From Nitrosomonas communis (lineage in GTDB: Bacteria; Pseudomonadota; Gammaproteobacteria; Burkholderiales; Nitrosomonadaceae), in NCBI RefSeq assembly GCF_900114745.1, contig NZ_FOUB01000001.1, forward strand, positions 124,001 through 188,000: 64,000 bases of DNA, given 5' to 3'. Positions 1 through 64,000 of the stretch are shown one piece after another. Position 1 is the stretch's first letter; each line of letters begins with the position of its first letter. The notes below the pieces were generated by a model. It saw nothing but the letters and a program-made list of their open reading frames with translations, was not told the origin of the DNA and did not search any database. Both the position numbers and the translations under genes were made by a program.

Positions 1-1
1 A

Positions 2-1069
2 ACTTATGCATCCGCTATGCAGGCGAGTACAACGTATCAGGATGACTTTGTGATGCCTTATGTCGAAGATCTGCGCAATGTTGTCGATATGGAGGCTATC
101 CGTGCTGCTGGCCTTAAGTTGGCTGCCGATCCGCTCGGAGGCGCCGCTGAACCTTACTGGGAACCCATCAATGCCGTTTATCACTTGGACATTGATGTGG
201 TCAATCCAACGATTGATCCAACGTTTTCTTTTATGACGGTCGATCACGATGGCAAGATTCGGATGGATCCTTCCAGCTCATACGCTATGGCACGGCTCGT
301 GGACCTCAAAGATCGATATCGCATCGCCTTTGCAAACGACCCAGATGCTGATCGGCATGGTGTGGTGGTTCCGTCCACGGGATTGATGAATGCCAACCAC
401 TACCAGGCAGTAGCGATTCGCTACTTATTGACACATAGAAAATGGTCTGACCAGGTAGCTGTGGGCAAGACGCTGGTCAGCAGCAGTATGATTGATCGAG
501 TGGTTAATAAGCTGGGTTATGAGCTATACGAGACGCCGGTGGGTTTTAAATGGTTTGTTCCTGGGTTACTCAGCGGTTCGCTCTGTTTCGGAGGTGAAGA
601 AAGTGCCGGAGCGAGTTTTCTGCGGCATGACGGCACGGTGTGGACCACTGACAAGGATGGTCTGATCATGGATTTGCTGGCGGCTGAGATGACCGCACGC
701 ACGAGCAAGGACCCGGGCGAGCATTATGAGGAACTACAGGCCGAATTCGGCCAACTGTACTATACGCGTATCGACGCTCCTGCGACGCCCGAGCAAAAGA
801 CAAAGCTAGCAAAACTGTCACCTGATGCGGTTGCAGCGCCAAAGCTTGCCGGCGATCTCATCAGAATGAAGCTGACGACTGCACCGGGTAATAACGCTCC
901 TATCGGTGGTCTCAAGGTCATGACTGACAACGGTTGGTTTGCAGCTCGTCCCTCTGGTACCGAGAACATTTACAAAATCTATGCAGAAAGCTTTAAGGAC
1001 GAAAATCATTTAAAGGCAATCCTGCTAGAAGCTCAAAAAATCGTGAGCGATGCAGTAAGTATTGCATAG
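2..1069 (+). CDS. pgm: Phosphoglucomutase, alpha-D-glucose type (5' end outside window)
   Basis: Interconverts glucose 1-phosphate and glucose 6-phosphate in the cytoplasm, linking glycogen/UDP-glucose metabolism to glycolysis. The reading frame is already open at the first base, so the first ~190 residues of a ~545-residue enzyme, including the catalytic phosphoserine loop, lie outside the window. Visible landmarks are the metal-binding loop [11 protein letters not shown] (about residue 105 after the first Met), the sugar-binding loop [11 protein letters not shown] (about 193) and the C-terminal phosphate-binding loop [12 protein letters not shown] (about 313). The collinear match to E. coli Pgm is strong from memory. 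Its neighbour pgi uses the same product, so the pair forms a sugar-phosphate locus. Confidence 0.95.
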
Positions 1070-1129
1070 AAATTTTTTGATGCAGCATGTTCTGGCTGAG
1101 CATCCTTTAAAATCTAGTACATAATTTCA

Positions 1130-1226
1130 ATTCCAAATCAAAAATGACGCGAAGGCGAGCCGCAGACAGTATAAATAATACGGCAAGGTGAAGCCGGCAA
1201 AGTCAGTTTAGATTTAGAAATGGAAT
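1130..1226 (+). repeat. Dispersed ~100 bp inverted-terminus repeat, copy 1
   Basis: Copy of the family whose ends are ATTCCATTTCTAAATC and its inverse complement. The interior contains GCGAAGGCGAGCCGCAGACA, a TATAAATAATACGG centre and AAGGTGAAGCCG. This copy lies between pgm and pgi and its left end has diverged (ATTCCAAATC). The rest of the gap (1070-1129 and 1227-1407) shows no gene. Other copies are at 3186, 9598, 25053, 36569 (half), 39360, 48799 (interrupted) and 54559. Confidence 0.9.
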
Positions 1227-1407
1227 ACGAGCAAGGCTGCTTGATACATTTCAAGTTTCTTGCTGCTTGTGCACACCACGAATTTGATGTTTGAGTTGCT
1301 AATTCATGGGAGAAGAAATGAAGTCCGTTATATCCTGAATGAGCGAATAAACGCGATCACTTTGATTTGCGTTGTTATTTAAAAGGCAAATTAAAGGAAC
1401 TATCATA

Positions 1408-3063
1408 ATGACAAATAGGACAGAAAACATACTACCCCTCAATGAACGTAATGCATGGAAAGCCTTGGCAGTTCATTACGAACAGGTTCGTCGCCTCCAT
1501 CTACGAACGCTCTTTGCAGATGACCCTCAACGTGGTGAACGCATGACAGCTGAGGCGGTGGGTCTTTACCTTGATTATTCAAAGAATCTCATTACCGATG
1601 AAACGCTCAAGCTGCTACTGCAATTGGCCAAGGAATGCGGACTTCGCCAGCGGATTGACGCAATGTTCTGCGGTGAGAAGATCAACATCACGGAGAATCG
1701 GGCTGTGCTGCACGTCGCGCTACGCGCTCCGAGGGAAGCTTCTGTCATCGTAGACGGTGTGAATGTAGTTCCCCTGGTACATGCCGTACTCGACAAGATG
1801 GCCGATTTTTCTGATCGCGTGCGGAGCGGTGAATGGAAGGGGCATACCGGCAAACGTATTCGTAACGTGGTTAACATTGGTATCGGCGGTTCTGATTTAG
1901 GGCCCGTGATGGCTTATGAGGCCTTGAAGTATTACAGCGAACGGGCTATGACATTTCGCTTCGTATCGAATATCGACAGCACCGATTTTACGGAAGCAGT
2001 GCACGATCTCGATCCAACGGAAACGCTTTTCATTGTTTCTTCCAAGACGTTTACCACATTAGAGACCATGACCAACGCACATACGGCTCGAGAGTGGCTG
2101 CTCGCTGCTTTCGGTGGGGACACCCAGTCAATCGCCAAGCATTTTGTCGCCGTTTCCACGAATGCTGCGGAAGTGGCCAAATTCGGCATTGATACGGCGC
2201 AGATGTTCGAGTTTTGGGATTGGGTTGGAGGGCGTTATTCCATGACTTCAGCTATCGGTCTGTCGACGATGTTGGCTATCGGGCAAGTTAACTTTCGAAT
2301 CATGCTCAGGGGTTTTCATCAAATGGACGAGCATTTTCGAACAGCCCCGTTTGAAAGCAATTTGCCGGTACTGATGGGCTTACTCACCGTGTGGTACACT
2401 GATTTCTTCGGTACTCAGGCGGTTGCCGTATTGCCTTATGAGCAGTATTTGAAACGGTTTCCTGCCTATCTGCAGCAATTGACGATGGAAAGCAATGGCA
2501 AGCAGACTACGCTGAATGGATCCCGTGTTAGCTATAACACGAGCCCAATCTATTGGGGCGAACCGGGTACCAACGGTCAGCATTCGTTCTACCAATTGCT
2601 TCACCAAGGAACCAGCCTTATCCCTTGTGATTTCATCGCCTTCATTGAAACACTCAACCCGCTTGGAAGGCATCACGATATACTGCTGTCGAATGTCTTT
2701 GCCCAGTCAGAAGCCTTGGCTTTCGGCAAGACTATTGAACAAGTCAAGGCCGAAGGCACACCTGATTGGCTAATACCGCATCGGATTTTCGAGGGTAATC
2801 GTCCGTCCAATACTATTCTTGCCCAGCGACTCACACCGGAGGTGCTCGGCAAGCTTGTTGCGCTCTACGAACACTCAGTCTTTACCCAGGGTGCAATTTG
2901 GAGAATCAATCCATTCGACCAGTGGGGGGTGGAATTGGGCAAGGTACTAGCTCAGCGTATTATCCCGGAACTTGAAAGTAAGGTAGAACCTGCACTCGGG
3001 CATGACAGTTCAACCAACCAACTGATTCGTCGCTATCGAAACTCCAAAGGAATCTCCGCATGA
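1408..3063 (+). CDS. pgi: Glucose-6-phosphate isomerase
   Basis: Interconverts glucose 6-phosphate and fructose 6-phosphate in the cytoplasm. I chose the ATG at 1408 because AAAGGA lies about 9 nt upstream and it gives 551 residues, matching the ~549 of E. coli; the frame is open back to a TTG at 1372. Visible landmarks: [11 protein letters not shown] near residue 156, the PGI signature [14 protein letters not shown] near 270, the active-site stretch [19 protein letters not shown] near 383-400, and the catalytic Lys region [10 protein letters not shown] near 508. It lies about 340 bp after pgm with a repeat copy between, so it probably has its own promoter. Confidence 0.96.
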
Positions 3064-3101
3064 ATTTGGTCGCAAGGGCTGGAATATTAAAGTAAAAAAA
3101 C

Positions 3102-3122
3102 TAACGTGAGTTCGATATAAGA
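3102..3122 (+). mobile_element. Solo end of an IS982-like element
   Basis: The sequence TAACGTGAGTTCGATAT here matches the left end at 4514-4532 and, inverted, the right end at 4686-4706 of the IS remnant described there. The similarity continues for about 45 bp (AAGGAAYCTRAATTYCTTATGA in both). No second end or transposase follows, so this is a stranded IS terminus. IS982 affiliation is tentative. Confidence 0.45.
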
Positions 3123-3152
3123 AAGTAAAAAAGGAACCTGAATTTCTTATGA

Positions 3153-3390
3153 TGTAGTGGTCAAATAAAACCGGATACTTTACTAATTCCATTTCTAAAT
3201 CAAAACTGACTTTGTCGGCTTCATCTTGCCGTATTATTTATACTGTCTGCGGTTCGCCTTCGCGTCATTTTTGATTTGGGAATGGAATAAGATTTTCCTC
3301 AAATTCTATTGGTGACATATTCCCAATGGCTGTATGAATGCGATAGACATTATAGTAAGCAATATATACTTGTATATCGTTTTTAGCAGA
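3153..3390 (-). pseudogene. IS3-family transposase OrfB C-terminal relic, interrupted by a repeat copy
   Basis: Read on the minus strand, 3390-3289 encodes YIAYYNVYRIHTAIGNMSP followed by IEFEENL. This is the C-terminal YN-x3-R-x-H-x2-(I/L)G-x2-(S/T)P-x2-FE block of IS3-family OrfB integrases. The coding sequence then runs exactly into the 3186-3288 repeat copy (its last codons IPFPNQK are repeat sequence). Beyond the repeat, 3153-3185 carries GTGGTCAAATAAAACCGGAT, typical of an IS3 terminus. The simplest reading is that the repeat inserted near the end of an already decaying OrfB. Upstream sequence to 3573 stays open but shows no recognisable transposase domain. Confidence 0.6.
3186..3288 (-). 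repeat. Dispersed ~100 bp inverted-terminus repeat, copy 2
   Basis: Near-complete copy in the opposite orientation to copy 1, beginning ATTCCATTTCTAAATC and ending GGGAATGGAAT. It lies inside the C-terminal region of the IS3-type OrfB relic, which supports past mobility. Confidence 0.92.
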
Positions 3391-3602
3391 ATGAGTGCCT
3401 GGGTTTTTCCTCTGCGTATCGACTATGCCATGGCATGCGGCTGCACGGTAGCAAAATAAAAGCCCCACCGGCTGACGACAGTCCGGCAGAGCTTCTCGCG
3501 TTTCATATATTTTTTTGAACCGGTTGTTATGATTTACCCATAAGTAAGTGATAAGAACTCCCTTCACAAGCACTTTAATGCCTGAATTTCAACCCTAAAG
3601 GA

Positions 3603-4313
3603 TTAATCCTCGGGCTTTTCACATATAGCATCGCCACGCATTGTGCAAGCACGCCATCGGATTTTCTTCGCCCAATAAGTAAAAGCTTGCTCGACATCTT
3701 CCCACCGGTTCAATGATTTCCAGGCGTATTTACCTCCTCCACGGCGATCAACGCCAGCACCCAGCAATTCGCCAGTTTGGCTATCTGTTGCCTCCATTTC
3801 GATGGAAGATTTGCCGACTAAGCTTTCCGTTCCACTGAGCGTTTTCTTTCCTTTGGACACAATAAGTGAGCCTGGATGCATTGCTGTGAGGTTGTCTAGT
3901 ACCGGGATTCCTTTTCCAGCTTCCGTGATGCTGATGCGAATCCTCAACACTCCGGGGCCGGCTTGCTGAACCATGGTATAATCCTTGCGCAATTCTTCAT
4001 CGACACGCGACCAGAGAAATTGCGACAAATGGTTTGCATCTTCCATATCGATATTTTTGGCGCTCGATTTTTCTCCACGCCAGACTTGTACTGGCTCCAA
4101 CAAGATTTTTGTGTAAGATTTGAATTTGGTTTTATCCGGCGTAAAATAAACCAGCGACGCCTCGGTTTCATTTGCTGCAGGACGGAGCATTGAATAATCA
4201 TTCAAAAATCCGGATGGTTCAGCCTTTCCAAATCCTCCTGCCTGTTCAGTAGTGGCACATGCCGTAAGCATTGCCGCGCATACTCCAATCAATATTGCTC
4301 GTTGTATGATCAT
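3603..4313 (-). CDS. DUF3313-type outer-membrane lipoprotein
   Basis: 236-residue predicted lipoprotein with signal peptide and lipobox LTAC (Cys about residue 19). The body resembles the DUF3313 family: FLNDYSMLRP near residue 37, then a YTKILLEPVQVW strand, and a late KIRWRACTMRGDAICE tail. The family is widespread in proteobacteria and has no assigned biochemical role; members are usually anchored to the outer membrane facing the periplasm. The ATG at 4313 is preceded by an AGGAG-type ribosome site. It stands alone between IS debris on both sides. Function not known. Confidence 0.75.
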   Translation of the reverse strand: MIIQRAILIGVCAAMLTACATTEQAGGFGKAEPSGFLNDYSMLRPAANETEASLVYFTPDKTKFKSYTKILLEPVQVWRGEKSSAKNIDMEDANHLSQFLWSRVDEELRKDYTMVQQAGPGVLRIRISITEAGKGIPVLDNLTAMHPGSLIVSKGKKTLSGTESLVGKSSIEMEATDSQTGELLGAGVDRRGGGKYAWKSLNRWEDVEQAFTYWAKKIRWRACTMRGDAICEKPED

Positions 4314-4513
4314 GATCGCAGTCTCCTAAAAAACTTAGAATAAGGGCCCATCTTCCACGACACCAGATAATCCTATACAGCTTGCGTAGATAAAGCAATC
4401 TGATTATAACCAGCACGGTCAATCCTGATGTAATAGACACTCATACTCAGGTATCCGGCCGTTGCTGAGTAATCTATATAAGCACTTCTGCATAACTTCT
4501 CCCTCTAAGTCAA

Positions 4514-4706
4514 ATAAGTAATATGAGTTCGACATTAAAAAGGTGTAAAAGGAATCTAAATTCCTTATGATAAAGCGATTTTGGAAAAGAATTTCATCAC
4601 TAGAGGAGTCAGATTCCAATGGATACGGCGATTTTTTATGCAATTGACGATTTTTGTAAAGGGTTTAAGCTGCGGTGGCGGGCTCCTTATATTGAACTCA
4701 CGTTAA
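4514..4706 (+). mobile_element. Internally deleted IS (IS982-like) with both termini and the transposase N-terminus
   Basis: Bounded by inverted ends: AAGTAATATGAGTTCGA on the left and TTGAACTCACGTTAAG on the right. Inside, an ATG at 4619 opens a frame reading MDTAIFYAIDDFCKGFKLRW, which looks like the start of an IS982-type transposase, and then runs straight into the right end. So about 190 bp of an expected ~1 kb element remain. It could be moved in trans only if a full-length relative is present elsewhere. Family assignment rests on the short N-terminus and is uncertain. Confidence 0.5.
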
Positions 4707-4997
4707 GTAATATGAATACGTTTACTAATCGAATAAAGTATTCCATTTGACTTGAATATTTTGCTAAGACGCGGGGTGATGGTGAGGAGCGTTACGAGTA
4801 GATTTACGTATTTCGCACTAACCCAATATCCGCAACTATAAATGCGAAGTAAGGCAGAAAGACGTCGCAAATCTCCTATCAGTGCCCCCGAAGGCTAACG
4901 GTACCAATTGAATTTGCATCAATCTGTCTGGAAACGCCCGCTCATTATCTCTTGCATTATGTACAAGCTTGCCTGGTGAAATATTTGGGTGGGTGGA
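4707..4997. other. Intergenic stretch without recognisable gene
   Basis: No coding region with a plausible start and ribosome site is seen on either strand. The stretch separates the deleted IS from the palindrome-containing control block at 4998. Confidence 0.5.
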
Positions 4998-5059
4998 GGA
5001 TCGTTTTTATTCTTACGTGTTAGCACGTATTTTTTTAACTTGCGTATTCTAATAATCTA
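4998..5059 (+). promoter_or_regulatory. Palindrome + 21 nt + AATAATCTA control block, site A
   Basis: Perfect palindrome TACGTGTTAGCACGTA at 5014-5029 is followed after exactly 21 nt by AATAATCTA (5051-5059). The GGATCG before the palindrome is shared with site D. The same arrangement recurs at 9771, 13694 and (inverted) 23722. The box is a plausible -10 region, which would put the palindrome just upstream of the -35 position; this is inference. The next gene starts at 5136. Confidence 0.65.
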
Positions 5060-5135
5060 TGTATGAAGCATGAGTGGTTAAAAATGAGTATTTAATTTTT
5101 CTATCAACAGCGACAACTTTATAAGCAGGCGGCCT

Positions 5136-6161
5136 ATGTTGCGTTTTCTGAGTTCGCTTTTCACAGGCATATCCGGGCAGCAGAAAGGTTTGTCTGAAGA
5201 GTTGATTGAGCAAGCCATCGAGCGCGCAGTAGAAGGTACGGATCAGCGTATCCGTGCCATTGGGCAGTATCGAAAACGCCTTCGTCAGCCCGTTGAATCC
5301 ACTGTTGCTCACGTGATCGCGCTCGTAGATACCTTGCCTGCGCCAATAGAAATCAGTCCACGGGCATTTGGTGTTGATCCGCTTTTGCGTACATTCTTTG
5401 TTTCGACAGATCATCTGCGCGAAGTTTTGGGAAGTTTCAAGACGCTACGGAACTACCTGACAGATTTGACTGACCCTCTTCCCGAGCAGATTTTTGGGCT
5501 ACTGAGTATGGATATGGAGGAGCGCAAGGGATTCGGGGTGGAACTTGTGGGTGACAGCCTGCGCCGTGATGTGATGCAAGTGACCGTTAATTTTTCCCAT
5601 CATCGTTATCTTGGACCCACCAGCAATGAGATGGATACCCGCCGGGAGCTTAAGAAACGCGCCTTCGATTTCCTGATCGAAAAGGCGCTGGAGCGTATTG
5701 CGCGCGAGCGGAGCAAACGGAGGGAATTGGATCATCAATGGCATCTCTTGCAACAAAAGCTTAATACCATGAAAGCAGGAAATTGGGGACTCGATCTGAT
5801 GTTGACAGATCACGAACAGCAGCATTCTGATTTAGCCACCTTGGAAGCGGAGATTGAGGCAATTGAGCGGGAGCTTGGACAATTCCATACCGATCATCTT
5901 GGTTTGGAAGAGAGTCTGGCAAGCGTTGTCGATACTTTGAGCCATCCTGCAGCATGGCTTGCATCTCGTGAGATCAGGTTGCACCTTGATTCCATGGGTA
6001 TCAAGATTCAAGATTACTCAACAGCACCATCCAAAGAAATTGTTTTAACTGAGATTTTTTCAGGGACGGGAGAACGAAGAATTGTCCTGTTGGGACATAT
6101 TGCACGAAGAGATATACCTGAGCCAGCGAATATCTGGCAAGAAGCGAAGCGCTACCTTTAA
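5136..6161 (+). CDS. Conserved hypothetical protein with C-terminal coiled coil
   Basis: 341 residues, no signal peptide and no obvious membrane segment, so probably cytoplasmic. The N-terminal half is helical and Leu-rich. Residues ~185-275 are charged and heptad-like (KRAFDFLIEKALERIARERS, then a run of ATLEAEIEAIERELGQF), suggesting a coiled coil. I do not recognise a family or catalytic motif. It is the first gene downstream of control block A and lies ahead of the small acidic protein at 6354. The ATG at 5136 has only a weak ribosome site. Function unknown; the gene looks intact. Confidence 0.7.
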   Translation: MLRFLSSLFTGISGQQKGLSEELIEQAIERAVEGTDQRIRAIGQYRKRLRQPVESTVAHVIALVDTLPAPIEISPRAFGVDPLLRTFFVSTDHLREVLGSFKTLRNYLTDLTDPLPEQIFGLLSMDMEERKGFGVELVGDSLRRDVMQVTVNFSHHRYLGPTSNEMDTRRELKKRAFDFLIEKALERIARERSKRRELDHQWHLLQQKLNTMKAGNWGLDLMLTDHEQQHSDLATLEAEIEAIERELGQFHTDHLGLEESLASVVDTLSHPAAWLASREIRLHLDSMGIKIQDYSTAPSKEIVLTEIFSGTGERRIVLLGHIARRDIPEPANIWQEAKRYL

Positions 6162-6353
6162 GGGTGACGTTGGTTGCATGTTGTAAAACTGTCCATATCG
6201 GTGTGCGCGTTTTGGCTGTAAAAAATGAAGGGAGAACGTTGCACCTTTAACTGAGGTATTGGTCGGAGCAACGTTTCATATGATTTGGGCACAACGGTTT
6301 TTCCTGCTAGGACACTAAAGTGATATTTTTAAATGCATTATCAGGAGGAGAAC

Positions 6354-6647
6354 ATGAGCGAGAATGAGAAAGACCTTGGCGTCGCGATGGCGCTTTTGGA
6401 GAGATTTACCACGCAGACACTACCAAGAGCACTTGAAATCAAGGAAAGGGTTGACCGCGGAGAGCAATTGTCACAGAGGGATATCGACTTTCTCCAACTA
6501 ACTTTGACTGAGCGAGCTGAAGAGATTAAACCTCTCGTTGAGCGGCATGCGGAATATCAAGAAGTATACGCACAGGCGGTGCATCTTTATAAAGAGATTA
6601 CTGAGCGGGCGCTCCTCAATGAGGAAAAATCATCACCCCCTACCTAG
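6354..6647 (+). CDS. Small acidic helical hypothetical protein
   Basis: 97 residues from the ATG at 6354, which is preceded by an excellent AGGAGG (6343-6348); a start at 6333 is possible but lacks this. The product is entirely helical and charged (RALEIKERVDRGEQLSQRD, later EEIKPLVERHAEYQEVYAQA), has no signal peptide and contains no Cys. It may be co-transcribed with the coiled-coil gene at 5136. The 190 bp between them contains an 8 bp inverted repeat (AACGTTGC/GCAACGTT, 6236-6276), a possible weak attenuator. No family recognised. Confidence 0.65.
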   Translation: MSENEKDLGVAMALLERFTTQTLPRALEIKERVDRGEQLSQRDIDFLQLTLTERAEEIKPLVERHAEYQEVYAQAVHLYKEITERALLNEEKSSPPT

Positions 6648-6767
6648 CTTCAATTGGTTTGACGAAACCGTAAAAAAGAAGTGTTTGTGAATTGTAATCA
6701 GCGAAGGGCAAACGATGATCGAATTCATCACCAGGCATTTTTGGCCTATCAACCAGGAGTTAAATCA

Positions 6768-7556
6768 ATGAAAGCAACGATACAGTGGTCTTCTCTGTTT
6801 GTATTTATGATCCTTATGCTTCTGGGAAATTTTGCTCACTCAGCGGAGAATAGTTTGCTCATTCCATTGGGAGAGCAGGATCGTCTTGCGATTGAGAAAT
6901 ATCTGGGAAAGGAAGTTGTCGGGCAAGCTATCCCTGCCTTGGCACTGGTTGATACTAGCCGGTATCTGAATCTGAGCGCTGGCAATCGAAACTACCGACT
7001 CGTGAGTGGGCGGGATACAGGTAACATCGAGCATCATCGACCTGCATTGCTGAAACAGAACGCCAGTAAGACTACCTGGCGATATGATACAGGAGCTAGA
7101 TTCATCTATTATATTCTTGGCAAGGAGGATGGAGATTACGTTGTCACTGGAGTTACCGATAACGAGGAAGGTGTTTTTATACAATACTCGCCTAACAAAC
7201 CTTTTATGCTGCAAGGGCTGACTCCGGGCGAGGAGCGCAATATACAAACCGAAATGAAGGTTTTCGAATTAAGCAACCCAGACAAACAAATTCATACGGG
7301 TATACTGGATATCGGCTACCGCTACGTCGGTGCGTATAAAGTCACAGTACCGGCAGGCAGTTTCGATGCCGTTCTAATTAAATGGACTTTCAATGGAAAA
7401 GTGGGTCCTGCCTCACTTAATGATACTCAGTATAGATTTTTTGCGGCAGATGTTGGTATGGTTGCAGCAATTGAGAAAATGAAGGTTTCAGCTACTCTCC
7501 TCTATAATAAACAGAGGAAAGTTGCGAAAGTGCTGATTGATAAGCCAAAATCCTAA
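6768..7556 (+). CDS. Exported protein of unknown function, tandem paralogue 1
   Basis: 262 residues with a cleavable signal peptide (hydrophobic LFVFMILMLLGNFAHSAE, cleavage after HSA). The mature part is beta-rich and periplasmic. A recurrent block YKVTVPAGSFDAVLIKWTF near residue 200 recalls periplasmic beta-sandwich families such as DUF3108, but I cannot assign it. The start at 6768 has AGGAG upstream; longer starts would bury the signal peptide. It is a tandem paralogue of 7764-8552, about four of five residues identical by eye, and the duplication also includes ~100 bp of upstream DNA. Confidence 0.75.
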   Translation: MKATIQWSSLFVFMILMLLGNFAHSAENSLLIPLGEQDRLAIEKYLGKEVVGQAIPALALVDTSRYLNLSAGNRNYRLVSGRDTGNIEHHRPALLKQNASKTTWRYDTGARFIYYILGKEDGDYVVTGVTDNEEGVFIQYSPNKPFMLQGLTPGEERNIQTEMKVFELSNPDKQIHTGILDIGYRYVGAYKVTVPAGSFDAVLIKWTFNGKVGPASLNDTQYRFFAADVGMVAAIEKMKVSATLLYNKQRKVAKVLIDKPKS

Positions 7557-7573
7557 GAAGGTTATTTTAAGAA

Positions 7574-7657
7574 ATGGATTTCATTCACTTTGCTACTGAC
7601 ATTGCTCATGTTTGTAGTTTTTCTGCACTAGGGTTATTCAGTGTTCATTTAATTTAA
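7574..7657 (+). pseudogene. Duplicated 5' stub of the DUF4239 gene
   Basis: An ATG at 7574 opens a 27-codon frame whose first 24 residues match the start of the 8684 gene almost throughout (MDFIHFATDIAHV here, MDFVHFATDIAHV there, both followed by FSALGLF), then stops at 7655-7657. It marks the right boundary of the duplicated unit: the ancestral order was exported-protein gene then DUF4239 gene, and duplication copied the first gene plus ~70 bp of the second. Not expected to make a functional protein. Confidence 0.8.
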
Positions 7658-7763
7658 AGCAGCTGTGAAAAAAAGGTATGTGTGAATTTTAATCAGCGAA
7701 TGGTAAAGAATGATCGAATTAATCACTAGGGATTTTTTGGCCTTTCAACCAGGAGTTAAACCA

Positions 7764-8552
7764 ATGAAAACAACTATACAGTGGTCTTCTTTGTTTGTAT
7801 TTATGATTCTTACGCTTCTGGGCGATTTCGCTCAATCCGCGGAGGATGACTCACTCATTCCTTTGGAAAAGCAGGATCGTCTTGCAATTGAGAAATATCT
7901 GGGAAAGGGCGTTGTCGGGCAAGCTATTCTCGCACCGACACTTGTTGATACTAGCCGGTATCTGAATCTGAACACTGGTATTCGACACTACCGCCTCGTG
8001 AGCGGGCCGGATACAGGTAACATCGAGCACCATCGACCTACCTTGCTGAAACAGGACTCCAGCAAGAGTGCCTGGCGATATGATACAGGAGCCAGATTCA
8101 TTTTTAATATCCTTGAACAGGCGGATGGCGATTACGTTGTCACGGGTGTTACCGATAATGATGAAGGCGTTTTTACACAATATTCGCCTGCCGAACCTTT
8201 TATACTGCAAGGGCTGGCTCCGGGCGAAGAGCGCAACATGCAAGTTGGAATGAAGATTTTCAAATTGAGTAACCCGGACAAACAAATCCATACAGGAATA
8301 CTGAACATCGGTTATCGCTATGTCGGAGCCTATAAAGTCACAGTACCGGCAGGCAGTTTCGAGGGCGTTCTAATTAAGTGGACTTTCAAAGGAAAAATAG
8401 GCCCTGCATCACTTGATGATACACAGTATAGATTTTTTGCGGCAGATGTCGGCATGATTGCAGCCATTGAGCAGATGGAGGTTTCAGCCATGCTCCTCTA
8501 TAACAAAGAGAGGAAAATTGCGAAAGTGCTGGTTGACAAGCCAAAATCCTGA
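7764..8552 (+). CDS. Exported protein of unknown function, tandem paralogue 2
   Basis: 262 residues, same architecture as the gene at 6768: signal peptide ending near QSAE, then a periplasmic beta-rich domain with the conserved YKVTVPAGSFEGVLIKWTF block. Start chosen at 7764 by the AGGAG at 7751. Differences from paralogue 1 are spread along the length with no stop or frameshift, so both copies appear to be kept by selection rather than decaying. It directly precedes the DUF4239 gene, the likely ancestral arrangement. Function unknown. Confidence 0.75.
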   Translation: MKTTIQWSSLFVFMILTLLGDFAQSAEDDSLIPLEKQDRLAIEKYLGKGVVGQAILAPTLVDTSRYLNLNTGIRHYRLVSGPDTGNIEHHRPTLLKQDSSKSAWRYDTGARFIFNILEQADGDYVVTGVTDNDEGVFTQYSPAEPFILQGLAPGEERNMQVGMKIFKLSNPDKQIHTGILNIGYRYVGAYKVTVPAGSFEGVLIKWTFKGKIGPASLDDTQYRFFAADVGMIAAIEQMEVSAMLLYNKERKIAKVLVDKPKS

Positions 8553-8683
8553 GAGGTTATCTTGTAACCATATGATCCACAACGGTGTATGACGATATGC
8601 TTTGGTTTATAGGTTTTGCCTTATACGACTATATTTACGGGAAATGGGGATTGAAAATTATATTATGTCGGGTACATTAAGAG

Positions 8684-9481
8684 ATGGATTTCGTTCATTT
8701 TGCTACTGACATTGCTCATGTTTCTGGTTTCTCTGCACTAGGGTTATTCATTGGCCTGCTGCTTGTTTTTGGGATTGGTCGATATATAGGTGTTCGATGG
8801 CTTCTGGCAACGGAGAGTGAACATACTTCCGCGGGGCTACTCGACGGTGCCATTTTTGGATTGTTAGGATTACTTATTGCTTTTACCTTTTCCGGAGCCA
8901 TTTCACGGTTTGATTACCGGAAAGAGATGGTAATCACTGAGGCAAATGCCATCGGGACAGCTTATCTCCGCCTTGATCTATTGAGAGTTGAGACGCAGCC
9001 GGCACTGCGCGCTTTGTTCCGGCAATACCTGGATGCCCGCATGGAGATTTATCAGAAATTACCCGATCTGAAGGCCTCGGAAGCAGCTTTGGTTCGCGCG
9101 AATATGCTGCAAGGCGAAATTTGGTCTGCAGCTGTAAAAGCCTGCGAAGCAACAGGTTCTGTGCCAACGACCAATCTGTTGTTAACAGCGTTGAATGAAA
9201 TGTTCGATATCGCTATGCAACGTACTGCTGTGGCGTTAGAGATGCACTCCCCGACAATTATCTACGTGATGCTATTTAGCTTGGCATTGATCAGCGCGGG
9301 ATTGGCTGGCTATACAACAGCAGGCATCGCGAAGCATAGCTTAACTCATATGGTGGTATTCGCCGCAATCGTCGCGATCACGGTCTATGTGATCCTCGAT
9401 ATCGAATACCCTCGCTTAGGACTGATCCGGGTAGATTCGGTGGATCGGGTACTGGTAGACCTAAGAAAAAGTATGGAATAA
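8684..9481 (+). CDS. DUF4239-type membrane protein
   Basis: 265-residue integral membrane protein. Hydrophobic segments are visible at about residues 18-35 and 55-75 (GAIFGLLGLLIAFTFSGAIS) and two near the C-terminus at about 190-215 and 220-240, with a soluble helical middle region. The FTFSGAISRFDYRKEMVITE region is characteristic of DUF4239, described as bestrophin-like; an ion-channel role is suggested for the fold but unproven. It follows the duplicated exported-protein genes, and its own 5' end is copied at 7574. Probably translated with the upstream gene, 131 bp away. Confidence 0.75.
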   Translation: MDFVHFATDIAHVSGFSALGLFIGLLLVFGIGRYIGVRWLLATESEHTSAGLLDGAIFGLLGLLIAFTFSGAISRFDYRKEMVITEANAIGTAYLRLDLLRVETQPALRALFRQYLDARMEIYQKLPDLKASEAALVRANMLQGEIWSAAVKACEATGSVPTTNLLLTALNEMFDIAMQRTAVALEMHSPTIIYVMLFSLALISAGLAGYTTAGIAKHSLTHMVVFAAIVAITVYVILDIEYPRLGLIRVDSVDRVLVDLRKSME

Positions 9482-9597
9482 ATTTGAATAGCAATGCATG
9501 CCATAAGAATTGCCCAAGGCTACAGATGGTTATTTGTTATCACAGCGCAGGCGCAAAGCCAATCAAATCAACAGATAGTATGTATCGGTAGCAGGTA

Positions 9598-9700
9598 ATT
9601 CTATTTCCGAGTTAAAAATGACGCTAAGGCGAGCAGCAAACAGTATAAATAATACGGCAAGGTGAAGCCGACAAAGTAAGTTCTGATTGAGAAATAGAAT
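9598..9700 (+). repeat. Dispersed ~100 bp inverted-terminus repeat, copy 3 (diverged)
   Basis: Most diverged full-length copy: ends ATTCTATTTCC and GAAATAGAAT still pair with each other, and the interior GACGCTAAGGCGAGCAGCAAA and CGGCAAGGTGAAGCCG are recognisable. It carries a TA dinucleotide on both flanks. It lies in the 570 bp gap before the YSC84 operon. Confidence 0.85.
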
Positions 9701-9767
9701 TACTTTGTAGATTCATTCTCCTTTTAAAAATACATGAATCTTTTTTTGATTATTTGGCAATGAAGTT

Positions 9768-9815
9768 TCCTACGTATTTATACGTATTCTTTTAATTATT
9801 AAATTTGGGTAATCT
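9768..9815 (+). promoter_or_regulatory. Palindrome + 21 nt + box control block, site B
   Basis: Perfect palindrome TACGTATTTATACGTA (9771-9786), then 21 nt, then GGTAATCTT in the place of AATAATCTA. The T-rich tract right after the palindrome is also shared with sites A, C and D. It lies 267 bp upstream of the YSC84 lipoprotein and 199 bp before the possible leader peptide at 9985. Confidence 0.6.
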
Positions 9816-9984
9816 TTTAAAATATAGTGTGTAATAACAAGCTTTTTGGGTCTTTTCTATATATCAAGGCATTTATTTAATTTTAACGTCAAGTTTGTAG
9901 CCGAAGTCGAGCTTATACGCAGCATGTCTAACTCACAGGAGTTTTTGCCTGAGTTATTACCGAGAGTCTGATCAGGACTGCGAC

Positions 9985-10056
9985 ATGGAGAAAGATAGTC
10001 AAATCAAAAAAGTCAACAAGAAAGCCAAATCAAAATCGACAGGAGAATCACCATGA
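9985..10056 (+). CDS. Possible Lys-rich leader peptide
   Basis: A 23-codon frame starting ATG at 9985 encodes a very basic peptide (MEKDSQIKKVNKKAKSKSTG and three more residues). Its TGA overlaps the ATG of the YSC84 gene in an ATGA junction, an arrangement typical of translational coupling. A short AGGA-like site lies upstream. Whether it is translated cannot be told from sequence. Confidence 0.3.
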   Translation: MEKDSQIKKVNKKAKSKSTGESP

Positions 10057-10637
10057 GAGTTAACTTAACGATTTACTTAATTTTGATCACAGTTTCAGTA
10101 TTAATGTTAGTAGGGTGTGAATCTACTGGTGGTAAGCAAGCTAGAATGGACAGTCAGCAATCTAGTGTTGCAGCTGAAATAGATCGTGAAGTCGATATTG
10201 CTTTGGCGCAGCTTTTTCAAACGACGCCTGAGGCGAGAGATCTAGCGGCGCGCGCGAAAGGAATTCTGGTATTTCCGCATATTCTCAAGGCAGGGTTTAT
10301 CGCAGGGGCTCAGTATGGGAAAGGCGCCATGCGTAAAGGAAGAACGACAGCTGGTTACTATAATATTGTTGCCGCCTCATACGGGTTACAAGCAGGAGTG
10401 CAGTCATTTAGTTATGCAATGTTTTTCATGAATAATGAGGCGCTTAATTATCTCGAAAATAGCGCGGGATTTGAGGTCGGCATAGGTCCGAGTGTTGTCA
10501 TCGTAGATGCTGGATTGGCCAGAACATTAACGACTACGACGCTTAAAGATGATGTCTATGCATTCATCTATGGGCAGCAAGGTTTAATGGCCGGCTTGGG
10601 TTTGCAGGGGTCAAAAATCAGCAGGATTACACCTTGA
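10053..10637 (+). CDS. YSC84/SYLF-domain lipoprotein
   Basis: 194-residue lipoprotein with lipobox LVGC (Cys about 23). From residue ~45 it carries the SYLF (YSC84) domain: AKGILVFPHILKAGFIAGAQ, then YYNIVAASYGLQAGVQSFSY, and FEVGIGPSVVIVDAGLA near 145. SYLF domains bind phosphoinositides in eukaryotes; bacterial versions are envelope proteins of unknown role. The ATG is preceded by AGGAG and overlaps the possible leader peptide. It is the first gene of a probable operon with the DUF2092 and Gly/Arg-rich genes, under control block B. Confidence 0.85.
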   Translation: MRVNLTIYLILITVSVLMLVGCESTGGKQARMDSQQSSVAAEIDREVDIALAQLFQTTPEARDLAARAKGILVFPHILKAGFIAGAQYGKGAMRKGRTTAGYYNIVAASYGLQAGVQSFSYAMFFMNNEALNYLENSAGFEVGIGPSVVIVDAGLARTLTTTTLKDDVYAFIYGQQGLMAGLGLQGSKISRITP

Positions 10638-10668
10638 GCAGCTTGATGTTGACTAATGGAGAAGAATC

Positions 10669-11535
10669 ATGCAGAACAAAAGACAAATGAGAATAGGGAC
10701 AGCATTGTCATTGTTGTATTTGATGATCCTGATTGCGCCAGTGGCTTGGGCACAGAAGCAATCATCGGAGGAATCAGAATTTTCAAGGATGTCATCCACA
10801 AGCTCACAAATAGTCAAGGAGCAAGCAACAGCCAAGGATGCGCTTACTCGCATGGCTGAATTTCTGGCAAAGGCACAGAAATTCAGCGTTAACATCAAAT
10901 CCAGCTATGAAGTGCAACAAGAATCCGGTCAAAAGATTGAATTTGGTGAGAACCGGAAAGTCATCGTGAGCCGCCCTAACGGGTTGCACATAGAAGCGGA
11001 GCATAGTGATGGAGAGAAACATCTTGTCCTGTATGACGGCAGGCACATCACTGTGTTTACTCCGTCAGAGAATGTTTATGCCCAGGCAACCAAAATCGGC
11101 GGAATTGATGAAGCAGTTATGTATTTCCTTAGAGATCTCGGCATGAGATTGCCACTCGCTCTGCTCTTGACGACACGGCTCCCGGAAGAACTTGATCGCC
11201 GCACTCAAACACTCGACTATGTTGAAGAGACGGTTATGGATGGGAAACCCGTTCATCATGTAGCAGGGCGCACTGAAACGGTCGATTATCAAGTGTGGAT
11301 TACCGAAGGGGCTAACCCGTTGCCACTTCAGATCGTGTTGACTTACAAGAATGTAGAAGGTCAACCCTATTACCGGGCGAAATTCTCCGATTGGAATCTG
11401 AATCCTAAAGTCAAAAATGCCCTCTTTGCATTTACCCCACCTAAGGAGGTACGGAAGATTGCCTTTGTCGCTCAATTGCCTAAAACTGTGTTTGAAGGGT
11501 CAGCTAGCCCAGCAGAAACAGGAGAACAAAAATGA
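10669..11535 (+). CDS. DUF2092-type periplasmic protein
   Basis: 288 residues with a signal peptide (LLYLMILIAPVAWAQ). The mature part matches the DUF2092 family: a helix ALTRMAEFLAKAQKFSVNIK near residue 62, then strands such as RPNGLHIEAEHSDGEKHLVLYDGRHITVFTP split over residues ~103-133, and a late RAKFSDWNLNP segment. The fold is thought to resemble lipoprotein-carrier (LolA/LolB-like) half barrels; that is family-level knowledge and the ligand is unknown. It starts 31 bp after YSC84 and overlaps the next gene by ATGA. Confidence 0.75.
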   Translation: MQNKRQMRIGTALSLLYLMILIAPVAWAQKQSSEESEFSRMSSTSSQIVKEQATAKDALTRMAEFLAKAQKFSVNIKSSYEVQQESGQKIEFGENRKVIVSRPNGLHIEAEHSDGEKHLVLYDGRHITVFTPSENVYAQATKIGGIDEAVMYFLRDLGMRLPLALLLTTRLPEELDRRTQTLDYVEETVMDGKPVHHVAGRTETVDYQVWITEGANPLPLQIVLTYKNVEGQPYYRAKFSDWNLNPKVKNALFAFTPPKEVRKIAFVAQLPKTVFEGSASPAETGEQK

Positions 11536-12308
11536 ATACCAAACCTTACTTGTTTATTCCAATTATCACGGTCGCATTCATTTTTTTTATCGGCACCGTG
11601 CATGAGGCCTCCGCCCGTTTAGGCGGGGGAGGTGGAAGAGCGTCTGCCAGTGGTGCAAGGGCGGGCGGTGGCGGCGCGAGGGCAGCCGGTGGTGGTTTTT
11701 CCCGCAGTGGTGCTGCCGCAAGCGGCAGCTTCTCGTACAGCTCATCCCGAGGTGCAGCAGCAAGATCTGGCGCTCCAGCAGCCTCTGCATCGAGAACAGC
11801 CAGCCGATCGCAAGCTGCGCAGACAAGGGCGACGGGCCGGGCAGAGACCCGGGAAGGACGCCAGGAAGGCTATACAGAACGTACTGATATCCGCCAGCAG
11901 GAACGAACTGCGCGGGCGGGTGAACGGACTGAACGAGCGGGGGAACGGACGGAACGAACTCAAGCCAGAGCGGACACAAGGGAGAGTTATGCGGGGCGCT
12001 ATTATGATGATCACTACCATGACCACTATGATGATGACGACTGGGATGATGGAGAAGTCGCAGCTTTGGCGATTGGTGCTGCAGTGGTGGGCGGGGTGGT
12101 CGGGTATGCAGCGGGGCAGTCAACAACCACGCCATCTTCCACTGTCGTTTACAGTGCCCCTCCTTCGTCGGGTTACGCTAGTTTACCCTGTTCTCCTTAT
12201 ACGACTGTGGTACAGGGAGTGACCTACTATCAATGTGGTTCAACCTGGTACACGCAGGCTTATGGGGGAAGTGGCGTTTCGTATGTGCCTGTAGCAGCAC
12301 CTTATTAA
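11532..12308 (+). CDS. Exported Gly/Ser/Arg-rich low-complexity protein with one Gly transmembrane segment
   Basis: 258 residues. After a signal peptide (cleavage near EASA) comes a Gly/Ala/Ser-rich stretch (~30-95). A charged Arg/Glu/Thr-rich tract follows (~100-155) with internal repeats of the type GERTERA, encoded by near-identical ~24 bp units at 11900-11960. Then come a His/Asp/Tyr-rich patch (YYDDHYHDHYDDDDW), a glycine-zipper hydrophobic segment near 180-195 (ALAIGAAVVGGVVGYAAG), and a C-terminal region with two Cys and the YYQCGSTWYTQAYG block common in small periplasmic proteins. The His/Asp patch could bind metal; that is inference. Translationally coupled to the DUF2092 gene. Confidence 0.75.
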   Translation: MNTKPYLFIPIITVAFIFFIGTVHEASARLGGGGGRASASGARAGGGGARAAGGGFSRSGAAASGSFSYSSSRGAAARSGAPAASASRTASRSQAAQTRATGRAETREGRQEGYTERTDIRQQERTARAGERTERAGERTERTQARADTRESYAGRYYDDHYHDHYDDDDWDDGEVAALAIGAAVVGGVVGYAAGQSTTTPSSTVVYSAPPSSGYASLPCSPYTTVVQGVTYYQCGSTWYTQAYGGSGVSYVPVAAPY

Positions 12309-12378
12309 ACAATGGGTGGAAGAGGCTGCTGCTTTAATTAAGTAGATTAAATATATTGGAAGATCACATCTTTACTGG

Positions 12379-12398
12379 GACGGGGTATTGCCCCGGTC
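12379..12398 (+). terminator. Possible terminator after the YSC84 operon
   Basis: GC hairpin CGGGG-TATTG-CCCCG extended by GA/TC pairing, followed by TTTGGGG rather than a clean T run. It lies 70 bp after the Gly/Arg-rich gene. Confidence 0.35.
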
Positions 12399-12486
12399 TT
12401 TGGGGTAATTAAATTAAAAACTGGCGCAGTCCATTGCCTTGAAGACCTCTGGTCGCGCTGTTTTCAATATATTGGTAAAGACTCGG

Positions 12487-13422
12487 ATGAGTAGGCTTTA
12501 TAGGTTTGAAAGTCTGAGGTTAACTCGATTTGTGGCGGCGATGCTTGCTCTGATGGCTTTAGGTGCTAAAGGGCAGGTCATCGAGCCGCGCACTTATACC
12601 AACGCGCCAGTAGGACTGAATTTTCTGGTTACTGGTTATAACTTTATCGGAGGCGGTGTAGGTACCGATCCAACCCTGCCAATTGAGAATACCAAGGTTG
12701 AAATCCATTCTACGTTTTTTGCTTATGCTCGCTCCTTGGATTTCTTTGGTAAATCAGCAAAATTCGATGTGGTGCAGCCGCTCTCTTGGGCATCGGGCAG
12801 TGCCACAGTTAAGGAGCAATTTCGCGATCGGGAAGTATTTGGGCCAGCTGATACAAGATTCCGCTTTGCAGTCAATTTCTTTGGCGCACCGGCACTTTCT
12901 ATGAAAGATTTTGCAAATTATCGGCAAGATACGGTTATTGGCGCCAGCGTAGAAGTAACCGCGCCCAGCGGGCAGTACAATGAAGACAAGCTTCTTAATA
13001 TCGGCAACAACCGCTGGTCGATCAGACCGGAAATTGGCATTTCGAAGAGTTTGGGGCCTTTTATATTGGAACTTGCCGGAAGCATCCAGTTTTATACAGC
13101 AAACAATGATTTTCTTGGTAGCAGAGTGCGTGAACAGGAGCCTGTTTATTCCCTGCAGGGACACATTATCTACAGTTTTGGTAATGGTATCTGGTTTGCG
13201 GTGGACGGTACCTTTTTCACTGGTGGGCAGACTATTGTGGATGGGGTGAAAAGTGGTGGCAAGCTAGAAAACTCACGCGCGGGTGTGACGCTTTCGCTGC
13301 CTGTGAGTCGGCATAACTCGGTCAAACTTTTTTTCAATACGGGCGTCGCAGTTCGTACAGGCAGCGATTTCAACGCAGTTGGAATTAACTGGCAATACCG
13401 TTTTGGTGGGAATATTCATTGA
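12487..13422 (+). CDS. Outer-membrane beta-barrel, MetA-pathway/phenol-degradation 'transporter' type
   Basis: About 311 residues from the ATG at 12487; a TTG at 12439 would add 16 residues. Signal peptide LTRFVAAMLALMALGAKGQ. The remainder is a typical outer-membrane barrel with alternating strands, an early PVGLNFLVTGYNFIGGG segment, a central VTAPSGQYNEDKLLNIGNNR segment that is the hallmark of the Phenol_MetA_deg family, and a terminal aromatic strand (GINWQYRFGG). Members are probable channels of undefined substrate. It stands about 180 bp after the preceding operon, separated by a weak terminator. Start choice is uncertain because no strong ribosome site is seen. Confidence 0.75.
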   Translation: MSRLYRFESLRLTRFVAAMLALMALGAKGQVIEPRTYTNAPVGLNFLVTGYNFIGGGVGTDPTLPIENTKVEIHSTFFAYARSLDFFGKSAKFDVVQPLSWASGSATVKEQFRDREVFGPADTRFRFAVNFFGAPALSMKDFANYRQDTVIGASVEVTAPSGQYNEDKLLNIGNNRWSIRPEIGISKSLGPFILELAGSIQFYTANNDFLGSRVREQEPVYSLQGHIIYSFGNGIWFAVDGTFFTGGQTIVDGVKSGGKLENSRAGVTLSLPVSRHNSVKLFFNTGVAVRTGSDFNAVGINWQYRFGGNIH

Positions 13423-13690
13423 GACGTCGGAGAGTCATGATTTATGGGGAACTTCCTTGAAAGCCTTACACTGCAGCTATCTGCCAAGGATAAGTGACGC
13501 AATACTAAGCATCAAAAACATATTTGAACTCAGCGCTGGCAATACTGTATTGATTCTGGATGCAAAGAAGTATATCCATAGAAAATTTAGAAATTATTGT
13601 GTGGAATGGGATCGCTAATACTGTTTTCATAAGAAAACTAAAGTATGTGATTTGGACCAAAATAATTTTGGGACTCTTTATATAGATTAT

Positions 13691-13739
13691 TCCTACGTGT
13701 TCATACGTATTCTCTCAATCAGCATATTTGAATAATCTA
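13691..13739 (+). promoter_or_regulatory. Palindrome + 21 nt + AATAATCTA control block, site C
   Basis: Near-perfect palindrome TACGTGTTCATACGTA (13694-13709), 21 nt, then AATAATCTA (13731-13739), identical in box sequence and spacing to site A. It ends only 36 bp before the sulfotransferase ATG, the distance expected if the box is a -10 element. The 268 bp before it (13423-13690) hold no recognisable gene. Confidence 0.65.
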
Positions 13740-13775
13740 ATCACATATCATTTTTCAGTAAAGAGGGGCGCAGTG

Positions 13776-14837
13776 ATGCAAACTTATCGGCAGAAGACCC
13801 AACATTCACGCTTTCCTGATTTCTTCGTTGTAGGTGCACCACGCTGCGGTACGACATCATTGTGCCGATATCTCGCACGAAACCCGCAGATATGCTTTTC
13901 GCAGCCAAAAGAAACTTATTTCTTTAATCAACTTGATAATGATTTATCCGAGAAAGAATTGCAGCGGAATTATCTAGATCGCTATTTCGCTCATTTTACT
14001 GCTGGTTGTCGCGCCGTGGGTGAGGGTACCGTGACGTACCTCTATCAGCCCGAAGCTATCAAACGGATTCAGCAATTCAACCCTAATGCACGGTTTATCG
14101 TTTTAGTGCGCAATCCGCTTGCGATGCTACCATCGTATCATCAGCGATTGCGATATCTGCTGCAAGAGGATGAACCAGATTTTGAGAAAGCGTGGGCGCT
14201 TCAGTCGACGCGAGCACGTGGGGAGCTTGTCCCCAAGCTATGTCTTGATGCTCGGTTGCTGGCATATAGTGAAATCGCAAAATTTGGTGCACAAATGCAG
14301 CAACTCTACGCCATCACAGAACGCGAACGAACGCATGTGATCGTTTTCGATGATCTCGTGGCTGACCCGCTTGGCGTCTACCAGCGTGCCCTGGAGTTCC
14401 TTCACGTCGATTACGACGGACAGACCCGCTTTGAGCGGAAATACCAAAGCCGTATGTATCGGTATCGCTGGCTGCAGCGGTTACTTTATCTGCCAGTGAT
14501 GCGTCATGGAAAAGTAATCGATACCCTGCAGCGTCGCCTGTACCATTACAATCAGGATAATTCAAAGCGTCGCGGCCTGATCAGTCGATTAACTGCTTGG
14601 AATATAATCAAGGAATCGCCGGCGCAGCTGTCTCCTCGTATGGCTGCTATCGTGCGCAAATCGCTGCAAGGTGACATTCAGCTTCTGTCCAGTCTAATCA
14701 ACCGGGATTTGAGTTCCTGGCTCGACACAAAAAAAGATTATGTGACCTATCGCTTGCTGCCCTATTGGAAGAAGGCGATATCTGTTTCGACAAAGGTAGG
14801 CTACCAGCGCTGTAAGTTTTCTCCGAAGTTGGAATAA
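13776..14837 (+). CDS. Sulfotransferase family protein
   Basis: 353 residues from ATG 13776, chosen over an upstream TTG because GAGGGG precedes it at good spacing. Transfers a sulfuryl group from PAPS, by family. The 5'-phosphosulfate-binding loop is VGAPRCGTTSLCRYLARNP near residues 18-36 and the 3'-phosphate-binding Arg/Ser segment is FIVLVRNPLAMLPSYHQRL near 105-123. No signal peptide is seen, so cytoplasmic action is expected. The acceptor is unknown, but the downstream glycosidase-type genes suggest a carbohydrate or glycolipid. It appears to head the sugar cluster under control block C. Confidence 0.85.
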   Translation: MQTYRQKTQHSRFPDFFVVGAPRCGTTSLCRYLARNPQICFSQPKETYFFNQLDNDLSEKELQRNYLDRYFAHFTAGCRAVGEGTVTYLYQPEAIKRIQQFNPNARFIVLVRNPLAMLPSYHQRLRYLLQEDEPDFEKAWALQSTRARGELVPKLCLDARLLAYSEIAKFGAQMQQLYAITERERTHVIVFDDLVADPLGVYQRALEFLHVDYDGQTRFERKYQSRMYRYRWLQRLLYLPVMRHGKVIDTLQRRLYHYNQDNSKRRGLISRLTAWNIIKESPAQLSPRMAAIVRKSLQGDIQLLSSLINRDLSSWLDTKKDYVTYRLLPYWKKAISVSTKVGYQRCKFSPKLE

Positions 14838-14910
14838 TAGCATAGGCAATACTCGTGGCTTGAGTAACCTGGCTAAGTTATCGGTATAGCTTGATAAAGC
14901 GGAGAATCAG

Positions 14911-17674
14911 ATGTCAATGCAGAAAAATAATCCTGAAAAGAGGCGATTGGATGAATCCGGACGATATGGCCAAACGGAAGGGTCTGAAGGCATACCATGG
15001 AAAAAGTGGGGTCCATATCTTTCGGATCGTCAATGGGGTACTGTGCGCGAGGACTATAGTGAAGGAGGGGACGCCTGGAATTTCTTTACTCATGATCATG
15101 CTCGCTCACGCGCCTACCGCTGGGGAGAGGATGGTATTGCAGGAATTTCTGATGACAAACAGCGGCTTTGCTTCAGTCTGGCTCTCTGGAATGGAAAGGA
15201 TCCTATCCTGAAGGAACGCTTGTTCGGTCTCACCAACAGCGAGGGCAACCATGGTGAGGATGTGAAAGAGTACTACTTTTATCTCGACAGCACGCCGACG
15301 CACTCGTACATGAAATATCTCTACAAATATCCCCAGGCGGCCTATCCCTACGCTGATCTGGTAGAGACGAATTGTCACCGTTCTCGGAGCGAGTTCGAGT
15401 ACGAATTGATCGACTCAGGTATTTTCAATGACGACCGCTACTTCGATGTTTTTGTAGAGTATGCCAAGGCCGGTGCAGAAGATATCCTGGTGAAGATCAC
15501 TGCAGTCAACCGGGGACCCGATGCGTCCGAACTGCACCTTCTGCCGACACTGTGGTTCCGCAACGATTGGGCGTCGTGGATTGCGCCATCTAACCGATCT
15601 CCTGAGAAACCAAATATTAAGCAAAACAAGGTGGCTTTGGGTGTGAGCGCGGTCGAAGCGAGGCATCCGTTGTTGGGGGAATTCATCTTTTCTTGTGAAG
15701 GCGAGGTGCCGCTACTATTCACCGATAATACCACGAACAATAAACGACTCTTCCCTGGATATCAAAACGAGAGTCCATACGTAAAAGATGGCATCAACAA
15801 CTACGTGGTGCAAGGCCAGCAAGAGGCGGTCAATCCCGCGAAGCAAGGTACTAAGGTCGCAGCGCACTATTACTTTAATGTGGGTGCTGGTCAGACCGTA
15901 GTGATCCGCCTGCAGCTGTCTAAAATTGCTCAGGAACAAAGCAACCACCCTTTGGTAAGGATTTTGATGCAGTCTTTGCTGAGAGGCTTAAAGAAGCGGA
16001 TAAATTTTATCAGTCTGTGACACCGCCTTCAGTGAGTAAGGATGCTGCCAACATGATGCGCCAGGCTATTGCCGGCATGCTGTGGAGTAAGCAATTTTTC
16101 TTCTTTGATGGCGACAATTGGCTGGACGAACACAACTCCAATCCCCTACATACTGGATATCGAAACGCCCGGAACTCCGAGTGGTTCCACATGTTGAACG
16201 AAGACGTCATCTCCATGCCGGACAAGTGGGAATATCCCTGGTATGCGGCCTGGGATCTGGCCTTCCACACGCTCCCGCTCTCGATCGTAGACCCGGATTT
16301 CGCCAAGGAGCAAATGAAGCTGATGCTCAAAGGCGTCTACTTGCACCCCAGCGGCCAGGTGCCCGCGTACGAGTGGAACTTCAGTGATGTGAATCCTCCA
16401 GTCCACGCCTTTGCAAAGCTGTTCTTGCATCGCACTGAGCAGGCCCTGCACGGCGGCCAGACAGACGTGGATTTTCTCAAATCGGCGTTCAATAAGCTGC
16501 TGCTGAACTTTACCTGGTGGATGAAACGCAAGGATCGTTTTGGTAAGAACGTGTTCGAAGGCGGTTTTCTCGGTCTCGACAACATCGGTATCTTCGACCG
16601 CAGTGCACCGCTGCCCACGGGCGGTCACTTGGAGCAGGCGGACGGCACGGCGTGGATGGCACTATTCAGCCAGAACATGGCTGAGCTAGCGATTGAGCTC
16701 GCCGCCTACGACCCAGCTTACGAGGAAATGGTCCCCAAGTTCGCAGAGCACTTTTACTATATCGGCGCCGCCATGAACCGACCCGGTCAAGAGGGGATGT
16801 GGGACGAGAAGGATGGCTTCTACTACGACCTGCTGCGGCTACCAGACGGCAGTGCCACGCGGCTCAAGGTGCGCTCGATGGTGGGGCTCCTGCCTCTGTG
16901 CGCTACCACGGTGGTCGAGAAGTGGCAACGGGAGCGTATTCCGCGGGCGTTTGCTAGCTTGCTGGAACGCTTTCGCCGGATGCCCGAGCTTCTGGAGACT
17001 ATTCATCCTACAGGTCCGGGGCACTTTGGCGTGGCTGAGCGGGGACTGCTCGCGCTGCTCAGTCCGGAGCGGCTGCGCCGGATCCTAACTAAGATGCTTG
17101 ACGAGAATGAGTTTCTAAGTCCCTATGGCATCCGTTCACTCTCCAAGTTCCATGAGCAGCACCCGTATGTGTTCCACGTGAATGGCCAGGAGTATCGGGT
17201 AGAATACCTGCCGGCTGAGTCAAACACCGGTATGTTCGGTGGCAACTCCAACTGGCGGGGGCCGGTCTGGATGCCGGTGAATGTGCTCATCATCCGCGCG
17301 CTGCTGAACTTCTACCTATATACTACGGTGACAACTTCAAAATCGAATGCCCCACTGGCTCTGACAAGCTGATGAATCTGTTTGAGGTGAGCAAAGAGAT
17401 CGCCGATCGACTCGCCTGTATCTTCCTCAGGAATGAACAAGGCAATCGTCCGGTGTATGGGAGTACCGAAAAATTTCAGACGGATCCGCACTGGCGTGAT
17501 TACATTCTGTTCTACGAGTATTTTCATGGTGATAATGGTGCGGGATTGGGCGCGAGCCACCAGACCGGCTGGACCGGGCTGGTAGCGAAGACTATCCAGT
17601 TGTTCGGGCTGCTTGACGCTGAACGGTTCCTGGAATCGGGTAGGCAGGCTTTGTTCAAGCAAAGCGATGTATGA
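14911..17674 (+). pseudogene. GH63/MGH1-type glucosidase, broken by two frameshifts
   Basis: Three consecutive reading frames together make one ~900-residue glucosidase of the GH63/mannosyl-oligosaccharide-glucosidase-like family. Part 1 (14911 to ~15960) has [18 protein letters not shown] and [20 protein letters not shown]. Part 2 (from ~15963) reads [33 protein letters not shown] and EYPWYAAWDLAFHTLPLS. Part 3 (from ~17325) reads [20 protein letters not shown]. Frame breaks fall near 15955-15965 and near 17320-17328. Codon use in 16100-17300 is much more GC-rich than the flanks, suggesting separate ancestry or transfer. The start has GGAG upstream. The last codons overlap the GH13 start by ATGA. 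The breaks are either true decay or sequence error. Confidence 0.8.
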
Positions 17675-19158
17675 ATGCCTGGCCGAAGTACCCGTTGATC
17701 TATGAAATCAACACTTGGGTGTGGCTAGGTGAGTTGGCCTGTAAGTCGGCACGACAGTATACACTCGCGTCAGTTCCTGATAGCGAGTGGGATCAGATGG
17801 CTTCATTCGGATTCGATGCGGTCTGGCTGATGGGCGTGTGGGAACGAAGTCCTGCTGGCATTGCCATTTCGATGCGGAACGAGGGTCTACTTGCAGATTT
17901 TCGCCGGGCGCTCCCTGATTTTGTGCCGGAGGACAACGTTGGATCACCTTATTGCGTGCGGCGCTATTGGGTGGATCAACACTTGGGAGGGCCGGAAGGA
18001 TTAATGATTGCCAGAAGCAAACTCGCTGAGCGAGGAATACGTTTAATTCTCGACTTTGTGCCGAATCATGTTGCTCATGATCACTTATGGGCACTTATGC
18101 ACCCTGAATACTTCATTCAAGGAACTCAGGAAGATCTGATACGTGATCCTCACTCATTTGTGCCCGTCAACAGCCATGTGTATGCTTGTGGGCGTGACCC
18201 ATACTTTTCCGCCTGGAAAGATGTGCTTCAACTGAATGCGTTCGAAGCTGGCCTGCGCGATGTTGTCATTGCAACAATGTGTGATATTGCAGATCAATGC
18301 GATGGCGTGCGCTGCGACATGGCCATGTTGCTGATGAATACTATTTTCCACCGAACATGGGGTGATCGCGCGGGTCGAGTTCCGGAAGTTGATTATTGGC
18401 TGCAAGTGATTCCAGCTGTCAAAAAGAAGCATCCACAGTTCGTGTTTATTGCCGAGGCTTACTGGGATAGGGAATGGATGCTGCAGCAGCAAGGTTTCAA
18501 CTATTGCTACGACAAACGTCTTTACGATCGCATTGAGCATGGTACTGCCGAGAGCGTGTACCTGCATCTCTGTGCCGATCTGCCCTATCAGGAAAAACTC
18601 GTTCGCTTTATTGAGAACAACGACGAACTGCGTGCTGCTGCGACATTCACTGATCAGCAAGCACGGGTTGCTGCGGTAACGTTTGCGACATTGCCTGGTG
18701 CCAGGCTGTTTCATGAAGGACAATTCGAGGGACGCTGTGTAAGACTACCCGTGTTTCTGCGCCGCCGTCCCGATGAGACCCCGGATCAGAATCTTCAGCA
18801 ATTCTACTATTCATTGCTTGAAGCCCTTCGTAGTAAAGATTTCCACGAGGGAGAGTGGAGACTGTGTGAGAGAATGGGCTGGCCGGACAATGATAGCTAT
18901 TTGAATGTGGTCGCCTGGTGCTGGCAAAAAAATACTGATCGCCACCTGATTGTCGTTAATCTCTCAGCAAACCATTCTAAGGCGAGGGTGAGATTACCGT
19001 GGACGGATCTCGTCGGACATCCCTGGCAGTTGAGCGAGCCGTTGCAGACAAGGGTATTTGATCGGTCGGGTGATGAACTTCTAGTATCAGATTTGTACGT
19101 AGAATTAGCACCATGGGGTTATCACCTTTTCCACTGTGAGCGTAATTGGTCGAGTTGA
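17671..19158 (+). CDS. GH13-family alpha-amylase/glucosyl-transferring enzyme
   Basis: 495 residues, no signal peptide. The (beta/alpha)8 GH13 signatures are present: region [11 protein letters not shown] (~126), region [11 protein letters not shown] with the nucleophile Asp (~214), region [12 protein letters not shown] with the acid/base Glu (~260), and region [12 protein letters not shown] (~313) where ENND replaces the usual NHD. The C-terminal part resembles a beta-sandwich domain C. It probably acts on alpha-glucans or alpha-glucosides; exact specificity is not readable. Translational coupling (ATGA) to the broken glucosidase indicates one operon with the sulfotransferase. The frame is intact. 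Confidence 0.85.
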
Positions 19159-19194
19159 ATTCGGGAGACAGCGGATATAACGACGGAGGAATGA

Positions 19195-19652
19195 ATGGAA
19201 AAGCATAAATCGGGTTTGTGGCAAGATTCAGTGTCCTCTAAAGCGGAGGTGGATAGGACTTCTCCCAACAGAGGCCATTTGCTTTGTTTCTTTTTCAGCG
19301 TGATCATTCTTACGGGCTGCGGAGAATTTGCCATACGTGATGTGGATAGCTTGTTATTCCCGGGTTTTTACAGATCAGAAGTTGTCGGTTTTCTAGCAGG
19401 ATTAGGAACAACTTTTGCCGCTTTGCCGGATTTGATCGGGATGCTTAAACGAAGGTCAAGCAAAGGCATGAATCCGAGGATGGCCGCCATTATGGGTACT
19501 TTCCAATTTTATGGGTTTACTACGGGTTGTTGATCCTTTCATGACCTGTCATCCTTTGGAATATTATCGCGGTGATCACTAATTTCTTTGTGGTGGGCGC
19601 TTATTTTTACTTTGCTCGTAAAGAAAAAATAGGTCAAGGTCAACCGAGCTAA
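19195..19652 (+). pseudogene. SemiSWEET-type sugar transporter, frameshifted and with in-frame stop
   Basis: From 19372 the frame encodes a SemiSWEET/PQ-loop half-transporter: EVVGFLAGLGTTFAALPDLI, then MLKRRSSKGMNPRMAAIMGT. Near 19504-19509 the match jumps frame to ILWVYYGLLILS, hits TGA at 19542-19544, and continues in that same frame as PVILWNIIAVITNFFVVGAY and YFARKEK to the TAA at 19650. So one frameshift plus one nonsense codon disrupt it. The 5' part carries an unusual lipoprotein-like segment (IILTGCGEF); whether this belongs to the gene is unclear. It follows the GH13 gene by 36 bp, consistent with sugar uptake for that cluster. Confidence 0.75.
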
Positions 19653-19840
19653 TGAATTTAGCTAGATTTTATGAGCGAAGCGGTGTCACAATCTGAATGG
19701 GTTGTTGGGCAAACTGGATAAGTGCAAAATAAGTGCAAAATTAATCTTTTGCAGACTTGATCTATTGAAGATAATGGATGAATAAAGTTCACTATGGTCT
19801 ACAACGATCAGCATTCATCCGCGGTGGAGGCATTGATGAT

Positions 19841-20599
19841 ATGGCTCACATCTTTAGTTTCCAGACAAAGATTAGGGTAGCAGGGCTGATCCTTCTCATA
19901 CTTTTTATGGCAGGGTGTGGAAGCGTCCAGCCTAGATGGGTAGTACGCACCACATCGACGCTATTTTCTTCCTCCTCGAATCCAACAGGCTTGGAAGGGG
20001 AAGTGGTGGCACTGTTCACACCCTTAGCGTCGACATCCTCTCGGGGCGATGAAGCCGTATTGAGCCTATATCTTGCCGAATCCATTAAAAAAATCGCTCC
20101 AACTTAGAAGATAATGGATGAACAGCAAACAATCGCCCTGATTAATCGTCACGGCCTGACAGAAGAGTATACCCGCTTGCGCCAGGGCATTGATCAAAGT
20201 CATATCCTGAATCGGGAATTACTTCAAAAAATCGGGAAGAGTATAGAGGCACGGTACGTACTTCAGCCCAGATTGGCATACATTTCACAAACTATGACAG
20301 ACCGTTTGGATGCGCCGGTTACTCCATTCGTGATCTTGCAGACCCGTTCTGCTGTCATGAGACTTTCCCTGCAACTATGGGACACCATCAGCGGTGAACC
20401 TGTATGGTCCTCCGCAGCCGAATCTGTCGTGGTAGACGAAACGGCGAGCCTGGAGCCCATGTTTATCAAAGACGCTGCTCGAGCCGCATTCGGTGGTATG
20501 TTAGCAGACTTGCTGACTAAAAAAACGTCATCGGAATATAGTCGTCTGAATCATTTTCTTGACAGTTTGATCCAAGAGAAAAACAAGCGAGATGAGTAA
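19841..20599 (+). pseudogene. Lipoprotein of unknown function interrupted by an in-frame TAG
   Basis: Signal peptide and lipobox FMAGC open at ATG 19841. The frame reads to ESIKKIAPT, then TAG at 20105-20107, then continues in the same frame as KIMDEQQTIALINRHGLTEE to 20599. The downstream part (LQLWDTISGEPVWSSAAESV, DAARAAFGGMLADLL) resembles small outer-membrane lipoproteins that report on complex assembly, but I cannot name the family. A single nonsense change explains the break, with no indel required. An exact 16 bp repeat (GAAGATAATGGATGAA) occurs at 19767 and again at 20107 across the stop. Confidence 0.65.
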
Positions 20600-20761
20600 G
20601 GTAAGAATGTAGTTAGGAGCTATTATCCTCTCGACACGGGGACGGCGTATTCATTTGTATATCTTTTTACGCATTTTTTGTGCGTTTTTTGTTTAGACTG
20701 ACGCATAATCCGGTGACACTCAATAAATGTGGAAATATAAAACAACGATTGAGGAGATTAC

Positions 20762-21387
20762 ATGCGACTCCCTAAAAAATTCCAAAATCTACATTGGGCT
20801 GGGTTGCGATATTTTCCATCGTACTTCTAGGTCAAGCATCTTATCTGTCAACTGGCCTAGAGGGTGTGGAGTGCCATCAAATCAAGGATGAAAATGTGCT
20901 TGACCGCTTTAATGCCAAACAGGTCGATGTGTCTGCTGCAAACCTCGAATCGATTACCTTCAAATCGAAGGTATATCAGATTGGACCCGTGACCCTTACT
21001 CAGGGCGAATTTCGTGCATCAGCTGCACCAGATACTGTGTCTGAAGTAGTTGTGAAACTTACCGATAAGCGGGTATTCGGAGTAGTGAACGGCAAAATGG
21101 TGGGCGCAGTCGTAGCAACCACAACTTTGGGTGGATCGGGTACGTTCTACGAACTTGCACTGTTAATTGAAAGTGTTGAAAGTGTGCAAGGTTGGACGAA
21201 TACTGACACTGTTCTTCTGGGCGATCGGGTAAAGGTGCATTCATTAGCAATTGAGCGCGATCACATTACGGTTGTGATGACGACACATGGTCCACAAGAG
21301 CCGATGTGCTGCCCGACGCTCACCGTTATAAAGCACTTTGCTGTCCAGGGTGACCGGCTCGTCATGGTCAACAAAGGAATATACTAG
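20762..21387 (+). pseudogene. Inner-membrane-anchored hypothetical protein with a poly-A frameshift at its start
   Basis: A strong ribosome site (GAGGAGATTAC) precedes ATG 20762, but that frame ends after 22 codons. The long frame (from ~20780 to 21387) encodes LGWVAIFSIVLLGQASYLS and then a ~170-residue soluble domain with a Cys-Cys pair (EPMCCPTLTVI) near the end. Adding one A to the A6 run at 20774-20779 would join them as MRLPKKIPKSTLGWVAIFSI. So either a one-base deletion, a phase-variable tract or a sequence error separates start from body. No family recognised. It is preceded by a short imperfect ACGCA...TGCGT palindrome at 20662. Confidence 0.6.
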
Positions 21388-21391
21388 AACG

Positions 21392-21670
21392 CTACCTCCT
21401 TTGCTGCTGCCCTTGCTGATAACCTCTTTGGTAGGCACGTTCCTCAGATTGTTTGTGTTTATCGTAAACGTAACCCCCTAACAAGCCCGCGCCTGCGCCA
21501 ATGGCAGCCCCCATTCCTGCATTACCTGCTATTGCGCCAATTACAGCGCCGGTTGCTGCGCCTCCGGCTGTTCCAGTCATCATTCTCTGTTCTGACTGAG
21601 TCATGCCTGCACATCCAGTTATACCCATTGCGACGACTGCTGCAATGATTAAACAAAAAATTTTTTTCAT
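21392..21670 (-). CDS. Glycine-zipper lipoprotein
   Basis: 92 residues from the ATG at 21670, which has AGGAG upstream. Signal peptide with lipobox ITGC (Cys 20), then a glycine zipper (GTAGGAATGAVIGAIAGNAG, then MGAAIGAGAGLLGGYVYD) and a Gln/Arg-rich tail. Small Gly-zipper lipoproteins of this kind sit in the outer membrane; functions vary and are mostly unassigned. It converges with the pseudogene ending at 21387. Similar Gly-zipper design recurs at 25167. Confidence 0.8.
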   Translation of the reverse strand: MKKIFCLIIAAVVAMGITGCAGMTQSEQRMMTGTAGGAATGAVIGAIAGNAGMGAAIGAGAGLLGGYVYDKHKQSEERAYQRGYQQGQQQRR

Positions 21671-21717
21671 GGTATCGCTCCTGGAAAAGTATCGATTGAA
21701 ATGAGCAGTAACCGCTA

Positions 21718-22107
21718 CTATGCACATGGAAATTTTTCTATCAAGTATTTCATTACGGTATCAACAGCCCGCTCCTTCAGGTATTCTGGATGGGCTTTCA
21801 TCCATTCGACATAATTTGCTATGGCTTGGTTGCGTGAAGGCTTAGGATCAGGCGGGCAAACCAAAGGGCTAAGTCCAGGGTTACTGTAAAAATCTTGCTG
21901 ATACTGATAAACACCCACCAGGTAGCCATGGCAGAAGTGGATAGCTTCTTTGTAAAGAGAATCTGATGGCGATGCCGTACATAACTCGATGATATCCTCC
22001 GCATTCCTTGCCAGAAAATTATCTTTTGTGGCAGCCTGAGCCTGTATTGCCAGGCAGCCTGCAATAATAAGTGCGATAAGGCATTTTTGACAAATAGTAA
22101 GATGCAT
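21718..22107 (-). CDS. Rap1a/Tai-like exported protein
   Basis: 129 residues from ATG 22107 (AAGGA about 8 nt upstream; 22122 also possible). Signal peptide ending QAQAA. The mature domain has four Cys, including ELCTASP, FCHGYLVGVYQ and the C-terminal KFPCA, and the helix NYVEWMKAHPEYLKERAVDT. This matches the Rap1a/Tai domain known from type VI secretion immunity proteins. No effector gene is adjacent, so an immunity role is not supported here; many proteobacteria carry orphan members. It lies 31 bp after the hydrolase-like gene and may be in its operon. Confidence 0.75.
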   Translation of the reverse strand: MHLTICQKCLIALIIAGCLAIQAQAATKDNFLARNAEDIIELCTASPSDSLYKEAIHFCHGYLVGVYQYQQDFYSNPGLSPLVCPPDPKPSRNQAIANYVEWMKAHPEYLKERAVDTVMKYLIEKFPCA

Positions 22108-22138
22108 AATATTTTCCTTCATGGGTTAAATAATTCAT

Positions 22139-23470
22139 TCACTTATCGCCTATTTTGGTAAATTCACATCTTTCTTTAATAAGCGGCGAGGTATGCGGAT
22201 TGCCGATGCCATTGGCAATCAGTGCGACCACTCGATCATCAATGAAATATCCCACATGGGCTTCAAGTGGATTAGCAAAGCCTTTGATGTCAAAGGCATC
22301 AATAATTTTGGCCACGTTGATTGTGACGTTGGTAATGCTTGGGCACAATCGCGAATCCAGATATTTTTCGCTGAACTGATTGGGTATGCCATAACTTAAT
22401 AAATCATTGGGATCACTGAAAGCAATAATGGATGTGTCAGTGAGCATACGCTGCAAGTAATGCGCACCTTCAGGTTTACAATAGGCTGCTTTCTGTCCCA
22501 CCACCTCAGGAAGTTCTCTGCCTAATTGCAGGAGTGGAAGCTGATTGGATAGCATGAAGACGGGGATATGTTTTTCACGGAGTGCTGCTATTGCTTTGGA
22601 GGTTGCTGCTGAAACAACCATTGATTTAAACTCTTCGTCTGATCCTAAACTAGCATACTTTTCCGGATGTTCCAGCATATCGGCAATACGCTGGAAACCA
22701 TCAATGGTGATACGGCTACCGAGACTATGTGAAATCACGACATAATCATCGCGCTCTATTTTGTCGACATGTGCATCGCCCAAGCCTCGGCAGACATGTT
22801 CTCCTTCCTTCGGAAGATCTTGCCAATAATGTATTGCCATCCAACAGAATGATTGTGCGAATGCTGCCAGAATATGTTCCCTGATGCTTCCTAAATAGAT
22901 AATAGGATCGGGCGTGGTATCATTAGTGAATTCCTTTAGCCTACGATTGATTGTGGCTCTGCGAAAATCAATTTCTCCTGAGGTGTCAAATCTCAGCAGC
23001 GCTTTCTCTGGAAGAGAAAGCCTCGACCAGGCAAGTTCATAAAACGTCAGCTTCTCACCGGTAGCTTCATTCAGCAGTTGGGTTGCGCGCAAATTACCCA
23101 AAGTTTTGTCAGGATATAAGGGTGAAACCAAAGTGATATTCTTGGAATCGCCCACACGACTGTTTAAATTTAATTCTTTGGCTAGTTTATTCAAGAATTC
23201 GGTGGAATAGCCTGGTATATGATCCCCTACACCATGCACCATCGCGACTTTGGTCTCTCCCTGAGAGTTGATGAGGTGTGGTTTAATCCCTTCAAAAGGC
23301 ATGCCCTCAACTATGCAGATGCGAGTATCTTCAGCTTCAGCTTTTTCTAGAAGAGCTTGTGTCACACCTTTGCTGATGCTGCTGACACAACCCGATAAGA
23401 AAAAGGTGATTGAGAGAAAGAAAATTAACCCTCTATTTTTTTTGCTCAGATAATAAGCACTTGTCATCAT
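22139..23470 (-). CDS. Alpha/beta-hydrolase-like lipoprotein
   Basis: 443 residues. Signal peptide with lipobox FLSGC (Cys ~28). An alpha/beta-hydrolase fold is suggested by VAMVHGVGDHIPGYS near residue 75 (oxyanion-type HG), VVISHSLGSRI near 248 (nucleophile elbow with Ser in a G/S-H-S-L-G context), and late acidic and His candidates (SDPNDLL ~350, EAHVGYF ~410). Probably an outer-membrane esterase/lipase-like protein; substrate unknown. It is the first minus-strand gene under control block D and may be co-transcribed with the Rap1a-like and Gly-zipper genes. Frame intact. Confidence 0.75.
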   Translation of the reverse strand: MMTSAYYLSKKNRGLIFFLSITFFLSGCVSSISKGVTQALLEKAEAEDTRICIVEGMPFEGIKPHLINSQGETKVAMVHGVGDHIPGYSTEFLNKLAKELNLNSRVGDSKNITLVSPLYPDKTLGNLRATQLLNEATGEKLTFYELAWSRLSLPEKALLRFDTSGEIDFRRATINRRLKEFTNDTTPDPIIYLGSIREHILAAFAQSFCWMAIHYWQDLPKEGEHVCRGLGDAHVDKIERDDYVVISHSLGSRITIDGFQRIADMLEHPEKYASLGSDEEFKSMVVSAATSKAIAALREKHIPVFMLSNQLPLLQLGRELPEVVGQKAAYCKPEGAHYLQRMLTDTSIIAFSDPNDLLSYGIPNQFSEKYLDSRLCPSITNVTINVAKIIDAFDIKGFANPLEAHVGYFIDDRVVALIANGIGNPHTSPLIKERCEFTKIGDK

Positions 23471-23947
23471 GATTGTATGATTAGTTGTAATTGAACAAAA
23501 ATGGACACTTGATTAAGGCCATTCGGCTTCGCTCATGCCGCATAATGGCAAGCTACTTACTCCTAGTTCTTTGAATAAAAAAAAGTCAATCTCAGCAGTA
23601 AGCACCTGAAAAAAACATACCGCTTGCCTTTTCAGCATGAAGTGACAGGAGAATAAACTTTTTTTCCTTTTATTCGATTCTGATACTGCTATAGCTTATT
23701 AAAATCCGCGAGTTAAAAATATACGTGCTAACACGTAAAAACGATCCTTATGACAAGAAATTAAAAATATTTTTGGATTGTTTATGCCAAGCGTTTAAGG
23801 TTTAAATGTGTATATTTGTTTACGGGCGGTTTAGGGGCAGAAGGCACTGAAGGAGAAGGAGCGCTCAATGTGTAAAGTTCTGGTAAGTTGTGTCATTGGT
23901 CATAAATTGCACACAGTCAGCGCTTATCTATTCATTTCATTTGGGAT
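23471..23947. other. Intergenic region holding control block D
   Basis: Contains the promoter region of the minus-strand hydrolase lipoprotein gene. A plus-strand 27-codon frame at 23868-23951, with a strong GGAGAAGGAG upstream, is the only other coding candidate; it is too short to judge. Confidence 0.5.
23692..23747 (-). promoter_or_regulatory. Palindrome + 21 nt + AATAAGCTA control block, site D
   Basis: On the minus strand: GGATCGTTTT, perfect palindrome TACGTGTTAGCACGTA (23737-23722), 21 nt, AATAAGCTA. Nearly identical to site A over the full ~55 bp. It points toward the hydrolase lipoprotein gene, whose ATG lies ~220 bp downstream. Confidence 0.65.
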
Positions 23948-25000
23948 TTAAGGTGTCGTGGTTGGAAGATTTGTTGGAATATTTATATCCTTCGCTCGAA
24001 TAAGACGCGAAAAATCCACAGCATCATCACCTGCCTGTGCCCGGGCATTGATATAAGAGCGCTGTTGTAATTCAGGAAAAGCCAGGCCGTCAGTTTTTAA
24101 TTTACCGTGTTCATATAACAATTGCGGTAGGTAACCGCTTGCCAGAATCTTCCAGTTGAAAGGTAGCTGCGGTGGATTGACGCGATTATTCAGCCAGATA
24201 CTGGTCGTACAGTTGGTCGTGAGCGTGTTGTAAAACTCAGGCTTAGTTTTTAATTCGTTGATTCTACGCATATATTCAAGGAATAAGCGGCGACCATTTT
24301 CGATGGGCCCATTTACTCGATAAATGTAAGTGTTTTCTGGTGGATTTTCACGATAGTTGGTGCGTAACCTTATAATGTCGCGTTCATCAGCGACCACGTA
24401 GATAAGCTCATATTGTCGGAAGAAGCCTTTGATAGAGGAATAATCTTCATTTTTCTCCTTGCGTGTTTCGATGGATATGGCGAGATAATTCTCTCCGGCA
24501 AAGGCGAAGCTCAAGAATATATGGGCTATGGCAGGTCCCATCCAATAAGAGGCAACGATATCCACTGCCTCCAGTTTGTTTAAGTCGAAACGTTTGTCAT
24601 AGTATCCGGGGGTATACTCAGTTTCGCTGCGGTAATTAAAGTTACGAATGTTGTGTACCGTAATGAGATTGCCTCCGATGGTAGCGTATGGCAGCACTGC
24701 GACATCCGTTTGCCAGTTGCGCTCATTGGAGGGTGAAATACTGCTCCACCATATTAATAATATTAAGAATAACGCACAATAACTGGCAAATGCTTGCCAG
24801 CGCCAGTGCCGAAAGCTTAATGCGATTAAAGTTGATAACGATGTAATCCCAAAGGCTACGGCCAGGATGCTGCGTACCATATCGCTGTACGGACCTGAAA
24901 ATGCAAGAGCAAGAACACCCCAGCTACCAGTTGCTATTGTCAGCAAACCGAGCAATATCCAACTTACAATGTAGGTAACTGGGGTTCGGGTGCTCCTCAT
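23948..25000 (-). CDS. DUF4105/Lnb-N-type membrane protein
   Basis: 350 residues. Three hydrophobic segments lie at about 10-32, 38-60 and 72-90, followed by a periplasmic domain matching DUF4105, now known as the Lnb N-terminal periplasmic domain. Landmarks are IRNFNYRSETEYTPGYYDKR (~118), SIETRKEKNEDYSSIKGFFR (~178) and TTNCTTSIWLN (~262) with a conserved Cys, a likely active-site residue by family. In Gram-positives Lnb moves acyl chains on lipoproteins; the proteobacterial role is unproven. The ribosome site is weak. A repeat copy lies just upstream. Confidence 0.8.
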   Translation of the reverse strand: MRSTRTPVTYIVSWILLGLLTIATGSWGVLALAFSGPYSDMVRSILAVAFGITSLSTLIALSFRHWRWQAFASYCALFLILLIWWSSISPSNERNWQTDVAVLPYATIGGNLITVHNIRNFNYRSETEYTPGYYDKRFDLNKLEAVDIVASYWMGPAIAHIFLSFAFAGENYLAISIETRKEKNEDYSSIKGFFRQYELIYVVADERDIIRLRTNYRENPPENTYIYRVNGPIENGRRLFLEYMRRINELKTKPEFYNTLTTNCTTSIWLNNRVNPPQLPFNWKILASGYLPQLLYEHGKLKTDGLAFPELQQRSYINARAQAGDDAVDFSRLIRAKDINIPTNLPTTTP

Positions 25001-25052
25001 TAGGTGAAGCCTGTCGGCATGATTTAATAGCTATGAATATACGTCACAAGTT

Positions 25053-25154
25053 ATTCCATTTCTAGACCAAAACTGACTTTGTTGGCTTCACCTTGCTGTA
25101 TTATTTATACAGTCTGCGGCTCGCCTTCACGTCATTTTTGATCTGGAAAGGGAA
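25053..25154 (-). repeat. Dispersed ~100 bp inverted-terminus repeat, copy 4
   Basis: Opposite orientation, begins ATTCCATTTCTAGACC; the right end has decayed to GGAAAGGGAAG. It occupies most of the gap between the Lnb-type and Gly-zipper genes. Confidence 0.88.
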
Positions 25155-25166
25155 GTAGTACATTTT

Positions 25167-25613
25167 TTATTTTAACGTATAACCCCGGCCTTCAAAGCAG
25201 GCAGCATAGGCACGCTGAAAGTGCTGTTGTTGCTGTGCCGCAGCCTGATCATTACTCGCACGCTTCTGGCGTTGCCTTACTCCTCCTAACATCGTTCCAC
25301 TGACTGCGCCTATTGCAGCACCTTTGCCAGCATCCCCAGCAATGGCGCCAATTGCAGCACCACCTGCTGCTCCACGAGCAGCCCCTCCTATTCGTTCGCC
25401 ACCAAGCCTCTGCTGCCCGGACGCTGCATACTGGCTGGCTTGCATAGGATCATAGCCTGATTGGCCCTTGGCCCAATTGTAGCACTCACCTTCATCTATC
25501 TGCTGTTGTTCTACGGATTGTCCCTTTGCGGGATAAATGGTTAATTGTGCACTCGCCGGTGTACTGGCAAGAAATGCACCCATTGCTGTTAATGCTATAA
25601 ATTTCTGGAGCAT
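25167..25613 (-). CDS. YMGG-type glycine-zipper exported protein
   Basis: 148 residues with a cleaved signal peptide (AFLASTPASAQ). Contains DEGECYNWAKGQSGYDP (Cys 43), a glycine zipper (GGAARGAAGGAAIGAIAGDA, then GKGAAIGAVSGTMLGG), and a basic/Gln-rich tail ending AYAACFEGRGYTLK with a second Cys. This is the Gly-zipper YMGG-like family, envelope proteins of unknown role. Excellent AGGAGG before the ATG. Transcribed after the small helical protein at 25690. Confidence 0.85.
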   Translation of the reverse strand: MLQKFIALTAMGAFLASTPASAQLTIYPAKGQSVEQQQIDEGECYNWAKGQSGYDPMQASQYAASGQQRLGGERIGGAARGAAGGAAIGAIAGDAGKGAAIGAVSGTMLGGVRQRQKRASNDQAAAQQQQHFQRAYAACFEGRGYTLK

Positions 25614-25689
25614 ATTTCTTGCCTCCTAGGATTAACTTAAAATTGATTCAAAAGATGACTTGAAACTTGAATATTCCAGCATCTTTTCT

Positions 25690-26205
25690 TTATTCTGCTA
25701 AAACTAATGGAATGGCTTCTGCAAGTTCATACCGTACGATGGCACGAATTTTGTTTTCGATCTGTAGGTAACGTGCAACCTTTGCACCAGGAAGGACGGC
25801 GCTAAGTTTGGGAATGTATCTCCGCTTTAGGTTAGCTTCCTCCATTTCGATGGCAATGGCTTCATCAATCAGCTGAGTCGCCTTTTCATTTGAGATCGCA
25901 CCTTTATTAAAGGCTACGGCATAGTCATCTATCAATCTTGCCAGTCGCAAATTGATCTCATGTAAATCTTTCTGGTAGGCATCGTAGACAGGCCAGAATA
26001 CTTTGGCTTCTCCATCGGTCAGGCTCATATTGTTGGTAACGACTAATTTTTTATTCGCAGTGATCTCATCACGCAGTTCTTCCATATTGGTAGCTACACT
26101 GTTTTCATCGCTATTTTTTTTGTCAGCGTACGAGGGTAGCGTAAGCATTACGAAAAAGATCAATACAGTCAGATACAACAGGTTGGCTAAATATTTCTTG
26201 TTCAT
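25690..26205 (-). CDS. Periplasmic helical protein, Spy/CpxP-like in style
   Basis: 171 residues with a signal peptide (FFVMLTLPSYA). The mature part is entirely helical: MSLTDGEAKVFWPVYDAYQK near 60, NEKATQLIDEAIAIEMEEAN, and the final NKIRAIVRYELAEAIPLV. The size, periplasmic location and helix pattern recall Spy/CpxP-type chaperones, but the LTxxQ signature is not clearly present, so the assignment is weak. AAGGGA precedes the ATG. It may share a transcript with the Gly-zipper gene 76 bp downstream. Confidence 0.65.
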   Translation of the reverse strand: MNKKYLANLLYLTVLIFFVMLTLPSYADKKNSDENSVATNMEELRDEITANKKLVVTNNMSLTDGEAKVFWPVYDAYQKDLHEINLRLARLIDDYAVAFNKGAISNEKATQLIDEAIAIEMEEANLKRRYIPKLSAVLPGAKVARYLQIENKIRAIVRYELAEAIPLVLAE

Positions 26206-26809
26206 ATTCTTTTCCCTTCTTAGAAATTGAAGTTAGTAGAGCCGAACTTTGTATTGAATATGTTTTTTGGCGATCAAGGATTGTCAGTAAAAGTAGACAC
26301 CTACCTTCAGTTTGAGTTCAGTGTGGTATCATTTTTAAAAAGTTTTGAGTTATTAATGGAACAGATGATCACTCACTCAGATTACTTAAATAACCCAGAT
26401 AGTAGTTGTGCATCTTATGCTTGCAGATCAGTTAATTATGCCATTCTGTCGAGATGCCGGTACGAACCACGGCAAATTGCAAGACAATACTTCTTTTATG
26501 TCTCTAATCATTTTTCATTATGATGTGATTCACTAAAATTGACATAATGAATAATGATCTTTATATATTCTAAAAAAATATTAAGCCGAGAAATGGTGAT
26601 GGGTTAAGGTCAAAAGGATTAGATGTTTTAATTAAATTCACATTTATTTCTTACCCTAACATTTTCTAATGAAAAATCTGATTTAAATATTTCTAGAATA
26701 CACTTTGTCTTTCGTGCAGTATTGATGCTAAATGGCATATCATTGTCTTTGTTTGCACTGGTTACCTTTATAACAAATCAAAATAGTAACTTTAGTCGAG
26801 AGGTTAAAA
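26206..26809. other. 600 bp intergenic region upstream of the secretion operon
   Basis: Divergent spacer between the minus-strand helical protein and gspG. A 98-codon open frame at 26227-26523 lacks a convincing start and any recognisable domain. AT-rich sequence after 26530 probably holds the gspG promoter, but I cannot pick out a definite site. Confidence 0.5.
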
Positions 26810-27244
26810 ATGGAGTATTACTATAAAAGTTCGCGTAAACGTGGTATTCGTGGGTTTACACTGCTTGAGTTACTGGTAGTAATGGTCATCATAGGCTTGC
26901 TGGCTGCCTATGTTGGTCCCAAATATTTCTCACAGGTAGGGAAGTCAGAAGTCAAAATGGCGCAAGCACAAATTGATTCGCTTGAAAAAGCCTTGCATCA
27001 ATATCGTCTGGATGTGGGCAGCTATCCCACTACTGAGCAAGGATTAAATGCACTCGTGACACGACCTGGTAATGAGATAAAATGGCAAGGTCCTTATCTT
27101 GGTAAAGCACCTCCGCCTGATCCTTGGGGAAAGCCATACCAATACATGTATCCGGGTGAGCGTGCAGAGTTTGATCTATTTTCATTAGGAAAAGATGGGC
27201 AGCCAGGCGGTACAGGTGATGCTGCCGATATTGCCAATTGGTAA
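26810..27244 (+). CDS. gspG: Type II secretion major pseudopilin GspG
   Basis: 144 residues. Type IV prepilin signal: leader ending RGIRG, cleavage before FTLLELLVVMVIIG, with Glu at +5. C-terminal landmarks of GspG follow: LHQYRLDVGSYPTTEQGLNA, WQGPYLGKAPPPDPWGKPYQ, and DGQPGGTGDAADIANW with the calcium-site region. It polymerises into the periplasmic pseudopilus after cleavage by a prepilin peptidase, which is not in this window. First gene of the secretion operon; the next gene starts 9 bp later. Confidence 0.93.
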   Translation: MEYYYKSSRKRGIRGFTLLELLVVMVIIGLLAAYVGPKYFSQVGKSEVKMAQAQIDSLEKALHQYRLDVGSYPTTEQGLNALVTRPGNEIKWQGPYLGKAPPPDPWGKPYQYMYPGERAEFDLFSLGKDGQPGGTGDAADIANW

Positions 27245-27253
27245 AAAGAATCA

Positions 27254-28438
27254 ATGCGTTATACTGTAAAAGCGATTCTTGCTAAACAAGGCACAGTATC
27301 TTTCGAACTGGATGCTGCTAACGAACAGGAAGCTCGACAGCAGATTGCGGCCCAAGGCGGGATGGTGCTGAGTGTGCAACGGAACTTTGCGGGTTGGTTT
27401 CCTAAATCCAGAACACGTTTTCCTCTCACCCACTTCAGTCAGGAGCTTCTCTCTCTTTTAACAGCAGGCCTTAGTCTGGTAGAAAGTATCGAGACACTTA
27501 TTGAGAAAGAAGAGGATGCTGGCGTACGCAAGATTATCCAGGAAATTCTTGCGCGCCTGTATGAAGGTATGACCTTTTCGCAAGCCTTGGAGACTTATTC
27601 TCAGATATTTCCTGCGTTGTATATTGCCACGGTTAGGGCGAGTGAACGGACGGGTGATTTACCTGAAGCCTTGACGCGGTATATTACCTATCAGACGCAA
27701 ATGGATATGGCGCGTAAAAAGCTGGTGGGCGCATCAATATACCCTGTTTTGCTGTTGGTAGTTGGATTGCTGGTAGCCGTTTTTTTGCTGCTTTTTGTCG
27801 TGCCTAAATTCAGTGCCATCTATGAGGATATTGGTACAGATTTGCCCTGGCTGTCCGTTATGCTGATCAAATGGGGACGCTTGGTGCACGAAAGTGGCTG
27901 GATGATAGCGGGGATCTTTAGCGCTAGTCTGGCTCTCGCTATCTACAGCTTCACCCGACCTATGTTTCGAGCGCGTTTAATGCAGTTGTTATGGAAAATT
28001 CCCGCAATCGGTGAACGTATGCGGATTTATCAACTCGCCCGGTTTTATAAAACACTGGGGATGTTATTGCGAGGTGGCATTCCGATCACAAAAGCATTGG
28101 AAATGGTGAGCAATCTTTTACAACCTCATTTCCGACCAAGGGTCATCGCAGCAGCTACCCATATCCGTGAAGGTAAAACCATCTCCAGCGCAATGCAAAT
28201 AGCAGAACTGACGACACCAGTAGGAAGTCGGATGTTGCGAGTAGGTGAGCGAACCGGGCTCATGGGGGACATGATGGAGCGGATTGGTGGTTTTCATGAT
28301 GAAGAAATCGCTCGTTGGGTCGAGTGGACAACTAAGTTGATCGAGCCGCTATTGATGGCAGTAATAGGCACAGTTATTGGTGGTATCATTATTTTAATGT
28401 ATATGCCTATTTTTGAGTTGGCAGGAAGTATCAATTGA
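27254..28438 (+). CDS. gspF: Type II secretion inner-membrane platform protein GspF
   Basis: 394 residues, typical of GspF/PilC. Two GspF domains are visible: residues ~55-180 (FSQELLSLLTAGLSLVESIE, RASERTGDLPEALTRY) and ~255-380 (FYKTLGMLLRGGIPITKALE, RVGERTGLMGDMMERI). Transmembrane segments lie near 158-182, 205-228 and 362-384. Forms the platform that couples ATPase motion to pseudopilus assembly. Its TGA overlaps the gspE TTG start. Confidence 0.93.
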   Translation: MRYTVKAILAKQGTVSFELDAANEQEARQQIAAQGGMVLSVQRNFAGWFPKSRTRFPLTHFSQELLSLLTAGLSLVESIETLIEKEEDAGVRKIIQEILARLYEGMTFSQALETYSQIFPALYIATVRASERTGDLPEALTRYITYQTQMDMARKKLVGASIYPVLLLVVGLLVAVFLLLFVVPKFSAIYEDIGTDLPWLSVMLIKWGRLVHESGWMIAGIFSASLALAIYSFTRPMFRARLMQLLWKIPAIGERMRIYQLARFYKTLGMLLRGGIPITKALEMVSNLLQPHFRPRVIAAATHIREGKTISSAMQIAELTTPVGSRMLRVGERTGLMGDMMERIGGFHDEEIARWVEWTTKLIEPLLMAVIGTVIGGIIILMYMPIFELAGSIN

Positions 28439-30126
28439 TTGAAGCGAATTCTCAGGCTCTTACAAAGCCATCTATCGATATGCATCAGCTTGGCCATGCG
28501 CGCCAACAGGCTTTAGCTCAAAAAACGTCTGTCATTAAGGTATTAGAGGAAGTATATGGTTACTCATCCAGTGAGCTAATGGTCGAATTGGGCCAGCTCC
28601 TGCAGATGCCAGTGATCCAGATGGAAGATTTGCACAAATTGCATCCTGCTTTTGACATTTTACCGTTTGCAGAAGCTGTCAAACAGGAATGCGCCTTATT
28701 TCATAAAAATCAAGAGTACTTACTTGCGGTAGCCAATCCATTTTTACCAAATTTACATGCTTGGGCAGATGAATATATTGCGGTAGGTGCGACATGGTAT
28801 TTAGTGCACCCAGCTGATCTATCAGCATTTTTCTCTCAGCAAGAAAAGAGTATGCGGGCGATGGATAATGTGTTGCCAGCGGAGCAGCAGGGAATGGCGC
28901 AGGCAGGTATCGAAGATTTGTCGTTAAAGACGATCCATGAAGGTACGAGTAAGGTGGTGAGGCTGGTACACTCCACCTTATATGATGCCCATAAATCAAT
29001 GGCAAGCGATATTCATCTGGAAACGATGCAGGGGACATTAGCGATAAAATATCGGATTGATGGTGTATTGACCACAATTGGTGTGATGCAAGGTCATGAT
29101 TTAGCCGAGCAAGTGATTTCGCGTATCAAGGTTATGTCTGATCTCGATATTGCAGAGCGCCGAATTCCTCAGGATGGTCGCTTCAAAGTTTCCATTCAAG
29201 GACGAGAGATTGATTTTCGGGTATCGATTATGCCGAGTATTTTTGGTGAAGACGCGGTATTGCGGATCCTGGATCGAGAGGCGCTTACGGATCATGTTGA
29301 AGGTTTGACATTGAATCAGCTTGGATTCAATCAGACAGCTATTACGAGTATTCGCCGGTTGAGCTCGGAGCCTTATGGCATGCTGCTGGTGACCGGACCT
29401 ACAGGAAGCGGCAAGACAACTTCACTTTATGCCGCAATTTCGGAAGTCAATCGTGGTGATGACAAAATTATCACGATTGAAGATCCCATCGAATATCAGC
29501 TGCCCGGAGTTCTTCAGATTCCGGTCAATGAAAAAAAAGGTCTTACCTTTGCGCGAGGATTGCGCTCAATTTTACGGCATGACCCAGACAAAATTATGGT
29601 AGGAGAAATCCGTGATGCCGAAACAGCCCAGATTGCGATACAGGCTGCATTAACCGGTCACCTTGTTTTTACCACAGTGCACGCCAATAATGTATTTGAT
29701 GTGATCGGAAGGTTCTCCCATATGGGAGTGGATCCCTATAGTTTTGTTTCAGCCCTGAACGGCATTGTCGCACAAAGATTGGTTCGTTTGTTATGTCCTC
29801 AATGCATCGTTGATGAGCACCCTGCGGATCAATTGATTGCGGAATCCGGCATTCCTCTAGAAGAAGTAAAACATTATAATTTCCGGTTCAGCAAAGGATG
29901 TGGCCAATGTCGAGGAAGTGGTTATCGTGGACGGAGTGCGATTGCCGAGATATTGCTGTTAAATGATGAGATTCGTGAATTAATTATTGCGCAGGCTACG
30001 ATTCGCCGCATCAAAGAAGCAGCTAAACAGAATGGTACCCGTTTTTTGCGTGAAGCTGCACTTGAGATGGTTAAAGCAGGACAGACGAGTTTGCAGGAGG
30101 CTAATCGTGTCACTATTGTGGCGTGA
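28435..30126 (+). CDS. gspE: Type II secretion/pilus assembly ATPase GspE
   Basis: 563 residues from a TTG at 28435 that overlaps the gspF stop (TTGA) with AGGA upstream; an ATG at 28480 is an alternative. N-terminal MshE/GspE-N domain, then the motor domain: Walker A TGPTGSGKTTSLYAA (~319), Asp box IITIEDPIEYQLPGVLQIPV, Walker B IMVGEIRDAETAQIA (~387), His box GHLVFTTVHANN, and a tetracysteine zinc module CPQC...CGQC (~454 and ~487). Cytoplasmic ATPase powering pseudopilus extension. It overlaps the next gene by 20 bp. Confidence 0.93.
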   Translation: MIEANSQALTKPSIDMHQLGHARQQALAQKTSVIKVLEEVYGYSSSELMVELGQLLQMPVIQMEDLHKLHPAFDILPFAEAVKQECALFHKNQEYLLAVANPFLPNLHAWADEYIAVGATWYLVHPADLSAFFSQQEKSMRAMDNVLPAEQQGMAQAGIEDLSLKTIHEGTSKVVRLVHSTLYDAHKSMASDIHLETMQGTLAIKYRIDGVLTTIGVMQGHDLAEQVISRIKVMSDLDIAERRIPQDGRFKVSIQGREIDFRVSIMPSIFGEDAVLRILDREALTDHVEGLTLNQLGFNQTAITSIRRLSSEPYGMLLVTGPTGSGKTTSLYAAISEVNRGDDKIITIEDPIEYQLPGVLQIPVNEKKGLTFARGLRSILRHDPDKIMVGEIRDAETAQIAIQAALTGHLVFTTVHANNVFDVIGRFSHMGVDPYSFVSALNGIVAQRLVRLLCPQCIVDEHPADQLIAESGIPLEEVKHYNFRFSKGCGQCRGSGYRGRSAIAEILLLNDEIRELIIAQATIRRIKEAAKQNGTRFLREAALEMVKAGQTSLQEANRVTIVA

Positions 30127-30952
30127 CCGGATTCAGGTTTTTTTTGCGCCTGGACGTGTGGATATGGTGAGAACGTTCCGGGGCATAAAATCCAGACAAT
30201 CGCCTAGAATTTCAGAAGTATATGGAGCTCCACAGGATGCCGCCATGTGGAAGAAATCCTTACAACAGCTTGAACAAATGATTGAAAAAGAGAATATTGC
30301 ATCAGATTTGAAGGGGGCTGAGCTGATCATTACACTTTCAAATCATTTTGTACGTTATGTTGTGGTTTCACCTCAGCAAGAAATTACTGGCCCGTCCGAG
30401 TTATTTGCTTATGCCAATTTTCGCATGCGAGAAGTCTACGGAGAACGAGTCGATGGTTGGGTCGTGAGTATAAGTGATGAGGATCCCTATCAAGGGACAC
30501 TGTGCGCCGCGATCAGCCGTGATTTATACAATGAGTTTGAAGCACTGGCCTCTCGTCATCGCATTAAATTAAAACGAATAGAACCCTATCTGACAGCTGC
30601 TTTCGATCAATGGTGTAACTCGTTTAATGATAAGCGATTCTGGTTTGTAGTCATCGAGCGAGAGCGGCTGTGTATGACTTTATTTTCCAACAGCGAGTGG
30701 AAGGGAATACGAAATCAGCGCGTAGTGCATTCAATTGAAACCGAGTTAATTGCTGCACTTGAGCAAGAGGCTATTAATTCCGGCTATCGAGAACCCATTG
30801 AGCAGGTGTATCTGCTTTCACCTGAACATCCGGATTTGAGTTTACCAACTGATAAAGGATGGCAATTTGCCTATTTACCCACTGAGAAAATACCGGTACC
30901 ACTTCACTTTCCTTCTGTTAGTGTAGCGGATAGTGAGGCAGGGTATGCATGA
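30107..30952 (+). CDS. PilM/GspL-like cytoplasmic assembly protein
   Basis: 281 residues from GTG 30107, chosen for its AGGAGG (30096-30101) and overlap with gspE. No strong membrane segment. The sequence is diverged, but position and size fit an actin-like PilM or the cytoplasmic half of GspL: strands such as AELIITLSNHFVRYVVVSPQ (~65), helix SELFAYANFRMREVYGE, and an acidic AISRDLYNEFEALASRHRIK. It is followed by PilN-, PilO- and PilP-like genes, the order seen in type IV pilus alignment complexes and MSHA loci. Assignment is by context more than by motif. Confidence 0.7.
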   Translation: MSLLWRDRIQVFFAPGRVDMVRTFRGIKSRQSPRISEVYGAPQDAAMWKKSLQQLEQMIEKENIASDLKGAELIITLSNHFVRYVVVSPQQEITGPSELFAYANFRMREVYGERVDGWVVSISDEDPYQGTLCAAISRDLYNEFEALASRHRIKLKRIEPYLTAAFDQWCNSFNDKRFWFVVIERERLCMTLFSNSEWKGIRNQRVVHSIETELIAALEQEAINSGYREPIEQVYLLSPEHPDLSLPTDKGWQFAYLPTEKIPVPLHFPSVSVADSEAGYA

Positions 30953-31475
30953 CCTGAAACTGAAATTTCCTTATATAACGCAACAAGCGCGTTATATCGA
31001 TTATATTTTGCTGGGATTAGGTTCCATGATTTTTATTGCATGCTTTTATCAGCTGAAATTAGTCATGGAAGAAACTGCGCATTGGGAAACACGTATCGAT
31101 CGTCTTGAGCAACAACAACAGCATAAAAAGACACCCAGAACGGCGGTTGCCCGAATTACTCAAGAAACACAAAAGGAGCTTAACCAGGCAAAGGAAGTTT
31201 TGCAACAAATCAATTTGCCTTGGGAAGCGTTATTTGATTCCTTAGAATATGCAGTAAATAAAGAAATTGCATTATTATCTGTGCAACCGAATGTAGCCAA
31301 TCGAGCGATACGCGTCGCGGGTGAAGCGAGAAATTTAGTGGCATTAACGGATTTTGTCGAAGCAATTGAGCGAGAAGAAGTTTTTGAAAATGCATATGTA
31401 ATCAATTATAAAGTGAAGCAAGAGAATCCCCATCGACCAATTGCTTTTTCTCTGATCACCACATGGATCGATTGA
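30945..31475 (+). CDS. PilN-like bitopic assembly protein
   Basis: About 176 residues from ATG 30945, overlapping the previous gene. A short cytoplasmic N-terminus, one transmembrane segment (YILLGLGSMIFIACFYQL, ~18-36), then a coiled coil (ETRIDRLEQQQQHKK) and a small ferredoxin-like domain (LPWEALFDSLEYAVNKEIAL; VEAIEREEVFENAYVINYKV). This topology is that of PilN/MshJ. It likely pairs with the PilO-like protein that follows. It overlaps that gene by 13 bp, implying coupling. Confidence 0.75.
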   Translation: MHDLKLKFPYITQQARYIDYILLGLGSMIFIACFYQLKLVMEETAHWETRIDRLEQQQQHKKTPRTAVARITQETQKELNQAKEVLQQINLPWEALFDSLEYAVNKEIALLSVQPNVANRAIRVAGEARNLVALTDFVEAIEREEVFENAYVINYKVKQENPHRPIAFSLITTWID

Positions 31476-32017
31476 CCCTAGAAAGACTGCGGATTCAAAT
31501 ACGCTGGCAAATAGCGCGACTTAGTTTAATCGGAAAAATAGGCTTGGGATTGTTTACACTTTCGATCGTCTTTTTCTGGGCAGCTGTTTTGCCACAAAAA
31601 GAGGAAATCGATAAACTCAAGGAACAAGTCGTATCAATGCAGCAACGAACGCAGGTTGAAGCTGCCGTAGGCTCAAAGTTAGATGATAATCAGGCGTTAC
31701 AGGTTTTTTATGATTTTTTTCCGAGTATCGATTCATCGCCTTACTGGATCAAGGAATTAGACAGGATTGCTAAAAAACACAAGGTTGAGCTGAGTCGCAG
31801 TGACTATCGGTTGATGCAGGAGCAGAATTCAAAACTGGCTCGCTATGAAATGGTTCTGCCTGTTCATGGCAGCTATCCGCAAATTCGCGCTTTCATTGCC
31901 GATGTGCTGGAAACCATCCCCGCACTGGCATTGGTTGATATAGCGCTCAAACGTGAAGATATTAAATCGGGCAAACTGGATGTCCGACTTAGCATGAATC
32001 TATATCTGCACGGCTGA
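31463..32017 (+). CDS. PilO/GspM-like bitopic assembly protein
   Basis: 184 residues: cytoplasmic N-terminus, transmembrane segment GKIGLGLFTLSIVFFWAAVL (~24-44), coiled coil (EEIDKLKEQVVSMQQRT) and a periplasmic ferredoxin-like domain with YEMVLPVHGSYPQIRAFIAD (~130-150) and a DVRLSMNLYLHG end. This matches PilO/MshK/GspM-type proteins of the inner-membrane alignment complex. The next gene starts one base after its stop. Confidence 0.75.
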   Translation: MDRLTLERLRIQIRWQIARLSLIGKIGLGLFTLSIVFFWAAVLPQKEEIDKLKEQVVSMQQRTQVEAAVGSKLDDNQALQVFYDFFPSIDSSPYWIKELDRIAKKHKVELSRSDYRLMQEQNSKLARYEMVLPVHGSYPQIRAFIADVLETIPALALVDIALKREDIKSGKLDVRLSMNLYLHG

Positions 32018-32018
32018 A

Positions 32019-32606
32019 ATGGAAAAACAGACAACCAATATTCGCAGGTTGATTCTGGGCGTTGCCCTCGTAGCAACACTCTTTGCAGTGATATGGCTCG
32101 AGGAGAATGATGCTGACATAGAAGAGACCGTTCAACCCATTCTACCCACTAAGCCTGCATCCAAAAGTGTAAATGTAGCTGGCAGAAAAAATGACATGGG
32201 TCATCTAAAAGTTGATCAATTGGGGCAGCGAAAATTCAGTGCTGAAGCGGATGATATCTTTGCTTCTGCTTCCTGGGAACCGAAGCAGCCCCGTGCTGAT
32301 CTCTCTCAATCTCCATTTGGTAGTTCCGGCAGCTCCAACCAAGCTGCCAAGCCTGCGCCTGTTCGTGCGCCTCCTCCCGCAGCGCCGCCTTTGCAATTTA
32401 AATATATCGGCAAAATTATGGAAGGAAAGAGGACAAGCATATTTCTTTCCATGGGAGATACTTACTATGTAGCAAAAGTAGGGGGGCATATCGAGAAAAA
32501 TTATCGAGTCGATCGGATTAATGATGACGTAATCGAATTTACTTATCTACCATTGGGCATCAAACAAACACTTCTTATTAATAACAATAATCCTGGAAAG
32601 TTTTAA
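32019..32606 (+). CDS. PilP/GspC-like secretin-interacting protein
   Basis: 195 residues: one N-terminal transmembrane segment (LILGVALVATLFAVIWL), a long Pro/Ala/Ser-rich linker (~45-125, with PAPVRAPPPAAPPLQ), and a C-terminal small beta domain (QFKYIGKIMEGKRTSIFLSM, then KVGGHIEKNYRVDRINDDVI) like the homology region of GspC or PilP. Such domains contact the N0 domain of the secretin. The ATGA overlap with gspD fits this partnership. Confidence 0.75.
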   Translation: MEKQTTNIRRLILGVALVATLFAVIWLEENDADIEETVQPILPTKPASKSVNVAGRKNDMGHLKVDQLGQRKFSAEADDIFASASWEPKQPRADLSQSPFGSSGSSNQAAKPAPVRAPPPAAPPLQFKYIGKIMEGKRTSIFLSMGDTYYVAKVGGHIEKNYRVDRINDDVIEFTYLPLGIKQTLLINNNNPGKF

Positions 32607-34891
32607 TGAAATCAGTCAGATTTTTCTTCATTGTTTTGCTGCTGACACTATTAATGAGTTGTGCGCAATTAGCTACCAGAAATTCGGCATTTTTAGAAGG
32701 TCAGCAACTGATTGCGCAAGGTCAACTTGATGCAGGCTTGAAAAAACTTGAGCAGTCAGCTTATGAAGAGCCTGATAACAAAGAAATTCGTACAGTACTG
32801 ACACGACAACGCGAGGCAATCGCCAATCAAATACTCAATGAGGCAGAAAATGCGCGAGCAGCGGGGAATTATGATGTTGCTGAACAGCAATACCGCCATG
32901 TGCAGGGAATTAACCCCAATAGCGAGCGTGCCAAAGCAGGTTTAGAGGCACTGTATCTGGATCGGCATCAACAATTGTTTATTAATCAAGCCAGAGAGTC
33001 GCTCGCTCGAAATGATGTGGAAGGTGCTGAAGCGGCCGTGCGCGCGGTGTTACAGGAAAATCCGATGAATGGAGATGCGCGCCTATTAATTAGGGAGATC
33101 AATCAACGCCTTAGCCGGGCTGAAGAACCTGGACTGGCATTAATGACAACTTTTGATAAACCCATCACAATGGAATTTCGCGATGCCAGTTTGAAAACAA
33201 TTTTTGAGCTGATATCACGCACAGCAGGAATCAATTTTATATTTGATAAAAGTGTTCAGCAGGAATCGAAAACATCTATTTTTGTACGCGATAACAGAAT
33301 TGAAGATGTTTTAAAATTGCTGTTAGTCACTAATCAGCTTGCTTACAAAATATTGAACGACAATTCGTTATTGATCTATCCGGATACTCCAGCCAAACAA
33401 AAAGAATATCAAGAGCTTGTGGTGCGCAGTTTCCATGTAGTCAATACCGATGTCAAACAGATGGTATCAATGATCCGAGGACTGGTCAAAGCTAAGGATA
33501 TTTACGTTAACGAGAAGCTCAATCTTTTTGTTATGCGCGATACATTGGAAGCAATTCGCTTGGTAGAACGACTGGTTGCCATCAATGATTTTCCTGATCC
33601 AGAGGTCATGCTTGATGTGGAAGTCCTGGAAGTTAACCGAAATAATGTAGCCAAGCTTGGGCCTAATTTTCCAGGCAGTATTACTTACACTGCAAACCCG
33701 GGTGGCACTGACGCAAGCGGTAATCCCATTGCCGCAGCTGCTACAACAACACTGGATCAGGTTACTTTTGGCTTAAAGAATTTCTCGGTCAGCAACCAGG
33801 TCGTGATTGATTTAAGAAAAGATCTTACCTTTAATGACCTGCTTGCCAATCCCCGTATTCGTGTCAAGAATCGCGAGAAAGCTAAAATTCTGATTGGTAG
33901 CAGACAACCTATCATCACTTCCAATGTCACGGGGACTGCGGCTACCGTATCTCAATCTGTGACTTTTATCGATGTAGGACTAAAGCTGGAAGTTGAGCCT
34001 GTTATTTCTCCGAATAACGAAGTGGCAATCAAGGTTATGCTTGAAGTAAGTTCGATAACGGGTTTCGAAGCAGGCACCACTGCGGGTAGTCGATTTCCTG
34101 TCGTGGGAACGCGGACAGCAGAGACTTTACTTTCCTCAAATGATGGTGAAACACATGTATTGGCAGGTTTGATTAACGACGATGATAAAAGAAGCTTGGG
34201 AGGGATACCGGGATTGATCGATACGCCGATCCTGAACAGGCTGTTCGGTAACCAAAATCTGAATCGTCAAAAGACGGAGATTATATTATTAATCACCCCG
34301 CGCATTGTACGTAATGTTACGCAACCGACCAAACTGGAGAGTGAGTTTTATTCTGGCACGGCCAATGCTGCTGGAAGATTGCAGACGTCTATTCGTAAGA
34401 CATTACCACAATCCCTGGCCCTGGCTCCTTCCGGGCCTGTGTCAAGTGCTCCTTCAGTTTTTGGAGGAGCACAGCCGGCAGCACCAACGGCTGAATCTGC
34501 TCCTAATCCATTTGCTGCAGCGGCTGCGCAACAAGCTGGTGGTGCTTCTCCATCACTTACCTTGTTAGCCCCGACCACAGTGCCCATGGATCGAGAATTT
34601 ACCGCAACGGTGAGACTGGTTACCCAGAAAACGAATCTGGTGAGCGAACTTAATCTGACATACGATAAGGACCTGTTGGAAGCGCTAGATGGCGGTGAAA
34701 AATCTGGAGTTCGTACCATCAAGTTGGGTAGGGAAGAACCAAGCGGGATGACAACAGTCTTACGTTTCAAAGCAGTCAGCCCAAATCCGGGGACCGCTGA
34801 AATTGCTGTTCAAAGTTTGACAGCACAAGACGACAAAGGAAACCCGGTTGAAGTGAGCTTGCCTCCTCCAATAAGTGTCGAGATCCATTAG
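32606..34891 (+). CDS. gspD: Secretin with lipoprotein signal, TPR-like N-terminus and C-terminal cohesin domain
   Basis: 761 residues. Lipobox LLMSC (Cys ~19). Residues ~25-165 are TPR-like helices. Residues ~185-330 hold secretin N-domains (MEFRDASLKTIFELISRTAG; TDVKQMVSMIRGLVKAKDIY). Residues ~400-575 hold the secretin pore with GETHVLAGLINDDDKRSLGG and TEIILLITPRIVRN. After a Pro/Ala-rich linker, ~650-755 looks like a cohesin-type beta domain (SLTLLAPTTVPMDREFTATV; LTYDKDLLEALDGGE). The TPR plus cohesin layout differs from classical GspD and resembles MSHA/hybrid secretins. It forms the outer-membrane exit channel. Confidence 0.9.
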   Translation: MKSVRFFFIVLLLTLLMSCAQLATRNSAFLEGQQLIAQGQLDAGLKKLEQSAYEEPDNKEIRTVLTRQREAIANQILNEAENARAAGNYDVAEQQYRHVQGINPNSERAKAGLEALYLDRHQQLFINQARESLARNDVEGAEAAVRAVLQENPMNGDARLLIREINQRLSRAEEPGLALMTTFDKPITMEFRDASLKTIFELISRTAGINFIFDKSVQQESKTSIFVRDNRIEDVLKLLLVTNQLAYKILNDNSLLIYPDTPAKQKEYQELVVRSFHVVNTDVKQMVSMIRGLVKAKDIYVNEKLNLFVMRDTLEAIRLVERLVAINDFPDPEVMLDVEVLEVNRNNVAKLGPNFPGSITYTANPGGTDASGNPIAAAATTTLDQVTFGLKNFSVSNQVVIDLRKDLTFNDLLANPRIRVKNREKAKILIGSRQPIITSNVTGTAATVSQSVTFIDVGLKLEVEPVISPNNEVAIKVMLEVSSITGFEAGTTAGSRFPVVGTRTAETLLSSNDGETHVLAGLINDDDKRSLGGIPGLIDTPILNRLFGNQNLNRQKTEIILLITPRIVRNVTQPTKLESEFYSGTANAAGRLQTSIRKTLPQSLALAPSGPVSSAPSVFGGAQPAAPTAESAPNPFAAAAAQQAGGASPSLTLLAPTTVPMDREFTATVRLVTQKTNLVSELNLTYDKDLLEALDGGEKSGVRTIKLGREEPSGMTTVLRFKAVSPNPGTAEIAVQSLTAQDDKGNPVEVSLPPPISVEIH

Positions 34892-34895
34892 TAGT

Positions 34896-35399
34896 ATGCT
34901 AAAACGAAGCTCAGGATTGATAACAGCTTATCGTGGATTTACTCTGGTCGAATTGATGGTGGTGGTTGCTATAGTCGCTATTTTGGCTACTGCAGTGATG
35001 CCGTTACGTGAGATTGCCATTAAGCGTGAGAAGGAACACGAATTACGTCTTGCCTTGCGGCAAATTCGTACTGCAATCGATGCTTATAAACAGGCTGCGG
35101 ATGAAGGACGAGTGGAAAAGAAAGCAGATGAGGTAGGTTATCCCCGCAAGTTGGAACATCTGGTGGAAGGTGTGCCAAATATAAAGGATCCTAAAAAAAA
35201 TATGATCTATTTTTTGCGACGTTTACCCCGTGATCCTATGTTTGCAGACTCAGATATGGATGTACCTGAGGCAGATACGTGGGGAAAGCGTAGTTACGCG
35301 AGCCCACCCGATAATCCGGAAGAAGGCGACGATGTTTTTGATATCTATTCACGCTCTAGTCAAAAGGGGCTGAACGGGATACCTTATAATCAGTGGTAA
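34896..35399 (+). CDS. Pseudopilin (GspG/H-like) 2
   Basis: About 167 residues from ATG 34896; a GTG at 34875, overlapping gspD, is also possible and no strong ribosome site decides. Prepilin signal YRGFTLVELMVVVAIVAILA with Glu at +5. The C-terminal part is charged (REIAIKREKEHELRLALRQI; DDVFDIYSRSSQKGLNGIPY), a GspG-like ending without a clear calcium site. Likely a minor pseudopilin of the same machine. The next start follows its stop directly. Confidence 0.85.
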   Translation: MLKRSSGLITAYRGFTLVELMVVVAIVAILATAVMPLREIAIKREKEHELRLALRQIRTAIDAYKQAADEGRVEKKADEVGYPRKLEHLVEGVPNIKDPKKNMIYFLRRLPRDPMFADSDMDVPEADTWGKRSYASPPDNPEEGDDVFDIYSRSSQKGLNGIPYNQW

Positions 35400-35789
35400 A
35401 TGAGAATATCTAATTTATACCGGCGTGCCGGTTTTACACTCATTGAGTTATTGGTTGTCATGGCAGTGATTGCTACTTTACTCAGTATTGTTGCCCCGAG
35501 ATATTTCAATTCAGTCGATCGGGCTAGAGAAGCTGTATTGCGACAAAATCTGAGCATCGTGCGTGATGCGATTGATAAATTCTATGCTGATAGGGGAGTT
35601 TATCCGCTTAATCTGGAGCAATTGGTGGAAGAGCGTTATATTCGTGCTATTCCAGTTGATCCAATAACCGATAGTGCTTTAACATGGATTGAAATTCCCC
35701 CGCCTGGTGAGGAGGTTGAAGGTGTGTATGATATACGCAGTAGCTCTGATAAGCAGGCATTAGATGGAACATTTTACGATAAATGGTGA
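35400..35789 (+). CDS. Pseudopilin (GspG-like) 3
   Basis: 129 residues. Leader MRISNLYRRAG, cleavage before FTLIELLVVMAVIATLLSI, Glu at +5. The mature domain has the GspG-like DAIDKFYADRGVYPLNLEQL and ends VYDIRSSSDKQALDGTFYDK, paralogous in ending to the previous gene. Start at 35400 abuts the stop of the upstream gene, and its own end overlaps the next by 7 bp, so translation is coupled throughout. Confidence 0.88.
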   Translation: MRISNLYRRAGFTLIELLVVMAVIATLLSIVAPRYFNSVDRAREAVLRQNLSIVRDAIDKFYADRGVYPLNLEQLVEERYIRAIPVDPITDSALTWIEIPPPGEEVEGVYDIRSSSDKQALDGTFYDKW

Positions 35790-36427
35790 GAAAGAACCAC
35801 GTTCATTATTCCTGTGCAGAAGAAGGTTATATCTATCTCTGGACGTTATTTGCAGTTGCGCTTGCGGGTGTGGTGCTGACAGGCATTGGGCCAATGTGGC
35901 AAATTGAATCCCAACGAGAAAAAGAAATAGAACTACTCCATGTGGGCGATCAATTCAGGCGTGCTATTGAAGGGTATTACCTCAATTCAAGTGGGAAAGC
36001 GAAACGGTATCCAGAATCACTAGAGCAATTGCTCGAAGATAGGAGTTCATTGGTAGTCAAACGTCATCTCAGAAAAGTTTTCCTTGACCCTATGACCAAT
36101 AGCCATGATTGGGGGTTGATTGAGCAAGCTGGGTCAGGAATTACAGGTGTATATAGCAAATCGGACAAGATCCCGCTCAAGCGAGCAAATTTTCCAGAAA
36201 ATTATTCCGCATTTTCAGAAGCAAAGAGTTATAAGGATTGGAAATTTGTTCATGCGGGTGGGGCGGCTGGCGGAGCAGACTCACAGCGATCAAAAACCCC
36301 TAAATCAGGTGTGCAAAATCCTACTTCTACCAATCCTTTTGCTAGCGATAAGGCTACAGCAGGTTCTAATCCTCTTTCCCCGAACCAGCCAGCAAATAGT
36401 GCTAATCCATTTACACCAAATCCTTAA
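35783..36427 (+). CDS. Pseudopilin-like protein with degenerate prepilin signal and Asn/Pro-rich tail
   Basis: 214 residues, last gene of the coupled series. The hydrophobic N-terminus follows EEG but reads YIYLWTLFAVALAGVVLTG, lacking the FTLxE motif and the +5 Glu normally needed for assembly. After it come GspG-like helices (ELLHVGDQFRRAIEGYYLNS) and SLEQLLEDRS. The last ~55 residues are low-complexity with three NPF-type motifs (TSTNPFASDK, SANPFTPNP). It could act as a GspK/I-like tip component or anchor; this is inference. Confidence 0.8.
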   Translation: MVRKNHVHYSCAEEGYIYLWTLFAVALAGVVLTGIGPMWQIESQREKEIELLHVGDQFRRAIEGYYLNSSGKAKRYPESLEQLLEDRSSLVVKRHLRKVFLDPMTNSHDWGLIEQAGSGITGVYSKSDKIPLKRANFPENYSAFSEAKSYKDWKFVHAGGAAGGADSQRSKTPKSGVQNPTSTNPFASDKATAGSNPLSPNQPANSANPFTPNP

Positions 36428-36568
36428 TGATAGCGTAATTAATCTTCCAAGATCTTTTCAAGGAAAACACTGAATATGTTTTAACGTAAATGAGCTACTG
36501 CATTAGGTGGAGTGCTAGAACTCGCTTATTATCAGATATTTTTTTCCTGCGTTCTCTCTGACTTGCTT

Positions 36569-36631
36569 TGACAGTATAAATAATACGGTAAGGTAAAGCC
36601 GATAAAGCCAGTTTTGATTTAGAAATGGAAT
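36569..36631 (+). repeat. Half copy of the dispersed repeat, copy 5
   Basis: Only the right half remains: GACAGTATAAATAATACGG through to GATTTAGAAATGGAAT. The left half and its inverted end are gone. It lies in the 370 bp gap between the secretion operon and the TPR lipoprotein, where nothing else is recognised. Confidence 0.85.
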
Positions 36632-36799
36632 TAGATGACAGCGAATTTTAAATGCATAAATTAATGTGTTGTGTGGGGTATCAAAAATCCATCTATACAT
36701 TGTGATCGTTAGCTATACTGTGAGAACTCTTAAATATGCCGTAGTATAAGAACTGGTTTGGTTTTTTTTAGTCTTAATGATTTTATTGGCTCAATTCAG

Positions 36800-38518
36800 A
36801 TGAATTTTAGTATGCATTGGATATTGTTTTTACTCGGTCTAGCTGGATGTACTCAAATCCCAAAAGTCGAAAATTTGCAAGCAGAGGAACTGGCTAGTCA
36901 AAACCAACAGGGGCAATTGAAATTACCTCATCAAGAATTGACGAGCGAGTTATTATTTGATTTTTTGCTGGCTGAAACAGCATTGCAACGCGATAATCTT
37001 GAGGTGGCTGTTGAACGATATTCTAAGCTTGCGAGACAGACACGGGATCCACGTATTGCCGAACGTGCTACAGAGGTAGCGCTTCGTGCCCGTCAATCTG
37101 ATGAAGCAGAGAAAGCTGTAGCCTTATGGATTGAGCTGGAACCAGATTCAATCAATGCACGTCAAGCGGCTGCAGCTTTGTTTATGAGTACTGGCAAGCT
37201 TGACAAGGCACGTCCTCATCTTGTGAAACTGTTATCATCTGATAAAGGTACCGTTGATAAGGCTTTTATGCACTTGAGCAGACTACTGTCACGTCATGAT
37301 GACAATAAAGCAGCATTGAAGTTATTGCAACAGCTTGCGATTCCTTACTCTGATTTGCCGGAAGCACATTTTGCAATTTCCCAGGCTGCATGGAATGCTA
37401 ATCAGCTTGATCTTGCCCTTAAGGAAATGAAAAAAGCTTTGGAGCTACGTCCTGATTGGGAAATTGCCGCGATTCATCAAGGCCGGATTTTGCAGAAAAT
37501 TGCTAATGCTGAAGCGATGAGTTTTTATGAAAATTATCTCGCAAAATATCCTAAAGCCAATGATATGCGAATTGCTTATGTTCGCATGCTGATGGCAGAT
37601 AAAAATTTTATTTCAGCGCGCGATCAGTTCCAGAAATTGATGACGGAGAATCCGTTTAATGCCGACATCGCGCTTGCAGTGGGTTTATTATCTCTTGAAT
37701 TAAATGATTTCGATAGTGCTGAAGCAAATTTTAAGAAAGCTTTGGAGCTAGGTTATGAAGACTCTAATAATATCTATTTCAATTTAGCGCGAATTTATGA
37801 GGTTACTCAACGCCCTGACGCTGCTCTTAAAGCATATCAGCAAGTAAGTGGAGGAGAACGGTATTTGCCAGCTCAAATTCGTATTGCAGTTTTGCTACTC
37901 AAGAAAAAAGGAATTGATCACGCACGCCAGCATTTACATCAATTAACACCGGAGAATGAGCAGCAGCGTGCCCAATTAGTTTTGGCAGAGGCGCAATTAT
38001 TACGAGAGGTTAATGCGCATTATGAAGTTTTCAAGCTATTAGACAAAAATTTGGAAAAATTTCCGGATCAGCCTGACCTTCTTTACGATCGGGCTTTGGC
38101 GGCAGACAAAATTGGCAAATTTGATATCGTAGAAAAAGATTTGCGCAAACTGATCGAGTTGAGGCCAGATAATGCGCATGCCTATAATGCATTAGGCTAT
38201 AGTCTAGCAGAACGAGGATTGCGCTTGCCGGAAGCATTAGCTTTAATCAAAAAAGCGGTTGAGTTATCGCCTGAAGATCCTTATATTATGGATAGCCTCG
38301 GATGGGTGTATTATCGGATGGGAAATTTTAGTGAAGGTCTCAATTATTTGAATCTTGCTTTTGCTACGCGCCCTGATCCAGAAATTGCCGCTCATTTGGG
38401 CGAGGTGCTCTGGGTTAAGGGGGCGAAAGAGGATGCTGAGAAGGTCTGGCGTTCTGCACTTGAGGCCCATCCGGGGAATGAAACATTATTGGATACCATG
38501 AAAAGATTAATGCAGTAG
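36800..38518 (+). CDS. TPR-repeat lipoprotein
   Basis: About 572 residues from ATG 36800 (36812 also possible; neither has a strong ribosome site). Signal with lipobox LGLAGC. The rest is a TPR solenoid with repeats such as PEAHFAISQAAWNANQLDLA, ALKEMKKALELRPDWEIAAI, FDSAEANFKKALELGYEDSN, NAHAYNALGYSLAERGLRLP and MDSLGWVYYRMGNFSEGLNY. This TPR lipoprotein type is widespread in betaproteobacteria and probably scaffolds outer-membrane assembly or secretion complexes. It follows the secretion operon but is separated by 370 bp, so a functional link is only suggested. Confidence 0.85.
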   Translation: MNFSMHWILFLLGLAGCTQIPKVENLQAEELASQNQQGQLKLPHQELTSELLFDFLLAETALQRDNLEVAVERYSKLARQTRDPRIAERATEVALRARQSDEAEKAVALWIELEPDSINARQAAAALFMSTGKLDKARPHLVKLLSSDKGTVDKAFMHLSRLLSRHDDNKAALKLLQQLAIPYSDLPEAHFAISQAAWNANQLDLALKEMKKALELRPDWEIAAIHQGRILQKIANAEAMSFYENYLAKYPKANDMRIAYVRMLMADKNFISARDQFQKLMTENPFNADIALAVGLLSLELNDFDSAEANFKKALELGYEDSNNIYFNLARIYEVTQRPDAALKAYQQVSGGERYLPAQIRIAVLLLKKKGIDHARQHLHQLTPENEQQRAQLVLAEAQLLREVNAHYEVFKLLDKNLEKFPDQPDLLYDRALAADKIGKFDIVEKDLRKLIELRPDNAHAYNALGYSLAERGLRLPEALALIKKAVELSPEDPYIMDSLGWVYYRMGNFSEGLNYLNLAFATRPDPEIAAHLGEVLWVKGAKEDAEKVWRSALEAHPGNETLLDTMKRLMQ

Positions 38519-38744
38519 CCTTGTTTTTGGTGCAATATTTCATGAGTAGTTACACATTGTTTGGTTTTTATCATCTGCTAAATAAATTTTATGGCAATGA
38601 TGACCGATAAAGTATTTAATGTGCTCCAGCTTTATCAGTGCGAAAATTTTATTTTAAGCAGTAAGATAAAGTGCTGTTATAAGTGAAAGAAGAAATATCA
38701 ATAAGCACAAATTGCAATTAGCCGAAAAATATGCCTAGAATTCT

Positions 38745-39299
38745 TTACCACCAGTAAGGATGAGGCCAATAGTATCCCCTGTAGAAAAAGGGATAACCGT
38801 AATAACCAAAATAAGGATAAGGTGGGTAATATCCGTACCTACCTGGACCATAATAATATCGGTAATCTTTGGGCCACAAATAGATTGCCGTTGCTGAAAT
38901 AAGTGGCACTTTTATGATTTTATTGCCAATGGTGCGCTCAATATCACCTTTGATTGTTCCGGCGACTGTTATCTCAGTATCTTTTGCAAAAACAGCAGGA
39001 TCGAGAAAATCACTACTCTCAATGACAAAACGACCTTCATTATTTCTGCTTGTTTGTGGATAGCCTTTCTTATCCAGAGGATAAAATAAAATCTGCACCA
39101 GACTGAAATCTTTTTCATTTTCTACGTCGATGATCACCCCACCCCAACGAATGGGGACATCCTTATAAGCATTAATATCCTGATTTACTGTCTGGTAGGA
39201 CAAATCAACAAAGGGAATATTCCTTATGGCGGCAGGTGGCAAGCTAGTACACCCATTCAGCACAAAAAATAAACTGATGATGGATAAACGCGATTTCAT
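38745..39299 (-). CDS. Slp-family outer-membrane lipoprotein with Tyr/Pro/Gly-rich tail
   Basis: 184 residues with lipobox LNGC (Cys 17). The Slp domain is clear: DINAYKDVPIRWGGVIIDVE near 41, LVQILFYPLDKKGYPQTSRN near 68, DPAVFAKDTEITVAGTIKGD near 100. E. coli Slp is a starvation/stationary-phase lipoprotein. The C-terminal ~38 residues are unusually rich in Tyr, Pro and Gly (RYYYGPGRYGYYPPYPYFGY), a tail seen in some environmental Slp homologues. Transcribed away from minC. Confidence 0.88.
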   Translation of the reverse strand: MKSRLSIISLFFVLNGCTSLPPAAIRNIPFVDLSYQTVNQDINAYKDVPIRWGGVIIDVENEKDFSLVQILFYPLDKKGYPQTSRNNEGRFVIESSDFLDPAVFAKDTEITVAGTIKGDIERTIGNKIIKVPLISATAIYLWPKDYRYYYGPGRYGYYPPYPYFGYYGYPFFYRGYYWPHPYWW

Positions 39300-39359
39300 A
39301 ATTTTTCCTTTATCAAGTATGCTTGTCTTTTAAGCTTATGGAGCCTTCATCAAAACCTA

Positions 39360-39462
39360 ATTCCATTTCCAAATTAAAACTGACTTTGTCGGCTTCACCT
39401 TGCCGTATTATTGATACTGTCTGCGGCTCGCCTTCGCATCATTTTTAATTTGGAAATGGAAT
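39360..39462 (-). repeat. Dispersed ~100 bp inverted-terminus repeat, copy 6
   Basis: Full copy in reverse orientation with ends ATTCCATTTCCAAATT and AAATTTGGAAATGGAAT-like. It lies upstream of the slp-type gene. Confidence 0.92.
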
Positions 39463-39897
39463 AAAATAGGGGTATTAACCTTTGGACAATTAGCTAAATA
39501 GATAATTCTAGCTTAGCAGTCTCTTGAAAAAAACGTATTCAAGATAATCGATAATAGGCAAAAATAGGTAAAAAAAGCGGAGTTTATCTCTAGTAAATGA
39601 TCATTTTGAGCCTGTTTTTTTAATACTGCTGTAGCCAGTTAGAATGCTTTTTCAACAGCCTGTCAAGGGAAAGAGGCGACTTTTATACTGAATGAATTGC
39701 GTTATGAGTAGATTAATTTCCTAGTTGCAATAGGATAGAAGTAGGGATAGAAGTAGGTTATGGAAGTGAATTTGCTCAAATGCTGAGCAAAAATATTTGT
39801 TCCTTTCGATTGAAAGGTATAATGCATTATTATTGTCAATAAATAAATTGATATCGATGATATCTTCTACTATTAAATTAACCCTCTGATTTAACAG
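39463..39897. other. Intergenic region upstream of minC
   Basis: No gene seen. A short direct repeat (GGATAGAAGTAGG twice, 39733-39760) is present. The minC promoter probably lies here but I cannot identify it with confidence. Confidence 0.45.
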
Positions 39898-40632
39898 ATG
39901 TCAATAGATACAGAAAAAACGTATGAAATCCAGTCAGTGCTGGAAATTAAAAGTAGTACTTTTTTTGTGCCGGTCCTGGTTTTGTACACTAATGATTTAG
40001 TTGTCATTGAGCAACGATTGCTACAAAAAATATCTCAAGCACCGGATTTCTTCAGAAATTCACCCATTGTCTTTGATTTGCATGAATTAAACCATAATAA
40101 TGATGAAATAGATGTTGTGAAATTAGTGGAGCTTATTCGTAAGATGGGCTTATTCCCTATAGGCATACGAGGCGGAAATGAGTTTCAGAATGAGCAAGCA
40201 AACTCGATATTTATTCCAATAGATAACACGCAAAGTATAGCTGCTGAAATACCCAAAACATCTGTGTCAACTTCTCAAACAATTGTTAAGGAAGTGGTTG
40301 TGAATAATGCAGCGACGCTAATAACTCAGCCTGTTCGTTCAGGTCAACGCATTTATGTATCGGGCGATTTAATTATATTGGCTCAGGTCAGTGCGGGCGC
40401 TGAAATCATGGCTGAAGGTAATATCCATGTTTACAATACATTAAGAGGTAGAGCGCTTGCAGGAGTGCAAGGTAATACGAATGCAAGGATATTCTGTTTT
40501 GATTTGCAAGCTGAGCTTATTTCAATAGCTGGAGATTATAAAACAAGTGAGGATCTGAAAGAAACGGTTGAAAAAAAACCAGTGCAGATCTATTTGCAGA
40601 ATCATGCTTTAATAATAAAAGAATTAGTATAG
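39898..40632 (+). CDS. minC: Septum-site inhibitor MinC
   Basis: 244 residues. N-terminal FtsZ-inhibiting domain (~1-110), linker, and C-terminal right-handed beta-helix domain with [40 protein letters not shown] and the late [20 protein letters not shown]. Activated and recruited to the membrane by MinD. First gene of minCDE; minD starts 25 bp later. Length is typical for betaproteobacteria. Confidence 0.95.
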
Positions 40633-40657
40633 GATATTTTCAGCGAAGGAGAATTAA

Positions 40658-41467
40658 GTGGCAAGAATTATTGTCGTAACGTCGGGCAAAGGGGGAGTAG
40701 GTAAGACCACCACAAGTGCTGCTATTGCCATGGGATTGGCAAAAAGAGGACATAAAACAGTCGTGATTGATTTTGATGTGGGTTTACGCAATCTTGATCT
40801 TATTATGGGCTGTGAGCGACGGGTTGTCTATGATTTCATCAATGTGATTAATGGGGAGGCAAATCTTAATCAGGCATTGATTCGCGATAAGCACTGTAAT
40901 TCGCTTTTTATTCTGCCTGCTTCACAAACACGTGATAAAGATGCTTTAACTTTAGAGGGAGTAGAAAAAGTGTTAGAAGAGCTCTCTAAAGATTTTAAAT
41001 ATATCGTGTGTGACTCGCCCGCTGGTATTGAAAAGGGTGCTCATTTGGCGATGTACTTCGCGGATGATGCTTTTGTCGTTACTAATCCAGAGGTATCTTC
41101 TGTTAGAGATTCGGACCGAATGCTGGGGATTATGGCAAGCAAGTCACGGAGAGCAGAGTTAGGGATGGAACCCATCAAAGAGTATTTATTATTAACTCGT
41201 TATGATCCAGATCGGGTTGAAGCAGGAGAAATGTTGAGTCTGGAAGATGTGCAAGAAATATTATCTTTGCACTTGCTGGGTATTATTCCAGAGTCGAAAG
41301 CAGTTCTAAATGCTTCTAATTCAGGTACGCCTGTGATTTTGGATGAGAAAAGTGATGCAGGCCAAGCTTATGCTGACGTGGTGGCGCGCTATCTTGGGGA
41401 AAAAAGACCTCATCGTTTTATTGACAGTAAAAAAGGGTTTCTCAGGAAGCTTTTTGGAGGAAAATAA
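40658..41467 (+). CDS. minD: Septum-site determining ATPase MinD
   Basis: 269 residues from GTG 40658 with GAAGGAG upstream. Deviant Walker A GKGGVGKTT at residues 10-18, DFDVGLRNLDLIMGCERRVV near 38, switch II CDSPAGIEKGAHLAMYFAD near 119, and the C-terminal amphipathic membrane-targeting helix (KKGFLRKLFGG). Binds MinC and MinE at the membrane. Overlaps the minE start by one base. Confidence 0.97.
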   Translation: MARIIVVTSGKGGVGKTTTSAAIAMGLAKRGHKTVVIDFDVGLRNLDLIMGCERRVVYDFINVINGEANLNQALIRDKHCNSLFILPASQTRDKDALTLEGVEKVLEELSKDFKYIVCDSPAGIEKGAHLAMYFADDAFVVTNPEVSSVRDSDRMLGIMASKSRRAELGMEPIKEYLLLTRYDPDRVEAGEMLSLEDVQEILSLHLLGIIPESKAVLNASNSGTPVILDEKSDAGQAYADVVARYLGEKRPHRFIDSKKGFLRKLFGGK

Positions 41468-41742
41468 TGAGCCTACTGGATTATTTTAGATCATCTAAAT
41501 CCAAAACAGCTACTGTTGCTAAAGAAAGGCTACAAATTCTTGTGGCGCACGAACGCTATTATCGTAATAAGCCTTCTTACCTTCCGCAATTGCAAGAAGA
41601 GTTACTGGCAGTCATTCGTAAATATGTCAAAGTCGAACAAGACGCTATTTCAGTTAAATTTGAACAGGATGAAAATCAAGAGACGCTCGAGCTGAATATT
41701 GTATTGCCAGAAACTCCAAAGCAGCAAGAGTATTCATCATGA
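41467..41742 (+). CDS. minE: Cell-division topological specificity factor MinE
   Basis: 91 residues. N-terminal membrane/anti-MinCD region (MSLLDYFRSSKSKTATVAKE, then RLQILVAHERY) and a C-terminal dimerisation domain (YLPQLQEELLAVIRKYVKVE). Drives MinD ATPase and pole-to-pole oscillation. Last gene of minCDE; a MITE-like element follows 31 bp later. Confidence 0.96.
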   Translation: MSLLDYFRSSKSKTATVAKERLQILVAHERYYRNKPSYLPQLQEELLAVIRKYVKVEQDAISVKFEQDENQETLELNIVLPETPKQQEYSS

Positions 41743-41773
41743 AGTATCGAAAAATGACTCTTAATTAACAATA

Positions 41774-41953
41774 GGGCGCCTTTAAAAATTCGGAGTTCTA
41801 AACAAGACAAGGCGAGAACAAAAAATGTTGACGCAGCATATAACTGATGTATAAGGAAACAATTTTTGTGAACAACGAAGTATTGTGACGAAACGGGGTA
41901 AGCAGGCAATCCGCGAAGCGGATGTACGCAAATATGAATTTTTAGAGGTGCCC
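41774..41953 (+). mobile_element. ~180 bp MITE-like element with terminal inverted repeats
   Basis: Ends GGGCGCCTTTAAAAATTC (left) and, inverted, GGGCACCTCTAAAAATTC (right) match at 16 of 18 positions. AATA directly flanks both ends, a likely 4 bp target duplication. The interior has no gene. It sits between minE and lolB, and may bring sequence acting as a transcription boundary. Confidence 0.65.
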
Positions 41954-42078
41954 AATAAACAATTGCTTGGTTATCATGCAATGATGTCCGTCTTGAAGCA
42001 ATTATTAATAAATAGATCATAGCAGAAATGTGGATGACTAATTGTTGGTTACGTGAAAAAGAGTAGGTTTGATATCCC

Positions 42079-42717
42079 TTGGTCAATAGCATAAGAAAAA
42101 AAATTGAATTTTTTGTATGGAAGCTACTGGTTTGTATAGTTTCGATGCTTGCAGGTTGTGCATTATTCGAAAGCCGCGAGGTCGTTACTACTACTATTAT
42201 TACTCAACCTGGCGAAGGAATTTCAAAGGAAGTAATTGCTAATTTTGATCTGGTTGGGAGAGTTTCAGTCAAAGCAGATAAGCAGGGATTTTCAGGCGGT
42301 GTACGCTGGCAGCACACGGAGATCAGCGATCAGATAATGCTATTTTCACCCTTAGGACAAACTGTTGCTCAGATTGAGCAAGGTCCGGAAGGTGTGAGCC
42401 TTATTACCTCAGAACCAAAAACTTATTATGCAAGTAATGTGGAAAATTTGACAGAAGATATCTTGGGATGGCGATTACCGCTTTCTGGATTACAATTCTG
42501 GGTACAGGGTACTCATTTTCCATTCACAATGTCTGAAAAGGACTTAGATAGGAATGGGCGGACGGTAACAATCAGACAAGACGGCTGGAAAATTACTTAT
42601 TTGGATTATTTTTCGCAACTTATTCCTGCCTATCATAATCTTCCGCGAATATTGGAACTTAGCCGTATAGACCTGAAACTGAAACTGGTTATTGATAACT
42701 GGGATATAAAAGATTGA
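42079..42717 (+). CDS. lolB: Outer-membrane lipoprotein insertase LolB
   Basis: About 212 residues from a TTG at 42079; no ATG gives a full signal peptide, so the exact start is uncertain. Lipobox SMLAGC. Domain landmarks: FDLVGRVSVKADKQGFSGGV near 55, WQHTEISDQIMLFSPLGQTV near 76, and a late GWKITYLDYF. LolB receives lipoproteins from LolA and inserts them in the outer membrane. The lolB-ispE-tRNA-prs-rplY-pth order is the standard betaproteobacterial one and supports the call. Confidence 0.88.
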   Translation: MVNSIRKKIEFFVWKLLVCIVSMLAGCALFESREVVTTTIITQPGEGISKEVIANFDLVGRVSVKADKQGFSGGVRWQHTEISDQIMLFSPLGQTVAQIEQGPEGVSLITSEPKTYYASNVENLTEDILGWRLPLSGLQFWVQGTHFPFTMSEKDLDRNGRTVTIRQDGWKITYLDYFSQLIPAYHNLPRILELSRIDLKLKLVIDNWDIKD

Positions 42718-42760
42718 TAGTATACTCTTCTTAAAAATATTATAGGGAATTCAAGGAAAT

Positions 42761-43603
42761 ATGCAAACCTTTCTAGCACCTGCCAAGCTTAATTTGTTTC
42801 TGCATGTGGTGGGACGCCGGAAAGACGGGTATCATCTGTTGCAAACAGTTTTTAGGTTTATAGATTTTTCGGATCAGCTGAGTTTTGTCTTAAGAGATGA
42901 TTCTGTCATTAAATTGCGTACCCCTACTCCGGGCGTGCCAGAAGAAAATAATTTGTGTGTTCGAGCGGCTAAATTGTTGCAGCAAAGAAGTTACATAAAT
43001 CTTGGAGTAGAAATTTTTCTGGAAAAACGAATTCCGATGGGTGGCGGATTAGGAGGAGGCAGTTCCGATGCGGCAACGACCTTGCTCGTACTTAATCGTT
43101 TATGGGGGTTAAATTGGAAAAGGGCACGCTTGATGGAATTAGGGTTAGAGTTGGGTGCTGATGTTCCAATATTTGTCTATGGTGAAAACGCCTTTGCAGA
43201 AGGGGTAGGCGAGAAGCTTTCATCGATCGCTTTACCACCAGCTTGGTATTTGGTGTTAACACCCTCGGTGCATGTTTCAACAGGACAAATTTTTTCAAGC
43301 AAAGAATTGACACGGAATACAAATCCTATCACAATACCGCCCTTTTCCCCCTGGCAAGGACGTAATGATCTTGAAACAGTGGTTTGCCAGATGTATCCAG
43401 TTGTGGCAAGATACTTGCAGTGGCTAAAGCAATTGAATAACACGACATTGGTCGCAATGAGTGGTTCGGGCGCTTGTGTATTTGCTGAATTTGCAAACGA
43501 ACGGGCAGCGAAGGATGCTTTTCAGCAATTGCCCGATGGAATGAGTGGTTTCGTTGCAAAGGGATTGACTTATCATCCATTGCAAAAATTTTTAGAAGAG
43601 TAA
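42761..43603 (+). CDS. ispE: 4-diphosphocytidyl-2-C-methyl-D-erythritol kinase
   Basis: 280 residues. GHMP kinase of the MEP isoprenoid pathway. N-terminal FLAPAKLNLFLHVVGRRKDG, ATP-binding glycine-rich loop PMGGGLGGGSSDAATTLL near 90-107, and the C-terminal GHMP motif LVAMSGSGACVFAEF near 228. The start at 42761 fits the family. It lies 43 bp after lolB and 6 bp before the tRNA gene, so the tRNA may be processed from the same transcript. Confidence 0.96.
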   Translation: MQTFLAPAKLNLFLHVVGRRKDGYHLLQTVFRFIDFSDQLSFVLRDDSVIKLRTPTPGVPEENNLCVRAAKLLQQRSYINLGVEIFLEKRIPMGGGLGGGSSDAATTLLVLNRLWGLNWKRARLMELGLELGADVPIFVYGENAFAEGVGEKLSSIALPPAWYLVLTPSVHVSTGQIFSSKELTRNTNPITIPPFSPWQGRNDLETVVCQMYPVVARYLQWLKQLNNTTLVAMSGSGACVFAEFANERAAKDAFQQLPDGMSGFVAKGLTYHPLQKFLEE

Positions 43604-43609
43604 TGAATT

Positions 43610-43684
43610 TGGGGAGTCGCCAAGTGGTAAGGCACCGGATTTTGATTCCGGCATTCGTAGGTTCGATCCCTACCTCCCCAGCCA
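43610..43684 (+). tRNA. tRNA-Gln (TTG)
   Basis: 75 nt with the CCA end encoded. Acceptor arms TGGGGAG/CTCCCCA, anticodon stem CCGGA/TCCGG with loop TTTTGAT (anticodon TTG at 43642-43644), and T arm GTAGG-TTCGATC-CCTAC. Discriminator G73 is as usual for Gln. It is placed between ispE and prs as in other betaproteobacteria. Confidence 0.97.
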
Positions 43685-43831
43685 GTACTCATAATGATCA
43701 GAAGCGATTTCAAGTAACCGGTTTTCTGGTTTAAATCAGAGCATATAAATTTATAATTATGTGGCAAGCTTTGTATTACCAGGGGGGTCTGTGTTTTTCA
43801 GTATCCAGTTCATAGCAGGAAACTATTAGCC

Positions 43832-44782
43832 ATGTCTTATGATAGCTTGATGGTGTTTACTGGCACAGCCAATCCACAACTGGCCCAGGACGTGGTCAAG
43901 TATCTCAATATCCATTTAGGACGAGCAACAGTTTCTCGTTTCAGTGATGGCGAGATCATGGTAGAGCTTCTTGAGAATGTGCGTGGCAAGGATGTGTTTG
44001 TATTGCAATCTACTTGTGCCCCTACCAATGACAGCCTGATGGAAATATTGGTCATTGTAGATGCTTTAAAGCGTGCTTCAGCAGGCCGCATTACCGCTGC
44101 AATTCCATATTTTGGTTATGCGCGCCAAGATAGAAGGCCGCGTTCGGCACGTGTGCCAATTACAGCGAAAGTAGTAGCCAATATGCTTACCACTGTTGGA
44201 ATAGACCGGCTTTTGACAATGGATTTGCACTCAGATCAGATCCAGGGGTTTTTCGATATACCCGTGGATAACATTTACGGAATGCCTATATTGCTAGGCG
44301 ATATTTGGAAACATAATTATCAAGACTTGACCGTCGTATCGCCTGATGTGGGTGGAGTGGTACGAGCGAGACATTTGGCAAAACGCTTAGAGTGCGATCT
44401 TGCGATTATTGATAAGCGCCGTCCTAAACCGAATGAATCTATAGTAATGAATATCATTGGCGAAGTTGAGGGGCGTACTTGTGTCATCATAGATGACATG
44501 GTAGATACGGCGAATACGCTATGCGAAGCTGCCAGAGCTTTAAAAGAGGAAGGTGCTGCGAGTGTAGTTGCCTATTCTACGCATGCAGTGCTCTCTGGAA
44601 AGGCAGTGGAGCGAATTTCAGAGTCTAAACTGGATAAATTAGTGGTTACTGATACGATTCCATTACGTGATAATGCCAAAGCATGTGATCGAATTTGTCA
44701 GCTAAGTGTCGCGAGTTTACTGGGTGAGTCCCTGGTCCGCATAAGTAATGAGAGTTCATTGAGCTCATTGTTTATGGAGTAA
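43832..44782 (+). CDS. prs: Ribose-phosphate pyrophosphokinase
   Basis: 316 residues. Makes PRPP from ribose 5-phosphate and ATP. Landmarks: [20 protein letters not shown] near 35, [20 protein letters not shown] near 94, the catalytic signature [17 protein letters not shown] near 129, and the PRPP loop [17 protein letters not shown] near 215. Class I length. Followed 62 bp later by rplY. Confidence 0.97.
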
Positions 44783-44844
44783 ATAAAGATATTTTTATTT
44801 TTGATTTATCTGGTCGCGGATAAATCTTATTTTGGAGAATTGAA

Positions 44845-45441
44845 ATGCAAATTGAAATTGATGCTAATAAACGTGCATTGCAGGGCAAAGGTGCGAGCCG
44901 CCGCCTGCGTGTAGATGGTAAAGTTCCTGGTGTCGTTTATGGTGGAGAGGGTGCTGCGCAATCTATCGAATTAGACCATAATAATCTATTCCATAAGCTC
45001 AAACTGGAAGCGTTTCACGCATCTGTTTTATCGCTAAAGGTGGATGGTGTCAAGGAGCAAGTATTGTTGCGCGATGTACAAATGCATCCTTACAAACCAC
45101 AGGTACTTCATGTAGATTTTCAGCGTATTGATACAGACAAAAAGATACACATGAAAGTCCCGCTGCATTTCATTAATGCTGAGCTTTCACCTGGAGTAAA
45201 ACTAGCAGGGGGCATGGTTAGCCATGTACTCACTGAAGTAGATATATCGTGCTTTCCTCAAGATTTGCCTGAATATATTACCGTAGATTTGTCAGAAATG
45301 GCTGCAGGTAGTACCTTGCATCTAAGCGACCTCCAATTGCCTGAAAATGTGGAAATCCCTGCATTGATCAGAGGTGATAATTTACCGGTGGCTACCCTCA
45401 TTGTTCAGCGAGGTGCGGCTGAAGAAAGTAGTGCGAGTTAA
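44845..45441 (+). CDS. rplY: 50S ribosomal protein L25/general stress protein Ctc
   Basis: 198 residues, the long TL5/Ctc form. N-terminal 5S-rRNA-binding domain with [20 protein letters not shown] near 18 and [20 protein letters not shown] near 73, then the C-terminal beta domain ([20 protein letters not shown]). GGAG-type ribosome site upstream. Ends at a good terminator candidate at 45477. Confidence 0.96.
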
Positions 45442-45476
45442 TTCTTAAATACGTCAAATAGATATCAGTATAAATC

Positions 45477-45517
45477 GGAAATACAGGATAAGCTAATCTC
45501 TTCTGTATTTCCCTTTT
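45477..45517 (+). terminator. Rho-independent terminator after rplY
   Basis: Inverted repeat GGAAATACAG ... CTGTATTTCC (10 bp stem, 16 nt loop) followed by CTTTTC. It would separate rplY from pth. Confidence 0.6.
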
Positions 45518-45592
45518 CAAAATTAAGAAGTCGCAGATGAACGTATCCGGATTGATGATAAGTTATAGTTGTTCAATCAAACCGAGTAAACA

Positions 45593-46165
45593 ATGAAACT
45601 CATTGTGGGACTGGGTAATCCTGGAGAAAAATACGCTGCTACGCGACATAATGTTGGATTTCACTGGTTGTGTCGCTTGGCGGAGCAATTACGCATCACA
45701 TTCAAATCTGAAGTTAAGTTCCATGGTCTGTGTGCAAATATGATGCTTGATAATGAGCAGTTCTGGTTGCTTAAACCGCAGACATACATGAATGCAAGTG
45801 GAATGGCCGTGGCAGCATTATCACGTTTTTATAAGATCTCTCCTGACCAGTTATTGGTCGTTCATGACGAACTGGATTTGCCCCCCGGAACTGTCAAATT
45901 AAAATTAGGTGGAGGCGCAGGAGGTCATAATGGTTTGAAGGATATTATGGCACGTCTGGCCACTCAAGATTTCTGGCGGCTGCGGATTGGGGTCGGCCAT
46001 CCAGGGAATAAAAATGAGGTAGTCGATTATGTATTGCACCCACCTCGAAAAGAAGAAGCTTTATTGATTGATGACGCTATACAGCGAAGTCTGGTTATTT
46101 GGCCGCTCATTGCAAGTGGTGACTATACCGCTGCAATGCATAAATTGCACACAAAACAAAAATAA
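45593..46165 (+). CDS. pth: Peptidyl-tRNA hydrolase
   Basis: 190 residues. Landmarks: GLGNPGEKYAATRHNVGFHW near 6 with the catalytic His 20, KPQTYMNASGMAVAAL near 64, VVHDELDLPPGTVKLKLGGG near 89 with the catalytic Asp, and GGHNGLKDIMARLATQDFWR near 111. Releases peptides from prematurely dissociated peptidyl-tRNA. Followed by ychF, a common pairing. Confidence 0.96.
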   Translation: MKLIVGLGNPGEKYAATRHNVGFHWLCRLAEQLRITFKSEVKFHGLCANMMLDNEQFWLLKPQTYMNASGMAVAALSRFYKISPDQLLVVHDELDLPPGTVKLKLGGGAGGHNGLKDIMARLATQDFWRLRIGVGHPGNKNEVVDYVLHPPRKEEALLIDDAIQRSLVIWPLIASGDYTAAMHKLHTKQK

Positions 46166-46231
46166 TGATAAAACTATACTTTTTATTTTGTGTATTTTCC
46201 CGTTTACTAGAATTTCAATAATAATCAGATT

Positions 46232-47323
46232 ATGAGCCTGAAGTGCGGTATCGTTGGTCTCCCGAATGTGGGTAAATCAACACTTTTTAATGCACTCACC
46301 AAAGCAGGTATTGCTGCTGAAAATTACCCATTTTGTACGATTGATCCTAATGTTGGCGTTGTCGAAGTTCCCGATCTGCGCCTCAAAAAGCTGAGTGAAA
46401 TTGTTAAACCCCAGAAAGTACAACCTGCTATTGTTGAATTTGTTGATATTGCTGGTCTGGTAGCGGGTGCCTCTAAAGGTGAGGGGCTAGGCAACAAATT
46501 TCTGGCAAATATCCGTGAAACGGATGGTATTGTTCATATGGTGCGTTGTTTTGCTGATGACAATGTGGTTCATGTGGCAGGAAAGGTAGATCCCATTTCG
46601 GATATTGAAGTCATTCAAACTGAACTTGCATTGTCTGATATGGCCACAGTGGAGAAGGCACTGCAACGAGAAGCCAAGCTGGCTAAATCAGGCAACAAGG
46701 AAAGTATCCGGTGTGTGAGTCTAATGGAGAAATTACATGCCCATCTTGACCAAGGCCGGCCCGCGCGTAGTCTGGCTTTAGAGAAAGAGCAACAGCCGCT
46801 AGTAAAGCCATTGTGCCTGTTGACCTCAAAGCCCGTTATATATGTTGCAAATGTTACGGATGATGGTTTTGAAAATAATCCATTATTGCAAAGCATTCAT
46901 GAATATGCGGCACGGGAAGGAGCACCTGTTGTAGCAATCTGTGCGTCCCTCGAAGCAGAAATTGCAGATCTGTCTGATGAAGACAAGCACGTATTTTTGG
47001 CTGATATTCATTTAGAAGAACCGGGCTTAAATCGCTTGATTCGTGCTGCTTATCAGCTACTCGGGCTTCAGACTTATTTCACTGCCGGTGTCAAGGAGGT
47101 ACGAGCATGGACAATTCACAAGGGAAATACTGCTCCACAAGCAGCCGGTGTGATTCATACAGACTTTGAAAGAGGCTTTATCCGTGCCGAAGTCATATCT
47201 TATGATGACTTTGTTGCTTATAACGGTGAGCAAGGTGCTAAAGAGGCTGGGAAAATGCGCCTAGAGGGTAAAGAATATGTTGTTAATGATGGTGATGTCA
47301 TCCATTTCCGCTTCAATGTATAA
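46232..47323 (+). CDS. ychF: Redox-regulated ATPase YchF (Obg family)
   Basis: 363 residues. G1 [15 protein letters not shown] near 8, G3-type [20 protein letters not shown] near 72, the YchF-specific replacement of NKxD by an N-x-x-x (NVTDDG-type) sequence giving ATP preference, and a C-terminal TGS domain ending [19 protein letters not shown]. Binds ribosomes and affects stress responses. Followed by a strong bidirectional terminator. Confidence 0.96.
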
Positions 47324-47369
47324 ATTGCTTCTCTACATTATCGTAGAATGAAAATTATTTTATACGATT

Positions 47370-47402
47370 CCCCTTATGTTTGAGTAATTCAAACATAAGG
47401 GG
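47370..47402. terminator. Bidirectional terminator between ychF and the DUF2490 gene
   Basis: Perfect 14 bp inverted repeat CCCCTTATGTTTGA / TCAAACATAAGGGG around GTAAT. It is located between two convergent genes, so it can serve both. Confidence 0.75.
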
Positions 47403-47416
47403 AGAGATCTTGCTAA

Positions 47417-48166
47417 CTAGAAAGTCAAAAACAAATTGACCCCCAGAATATGCATCATTTGATCTGGACGGGCATTATGTGGTCTATTGATATATTGATT
47501 CATATAGCCAATTTCCGCGTTAGCCATTTGATTGAATTTCCAACCTAGCCCAACAAAACCCCTGTTCTGATCAAAGCCATTGGTAATCCATCCTTTTTGA
47601 GGCGTATTCATCGCGATAAATATTTCATCCTGTACTATAAAACTAAGATTGGGTGAAATAAATTGCATGGGAAACGCAAATTTTATTAATTGACGAAACC
47701 GGTAGGCTACATCGTTTTTACCAGGATCAGGAACATCATGATCAAAAAAGCGTTGCTCAAAACGGCTGCGCCATTGAAATTTGCCCCAGGAGAATGTATC
47801 TGCATAGATTAATTGTTGCCAGATCCGGTGCTCATCAAAAGGGCCTTGTGCCCCAGAAATCGGTTCGGCCGTTGGTGCCCAGGCATAACCTGCCCAGATA
47901 GACACTTTATCATTAAGGGCATAGCCAATCCCGGGGCGGATAAGGGATTGAGTAAATTGAGAAGAATCATTACCAAAACGCCCTTGGCCTTCGAGCCAGA
48001 GCCTCCAGTTCTTCAGATTTTCATTACCTGTTACATTACCTAAATTTACATTCGCCATAATTTGGCCCCAAGTTTGGAAGTCAGTGACGACATCCTCAGC
48101 TATTGCGGGAGCCGATAGCATACTGAATGCAGCGAATGCCGTAAAAATCTTAAATTTTTTAAACAT
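47417..48166 (-). CDS. DUF2490-type outer-membrane protein
   Basis: 249 residues with a signal peptide (FAAFSMLSAPAIAED). Barrel-like alternating strands with DUF2490 landmarks: DFQTWGQIMANVNLG near 29, LEGQGRFGNDSSQFTQSLIR near 58, WQWRSRFEQRFF-like motif near 130 and VGLGWKFNQMANAEIGYMNQ near 205, ending with an aromatic strand (GVNLFLTF). An outer-membrane barrel of unknown function. Good AAGGGA ribosome site. The upstream 340 bp contain no recognised gene. Confidence 0.8.
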   Translation of the reverse strand: MFKKFKIFTAFAAFSMLSAPAIAEDVVTDFQTWGQIMANVNLGNVTGNENLKNWRLWLEGQGRFGNDSSQFTQSLIRPGIGYALNDKVSIWAGYAWAPTAEPISGAQGPFDEHRIWQQLIYADTFSWGKFQWRSRFEQRFFDHDVPDPGKNDVAYRFRQLIKFAFPMQFISPNLSFIVQDEIFIAMNTPQKGWITNGFDQNRGFVGLGWKFNQMANAEIGYMNQYINRPHNARPDQMMHILGVNLFLTF

Positions 48167-48507
48167 ATTTTTTCCCTTCCTTCGTTGGTAGAAACTTTTT
48201 AATTTTCTTTGTGTTTACAAATTAATTTCACTCAAAAATAAATTACGTTGAGCATTAAAAAATAAATTTAGTAACTTAATTTGATAATTTATATTTGTTC
48301 CTAAACAATATGATGCTACAAAGTAGAGACTTTGAGAGCGAAGCCTACCATAGAAAATGTCAAGAAAGTGTTAAAAAAGCCGCTAGTGATAGAAAAGCCT
48401 TAACAACCATTGGGTATTGTTGCAAGAAAACAACTAAATCAGCAATTTACTTTATAGTACATATAAAATTTGCTTATTATTCAACTAATAAAGGCTGATA
48501 AAGTTAG

Positions 48508-48798
48508 TTAGGTGTTTAGTTCTACGGTAGCCTCAATGCAGGAAGCAGTAAGGAAGTTTTTTGCGTTGCTATCGAAGTGGATGGCAATGTGGCGGAAATT
48601 TTTCATTCTGCCAAACGGGCGTTCGATGATATTTCACTGTTTATAGATGGTCTTGTCATAGCTGTAGTCGAGTCGATTTTCCTGTATCTGCGATATAGAA
48701 TGACAGACGTTGTTCCCCTTTACGCAAGCTATTCTCGTCATGCCTTGCTGTCATATCCTTTGTCGACTAGCAACTTCTTCGACGGCGGTATGGTGATA
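48508..48798 (-). pseudogene. IS5-family transposase relic, C-terminal half
   Basis: On the minus strand, decayed frames give KKLLVDKGYDSKA then a stop, and later YSYDKTIYKQ, stop, NIIERPFGRMKNFRHIAIHF, followed by DSNAKNFL, to a TAA at 48508. These match the DKAYDS...YK-R-N-x-IER-x-F-x-R-(L/M)K-x-(F/Y)R region of IS5-family transposases. It ends exactly where the repeat copy begins (48799). The N-terminal half lies on the other side at 49521-49690. Confidence 0.75.
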
Positions 48799-48853
48799 AT
48801 TCCATTTCTAAATCAAAAATGACGCGAAGGCGAGCCGCAGACAGTATAAATAA

Positions 48854-49470
48854 ATAAGGTAATCCCCTGGCTATGCCGGGGGACTATTAAAGGTTTGACC
48901 GTGTGATACGGTCACCGTGATTCTTTTAGCTTGATCAAGAGCTAGGAGAATCAAATGAGAGATTATCAGAGTTTGACGCATATAACATGGGACTGTAAGT
49001 ACCATATCGTATTTATTCCGAAAAGAAGGAAGAAAGTGATATTCGGAATGATACGAAAACACCTTGGAAAGATATTGCGCGAATTAGCGGAGCAGAAAAA
49101 CTGCCAAATAGTAGAAGGGCACCTGATGCCTGATCATGTACACATGTGCATCAGTATTCCTCCGAAATACTCGGTATCTTACGTAGTAGGATATATTAAA
49201 GGGAAAAGTGCAATATCGATAGCGCGGAAGTTTATGGGGAGATCTAGAAATTTCACAGGTGAAAGTTTTTGGGCACGCGGTTATTTTGTATCCACGGTAG
49301 GGTTAGATGAAGAGATGGTCAGAGAATATATCAGGCATCAAGAGAAGGAGGATGAACACTATGATCAGCTCAAGCTTGGGATGTGATCCCACCTTTAGGT
49401 GGCGCCAATTCTTGCCCCTTTGAGGGGCTAACAAAAATAAGCCTCCGGCTTTGCCGGAGGTAATTTAACT
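48854..49470 (+). mobile_element. IS200/IS605-family insertion sequence
   Basis: About 617 bp with a single tnpA, no terminal inverted repeats but subterminal hairpins: CCCCTGG-CTAT-GCCGGGG near the left end (48863-48882) and CCTCCGGC-TTT-GCCGGAGG at the right end (49442-49460), as used for single-strand recognition. GCCCC-TTT-GAGGGGC follows tnpA (49412-49430). No target duplication, as expected. It inserted into the TATAAATAATACGG centre of the dispersed repeat. It appears complete and possibly active. Confidence 0.85.
48955..49386 (+). CDS. tnpA: IS200/IS605 transposase TnpA (Y1, HUH)
   Basis: 143 residues. HUH single-strand transposase: WDCKYHIVFIPKRRKKVIFG near residue 10, the HUH metal site in GHLMPDHVHMCISIPP near 55-70, and the catalytic Tyr in EEMVREYIRHQEKEDEH near 121-137. 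It cleaves and rejoins single-stranded DNA at the hairpin ends. GGAG upstream of the ATG. The frame is intact. Confidence 0.93.
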   Translation: MRDYQSLTHITWDCKYHIVFIPKRRKKVIFGMIRKHLGKILRELAEQKNCQIVEGHLMPDHVHMCISIPPKYSVSYVVGYIKGKSAISIARKFMGRSRNFTGESFWARGYFVSTVGLDEEMVREYIRHQEKEDEHYDQLKLGM

Positions 49471-49520
49471 AATACGGCAAGGTGAAGCCGACAAAGTCAG
49501 CTTTGATTTAGAAATGGAAT

Positions 49521-49690
49521 AAGATAGGCTTGGGTGGCCTTGTGGTCGCTGACTTGATCGGGGTGAGCATATGACGCAAGGACACCCCTCGCCTTCGGTT
49601 ACGAGGTGGATTCTAGTTGTCCGTTCACCTTTGCTGCGACTAATAGCATGTAAGAAGGCCTCTTTTTCACCGCCGAAGCATCTACCCATC
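49521..49690 (-). pseudogene. IS5-family transposase relic, N-terminal/central part
   Basis: Minus-strand decayed frames read KGERTTRIHLVTEGEGCP and, after a frameshift, DQVSDHKATQAYL, matching the TTKIH...GxxSDxxxA segment of IS5-family transposases. It precedes in order the C-terminal part found at 48508-48798; the repeat plus IS200 lies between. The next ~230 bp (49691-49923) contain no gene I can identify. Confidence 0.6.
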
Positions 49691-49923
49691 TGCCATCATT
49701 TTTAAAAACATGCACGATCCCACTCAAAACTTGCCTCGCCGATTGTTAACAACGCTACGGGTATCCTCCTCGTACTCTGGAGTATTAGCGGCTCTCTCCT
49801 TGACCATTGTCATCCGTAAACCATAATCCCTTCATGATCTAATCCCCCCTCAGAGCATTAGATTATGCTTGCTTCTCGATAATAGGTAGCTTGGAAATTA
49901 TTTGTAATTAAAGAGCCTGGATT

Positions 49924-51463
49924 TTAGAACTTAATGGTTGCCATCGTATATCCATAATTGGTATCTTTGCCTCCTGGACTATTCGGAACTTTATCAAAGT
50001 AATTACCTTTGAATATATGGCTAAACCCTATATCAAAGCTGACACGTTTTAAGAAACTCCACTGAGGATCCCATCCTATGCTGACATCCAGCATATGCCC
50101 TAGGAAACTTCCTGCTCTTCCGGTTGGGTCTTGCAGGCCGGAGCCTACAAAGGCGCCACGCTTATCAGCCAGCCAATACGCACGATGAGACATCATGAGC
50201 CTGACATTGGGAACCGGTGTAAGATTCATACGGAAACCTGCAGGTGAAAAAAAGGTTGGAAGGAAAAAAGGTCCAAACATACCAGTAGGGCCAAATTCTA
50301 CCCGACGTTTTGTAACAGAATGTCAAAATTCTTGTTTGGATCTCGATCACCCGATGCATAATCAAATAGGTAGATAAGCCTGAGAGGCCATGGTGTTTCG
50401 AAGCTGTACCCTACTTCTCCATGATGTCGATGCGCAAAAATATTTTCATCAAAGGTATCCCCAAATTGATACATCGACTCAATTTCATAGTCTATTGAAC
50501 CTCTGGTAGGTTTGGCAAACAACCTGAAACCTGGCGTGGATAAATTACGTTGCCTCAGATTATTACCTTCATTTAATTGAAACCAATAGGCATCAAAATT
50601 AGCCCAGCGTAAATCACGGTTAGTAACGTGTGCACCTGAAAAATAGCTTTCTGGGGTATTCCAATCTAACTCTGACACTTCACGTTGCACAGGTCGTGTG
50701 CCAAATACCTGGAGACCCCATTTCTCCTTGTCGTTCCTTAATGTAAACCGTATCCCATCAAAAGTAGGCGTAAAGCTTCCCACCGGTGTCCACCGACCAG
50801 GCATGATTCCCCATATTCCAGGATTATACGACCGACTTCGAATGTTGCACCATAACCTGTACCAAAAAAATTCTTGGACAATAGATCAAGGCGAAGTTGG
50901 GTAAAATCAAAATGATTAGCAAAAATCGGGTTATGCTCTTGTCCATGCTCTGCTAACGGTGTGCGGAGATCGCTGAGCTCGAGCGTAAATTTTAAAGGAT
51001 CGATAATATTTTTGACTTCGAACAAGAACCTGGTCCGTTGATGAATCTGTTCATTACCATCCGGAATAGCTCTCGTAAAACCATGATCATACACATCATA
51101 GCGTGTCCGATGCTCAATAGCCAAATTGAGCCAATCTGGCGCCATGGCAGCAAGCGGAGTTTTATGGTTTTCCATGAGATCGGTCAGCCTATCAAAATCA
51201 AACCGAGTACTCCCTACCGGTTCTTCTACATCGAATCCATTGGGTGCACTACCATTTTTGAAAATAACTGATGATTTCTTATCTTTCTGTGTTTCTGTAT
51301 TTCGTGCTTGTGCAAGAATAATATTCTTATTGAAAAATAATGAGTTTTTAGCTTCTTTTTCTTCTGCCTTTTGCTCTTCCGCAGCGAAAGAGATGCTTCC
51401 CCCTACGTGAAATCCAATAACCAAACAGATCATCATGCTGGTTATTTTTCTATTCTTTCTCAT
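49924..51463 (-). pseudogene. Alginate-export-type outer-membrane porin, two frameshifts
   Basis: Three minus-strand frames form one ~510-residue protein of the Alginate_exp family. Part 1 (51463-~50795) has a signal peptide and LNLAIEHRTRYDVYDHGFTR, TYGATFEVGRIILEYG-like strands. Part 2 (~50800-50300) has PVGSFTPTFDGIRFTLRNDK and LRLIYLFDYASGDRDPNKNF. Part 3 (~50315-49924) has KRRVEFGPTGMFGPFFLPTF and RVSFDIGFSHIFKGNYFDKV. Frame changes lie near 50785-50800 and near 50305-50320; the second also seems to lack a few residues. Close relatives are outer-membrane channels of uncertain substrate. The start shows a local repeat (ATGATGAGAAAG twice). Confidence 0.8.
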
Positions 51464-52150
51464 CACTTTCTCATCATTGTTTTATAGCCTCCTTTAAGGT
51501 CAAGTATCCAAAAAGTATTTGTAATCTAGATACTTGGGTGATTCTAAGAAAATTGCAATTAACAACTAGTGCATAAAACCTTATGAAATCTGAACAATAA
51601 AAACTCAGCAATATAAATATGGCAAGCGCTTATCTAGAACTATGAATAATAAGCCTGCTCTTGCATGTCTGTATGCTCAGTTTGAAATAGTGTAGCTTTT
51701 GTATTATGAAAACTTTGTAGCTTTATTTAGAATTTATTTATTAATGATGATCTTGTAAATTTATTTAGAATTTGTTTAGATTTGTTTTTTAACCTGTTTT
51801 TTCCTCCTCTAGAAAAATCAAAAAACAATGAATTGCATTGCGGAAGAGAAGAAGACGAATTTGATAAAGTGACAAAAGTGATATAGAACAAGAAGCCTGT
51901 ACATAATGATTGGCTCGCTACCGATGTTTAATTGGATTTTATTATCTTGTCTCATCAACTATTATTTATAAATATAGATCTCGGAAAGCTTGCAATAAAT
52001 CAATGCAATTAAACATTAGTAAGGAAAGGGGAATATGTAATTAAGCCAATAAATCAAGCTGGATATAGTTCTTACTATGGCATTTTTGCCTGCAAAGCCA
52101 GAGCGATAATCAGTTAGCAAAAAAGAATCAATTCATAAGGAGTTGTACTG
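51464..52150. other. AT-rich intergenic region
   Basis: Divergent spacer between the broken porin and the M20 hydrolase gene. It is very AT-rich, with no coding frame, RNA gene or repeat copy recognised. Both promoters should lie here. Confidence 0.5.
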
Positions 52151-53323
52151 ATGATAGATAAATATAAATCCGAGCATCTTTATGAGTGGATGATAGAGAT
52201 TAGACGAAAGCTGCATCGCCACCCCGAACTCGCTTTTGAAGAAATCGAGACAGCCAAAGTATTAATGGGGCAATTAACCAAATTGGGTATTCCTTATGAC
52301 TATGCTGGACCGGGCCATGCAGTGATTGGTAAGCTTTCCGGGAAAAATGCTGCTGCGCCAGTCGTTGCTTTGCGTGCTGATATGGATGCGCTGCCTGGTA
52401 CCGAAAACACCAATTTGCCTTTTGCTTCCTTCATTCAAGGTAAAATGCATGCCTGCGGCCATGATGCGCATATGACTATGGTATTGGGTGCGGCTGCCCT
52501 GCTGAAAACATCACCTCCTCCTTGCCACGTATTGTTTATCTTCCAACCTGCTGAAGAAAAGGGGGGCGGTGCGCGCGTTGTGCTGGAATCAGGTGCATTG
52601 CAAAGCGTCAGTGCAATATTTGGCGGGCATGTGACCCACCACTATGGTGTGGGAGAAATCATGGTGGCTGATGGGGTAATTACAGCCCAGTCCGACCGTT
52701 TTAAAATTCATGTTAAAGGTAAAGGCGGGCATGGCGCGCGCCCGCATGAAGCGACCGACGCCATCGTGATTACGGGCTTGTTAATCACGGCTCTGCAAAC
52801 CCTGGTTTCGCGGGAAATTAACCCGGTTTATCCTGCCGTGGTGACAATTGGCACAGTGCACGCAGGCAGTGCACCTAATGTAATTGCAGAGGAGGCAATC
52901 CTGGAGGGATCGATTCGTAGTACCTTGCCCGAAGTGCGTGAGCACATTCATGCTGGATTAAGGCGTATGGCTAAAGCCATCGGTGAACTGCATAATGCCA
53001 AAATTGATATTGATATCACCCAAGGTTATCCCCCGGTGGTCAATACAACGCGGGAAAGCCAGATTGCCCATCGTGCGGCTGAAAAAGTGGTCGGGCGTAC
53101 AGGCTTAATGACCCTTGATCATCCGAGCATGGGATCAGAAGATTTTTCTTATTATCTGCAAAAGATACCGGGCTGCTATGTACGCTTTGGCGCAAGACGG
53201 CATGAGCATGAATATATTCCGCTACATAGTCCAGAATTTGACATCAATGAGGAGGTATTGAAAGTGGGAGCTGCCTTTTTCGATGAAGTCGTCAGAGAGA
53301 CGGTACAAGACTATTTGAGTTGA
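52151..53323 (+). CDS. M20 amidohydrolase (hippurate hydrolase/HipO-like)
   Basis: 390 residues, cytoplasmic. Metallo-amidohydrolase of the M20D group. RKLHRHPELAFEEIETAKVL near 19, metal/catalytic ADMDALPGTENTNLPFAS near 76, MHACGHDAHMTMVLGAAALL near 97 with the Cys and His metal ligands, FQPAEEKGGGARVVLESGAL near 135 with the catalytic Glu pair, dimerisation domain with GKGGHGARPHEATDAI, and late MGSEDFSYYL. AGGAG upstream of ATG. It is followed 7 bp later by a carboxylate-amine ligase, suggesting a two-gene amide-metabolism unit. Confidence 0.9.
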   Translation: MIDKYKSEHLYEWMIEIRRKLHRHPELAFEEIETAKVLMGQLTKLGIPYDYAGPGHAVIGKLSGKNAAAPVVALRADMDALPGTENTNLPFASFIQGKMHACGHDAHMTMVLGAAALLKTSPPPCHVLFIFQPAEEKGGGARVVLESGALQSVSAIFGGHVTHHYGVGEIMVADGVITAQSDRFKIHVKGKGGHGARPHEATDAIVITGLLITALQTLVSREINPVYPAVVTIGTVHAGSAPNVIAEEAILEGSIRSTLPEVREHIHAGLRRMAKAIGELHNAKIDIDITQGYPPVVNTTRESQIAHRAAEKVVGRTGLMTLDHPSMGSEDFSYYLQKIPGCYVRFGARRHEHEYIPLHSPEFDINEEVLKVGAAFFDEVVRETVQDYLS

Positions 53324-53330
53324 TTTCACT

Positions 53331-54461
53331 TTGGAATTCGTTCCCTCAAAACCATTAACCGTCGGGGTAGAACTCGAGCTGCAATTGCTCGATAAGGAAA
53401 ATCTCAACTTGATAAATGGTATTGGGCCTTTGCTCGAGCATTACCCGGAGTCACCCTATATTAAACCGGAGTTTATCCAAAATACTGTCGAGGTGATTTC
53501 TAAAGTGGGGGAAAATACTGCAGAGATCCATGAACACCTTGCACAACTTGTCAAAGAAGTGAAACAGATCTGTCTCATGCTGGGAATGGAGCTATGTGCC
53601 GCCGGAACCCATCCCTTTAGCAAGGAATTAGCCTTGTTTACCCCGTTGCCCCGCTATCTGAAAATGGAAAAGGAGACAGGCTATTTAGGTCATACCCAAA
53701 TCACTTTCTCGACTCAGGTACACATTGGTGTGCAGGATGCAGCTGAAGCGATTTATCTGATGCGTGCATTAAAGCCTTATCTGCCGCTCTTAATTACGCT
53801 TTCTGCCAGCTCTCCCTTATGGCGTGGCTATGACACTGGCTTTGCCTCCTATCGCCTGCGCATTCTGGCAGCCAGCCGTAGTTATGGCATCCCGCCCAGT
53901 TTTAATGATTGGCAGCAATTCATGGATTTTTATAACGCCTCGCAACATGCTGGCATGATACAAACCATCAATGATATCCATTGGGATATCAGAGTGCGAC
54001 CGCATTGGGGGACAGTCGAGGTCAGAGTCATGGACGCGCAACCCACTCTTACCGAGTCGATGCAACTCGCTAGTTTTATTAGAGTATTGTCAGCCTATTT
54101 GTTAGCACACCAGGATACCCACATTGAAAACCTGCCCCATGCACTGCCCTGGTGGATTGAAAAAGATAATTACTATATGGCCTCGCGCTTGGGGCTGAAA
54201 GCAAACTGTGTGGTCGATAAAAATGGCTCATTCAAATCCATCTATGAAATTTGGCAGATAGTGCAAACTGAAATCCAGCCTTATGCCAGCGAGATAGGAG
54301 AATCTGAATATTTTGAAGAACTTGTTAAGCGCGTAGCAGAACGGAATATAAGTTATCAGCGTCAACGCACGGTTTATCAAAAAATCCACTCATGCGAGAA
54401 AGTTGTTTCAGCGCTTATCAAGGAGCTGGCAGATGATCTAACTGTGACTAAACTTGAGTAA
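53331..54461 (+). CDS. Carboxylate-amine ligase, YbdK/GCS2 family
   Basis: 376 residues from TTG 53331; no ATG fits because the conserved N-terminus TVGVELELQLLDKENLNLIN begins ~10 residues in. ATP-grasp-like glutamate-cysteine ligase type 2 fold: FIQNTVEVISKVGENTAEIH near 51, GTHPFSKELALFTPLPRY near 92, HTQITFSTQVHIGVQDAAEA near 122 and the RVRPHWGTVEVRVMDAQPTL segment near 222. Joins a carboxylate to an amine with weak gamma-glutamylcysteine activity in E. coli YbdK; the true substrate is unknown. Coupling with the amidohydrolase suggests opposed make/break activities on one amide. Confidence 0.88.
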   Translation: MEFVPSKPLTVGVELELQLLDKENLNLINGIGPLLEHYPESPYIKPEFIQNTVEVISKVGENTAEIHEHLAQLVKEVKQICLMLGMELCAAGTHPFSKELALFTPLPRYLKMEKETGYLGHTQITFSTQVHIGVQDAAEAIYLMRALKPYLPLLITLSASSPLWRGYDTGFASYRLRILAASRSYGIPPSFNDWQQFMDFYNASQHAGMIQTINDIHWDIRVRPHWGTVEVRVMDAQPTLTESMQLASFIRVLSAYLLAHQDTHIENLPHALPWWIEKDNYYMASRLGLKANCVVDKNGSFKSIYEIWQIVQTEIQPYASEIGESEYFEELVKRVAERNISYQRQRTVYQKIHSCEKVVSALIKELADDLTVTKLE

Positions 54462-54558
54462 CACTTGCTCATGTGCGAATTAATCTGAAAACAATCGTGG
54501 TCTGTCTCTTATTATTCGCCTTTGCTAAATCAACTCCTATTGTTGTACTCTTCATGTT

Positions 54559-54661
54559 ATTCCATTTCTAAATCAAAAATGACGCGAAGGCGAGCCGCAG
54601 ACAGTTTCAATAATACGGAAAGGTGAAGCCGACAAAGTCAGTTTTGATTTAGAAATGGAAT
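54559..54661 (+). repeat. Dispersed ~100 bp inverted-terminus repeat, copy 8
   Basis: The best preserved full copy by its ends: ATTCCATTTCTAAATC and GATTTAGAAATGGAAT are perfect inverse complements. The centre differs (ACAGTTTCAATAATACGG). Confidence 0.93.
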
Positions 54662-54759
54662 TAGACGCTCCTATGTGGTTTAGTGGTTATTGCGTCATTA
54701 CTTTGGCTCTTTGATGCTATGTAGGGTAGTGGACGCCCATACCATTCCATTATATTAGT

Positions 54760-54945
54760 TTGAAACAAAGTGATCGTATTCATATTACTAAGCAATCGAA
54801 GAAATTGCCCAAGAAATCAATGGACGAAATTGTTGCTAGCATTACTGATAAAGGAGAGGCAATGAATGCGATATACAAGACAGGACATTATAAAATGTTC
54901 GAAATTGCAGCATATTTTAATGTTCATTACAGTACTGCTAATTAG
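54760..54945 (+). pseudogene. Relic of a transposase-type C-terminal HTH
   Basis: A 61-codon frame without a proper start (TTG) ends with GEAMNAIYKTGHYKMFEIAA followed by YFNVHYSTA and a stop. This resembles the C-terminal helix-turn-helix found on some REP-associated/Y1 transposases (pattern A-I-x-x-A-Y-x-x-G-x-Y-x-M-x-E-I-x-x-Y-F-x-(L/V)-H-Y-S). Upstream catalytic sequence is absent. It lies 100 bp after repeat copy 8, but a link is not shown. Confidence 0.4.
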
Positions 54946-55043
54946 TCAATTTATTTATTTTGCAAGATACAATGAATGACACCTTTTCATGACTGATATT
55001 TTCTCTAAATATACTTATAAGCTTGCTAATCCAATAAGCGTAA

Positions 55044-56959
55044 GCGATCAATTTATACCTGATAAAGGATGGAAGAATTTATAATCTTTCGGCAATCAAA
55101 AAACCTATTTTCTATACACAACCGGAGACAATTGCTGACAGCATAATCGAAAAAGTTGGTAAACAAATCTATTTAGCTTTGCCGCTTGGCTTGGGTAAAG
55201 CCAACCATATTGCTAATGCTCTGGTGCAATGTGCGGTAAAAGACAGTACCATCAATTTACGCATTTTTACCGCGCTGACACTGGAGCGCCCAGAACTGGA
55301 TAATGAACTTAAACGCCGATTTCTTGAACCTGCATTAGAACGTCTTTTTGGTGATTATCCAGATTTAGAATATGCGAAATTGATGCGGGAGAATAAATTA
55401 CCGCAGAACATCGTAGTTAATGAATTTTTCTTTTTGGCAGGCCGGTGGTTGGGTTTTCCAAAAGCACAACAACGCTATATTCCTGCAAATTATTCACATG
55501 TCTTGATTTATCTATTGGAAAACCGCATTAATGTAGTAGCGCAACTGGTTGCATGTGAAGACCAAGGCTATAGCTTAAGTTGTAACCCGGATATTACGGC
55601 AGATCTTTTAAAAGCACGAAAACAAAAGGCCAGGCAAATTTTATTTTCCCTACCCAAACCAATCACAATCTTCCTTTTATGTATGGTGATTCTCAAGTTG
55701 CAGAACAGGAAATCGATTTGATTCTCGAAAGTCCGGAAACAGATTTTGAACTTTATAGCATCCCTAAAAGACCAGTCAGCCTTGCAGATCAAGCTATCGG
55801 GCTACATGCTGCACGATTGGTTTGTGATGGTGGCACATTGCAGATCGGCATTGGATCAATCGGAGATGCTGTTACGAATGCCCTGATTTTGCGTCATCAA
55901 GAAAATCCTTTGTTTAAGAAATTAATTCATCGTTTAAATAGCCCTCAATTCTCAGATCATTACTATGACATGCCATTTGAAGAAGGGCTCTATGGCATGA
56001 GCGAAATATTTGTGGGTAGTTTCTTAAAATTAGCCGAAAGAGGCATACTCAAACGTGAGGTTGATGGTGCAATACTGCATAGCGTTTTTTTTGTTGAATG
56101 CAGGGAATTTTATAAAAAATTACGCCAAATGTCTGCTAAAGAACGTGTTCGCTTTCAAATGAAAGCGGTTAGTTTTACGAATGAAATTTATGACGAAGAG
56201 CAGCATAAAAGGCTGGCACGAACTAAAGCCTGTTTTATAAATAACGCTATGCTTGCAACGTTACGTGGGTCTGTCATTTCTGATGCCCTGGAAAACGGAG
56301 CAGTAGTAAGCGGTGTCGGTGGACAATATAATTTTGTTGCCCAGGCTTTTGCGCTGGATAATGCGAGGTCTGTTATCACCCTCAATGCTACACGCCAATC
56401 AAAAGGAAAAATAGTATCAAATATTACTTGGTCCTACGGCCATGAAACGATACCTTGGCATCTAAGAGATATTTTTATAACAGAATATGGCGTGGCGAAT
56501 TTACGTGGCAAATCCGATTCGGAAGCAATTGCCGCCATGCTGGCCATAACGGACTCTCGATTTCAGGGTGACTTGCTGGCACAAGCCAAAGCAGCAGGAA
56601 AAATTAAAAAATGTTGGACCATACCACCAGAACAACGCAATAATACACCGGATCGCATCCGGGAAGTGTTGCAACCAGCCAGGGATGCAGGCTTATTACC
56701 AAAGTTTCCGTTTGGTACAGATTTCACAGAAACCGAACAATATCTTATGCCAGCATTGGAAATCCTGAAGCAAAAATCACATTCAAAAAAGGCACTAGCT
56801 AATCTATTTATCAAAGGATTATTATCAGCAAGTCTATCTCTGGTCGAAGAGGTAAGTTTAGAAAGAATGAAATTAAAAAATCCGACCACCCTTAAAGAAT
56901 ATGGCTATCAAAAATTACTTCTAGCTGCGCTCAAGGAGGCTCATGCTCGGCCAAGGTAA
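55044..56959 (+). pseudogene. Acetyl-CoA hydrolase/CoA-transferase family, frameshifted
   Basis: Two frames rebuild a ~638-residue CoA-transferase. Part 1 (open from 55044, no start codon before 55179) has KPIFYTQPETIADSIIEKVG, LALPLGLGKANHIANALVQC and later YIPANYSHV. Part 2 (from ~55655) has QTNHNLPFMYGDSQVAEQEI, RPVSLADQAIGLHAARLVCD, GGTLQIGIGSIGDAV, AVVSGVGGQYNFVAQAFALD and EYGVANLRGKSDSEAIAAML. The frame changes near 55640-55655, and the 5' end lacks a start, so at least two lesions exist. Family members move CoA between acyl groups or hydrolyse acetyl-CoA. Confidence 0.8.
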
Positions 56960-56966
56960 TGTTTAT

Positions 56967-57957
56967 ATGCGAATTAAGAGCTAACTCGTAAAAAATTCCA
57001 GAAAAATAGAGCCGCAGCCAGCTTTCCGAATACATGCACCATAAGTCCCTTATAAGAACGAACTTTGCTGGCACATTCAATGCCTGTTTTTTCTTCAATC
57101 CAGGCAAATAATGCTTCAATCGGTTGCCGAACGCGAGACACCACTGTAGACAACCATTGATCCTGGAGTTCCAGATGGTGTTGCCCTTTTTGTTTTTTAA
57201 CGGGTGTCAAGACGGTCAGATTCTGAGCTTGTCTTACCTCTTCGGCGTCAGGCCGTTGATAAGCTTTATGACCATACAGTTCGTTGTGGTGCAATTGTAG
57301 CCGAATCTGATCAAATATCTTGCCGTCATGATCACTCGCGCCAGTCACACCAATATACTCAGGGACCGGCAATGAGCCTGGTTGGCGGCGTCTTATGATA
57401 TGAACCCGCACACCATGATAGTACAACTTCTTGGTTGAGCAGTAGCCTGAATCCGCCAACTATTTCGCTACACACGCCTTAAACCGATGGCCTTGCTTGG
57501 GCCTTTACCACCGGAAATGAACTATCAGCCAAGCTTGCCCCGGGTTATTGGCTTCCTGTCCCTGCTGAATCAGTGCCAATAAGGGCACAAATACATCAGT
57601 CACCTGATTCAGGCGCTGAATATAAGCTACATAACTCGGGAGTCGTGGAAATCAATCACGTAAATGACGATCCGCATACTCATAAATACCTTTGATCTCT
57701 CTATGCTTGTCCATTACACCGAACAGGAAGAGGGTAATGACTTCTTCGTCGCTAAAACTTAAATCCGCGTAATGGCTCATTCTTTGGCTATGAACCCAAA
57801 GATTTTGCTGATAATGCTTGCAAACATAGAGATAAATCGTTATTAATCGGTTTTGCCAGTTCATTGTTTACTTTGATTGATTGAGGTTGGGTGATATCTT
57901 CCTCAATAGTTTAATGTTATTGATGGGCTGGCTTCTATTTCAGCTCTTAATTCGCAT
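56967..57957 (-). mobile_element. Decayed DDE insertion sequence with intact 16 bp terminal repeats
   Basis: Bounded by perfect inverted repeats ATGCGAATTAAGAGCT (56967-56982 and, inverted, 57942-57957), total ~990 bp. The minus-strand transposase is broken: the N-terminal part at 57864-57652 (YADLSFSDEEVITLFLFGVM), then stops and a frameshift with RLNQVTDVFVPLLALIQQGQ readable, then 57459-56974 with ADSGYCSTKKLYYHGVRVHI, TGASDHDGKIFDQIRLQ and RQPIEALFAWIEEKTGIECA. IS4/IS982-type DDE transposase; exact family unsure. It abuts the broken CoA-transferase. Non-autonomous now. Confidence 0.75.
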
Positions 57958-58033
57958 TAAAACTGAATATATCTTCACAAATATTATTCATGCATTAATG
58001 ATTGATTATGATCAGTTAAATTTTATTGGGTAA

Positions 58034-58807
58034 GTGAATAAATCTGCTGCAGCGTGCGTTGATCGAGAAAGTGGGTACGAGCAGGGTTTTGAGCATGTGC
58101 TATCCAGTGAGAACGACGTAGTTCATCTCAGCTCAGTCCGTCATTGGGCTGAAACCACGCTTACTATTCAGGGCAGTTACTACGCTCTTGTTGTTTACTC
58201 TGATGCGACCAAGCGACTATCCGTTGAGCTGCGCGAAGTTTCCTGCGATTCTGCGTGTAGGTGAGGCCTTTATTGTTGCCAACCTGGACGAGCTAGCGCA
58301 TTTGCTGTGCCGTGCCGCTGCACTGGCACAGGCGCTGCCGGATCAAACGAGTATTGATTTTGAGTCACAATGCAAAGATGAGCTCGATAAATTTTCTACG
58401 AATTTAATCAAAGACACTGAGATAGAACGTATGGTGCGTCAGCGGGGAGGTCAACAGATTTTTCGTCAGGCAATGCTGGAGTATTGGGGCAATGCCTGTG
58501 CATTTACAGGCATTGCTTTACCCGAGGTGCTGCGTGCTAGTCATGCCAAACCCTGGTTAGAGTGTTTGAGTGATGCCGAACGATTGGAAGTATTCAATGC
58601 TTTTTGCTGAGCGCTAATTTGGATGCTTTGTTTGATCAGTTTATGATTACATTCAGCAACGAAGGAAATTTATTGATTTCATCCCTGCTTAGCGAAATAG
58701 TGCAAAAACAGCTTGGACTGAATGCGCAAATGAGGATGCGCTGGCTGGCACCTAAACATTATCCGTACCTTCAATATTATCAGAATAGCATCATTGCTAT
58801 GCAATGA
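58034..58807 (+). pseudogene. HNH endonuclease-like gene with two single-base frameshifts
   Basis: GTG 58034 opens VDRESGYEQGFEHVLSSEND and ATKRLSVELREV. Removing one T from GTTTCC (~58240) continues as PAILRVGEAFIVANLDELAH, then RQRGGQQIFRQAMLEYWGNA, CAFTGIALPEVLRASHAKPW. Adding one T in GCTTTTTGC (~58598) continues as LLSANLDALFDQFMITF to 58807. The CxxTG...LRASHxxPW...N-x-LLLSANLDALFD pattern is that of HNH_2 nucleases found in restriction/defence loci. No partner methylase or defence gene is nearby. Both lesions are homopolymer single-base changes. Confidence 0.75.
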
Positions 58808-59151
58808 TGCTACTGTTGCGTGGGTTTGGGTGATGCAGAAATGGCCATAAGATTACCTCAGGGACAGGTCGAGAATCAAGAAAAAAGTTTTAAAAAGATG
58901 TCAGCCATTACATAGTGCATGGAGTGCATATCAGTACATCCATCTTCATCAGTACCCTGTCTTGCTTCCTTCAGACGTTATGCCAGTTCTATTGATCCAA
59001 AACCCATCTGCTTCTTCTGCACCAACCGTCTTTTACTTACAGCCATTTTAATTGTTTATCTGGCTAACGGAGGAAGTTGTGCGGAAGCCTTTACAGGTCT
59101 TTCCCTGTCATTGCGAGGAGAAAATGATCATTTGATGCGTTTATGTATTTA
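58808..59151. other. Intergenic stretch, no gene seen
   Basis: Between the broken HNH gene and the convergent J-domain gene. Open frames here are short and lack start signals or recognisable domains. No repeat copy is present. Confidence 0.5.
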
Positions 59152-60315
59152 TTACCTAAACGTACTAATTATCCAATCATCGAGTAAGACCGTATGCGAT
59201 GGTTGATTTTGATCTTTCAGCCAGCGTTTGAAAAATTTGTCATCTTGTACCAGTTGTAAATCCTGCTGCATAGCGTCTATATCCGCTTTGAGCGATACTT
59301 CTTCTCTCCTTAGACTGCGTCGTAGACTAGTTGAACTCGGGATTTCATAAGAACCGAGGCCGAATTCATGACGTGCAGCGTGGCGGCGATGATGCAATTC
59401 GGCTTCGAGTTCTTGGGCTTGCTCCTTGAGTAACCGCGTGAGCGAAGTAATTTTTTCTTCTGCCATTTTAGCGATGGAGGCTGGGTCAGTGAGTTCAGTA
59501 CGTAGCTGGATCTGCAGCAGTGCTATTAAATCACGGCGATCATAAGCAGCATTGGCTTCGCTCATCAAAGCCGTTTTTCGGGCACATTCATCAGGGTCAT
59601 TTTCGCGATCAGGGTGTAGGGCACTGGCGAGCTGGCGGAATACCTTGCGTAAAGTGGTTTCTGCTTCCTCTTGCTCCGCCTTGGCCTTGAGCTGGGCGGC
59701 AGTGGGTTTTCTTTTATGCGCGTGAGCATGTCGGCGTGCTTTTTCTTCAGCTTCAGCCTCGCGTAACCGCGCCATGCCGGCGTTAAATACATCCTGCATG
59801 GTCTCTAGCGAGTCTTCGTCAGTCAGAGATTCGCCTAGCATGTCTTCCATCATCGTGCGCATTTCCTTAATGCTGGCCTGCTCTTTCTGCTCGAGACTTT
59901 CCGTGCTGTGTTTATCATGCAGGACTTGCATTTCTTCATCACCCTGAGCCGCGAGCTGTTCAGAGAGACCGCATAAAATCGTGGTGGCGATACGTTTTTG
60001 TGTGGGAGTTAAGCCCTTGCGCTGCAATCGTTCATCCAGCCATAACACCATTTCCCGCGTGAGCAGTCGCTCACGCTCGCGCAGGGGGGCAATCGTCTGG
60101 TGATATAGCGGGCGATGCGCATCGCTGATGACTTGTAATTCAAGAAGCTGTTTTTTGAGTTTTTCGATACGCTCGAGTAAACGGTTGAAGCGTTGCTGAC
60201 TGGGCGTTAACTGGGAATCTTGTGTAGTCAGTTTCAGTGCAGTCGCGGAATTGTTTACAGTTTGCTCAGAGGTGGCAGGTGTTTCATTGCTGAATAAATC
60301 GAATTGGTGAGACAT
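59152..60315 (-). CDS. J-domain (DnaJ-like) coiled-coil protein
   Basis: 387 residues from ATG 60315 (60321 two codons earlier is possible). Strongly helical and charged, with coiled coils at ~40-75 and ~130-225. Near residue 225-275 lies a divergent J-domain: LRKVFRQLASALHPDRENDP with the HPD tripeptide, then ARKTALMSEANAAYDRRDLI. A further coiled coil follows (LLKEQAQELEAELHHRR). It would stimulate an Hsp70 ATPase. The J-domain is internal, not N-terminal, so it is a class C-type protein. No adjacent dnaK-like gene. Gene is intact. Confidence 0.85.
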   Translation of the reverse strand: MSHQFDLFSNETPATSEQTVNNSATALKLTTQDSQLTPSQQRFNRLLERIEKLKKQLLELQVISDAHRPLYHQTIAPLRERERLLTREMVLWLDERLQRKGLTPTQKRIATTILCGLSEQLAAQGDEEMQVLHDKHSTESLEQKEQASIKEMRTMMEDMLGESLTDEDSLETMQDVFNAGMARLREAEAEEKARRHAHAHKRKPTAAQLKAKAEQEEAETTLRKVFRQLASALHPDRENDPDECARKTALMSEANAAYDRRDLIALLQIQLRTELTDPASIAKMAEEKITSLTRLLKEQAQELEAELHHRRHAARHEFGLGSYEIPSSTSLRRSLRREEVSLKADIDAMQQDLQLVQDDKFFKRWLKDQNQPSHTVLLDDWIISTFR

Positions 60316-60607
60316 AATCATCCTGTCTAGTCAGTTGGGTTGGATAATGAAAGTATTTTTAGAGTCCGAATAATTTTACAAAGTGCCTGGGTAGTGGAGA
60401 AAAGATTATATCTCTCTAAATGATAGAAAATCATAGAACTTTTTCCTTCTGCTGGGGTCGATAGATTCGTAGTTTTGAGAAAAATGAAGTATTTTCAAGC
60501 CGTCTATTGTAGTAGCGATGATGGAATGACCCGTCCTTCCGTTATATACTTACCAGGCTGTTCAAAATAATGCATTCAATTTCCAGCTAAGCTACTTGTA
60601 ATATTCC

Positions 60608-61936
60608 GTGAGTAATAAACTATATATTAAAACTTTTGGTTGCCAGATGAACGAGTATGACTCGGATAAAATGGCGGATGTACTTCATGCTGCAAAGGGT
60701 ATGGAGTTAACCGATAATCCCGATGAAGCCGATGTGATTTTGTTCAATACTTGCTCTGTGCGTGAGAAAGCGCAAGAAAAAGTTTTTCATGATCTCGGGC
60801 GGGTGCGGCATCTAAAAAAAATTAAGCCGAATCTGTTGATTGGTGTAGGAGGCTGTGTGGCCAGTCAGGAAGGGGCAGAAATTGTCAAACGTGCTCCTTT
60901 TGTGGATCTGGTGTTTGGACCACAAACACTACATCGTTTGCCGGAATTGATCAAGGAACGTGAAGCGACCGGTCGACCACAAGTGGATATTTCTTTTCCT
61001 GAAATTGAAAAATTCGATCATTTGCCGCCAGCTCGCACAGAAGGAGTGACGGCTTTTGTTTCCATCATGGAAGGCTGCAGCAAGTACTGTAGTTTTTGTG
61101 TGGTGCCGTATACGCGTGGTGAAGAGGTATCGCGTCCGCTCAATGATGTGCTGGTTGAGGTTGTCGGACTGGCAGTGCAGGGTATCAAGGAAATCACCTT
61201 GCTTGGACAGAATGTCAATGCCTATCGTGGCGAAATGGATGAGGGTGAAATCGCTGATTTTGCCCTATTGCTTGAGTATATCCATGAGATTCCTGGCATT
61301 GAACGTATTCGCTATACGACCTCGCATCCTCGGGAATTTACTACTCGTCTGATTGAGGTCTATGCGAAATTGCCGAAAGTAGTCAGCCATTTGCACTTGC
61401 CTGTTCAATCGGGTGCAGACAGAGTTCTGGCAGCGATGAAACGTGGCTACAGCGCGCTCGAATATAAATCGATTATCCGCAAAATACGTGCAGTACGTCC
61501 TGATATTTCGATCAGTTCGGATTTTATTATTGGATTTCCGGGTGAGACCGATGCCGATTTTGAAGCGACCATGAAGCTGGTTGAAGACGTGAATTTTGAT
61601 GAATCATTCAGTTTCATTTATAGCCCACGACCAGGCACCCCTGCTGCTGACTTGCCCGATGATACTTCCCATGAAACCAAACTGGCGCGGCTGTATCGTC
61701 TTCAGGAAAAAATTGCTCAGCAAGCACAAGCTATTAGTCAGGGAATGGTAGGAACAAGTCAACGTATATTGGTAGAGGGGCCTTCCAAAAAGAACCCTGA
61801 TGAATTTTGTGGTAGGACTGATAATAATCGGGTAGTTAACTTTTCAGGGGCACCTGATCTGGTGGGTCATTTTATCAATATCAGGATTACAGCTGCCTTG
61901 TCTCATTCATTACGTGGAGAAATTATCCATGAGTAG
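60608..61936 (+). CDS. miaB: tRNA-2-methylthio-N6-dimethylallyladenosine synthase
   Basis: 442 residues from GTG 60608. Radical-SAM methylthiotransferase modifying A37 of tRNAs. N-terminal UPF0004 cysteines ([36 protein letters not shown]), the radical-SAM CxxxCxxC in [19 protein letters not shown] near 154, [12 protein letters not shown], and a C-terminal TRAM domain ([20 protein letters not shown]). Length and order are typical. First gene of the miaB-ybeZ-ybeY-corC operon. Confidence 0.97.
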
Positions 61937-62027
61937 CGATCGAGCGACCAATAAACGCTTTATTATCACTTGCAATCTATCGTAACCCCTGCGAGAATCA
62001 ATACGTCGCATTTATTTAACAAAAGTC

Positions 62028-63008
62028 TTGAAACCAAAACCTGTCGAGATTACTTTTTCTCCGGTTGATAACCGGCGTCTAGCCAATCTCTGTGGCGCGC
62101 TAGATGAAAACCTTAAACAAATTGAAAATGCGCTGGATGTCGTAATCGCACGGCGCGGTGAACATTTTAGTCTGCGCGGCCAAGCAAATCAGACGCAGCT
62201 TGCTGCCCAAACCCTGAAGAATTTATACAACCAGTCACACCATCATCTTAGCGTAGAGCAAGTGCAACTCGGTTTGATCGAGATAACTAACGCATCCCAT
62301 TCTTCGCAGCCGGCTGTGGATGAATTGGCGGATGCTGAGTTAGCGGTACCGAAACTGATCACGCGACGTAGCAATTTACATGGTCGCACGCCACGGCAGG
62401 TGCAATACCTGCAGCAAATCCAGGATCATGATATTACCTTTGGCATTGGCCCGGCAGGTACCGGTAAAACCTATCTGGCGGTGGCTAGTGCGGTCGACGC
62501 ATTGGAACGTGAAACGGTTTCACGCATTATCCTGGTGCGGCCCGCAGTCGAAGCGGGGGAGCGTTTGGGGTTTTTGCCAGGGGATATGGTGCAAAAAGTC
62601 GATCCCTATTTACGCCCACTTTATGATGCGCTATATGATCTCATGGGCTTTGATAAAACCGGCAAGCAGTTTGAACGCAATACCATTGAAATTGCTCCGC
62701 TAGCATTCATGCGTGGACGTACCTTAAATCAATCGTTCATTATTCTGGATGAAGCCCAGAACACAACGCCAGAACAGATGAAAATGTTCCTGACACGAAT
62801 AGGTTTTGGTTCCAAAGCCGTCATCACAGGCGATATTACCCAAATTGATCTACCCAAGAATCAGAAGAGTGGTTTGATCGATGCAGAGCATGCCTTGGGA
62901 AAAATACGGGGGATAGCCTTTACCCATTTCAAAACTGAAGACGTCGTACGCCATCCGCTGGTGCAGCGTATTGTCGACGCTTACGAGAAGCATGAAAAAC
63001 GTCAGTAA
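62028..63008 (+). CDS. ybeZ: PhoH-like ATPase (YbeZ)
   Basis: 326 residues from TTG 62028; no ATG gives the full N-terminus. KH-like/N-terminal domain, then the PhoH ATPase: Walker A GIGPAGTGKTYLAVA near 139, RPAVEAGERLGFLPGDM near 170, DEAQNTTPEQMKMFLTR near 240 (Walker B), and TGDITQIDLPKNQKSG near 268. Partner of YbeY in rRNA maturation and ribosome quality control. It overlaps ybeY by 17 bp. Confidence 0.94.
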   Translation: MKPKPVEITFSPVDNRRLANLCGALDENLKQIENALDVVIARRGEHFSLRGQANQTQLAAQTLKNLYNQSHHHLSVEQVQLGLIEITNASHSSQPAVDELADAELAVPKLITRRSNLHGRTPRQVQYLQQIQDHDITFGIGPAGTGKTYLAVASAVDALERETVSRIILVRPAVEAGERLGFLPGDMVQKVDPYLRPLYDALYDLMGFDKTGKQFERNTIEIAPLAFMRGRTLNQSFIILDEAQNTTPEQMKMFLTRIGFGSKAVITGDITQIDLPKNQKSGLIDAEHALGKIRGIAFTHFKTEDVVRHPLVQRIVDAYEKHEKRQ

Positions 63009-63474
63009 GGTTCCCGAACCTTCCTCTGCCACAAATCATAAAAAGTTTAAATTAGTGCTGCAATATGCTGCTGAATTTCCCGGAACACCCAGACGGTTGC
63101 AGTTCCGTAAATGGGTGAATGCGGCATTGATGCAAAGTGCGGAGATCGTCTTGCGGATTGTGGACGAAGAAGAAGGCAGAGAGCTCAATCGCCATTTTCG
63201 TGGTAAAGACAAAGCCACCAATGTCTTGACATTTATCTACGATGAGCCGCAATCCTTGTCAGGCGATATCGTGCTTTGTGCCCCGGTTATCATCAATGAA
63301 GCACAACAACAAAAAAAAAATTTGGTTGCACATTATGCTCATTTGACAGTACATGGTGTATTGCACTTGCAAGGTTATGATCACGAGCATGAAGCAGATG
63401 CGACGATCATGGAGCAACTTGAAACAGAAATTGTCACCCGGCTAGGCTATGCCGATCCTTATTATGAACAATAA
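62992..63474 (+). CDS. ybeY: Endoribonuclease YbeY
   Basis: 160 residues from ATG 62992 (62971 also in frame). Zinc metalloprotein for 16S rRNA 3' maturation. Signature VHGVLHLQGYDHEHE near 120 with the H-x3-H-x5-H zinc site, and RHFRGKDKATNVLTFIYDEP near 68. Located between ybeZ and the corC-type gene as in most proteobacteria. Confidence 0.95.
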   Translation: MKNVSKVPEPSSATNHKKFKLVLQYAAEFPGTPRRLQFRKWVNAALMQSAEIVLRIVDEEEGRELNRHFRGKDKATNVLTFIYDEPQSLSGDIVLCAPVIINEAQQQKKNLVAHYAHLTVHGVLHLQGYDHEHEADATIMEQLETEIVTRLGYADPYYEQ

Positions 63475-63527
63475 GGTTGCGATAGCTTTCGTTCACAATC
63501 CAGTTTTTTTATAGCACTATTCAATCA

Positions 63528-64000
63528 ATGATGAAATTAATCATGAATAATTCCTCCCATAAAGTCAGTTGGTTTGAACATCTCGGTTCACTCCTTTTTC
63601 GCCAACCGGAAGATCGTGAGCAGCTGGTGGCTTTATTGCACTCTGCGTATGAACGTAATCTGCTCGATGCCGATGCACTGGCCATGATTGAAGGGGTATT
63701 GCATGTATCCGAAATGCAGGTGCGTGATATCATGGTGCCGCGCTCACAAATGGATACCATTGATATCAGCGAAAAACCAGATGAATTCATTCCATATGTT
63801 ATTGAAAAGGGACATTCGCGTTTTCCTGTCACCGATGGCAATAAAGATCATGTGATTGGTATTTTGTTGGCAAAAGATTTGCTACGCTATTATGCAGGAG
63901 AAGAAGCGTTTGATGTGCGTGATATGCTCCGTCCAGCCGTGTTTATTCCTGAGTCCAAGCGCCTTAATATCTTACTCAAGGACTTCCGCCGTAGTCGCAA
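63528..64000 (+). CDS. corC: HlyC/CorC-family CBS-domain transporter component (3' end outside window)
   Basis: Frame open from ATG 63528 (63531 and 63543 also possible) to the window edge, 157 residues seen of an expected ~280-290. SWFEHLGSLLFRQPEDREQL near 14, MIEGVLHVSEMQVRDIMVPR near 54 that leads into the first CBS domain, then HSRFPVTDGNKDHVIGILLA near 96 and a second CBS starting at DVRDMLRPAVFIPES. E. coli CorC affects magnesium/cobalt efflux. Last gene of the miaB operon as seen here. Confidence 0.9.
   Translation, partial: MMKLIMNNSSHKVSWFEHLGSLLFRQPEDREQLVALLHSAYERNLLDADALAMIEGVLHVSEMQVRDIMVPRSQMDTIDISEKPDEFIPYVIEKGHSRFPVTDGNKDHVIGILLAKDLLRYYAGEEAFDVRDMLRPAVFIPESKRLNILLKDFRRSR

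Follow-up and report, generated by a model that had tools for sequence, protein, structure and literature searches.

The window analysed here is a 64,000-nucleotide stretch of the Nitrosomonas communis genome (G000:C96:124001-188000; genome of 4.42 Mb in 195 contigs; its YchF shares 84% identity with the YchF of Nitrosomonas marina and of two Nitrosomonas MAGs), in which a DUF2490 gene (47417-48166, minus strand; Pfam, 1.6e-54) and an alginate-export gene (49924-51466, minus strand; Pfam Alginate_exp in three ORFs) enclose a stack of mobile elements. Both genes are the same neighbours as in the related genome G018. The alginate-export gene is read in three ORFs of different frames and is possibly a frameshifted pseudogene. 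Between the two genes lies a decayed IS5-family transposase relic on the minus strand, which is interrupted at 48800-49519 by copy 7 of a 101-bp inverted-repeat element (MITE), this copy in turn being split in its A/T-rich centre by an intact IS200/IS605 element that is included in those coordinates. The three nested layers described in the original prediction are thereby confirmed, with one correction: the relic, placed there at 48508-49690, spans 48508 to approximately 49840.

The flanking relic is recognised as an IS5-type DDE transposase both by profile and by relatives. Its C-terminal half (48508-48799, minus strand, including the left TAA copy of the MITE duplication) matches positions 171-255 of the 258 in the NCBIfam model transpos_IS5_3 (E 9.8e-18) and aligns at 70% by blastn with the G018 ortholog. 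The N-terminal half (49523-49840, minus strand, right limit approximate) contains one piece that matches positions 117-160 of the same profile (E 1.8e-5). Both scores fall below the model’s curated whole-protein cut-off, as expected for fragments, and the profile columns between 160 and 171 correspond to the trimmed query ends of the two pieces. The N-terminal piece alone has no NCBIfam match, its position being taken from reading and from alignment to G018. When the two pieces are composed (joint at query 78/79), unbroken relatives match across the joint, among them G017:C17:9345-9740 (36% identity, query 29-163, no stops). Separately, they match residues 134-158 and 180-210 of a 273-aa protein of G018:C42, the gap between the matched parts being 61 nt (20.3 codons) in the window versus 21 residues in that protein. 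As successive parts of one profile, the two pieces are, on this evidence, a single transposase relic. The proposal of collinear minus-strand halves on either side of copy 7 is borne out by the profile, the composite and the G018 locus. An origin from different IS5 elements joined by rearrangement could draw on the bad decay of both pieces and on the internal part that is missing from the right-hand one (frame reading), but it is given a negligible chance, since the pieces hold successive profile positions and G018 carries the same two pieces adjacent to each other, uninterrupted by any element. The relic is like the IS5 family in that both pieces match its model and differs in its decay; neither the window nor G018 showed recognisable ends of the element or a target duplication of its own.

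The first step in the order of events is drawn from the related locus. Window positions 47400-51500 were searched against 61 genomes, its own and 60 others from the genus, and 56 matched; among the matches listed, G018 alone combines the IS5 relic with both the DUF2490 and the alginate-export gene. In five further loci (L267-L271; G075, G011, G078 and G064) no IS5 piece was found beside the alginate-export or DUF2490 gene (best E 0.47). The orthologous locus of G018 contains neither the MITE nor the IS200. By blastn it aligns with the window at 84.9% (1937 columns) towards the alginate-export gene and at 70.4% (1527 columns) on the other side, the latter alignment ending at 48792 beside the MITE. 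With one TAA copy counted the joint in G018 is gapless, the left flank being identical at 51 of 60 positions and the right flank agreeing at 15 of 25 at offset 0 versus at most 10 of 25 when shifted anywhere else between -6 and +6. If the ungapped comparison on the right is lengthened to 40 bases, agreement drops to 20, owing to a 10-nt indel about 15 nt beyond the joint. Since G018 holds the relic and has neither the MITE nor the IS200, the IS5 element came first, and the alignment of the two loci shows the relic to be older than the MITE in this lineage. The MITE in turn preceded the IS200 because the latter is nested inside it. The predicted order of IS5, repeat and IS200/IS605 thus holds, with its first step taken from the G018 site and its second from the nesting itself. 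The further claim that the repeat entered a pre-existing gene stands insofar as the relic predates the MITE; the transposase gene, heavily decayed in both the window and G018, may have been intact or already damaged when the MITE arrived.

If G018 had at one time carried the MITE and then shed it through exact excision, the MITE could predate the species split. Cut-and-paste elements of its group can excise, and such a loss is compatible with the sequence, but it is very improbable given that the G018 joint bears no extra TNA copy or footprint and that copy 7 is nearly identical to the consensus. Once the IS is taken out, copy 7 agrees with the 69-copy consensus at 99 of 101 positions, the two differences falling one in its left 51 nt (48800-48850, plus strand) and one in its right 50 nt (49470-49519, plus strand). 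The target duplication to be looked for beside the repeat is present as TAA on both sides (48797-48799 and 49520-49522), the left copy being assigned from the sequence itself, from the G018 empty site, which reads CAA, and from the TNA duplications found throughout the family.

The inner IS200/IS605 element measures 619 bp (48851-49469, plus strand), and both of its ends may shift up to 3 nt rightward, with MITE split points 51-54 fitting equally; its limits are also based on other copies in the genome. This ambiguity of 3 nt arises because TAA is shared at the joint, as originally noted, and apart from it the MITE is restored with no extra bases on removal of the IS, in agreement with the clean split that had been described. 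The tnpA gene (48955-49386, plus strand) encodes a Y1 transposase of 143 aa without stops (Pfam PF01797 Y1_Tnp, 5.8e-40; NCBIfam NF033573 (IS200), 1.3e-43). Of the 620 bases used as query, at least 599 are spanned by each of four further genome copies, and in the copies seen the left flanks end alike, indicating a fixed orientation to the target. A single Y1 TnpA, a hairpin near each end (by eye) and the absence of an insertion duplication are shared with the IS200/IS605 family, from which the element has no noteworthy difference. In one further copy (L007, G000:C182:19699-20318) the right flank is TAATACGGCA, identical to the 10 nt directly after the IS in MITE copy 7, and the left flank is not MITE sequence. 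In addition, shortened derivatives (L011, L012, L013 and L036, in G000:C182, C49, C146 and C97) keep both ends and lack most of tnpA; the match table gives an identical internal joint at several sites, and they are probably a non-autonomous form.

The last two steps would be reversed if a MITE already carrying the IS200/IS605 had entered the IS5 relic whole, as a composite of 720 bp. Intact outer MITE ends with a single pair of TAA copies fit either history; however, none of the 10 other IS200 left ends in the loci examined lies in a MITE centre, and the subset of genome copies examined holds no second composite of MITE and IS200, so that a joint arrival is considered highly unlikely. Separate arrivals, first of the MITE and then of the IS200/IS605, are preferred.

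The repeat itself is abundant. Its 58-nt core has 162 matches at 3 or fewer mismatches in the genome (80 forward, 82 reverse), with 0 for the reversed control. It is short (64 of the 66 own copies compared measure 101 bp), multicopy and devoid of coding capacity, with terminal inverted repeats TTCCATTTCYAAATCAAAA at both ends and a target site duplication, as are the features of a MITE. The flanks were compared in 66 different own copies, each offering 25 nt of flank together with a core that could be recognised; the set leaves out copies cut by a locus end, lacking the core or interrupted as copy 7 is. In 45 of the 66 the 3-nt flanks are identical (2000 shuffles: mean 29.4, maximum 40), all 45 being TTA or TAA, and in the other 21 they are not; in copies from other genomes the proportion is 15 of 22 (shuffles: mean 7.0, maximum 14), with TGA and TCA included. 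No flank match longer than 3 nt rises above chance in this comparison. Around the three bases, C is favoured before (31/66) and G after (29/66). A 2-bp TA duplication was considered and rejected, as the middle base agrees on both sides above chance and no fixed end suits both TTA and TAA. From these flanks, the duplication left by the MITE is read as 3 bp of the form TNA, mostly TTA or TAA. Elsewhere in the window, positions 36565-36633 hold a MITE copy in which unrelated sequence takes the place of the left part. Further direct repeats, 300 nt (86%) and 84 nt (88%) long and spaced by about 1 kb, lie at 6738-8033 and 7560-8753.

In a set of 61 genomes the MITE is present in 8, all of this genus (8 of the 37 genus members of that set), two MITE-rich genomes giving 417 and 356 first-look candidates, which are not confirmed copies. 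In a larger genus sample, G062, G075 and G077 also match the query within its repeat. Searches of plasmids and phages gave no match and viral contigs no exact 28-nt match, in collections where records near this genome may be absent, and Rfam at gathering cut-offs returned only a tRNA. No published description of this Nitrosomonas repeat was found in the literature searched.

Several candidates for the mobiliser of the MITE were set aside. The common IS5-family elements of the genome end in GGGTCTGTTGACATTT. Unpaired MITE ends in six relatives, read at nine places, proved to be truncated or degenerate copies and chance sites. A TNA-anchored pattern search in G000 and G018 yielded, among the matches listed, degenerate MITEs and chance-like sites; one match (C67) is an IS630-family end. 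The composite L301, in which two MITE ends separated by about 1.1 kb enclose a transposase, appeared as an autonomous partner and is actually a MITE copy split in its A/T-rich centre (L301:1138-2243; G000:C158) by an IS982-family element (8.9e-49) that has ends of its own and, by reading, a TATTTATA duplication of 8 bp.

The likely partner was singled out by its ends from 78 own DDE_Tnp_1 matches. It lies in G000:C144 and is an IS630-family element split by another IS, presumably of the IS1380 family (protein matches DDE_Tnp_1_4, 1.2e-56 and 4e-99). The partner combines HTH_33 (4.8e-11) with DDE_3 (2.7e-8), and its best NCBIfam model is IS630, at 34.6 bits for a partial protein and below the cut-off of 100. 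Relatives were found in 10 of 61 genomes by protein search. A scan of ends that did not require TNA gave 15 distinct copies with two clear ends, taken from 30 protein-search loci plus L342 (L342/L346 and L352/L360 each counted once), doubtful end pairs in L375 (matching) and L374 (not matching) being set aside. Matching 3-nt duplications flank 13 of the 15, all TNA (TTA, TAA and one TCA), L347 and L351 being the two without. A TA dinucleotide reading leaves the agreement of the middle base on the two sides unaccounted for here too. Scored in 11 copies, the ends are like the better MITE end at 16-19 of 22 positions, the background histogram for this similarity having pooled MITEs with other sites. 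Only the ends are shared, the insides of the two elements being unrelated by eye. The distributions of the two across genomes coincide only partly. The two genomes richest in MITE and IS630 are the same, with 22 IS630 matches in G000 and 14 in G018, fragments included; the MITE occurs with no IS630 match in G021, G002 and G029, and IS630 relatives occur with no MITE in G008, G009, G016, G020 and G030.

Movement of the MITE in trans by an IS630-family transposase is, to judge from these shared ends and duplications, most likely. An IS5-family transposase of IS1031 type could have moved it instead, since the genome also has elements with the terminal inverted repeat GAAACTGTTTGGAAA that are flanked by TAA or TGA duplications, and TNA is described as the duplication preference of the IS1031 subgroup of IS5 (PMC12016507). 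This mover is nevertheless unlikely, and these elements were rejected as candidates, for their ends are unlike those of the MITE, whereas IS630-family ends resemble them. With the IS630-family assignment preferred, an abundant and hitherto unnamed Nitrosomonas repeat becomes a MITE with a recognisable likely mobiliser.

What is unusual at this locus is the 3-bp duplication where TA is the stated rule of the group. A TA duplication is given for the whole IS630-Tc1-mariner group and TATA for Sailor (PMC8533490); the likely partner resembles this group in HTH_33 and DDE_3 and differs in its 3-bp TNA. No paper on an IS630 family with a 3-bp TNA duplication was found in a search that most subscription journals lay outside. 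We regard it as somewhat probable that a Nitrosomonas branch of IS630-Tc1-mariner, with MITE copies numbering in the hundreds, duplicates three base pairs of the form TNA and not TA, through a changed target stagger. The 3-bp duplication would thereby offer a small test case for how IS630-Tc1-mariner transposases set the target stagger.

The nested insertion itself is real but ordinary, as bacteria other than this one are known to show such nesting. The nearest described parallel is the pneumococcal repeat unit RUP, paired with IS630-Spn1: RUP is about 107 bp long, is present in about 108 intergenic copies, has terminal inverted repeats like those of the IS630-family element IS630-Spn1, and inserts into several IS families (PMC2229807). 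The MITE is alike in its IS630-like ends and its landing in IS elements. It differs in sequence and host, and its 101 bp with 3-bp TNA contrast with RUP, for which TA is described at the target sites. In Coxiella burnetii, the MITE QMITE2 acts as a landing site for IS1111 (PMC10969869); there, another IS family uses a recognised site, whereas here IS200/IS605 and IS982 elements enter a central A/T stretch.

Taken together, the locus very probably records three successive transpositions, IS5, MITE and IS200/IS605, with the MITE likely mobilised by an IS630-family transposase, and the interpretation in the original prediction is supported. An IS5-family element settled between the DUF2490 and alginate-export genes before the split from G018, its transposase then decaying, as the shared relic shows; this step draws on a linked locus in one genome (G018), with left-side identity of only about 70%. 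Later, in this lineage, the 101-bp MITE entered the relic and duplicated TAA, as the duplication and the empty site show, most likely moved in trans by an IS630-family transposase with similar terminal inverted repeats and the same 3-bp duplication. Lastly, the IS200/IS605 inserted into the A/T-rich MITE centre with no duplication of its own, probably as a single strand, the insertion mechanism of this family. The result is an ordered stack of transpositions whose first step is confirmed by a neighbouring genome.

Such nesting is a habit that copy 7 clearly illustrates, not a one-off. Further nested cases are L301 (IS982 in MITE), L342, where an IS lies inside an IS630-family copy, and L366, an IS630-family copy of 1227 bp versus 1123 bp in L357, with a MITE inside and TTA on both sides of it, the gain of 104 bp being 101 + 3. 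At L343:2549-2680 (G000:C67) an IS630-family end is interrupted by a short inverted-repeat sequence starting ATACTCGGCGCGGTC, which is perhaps a second MITE family.
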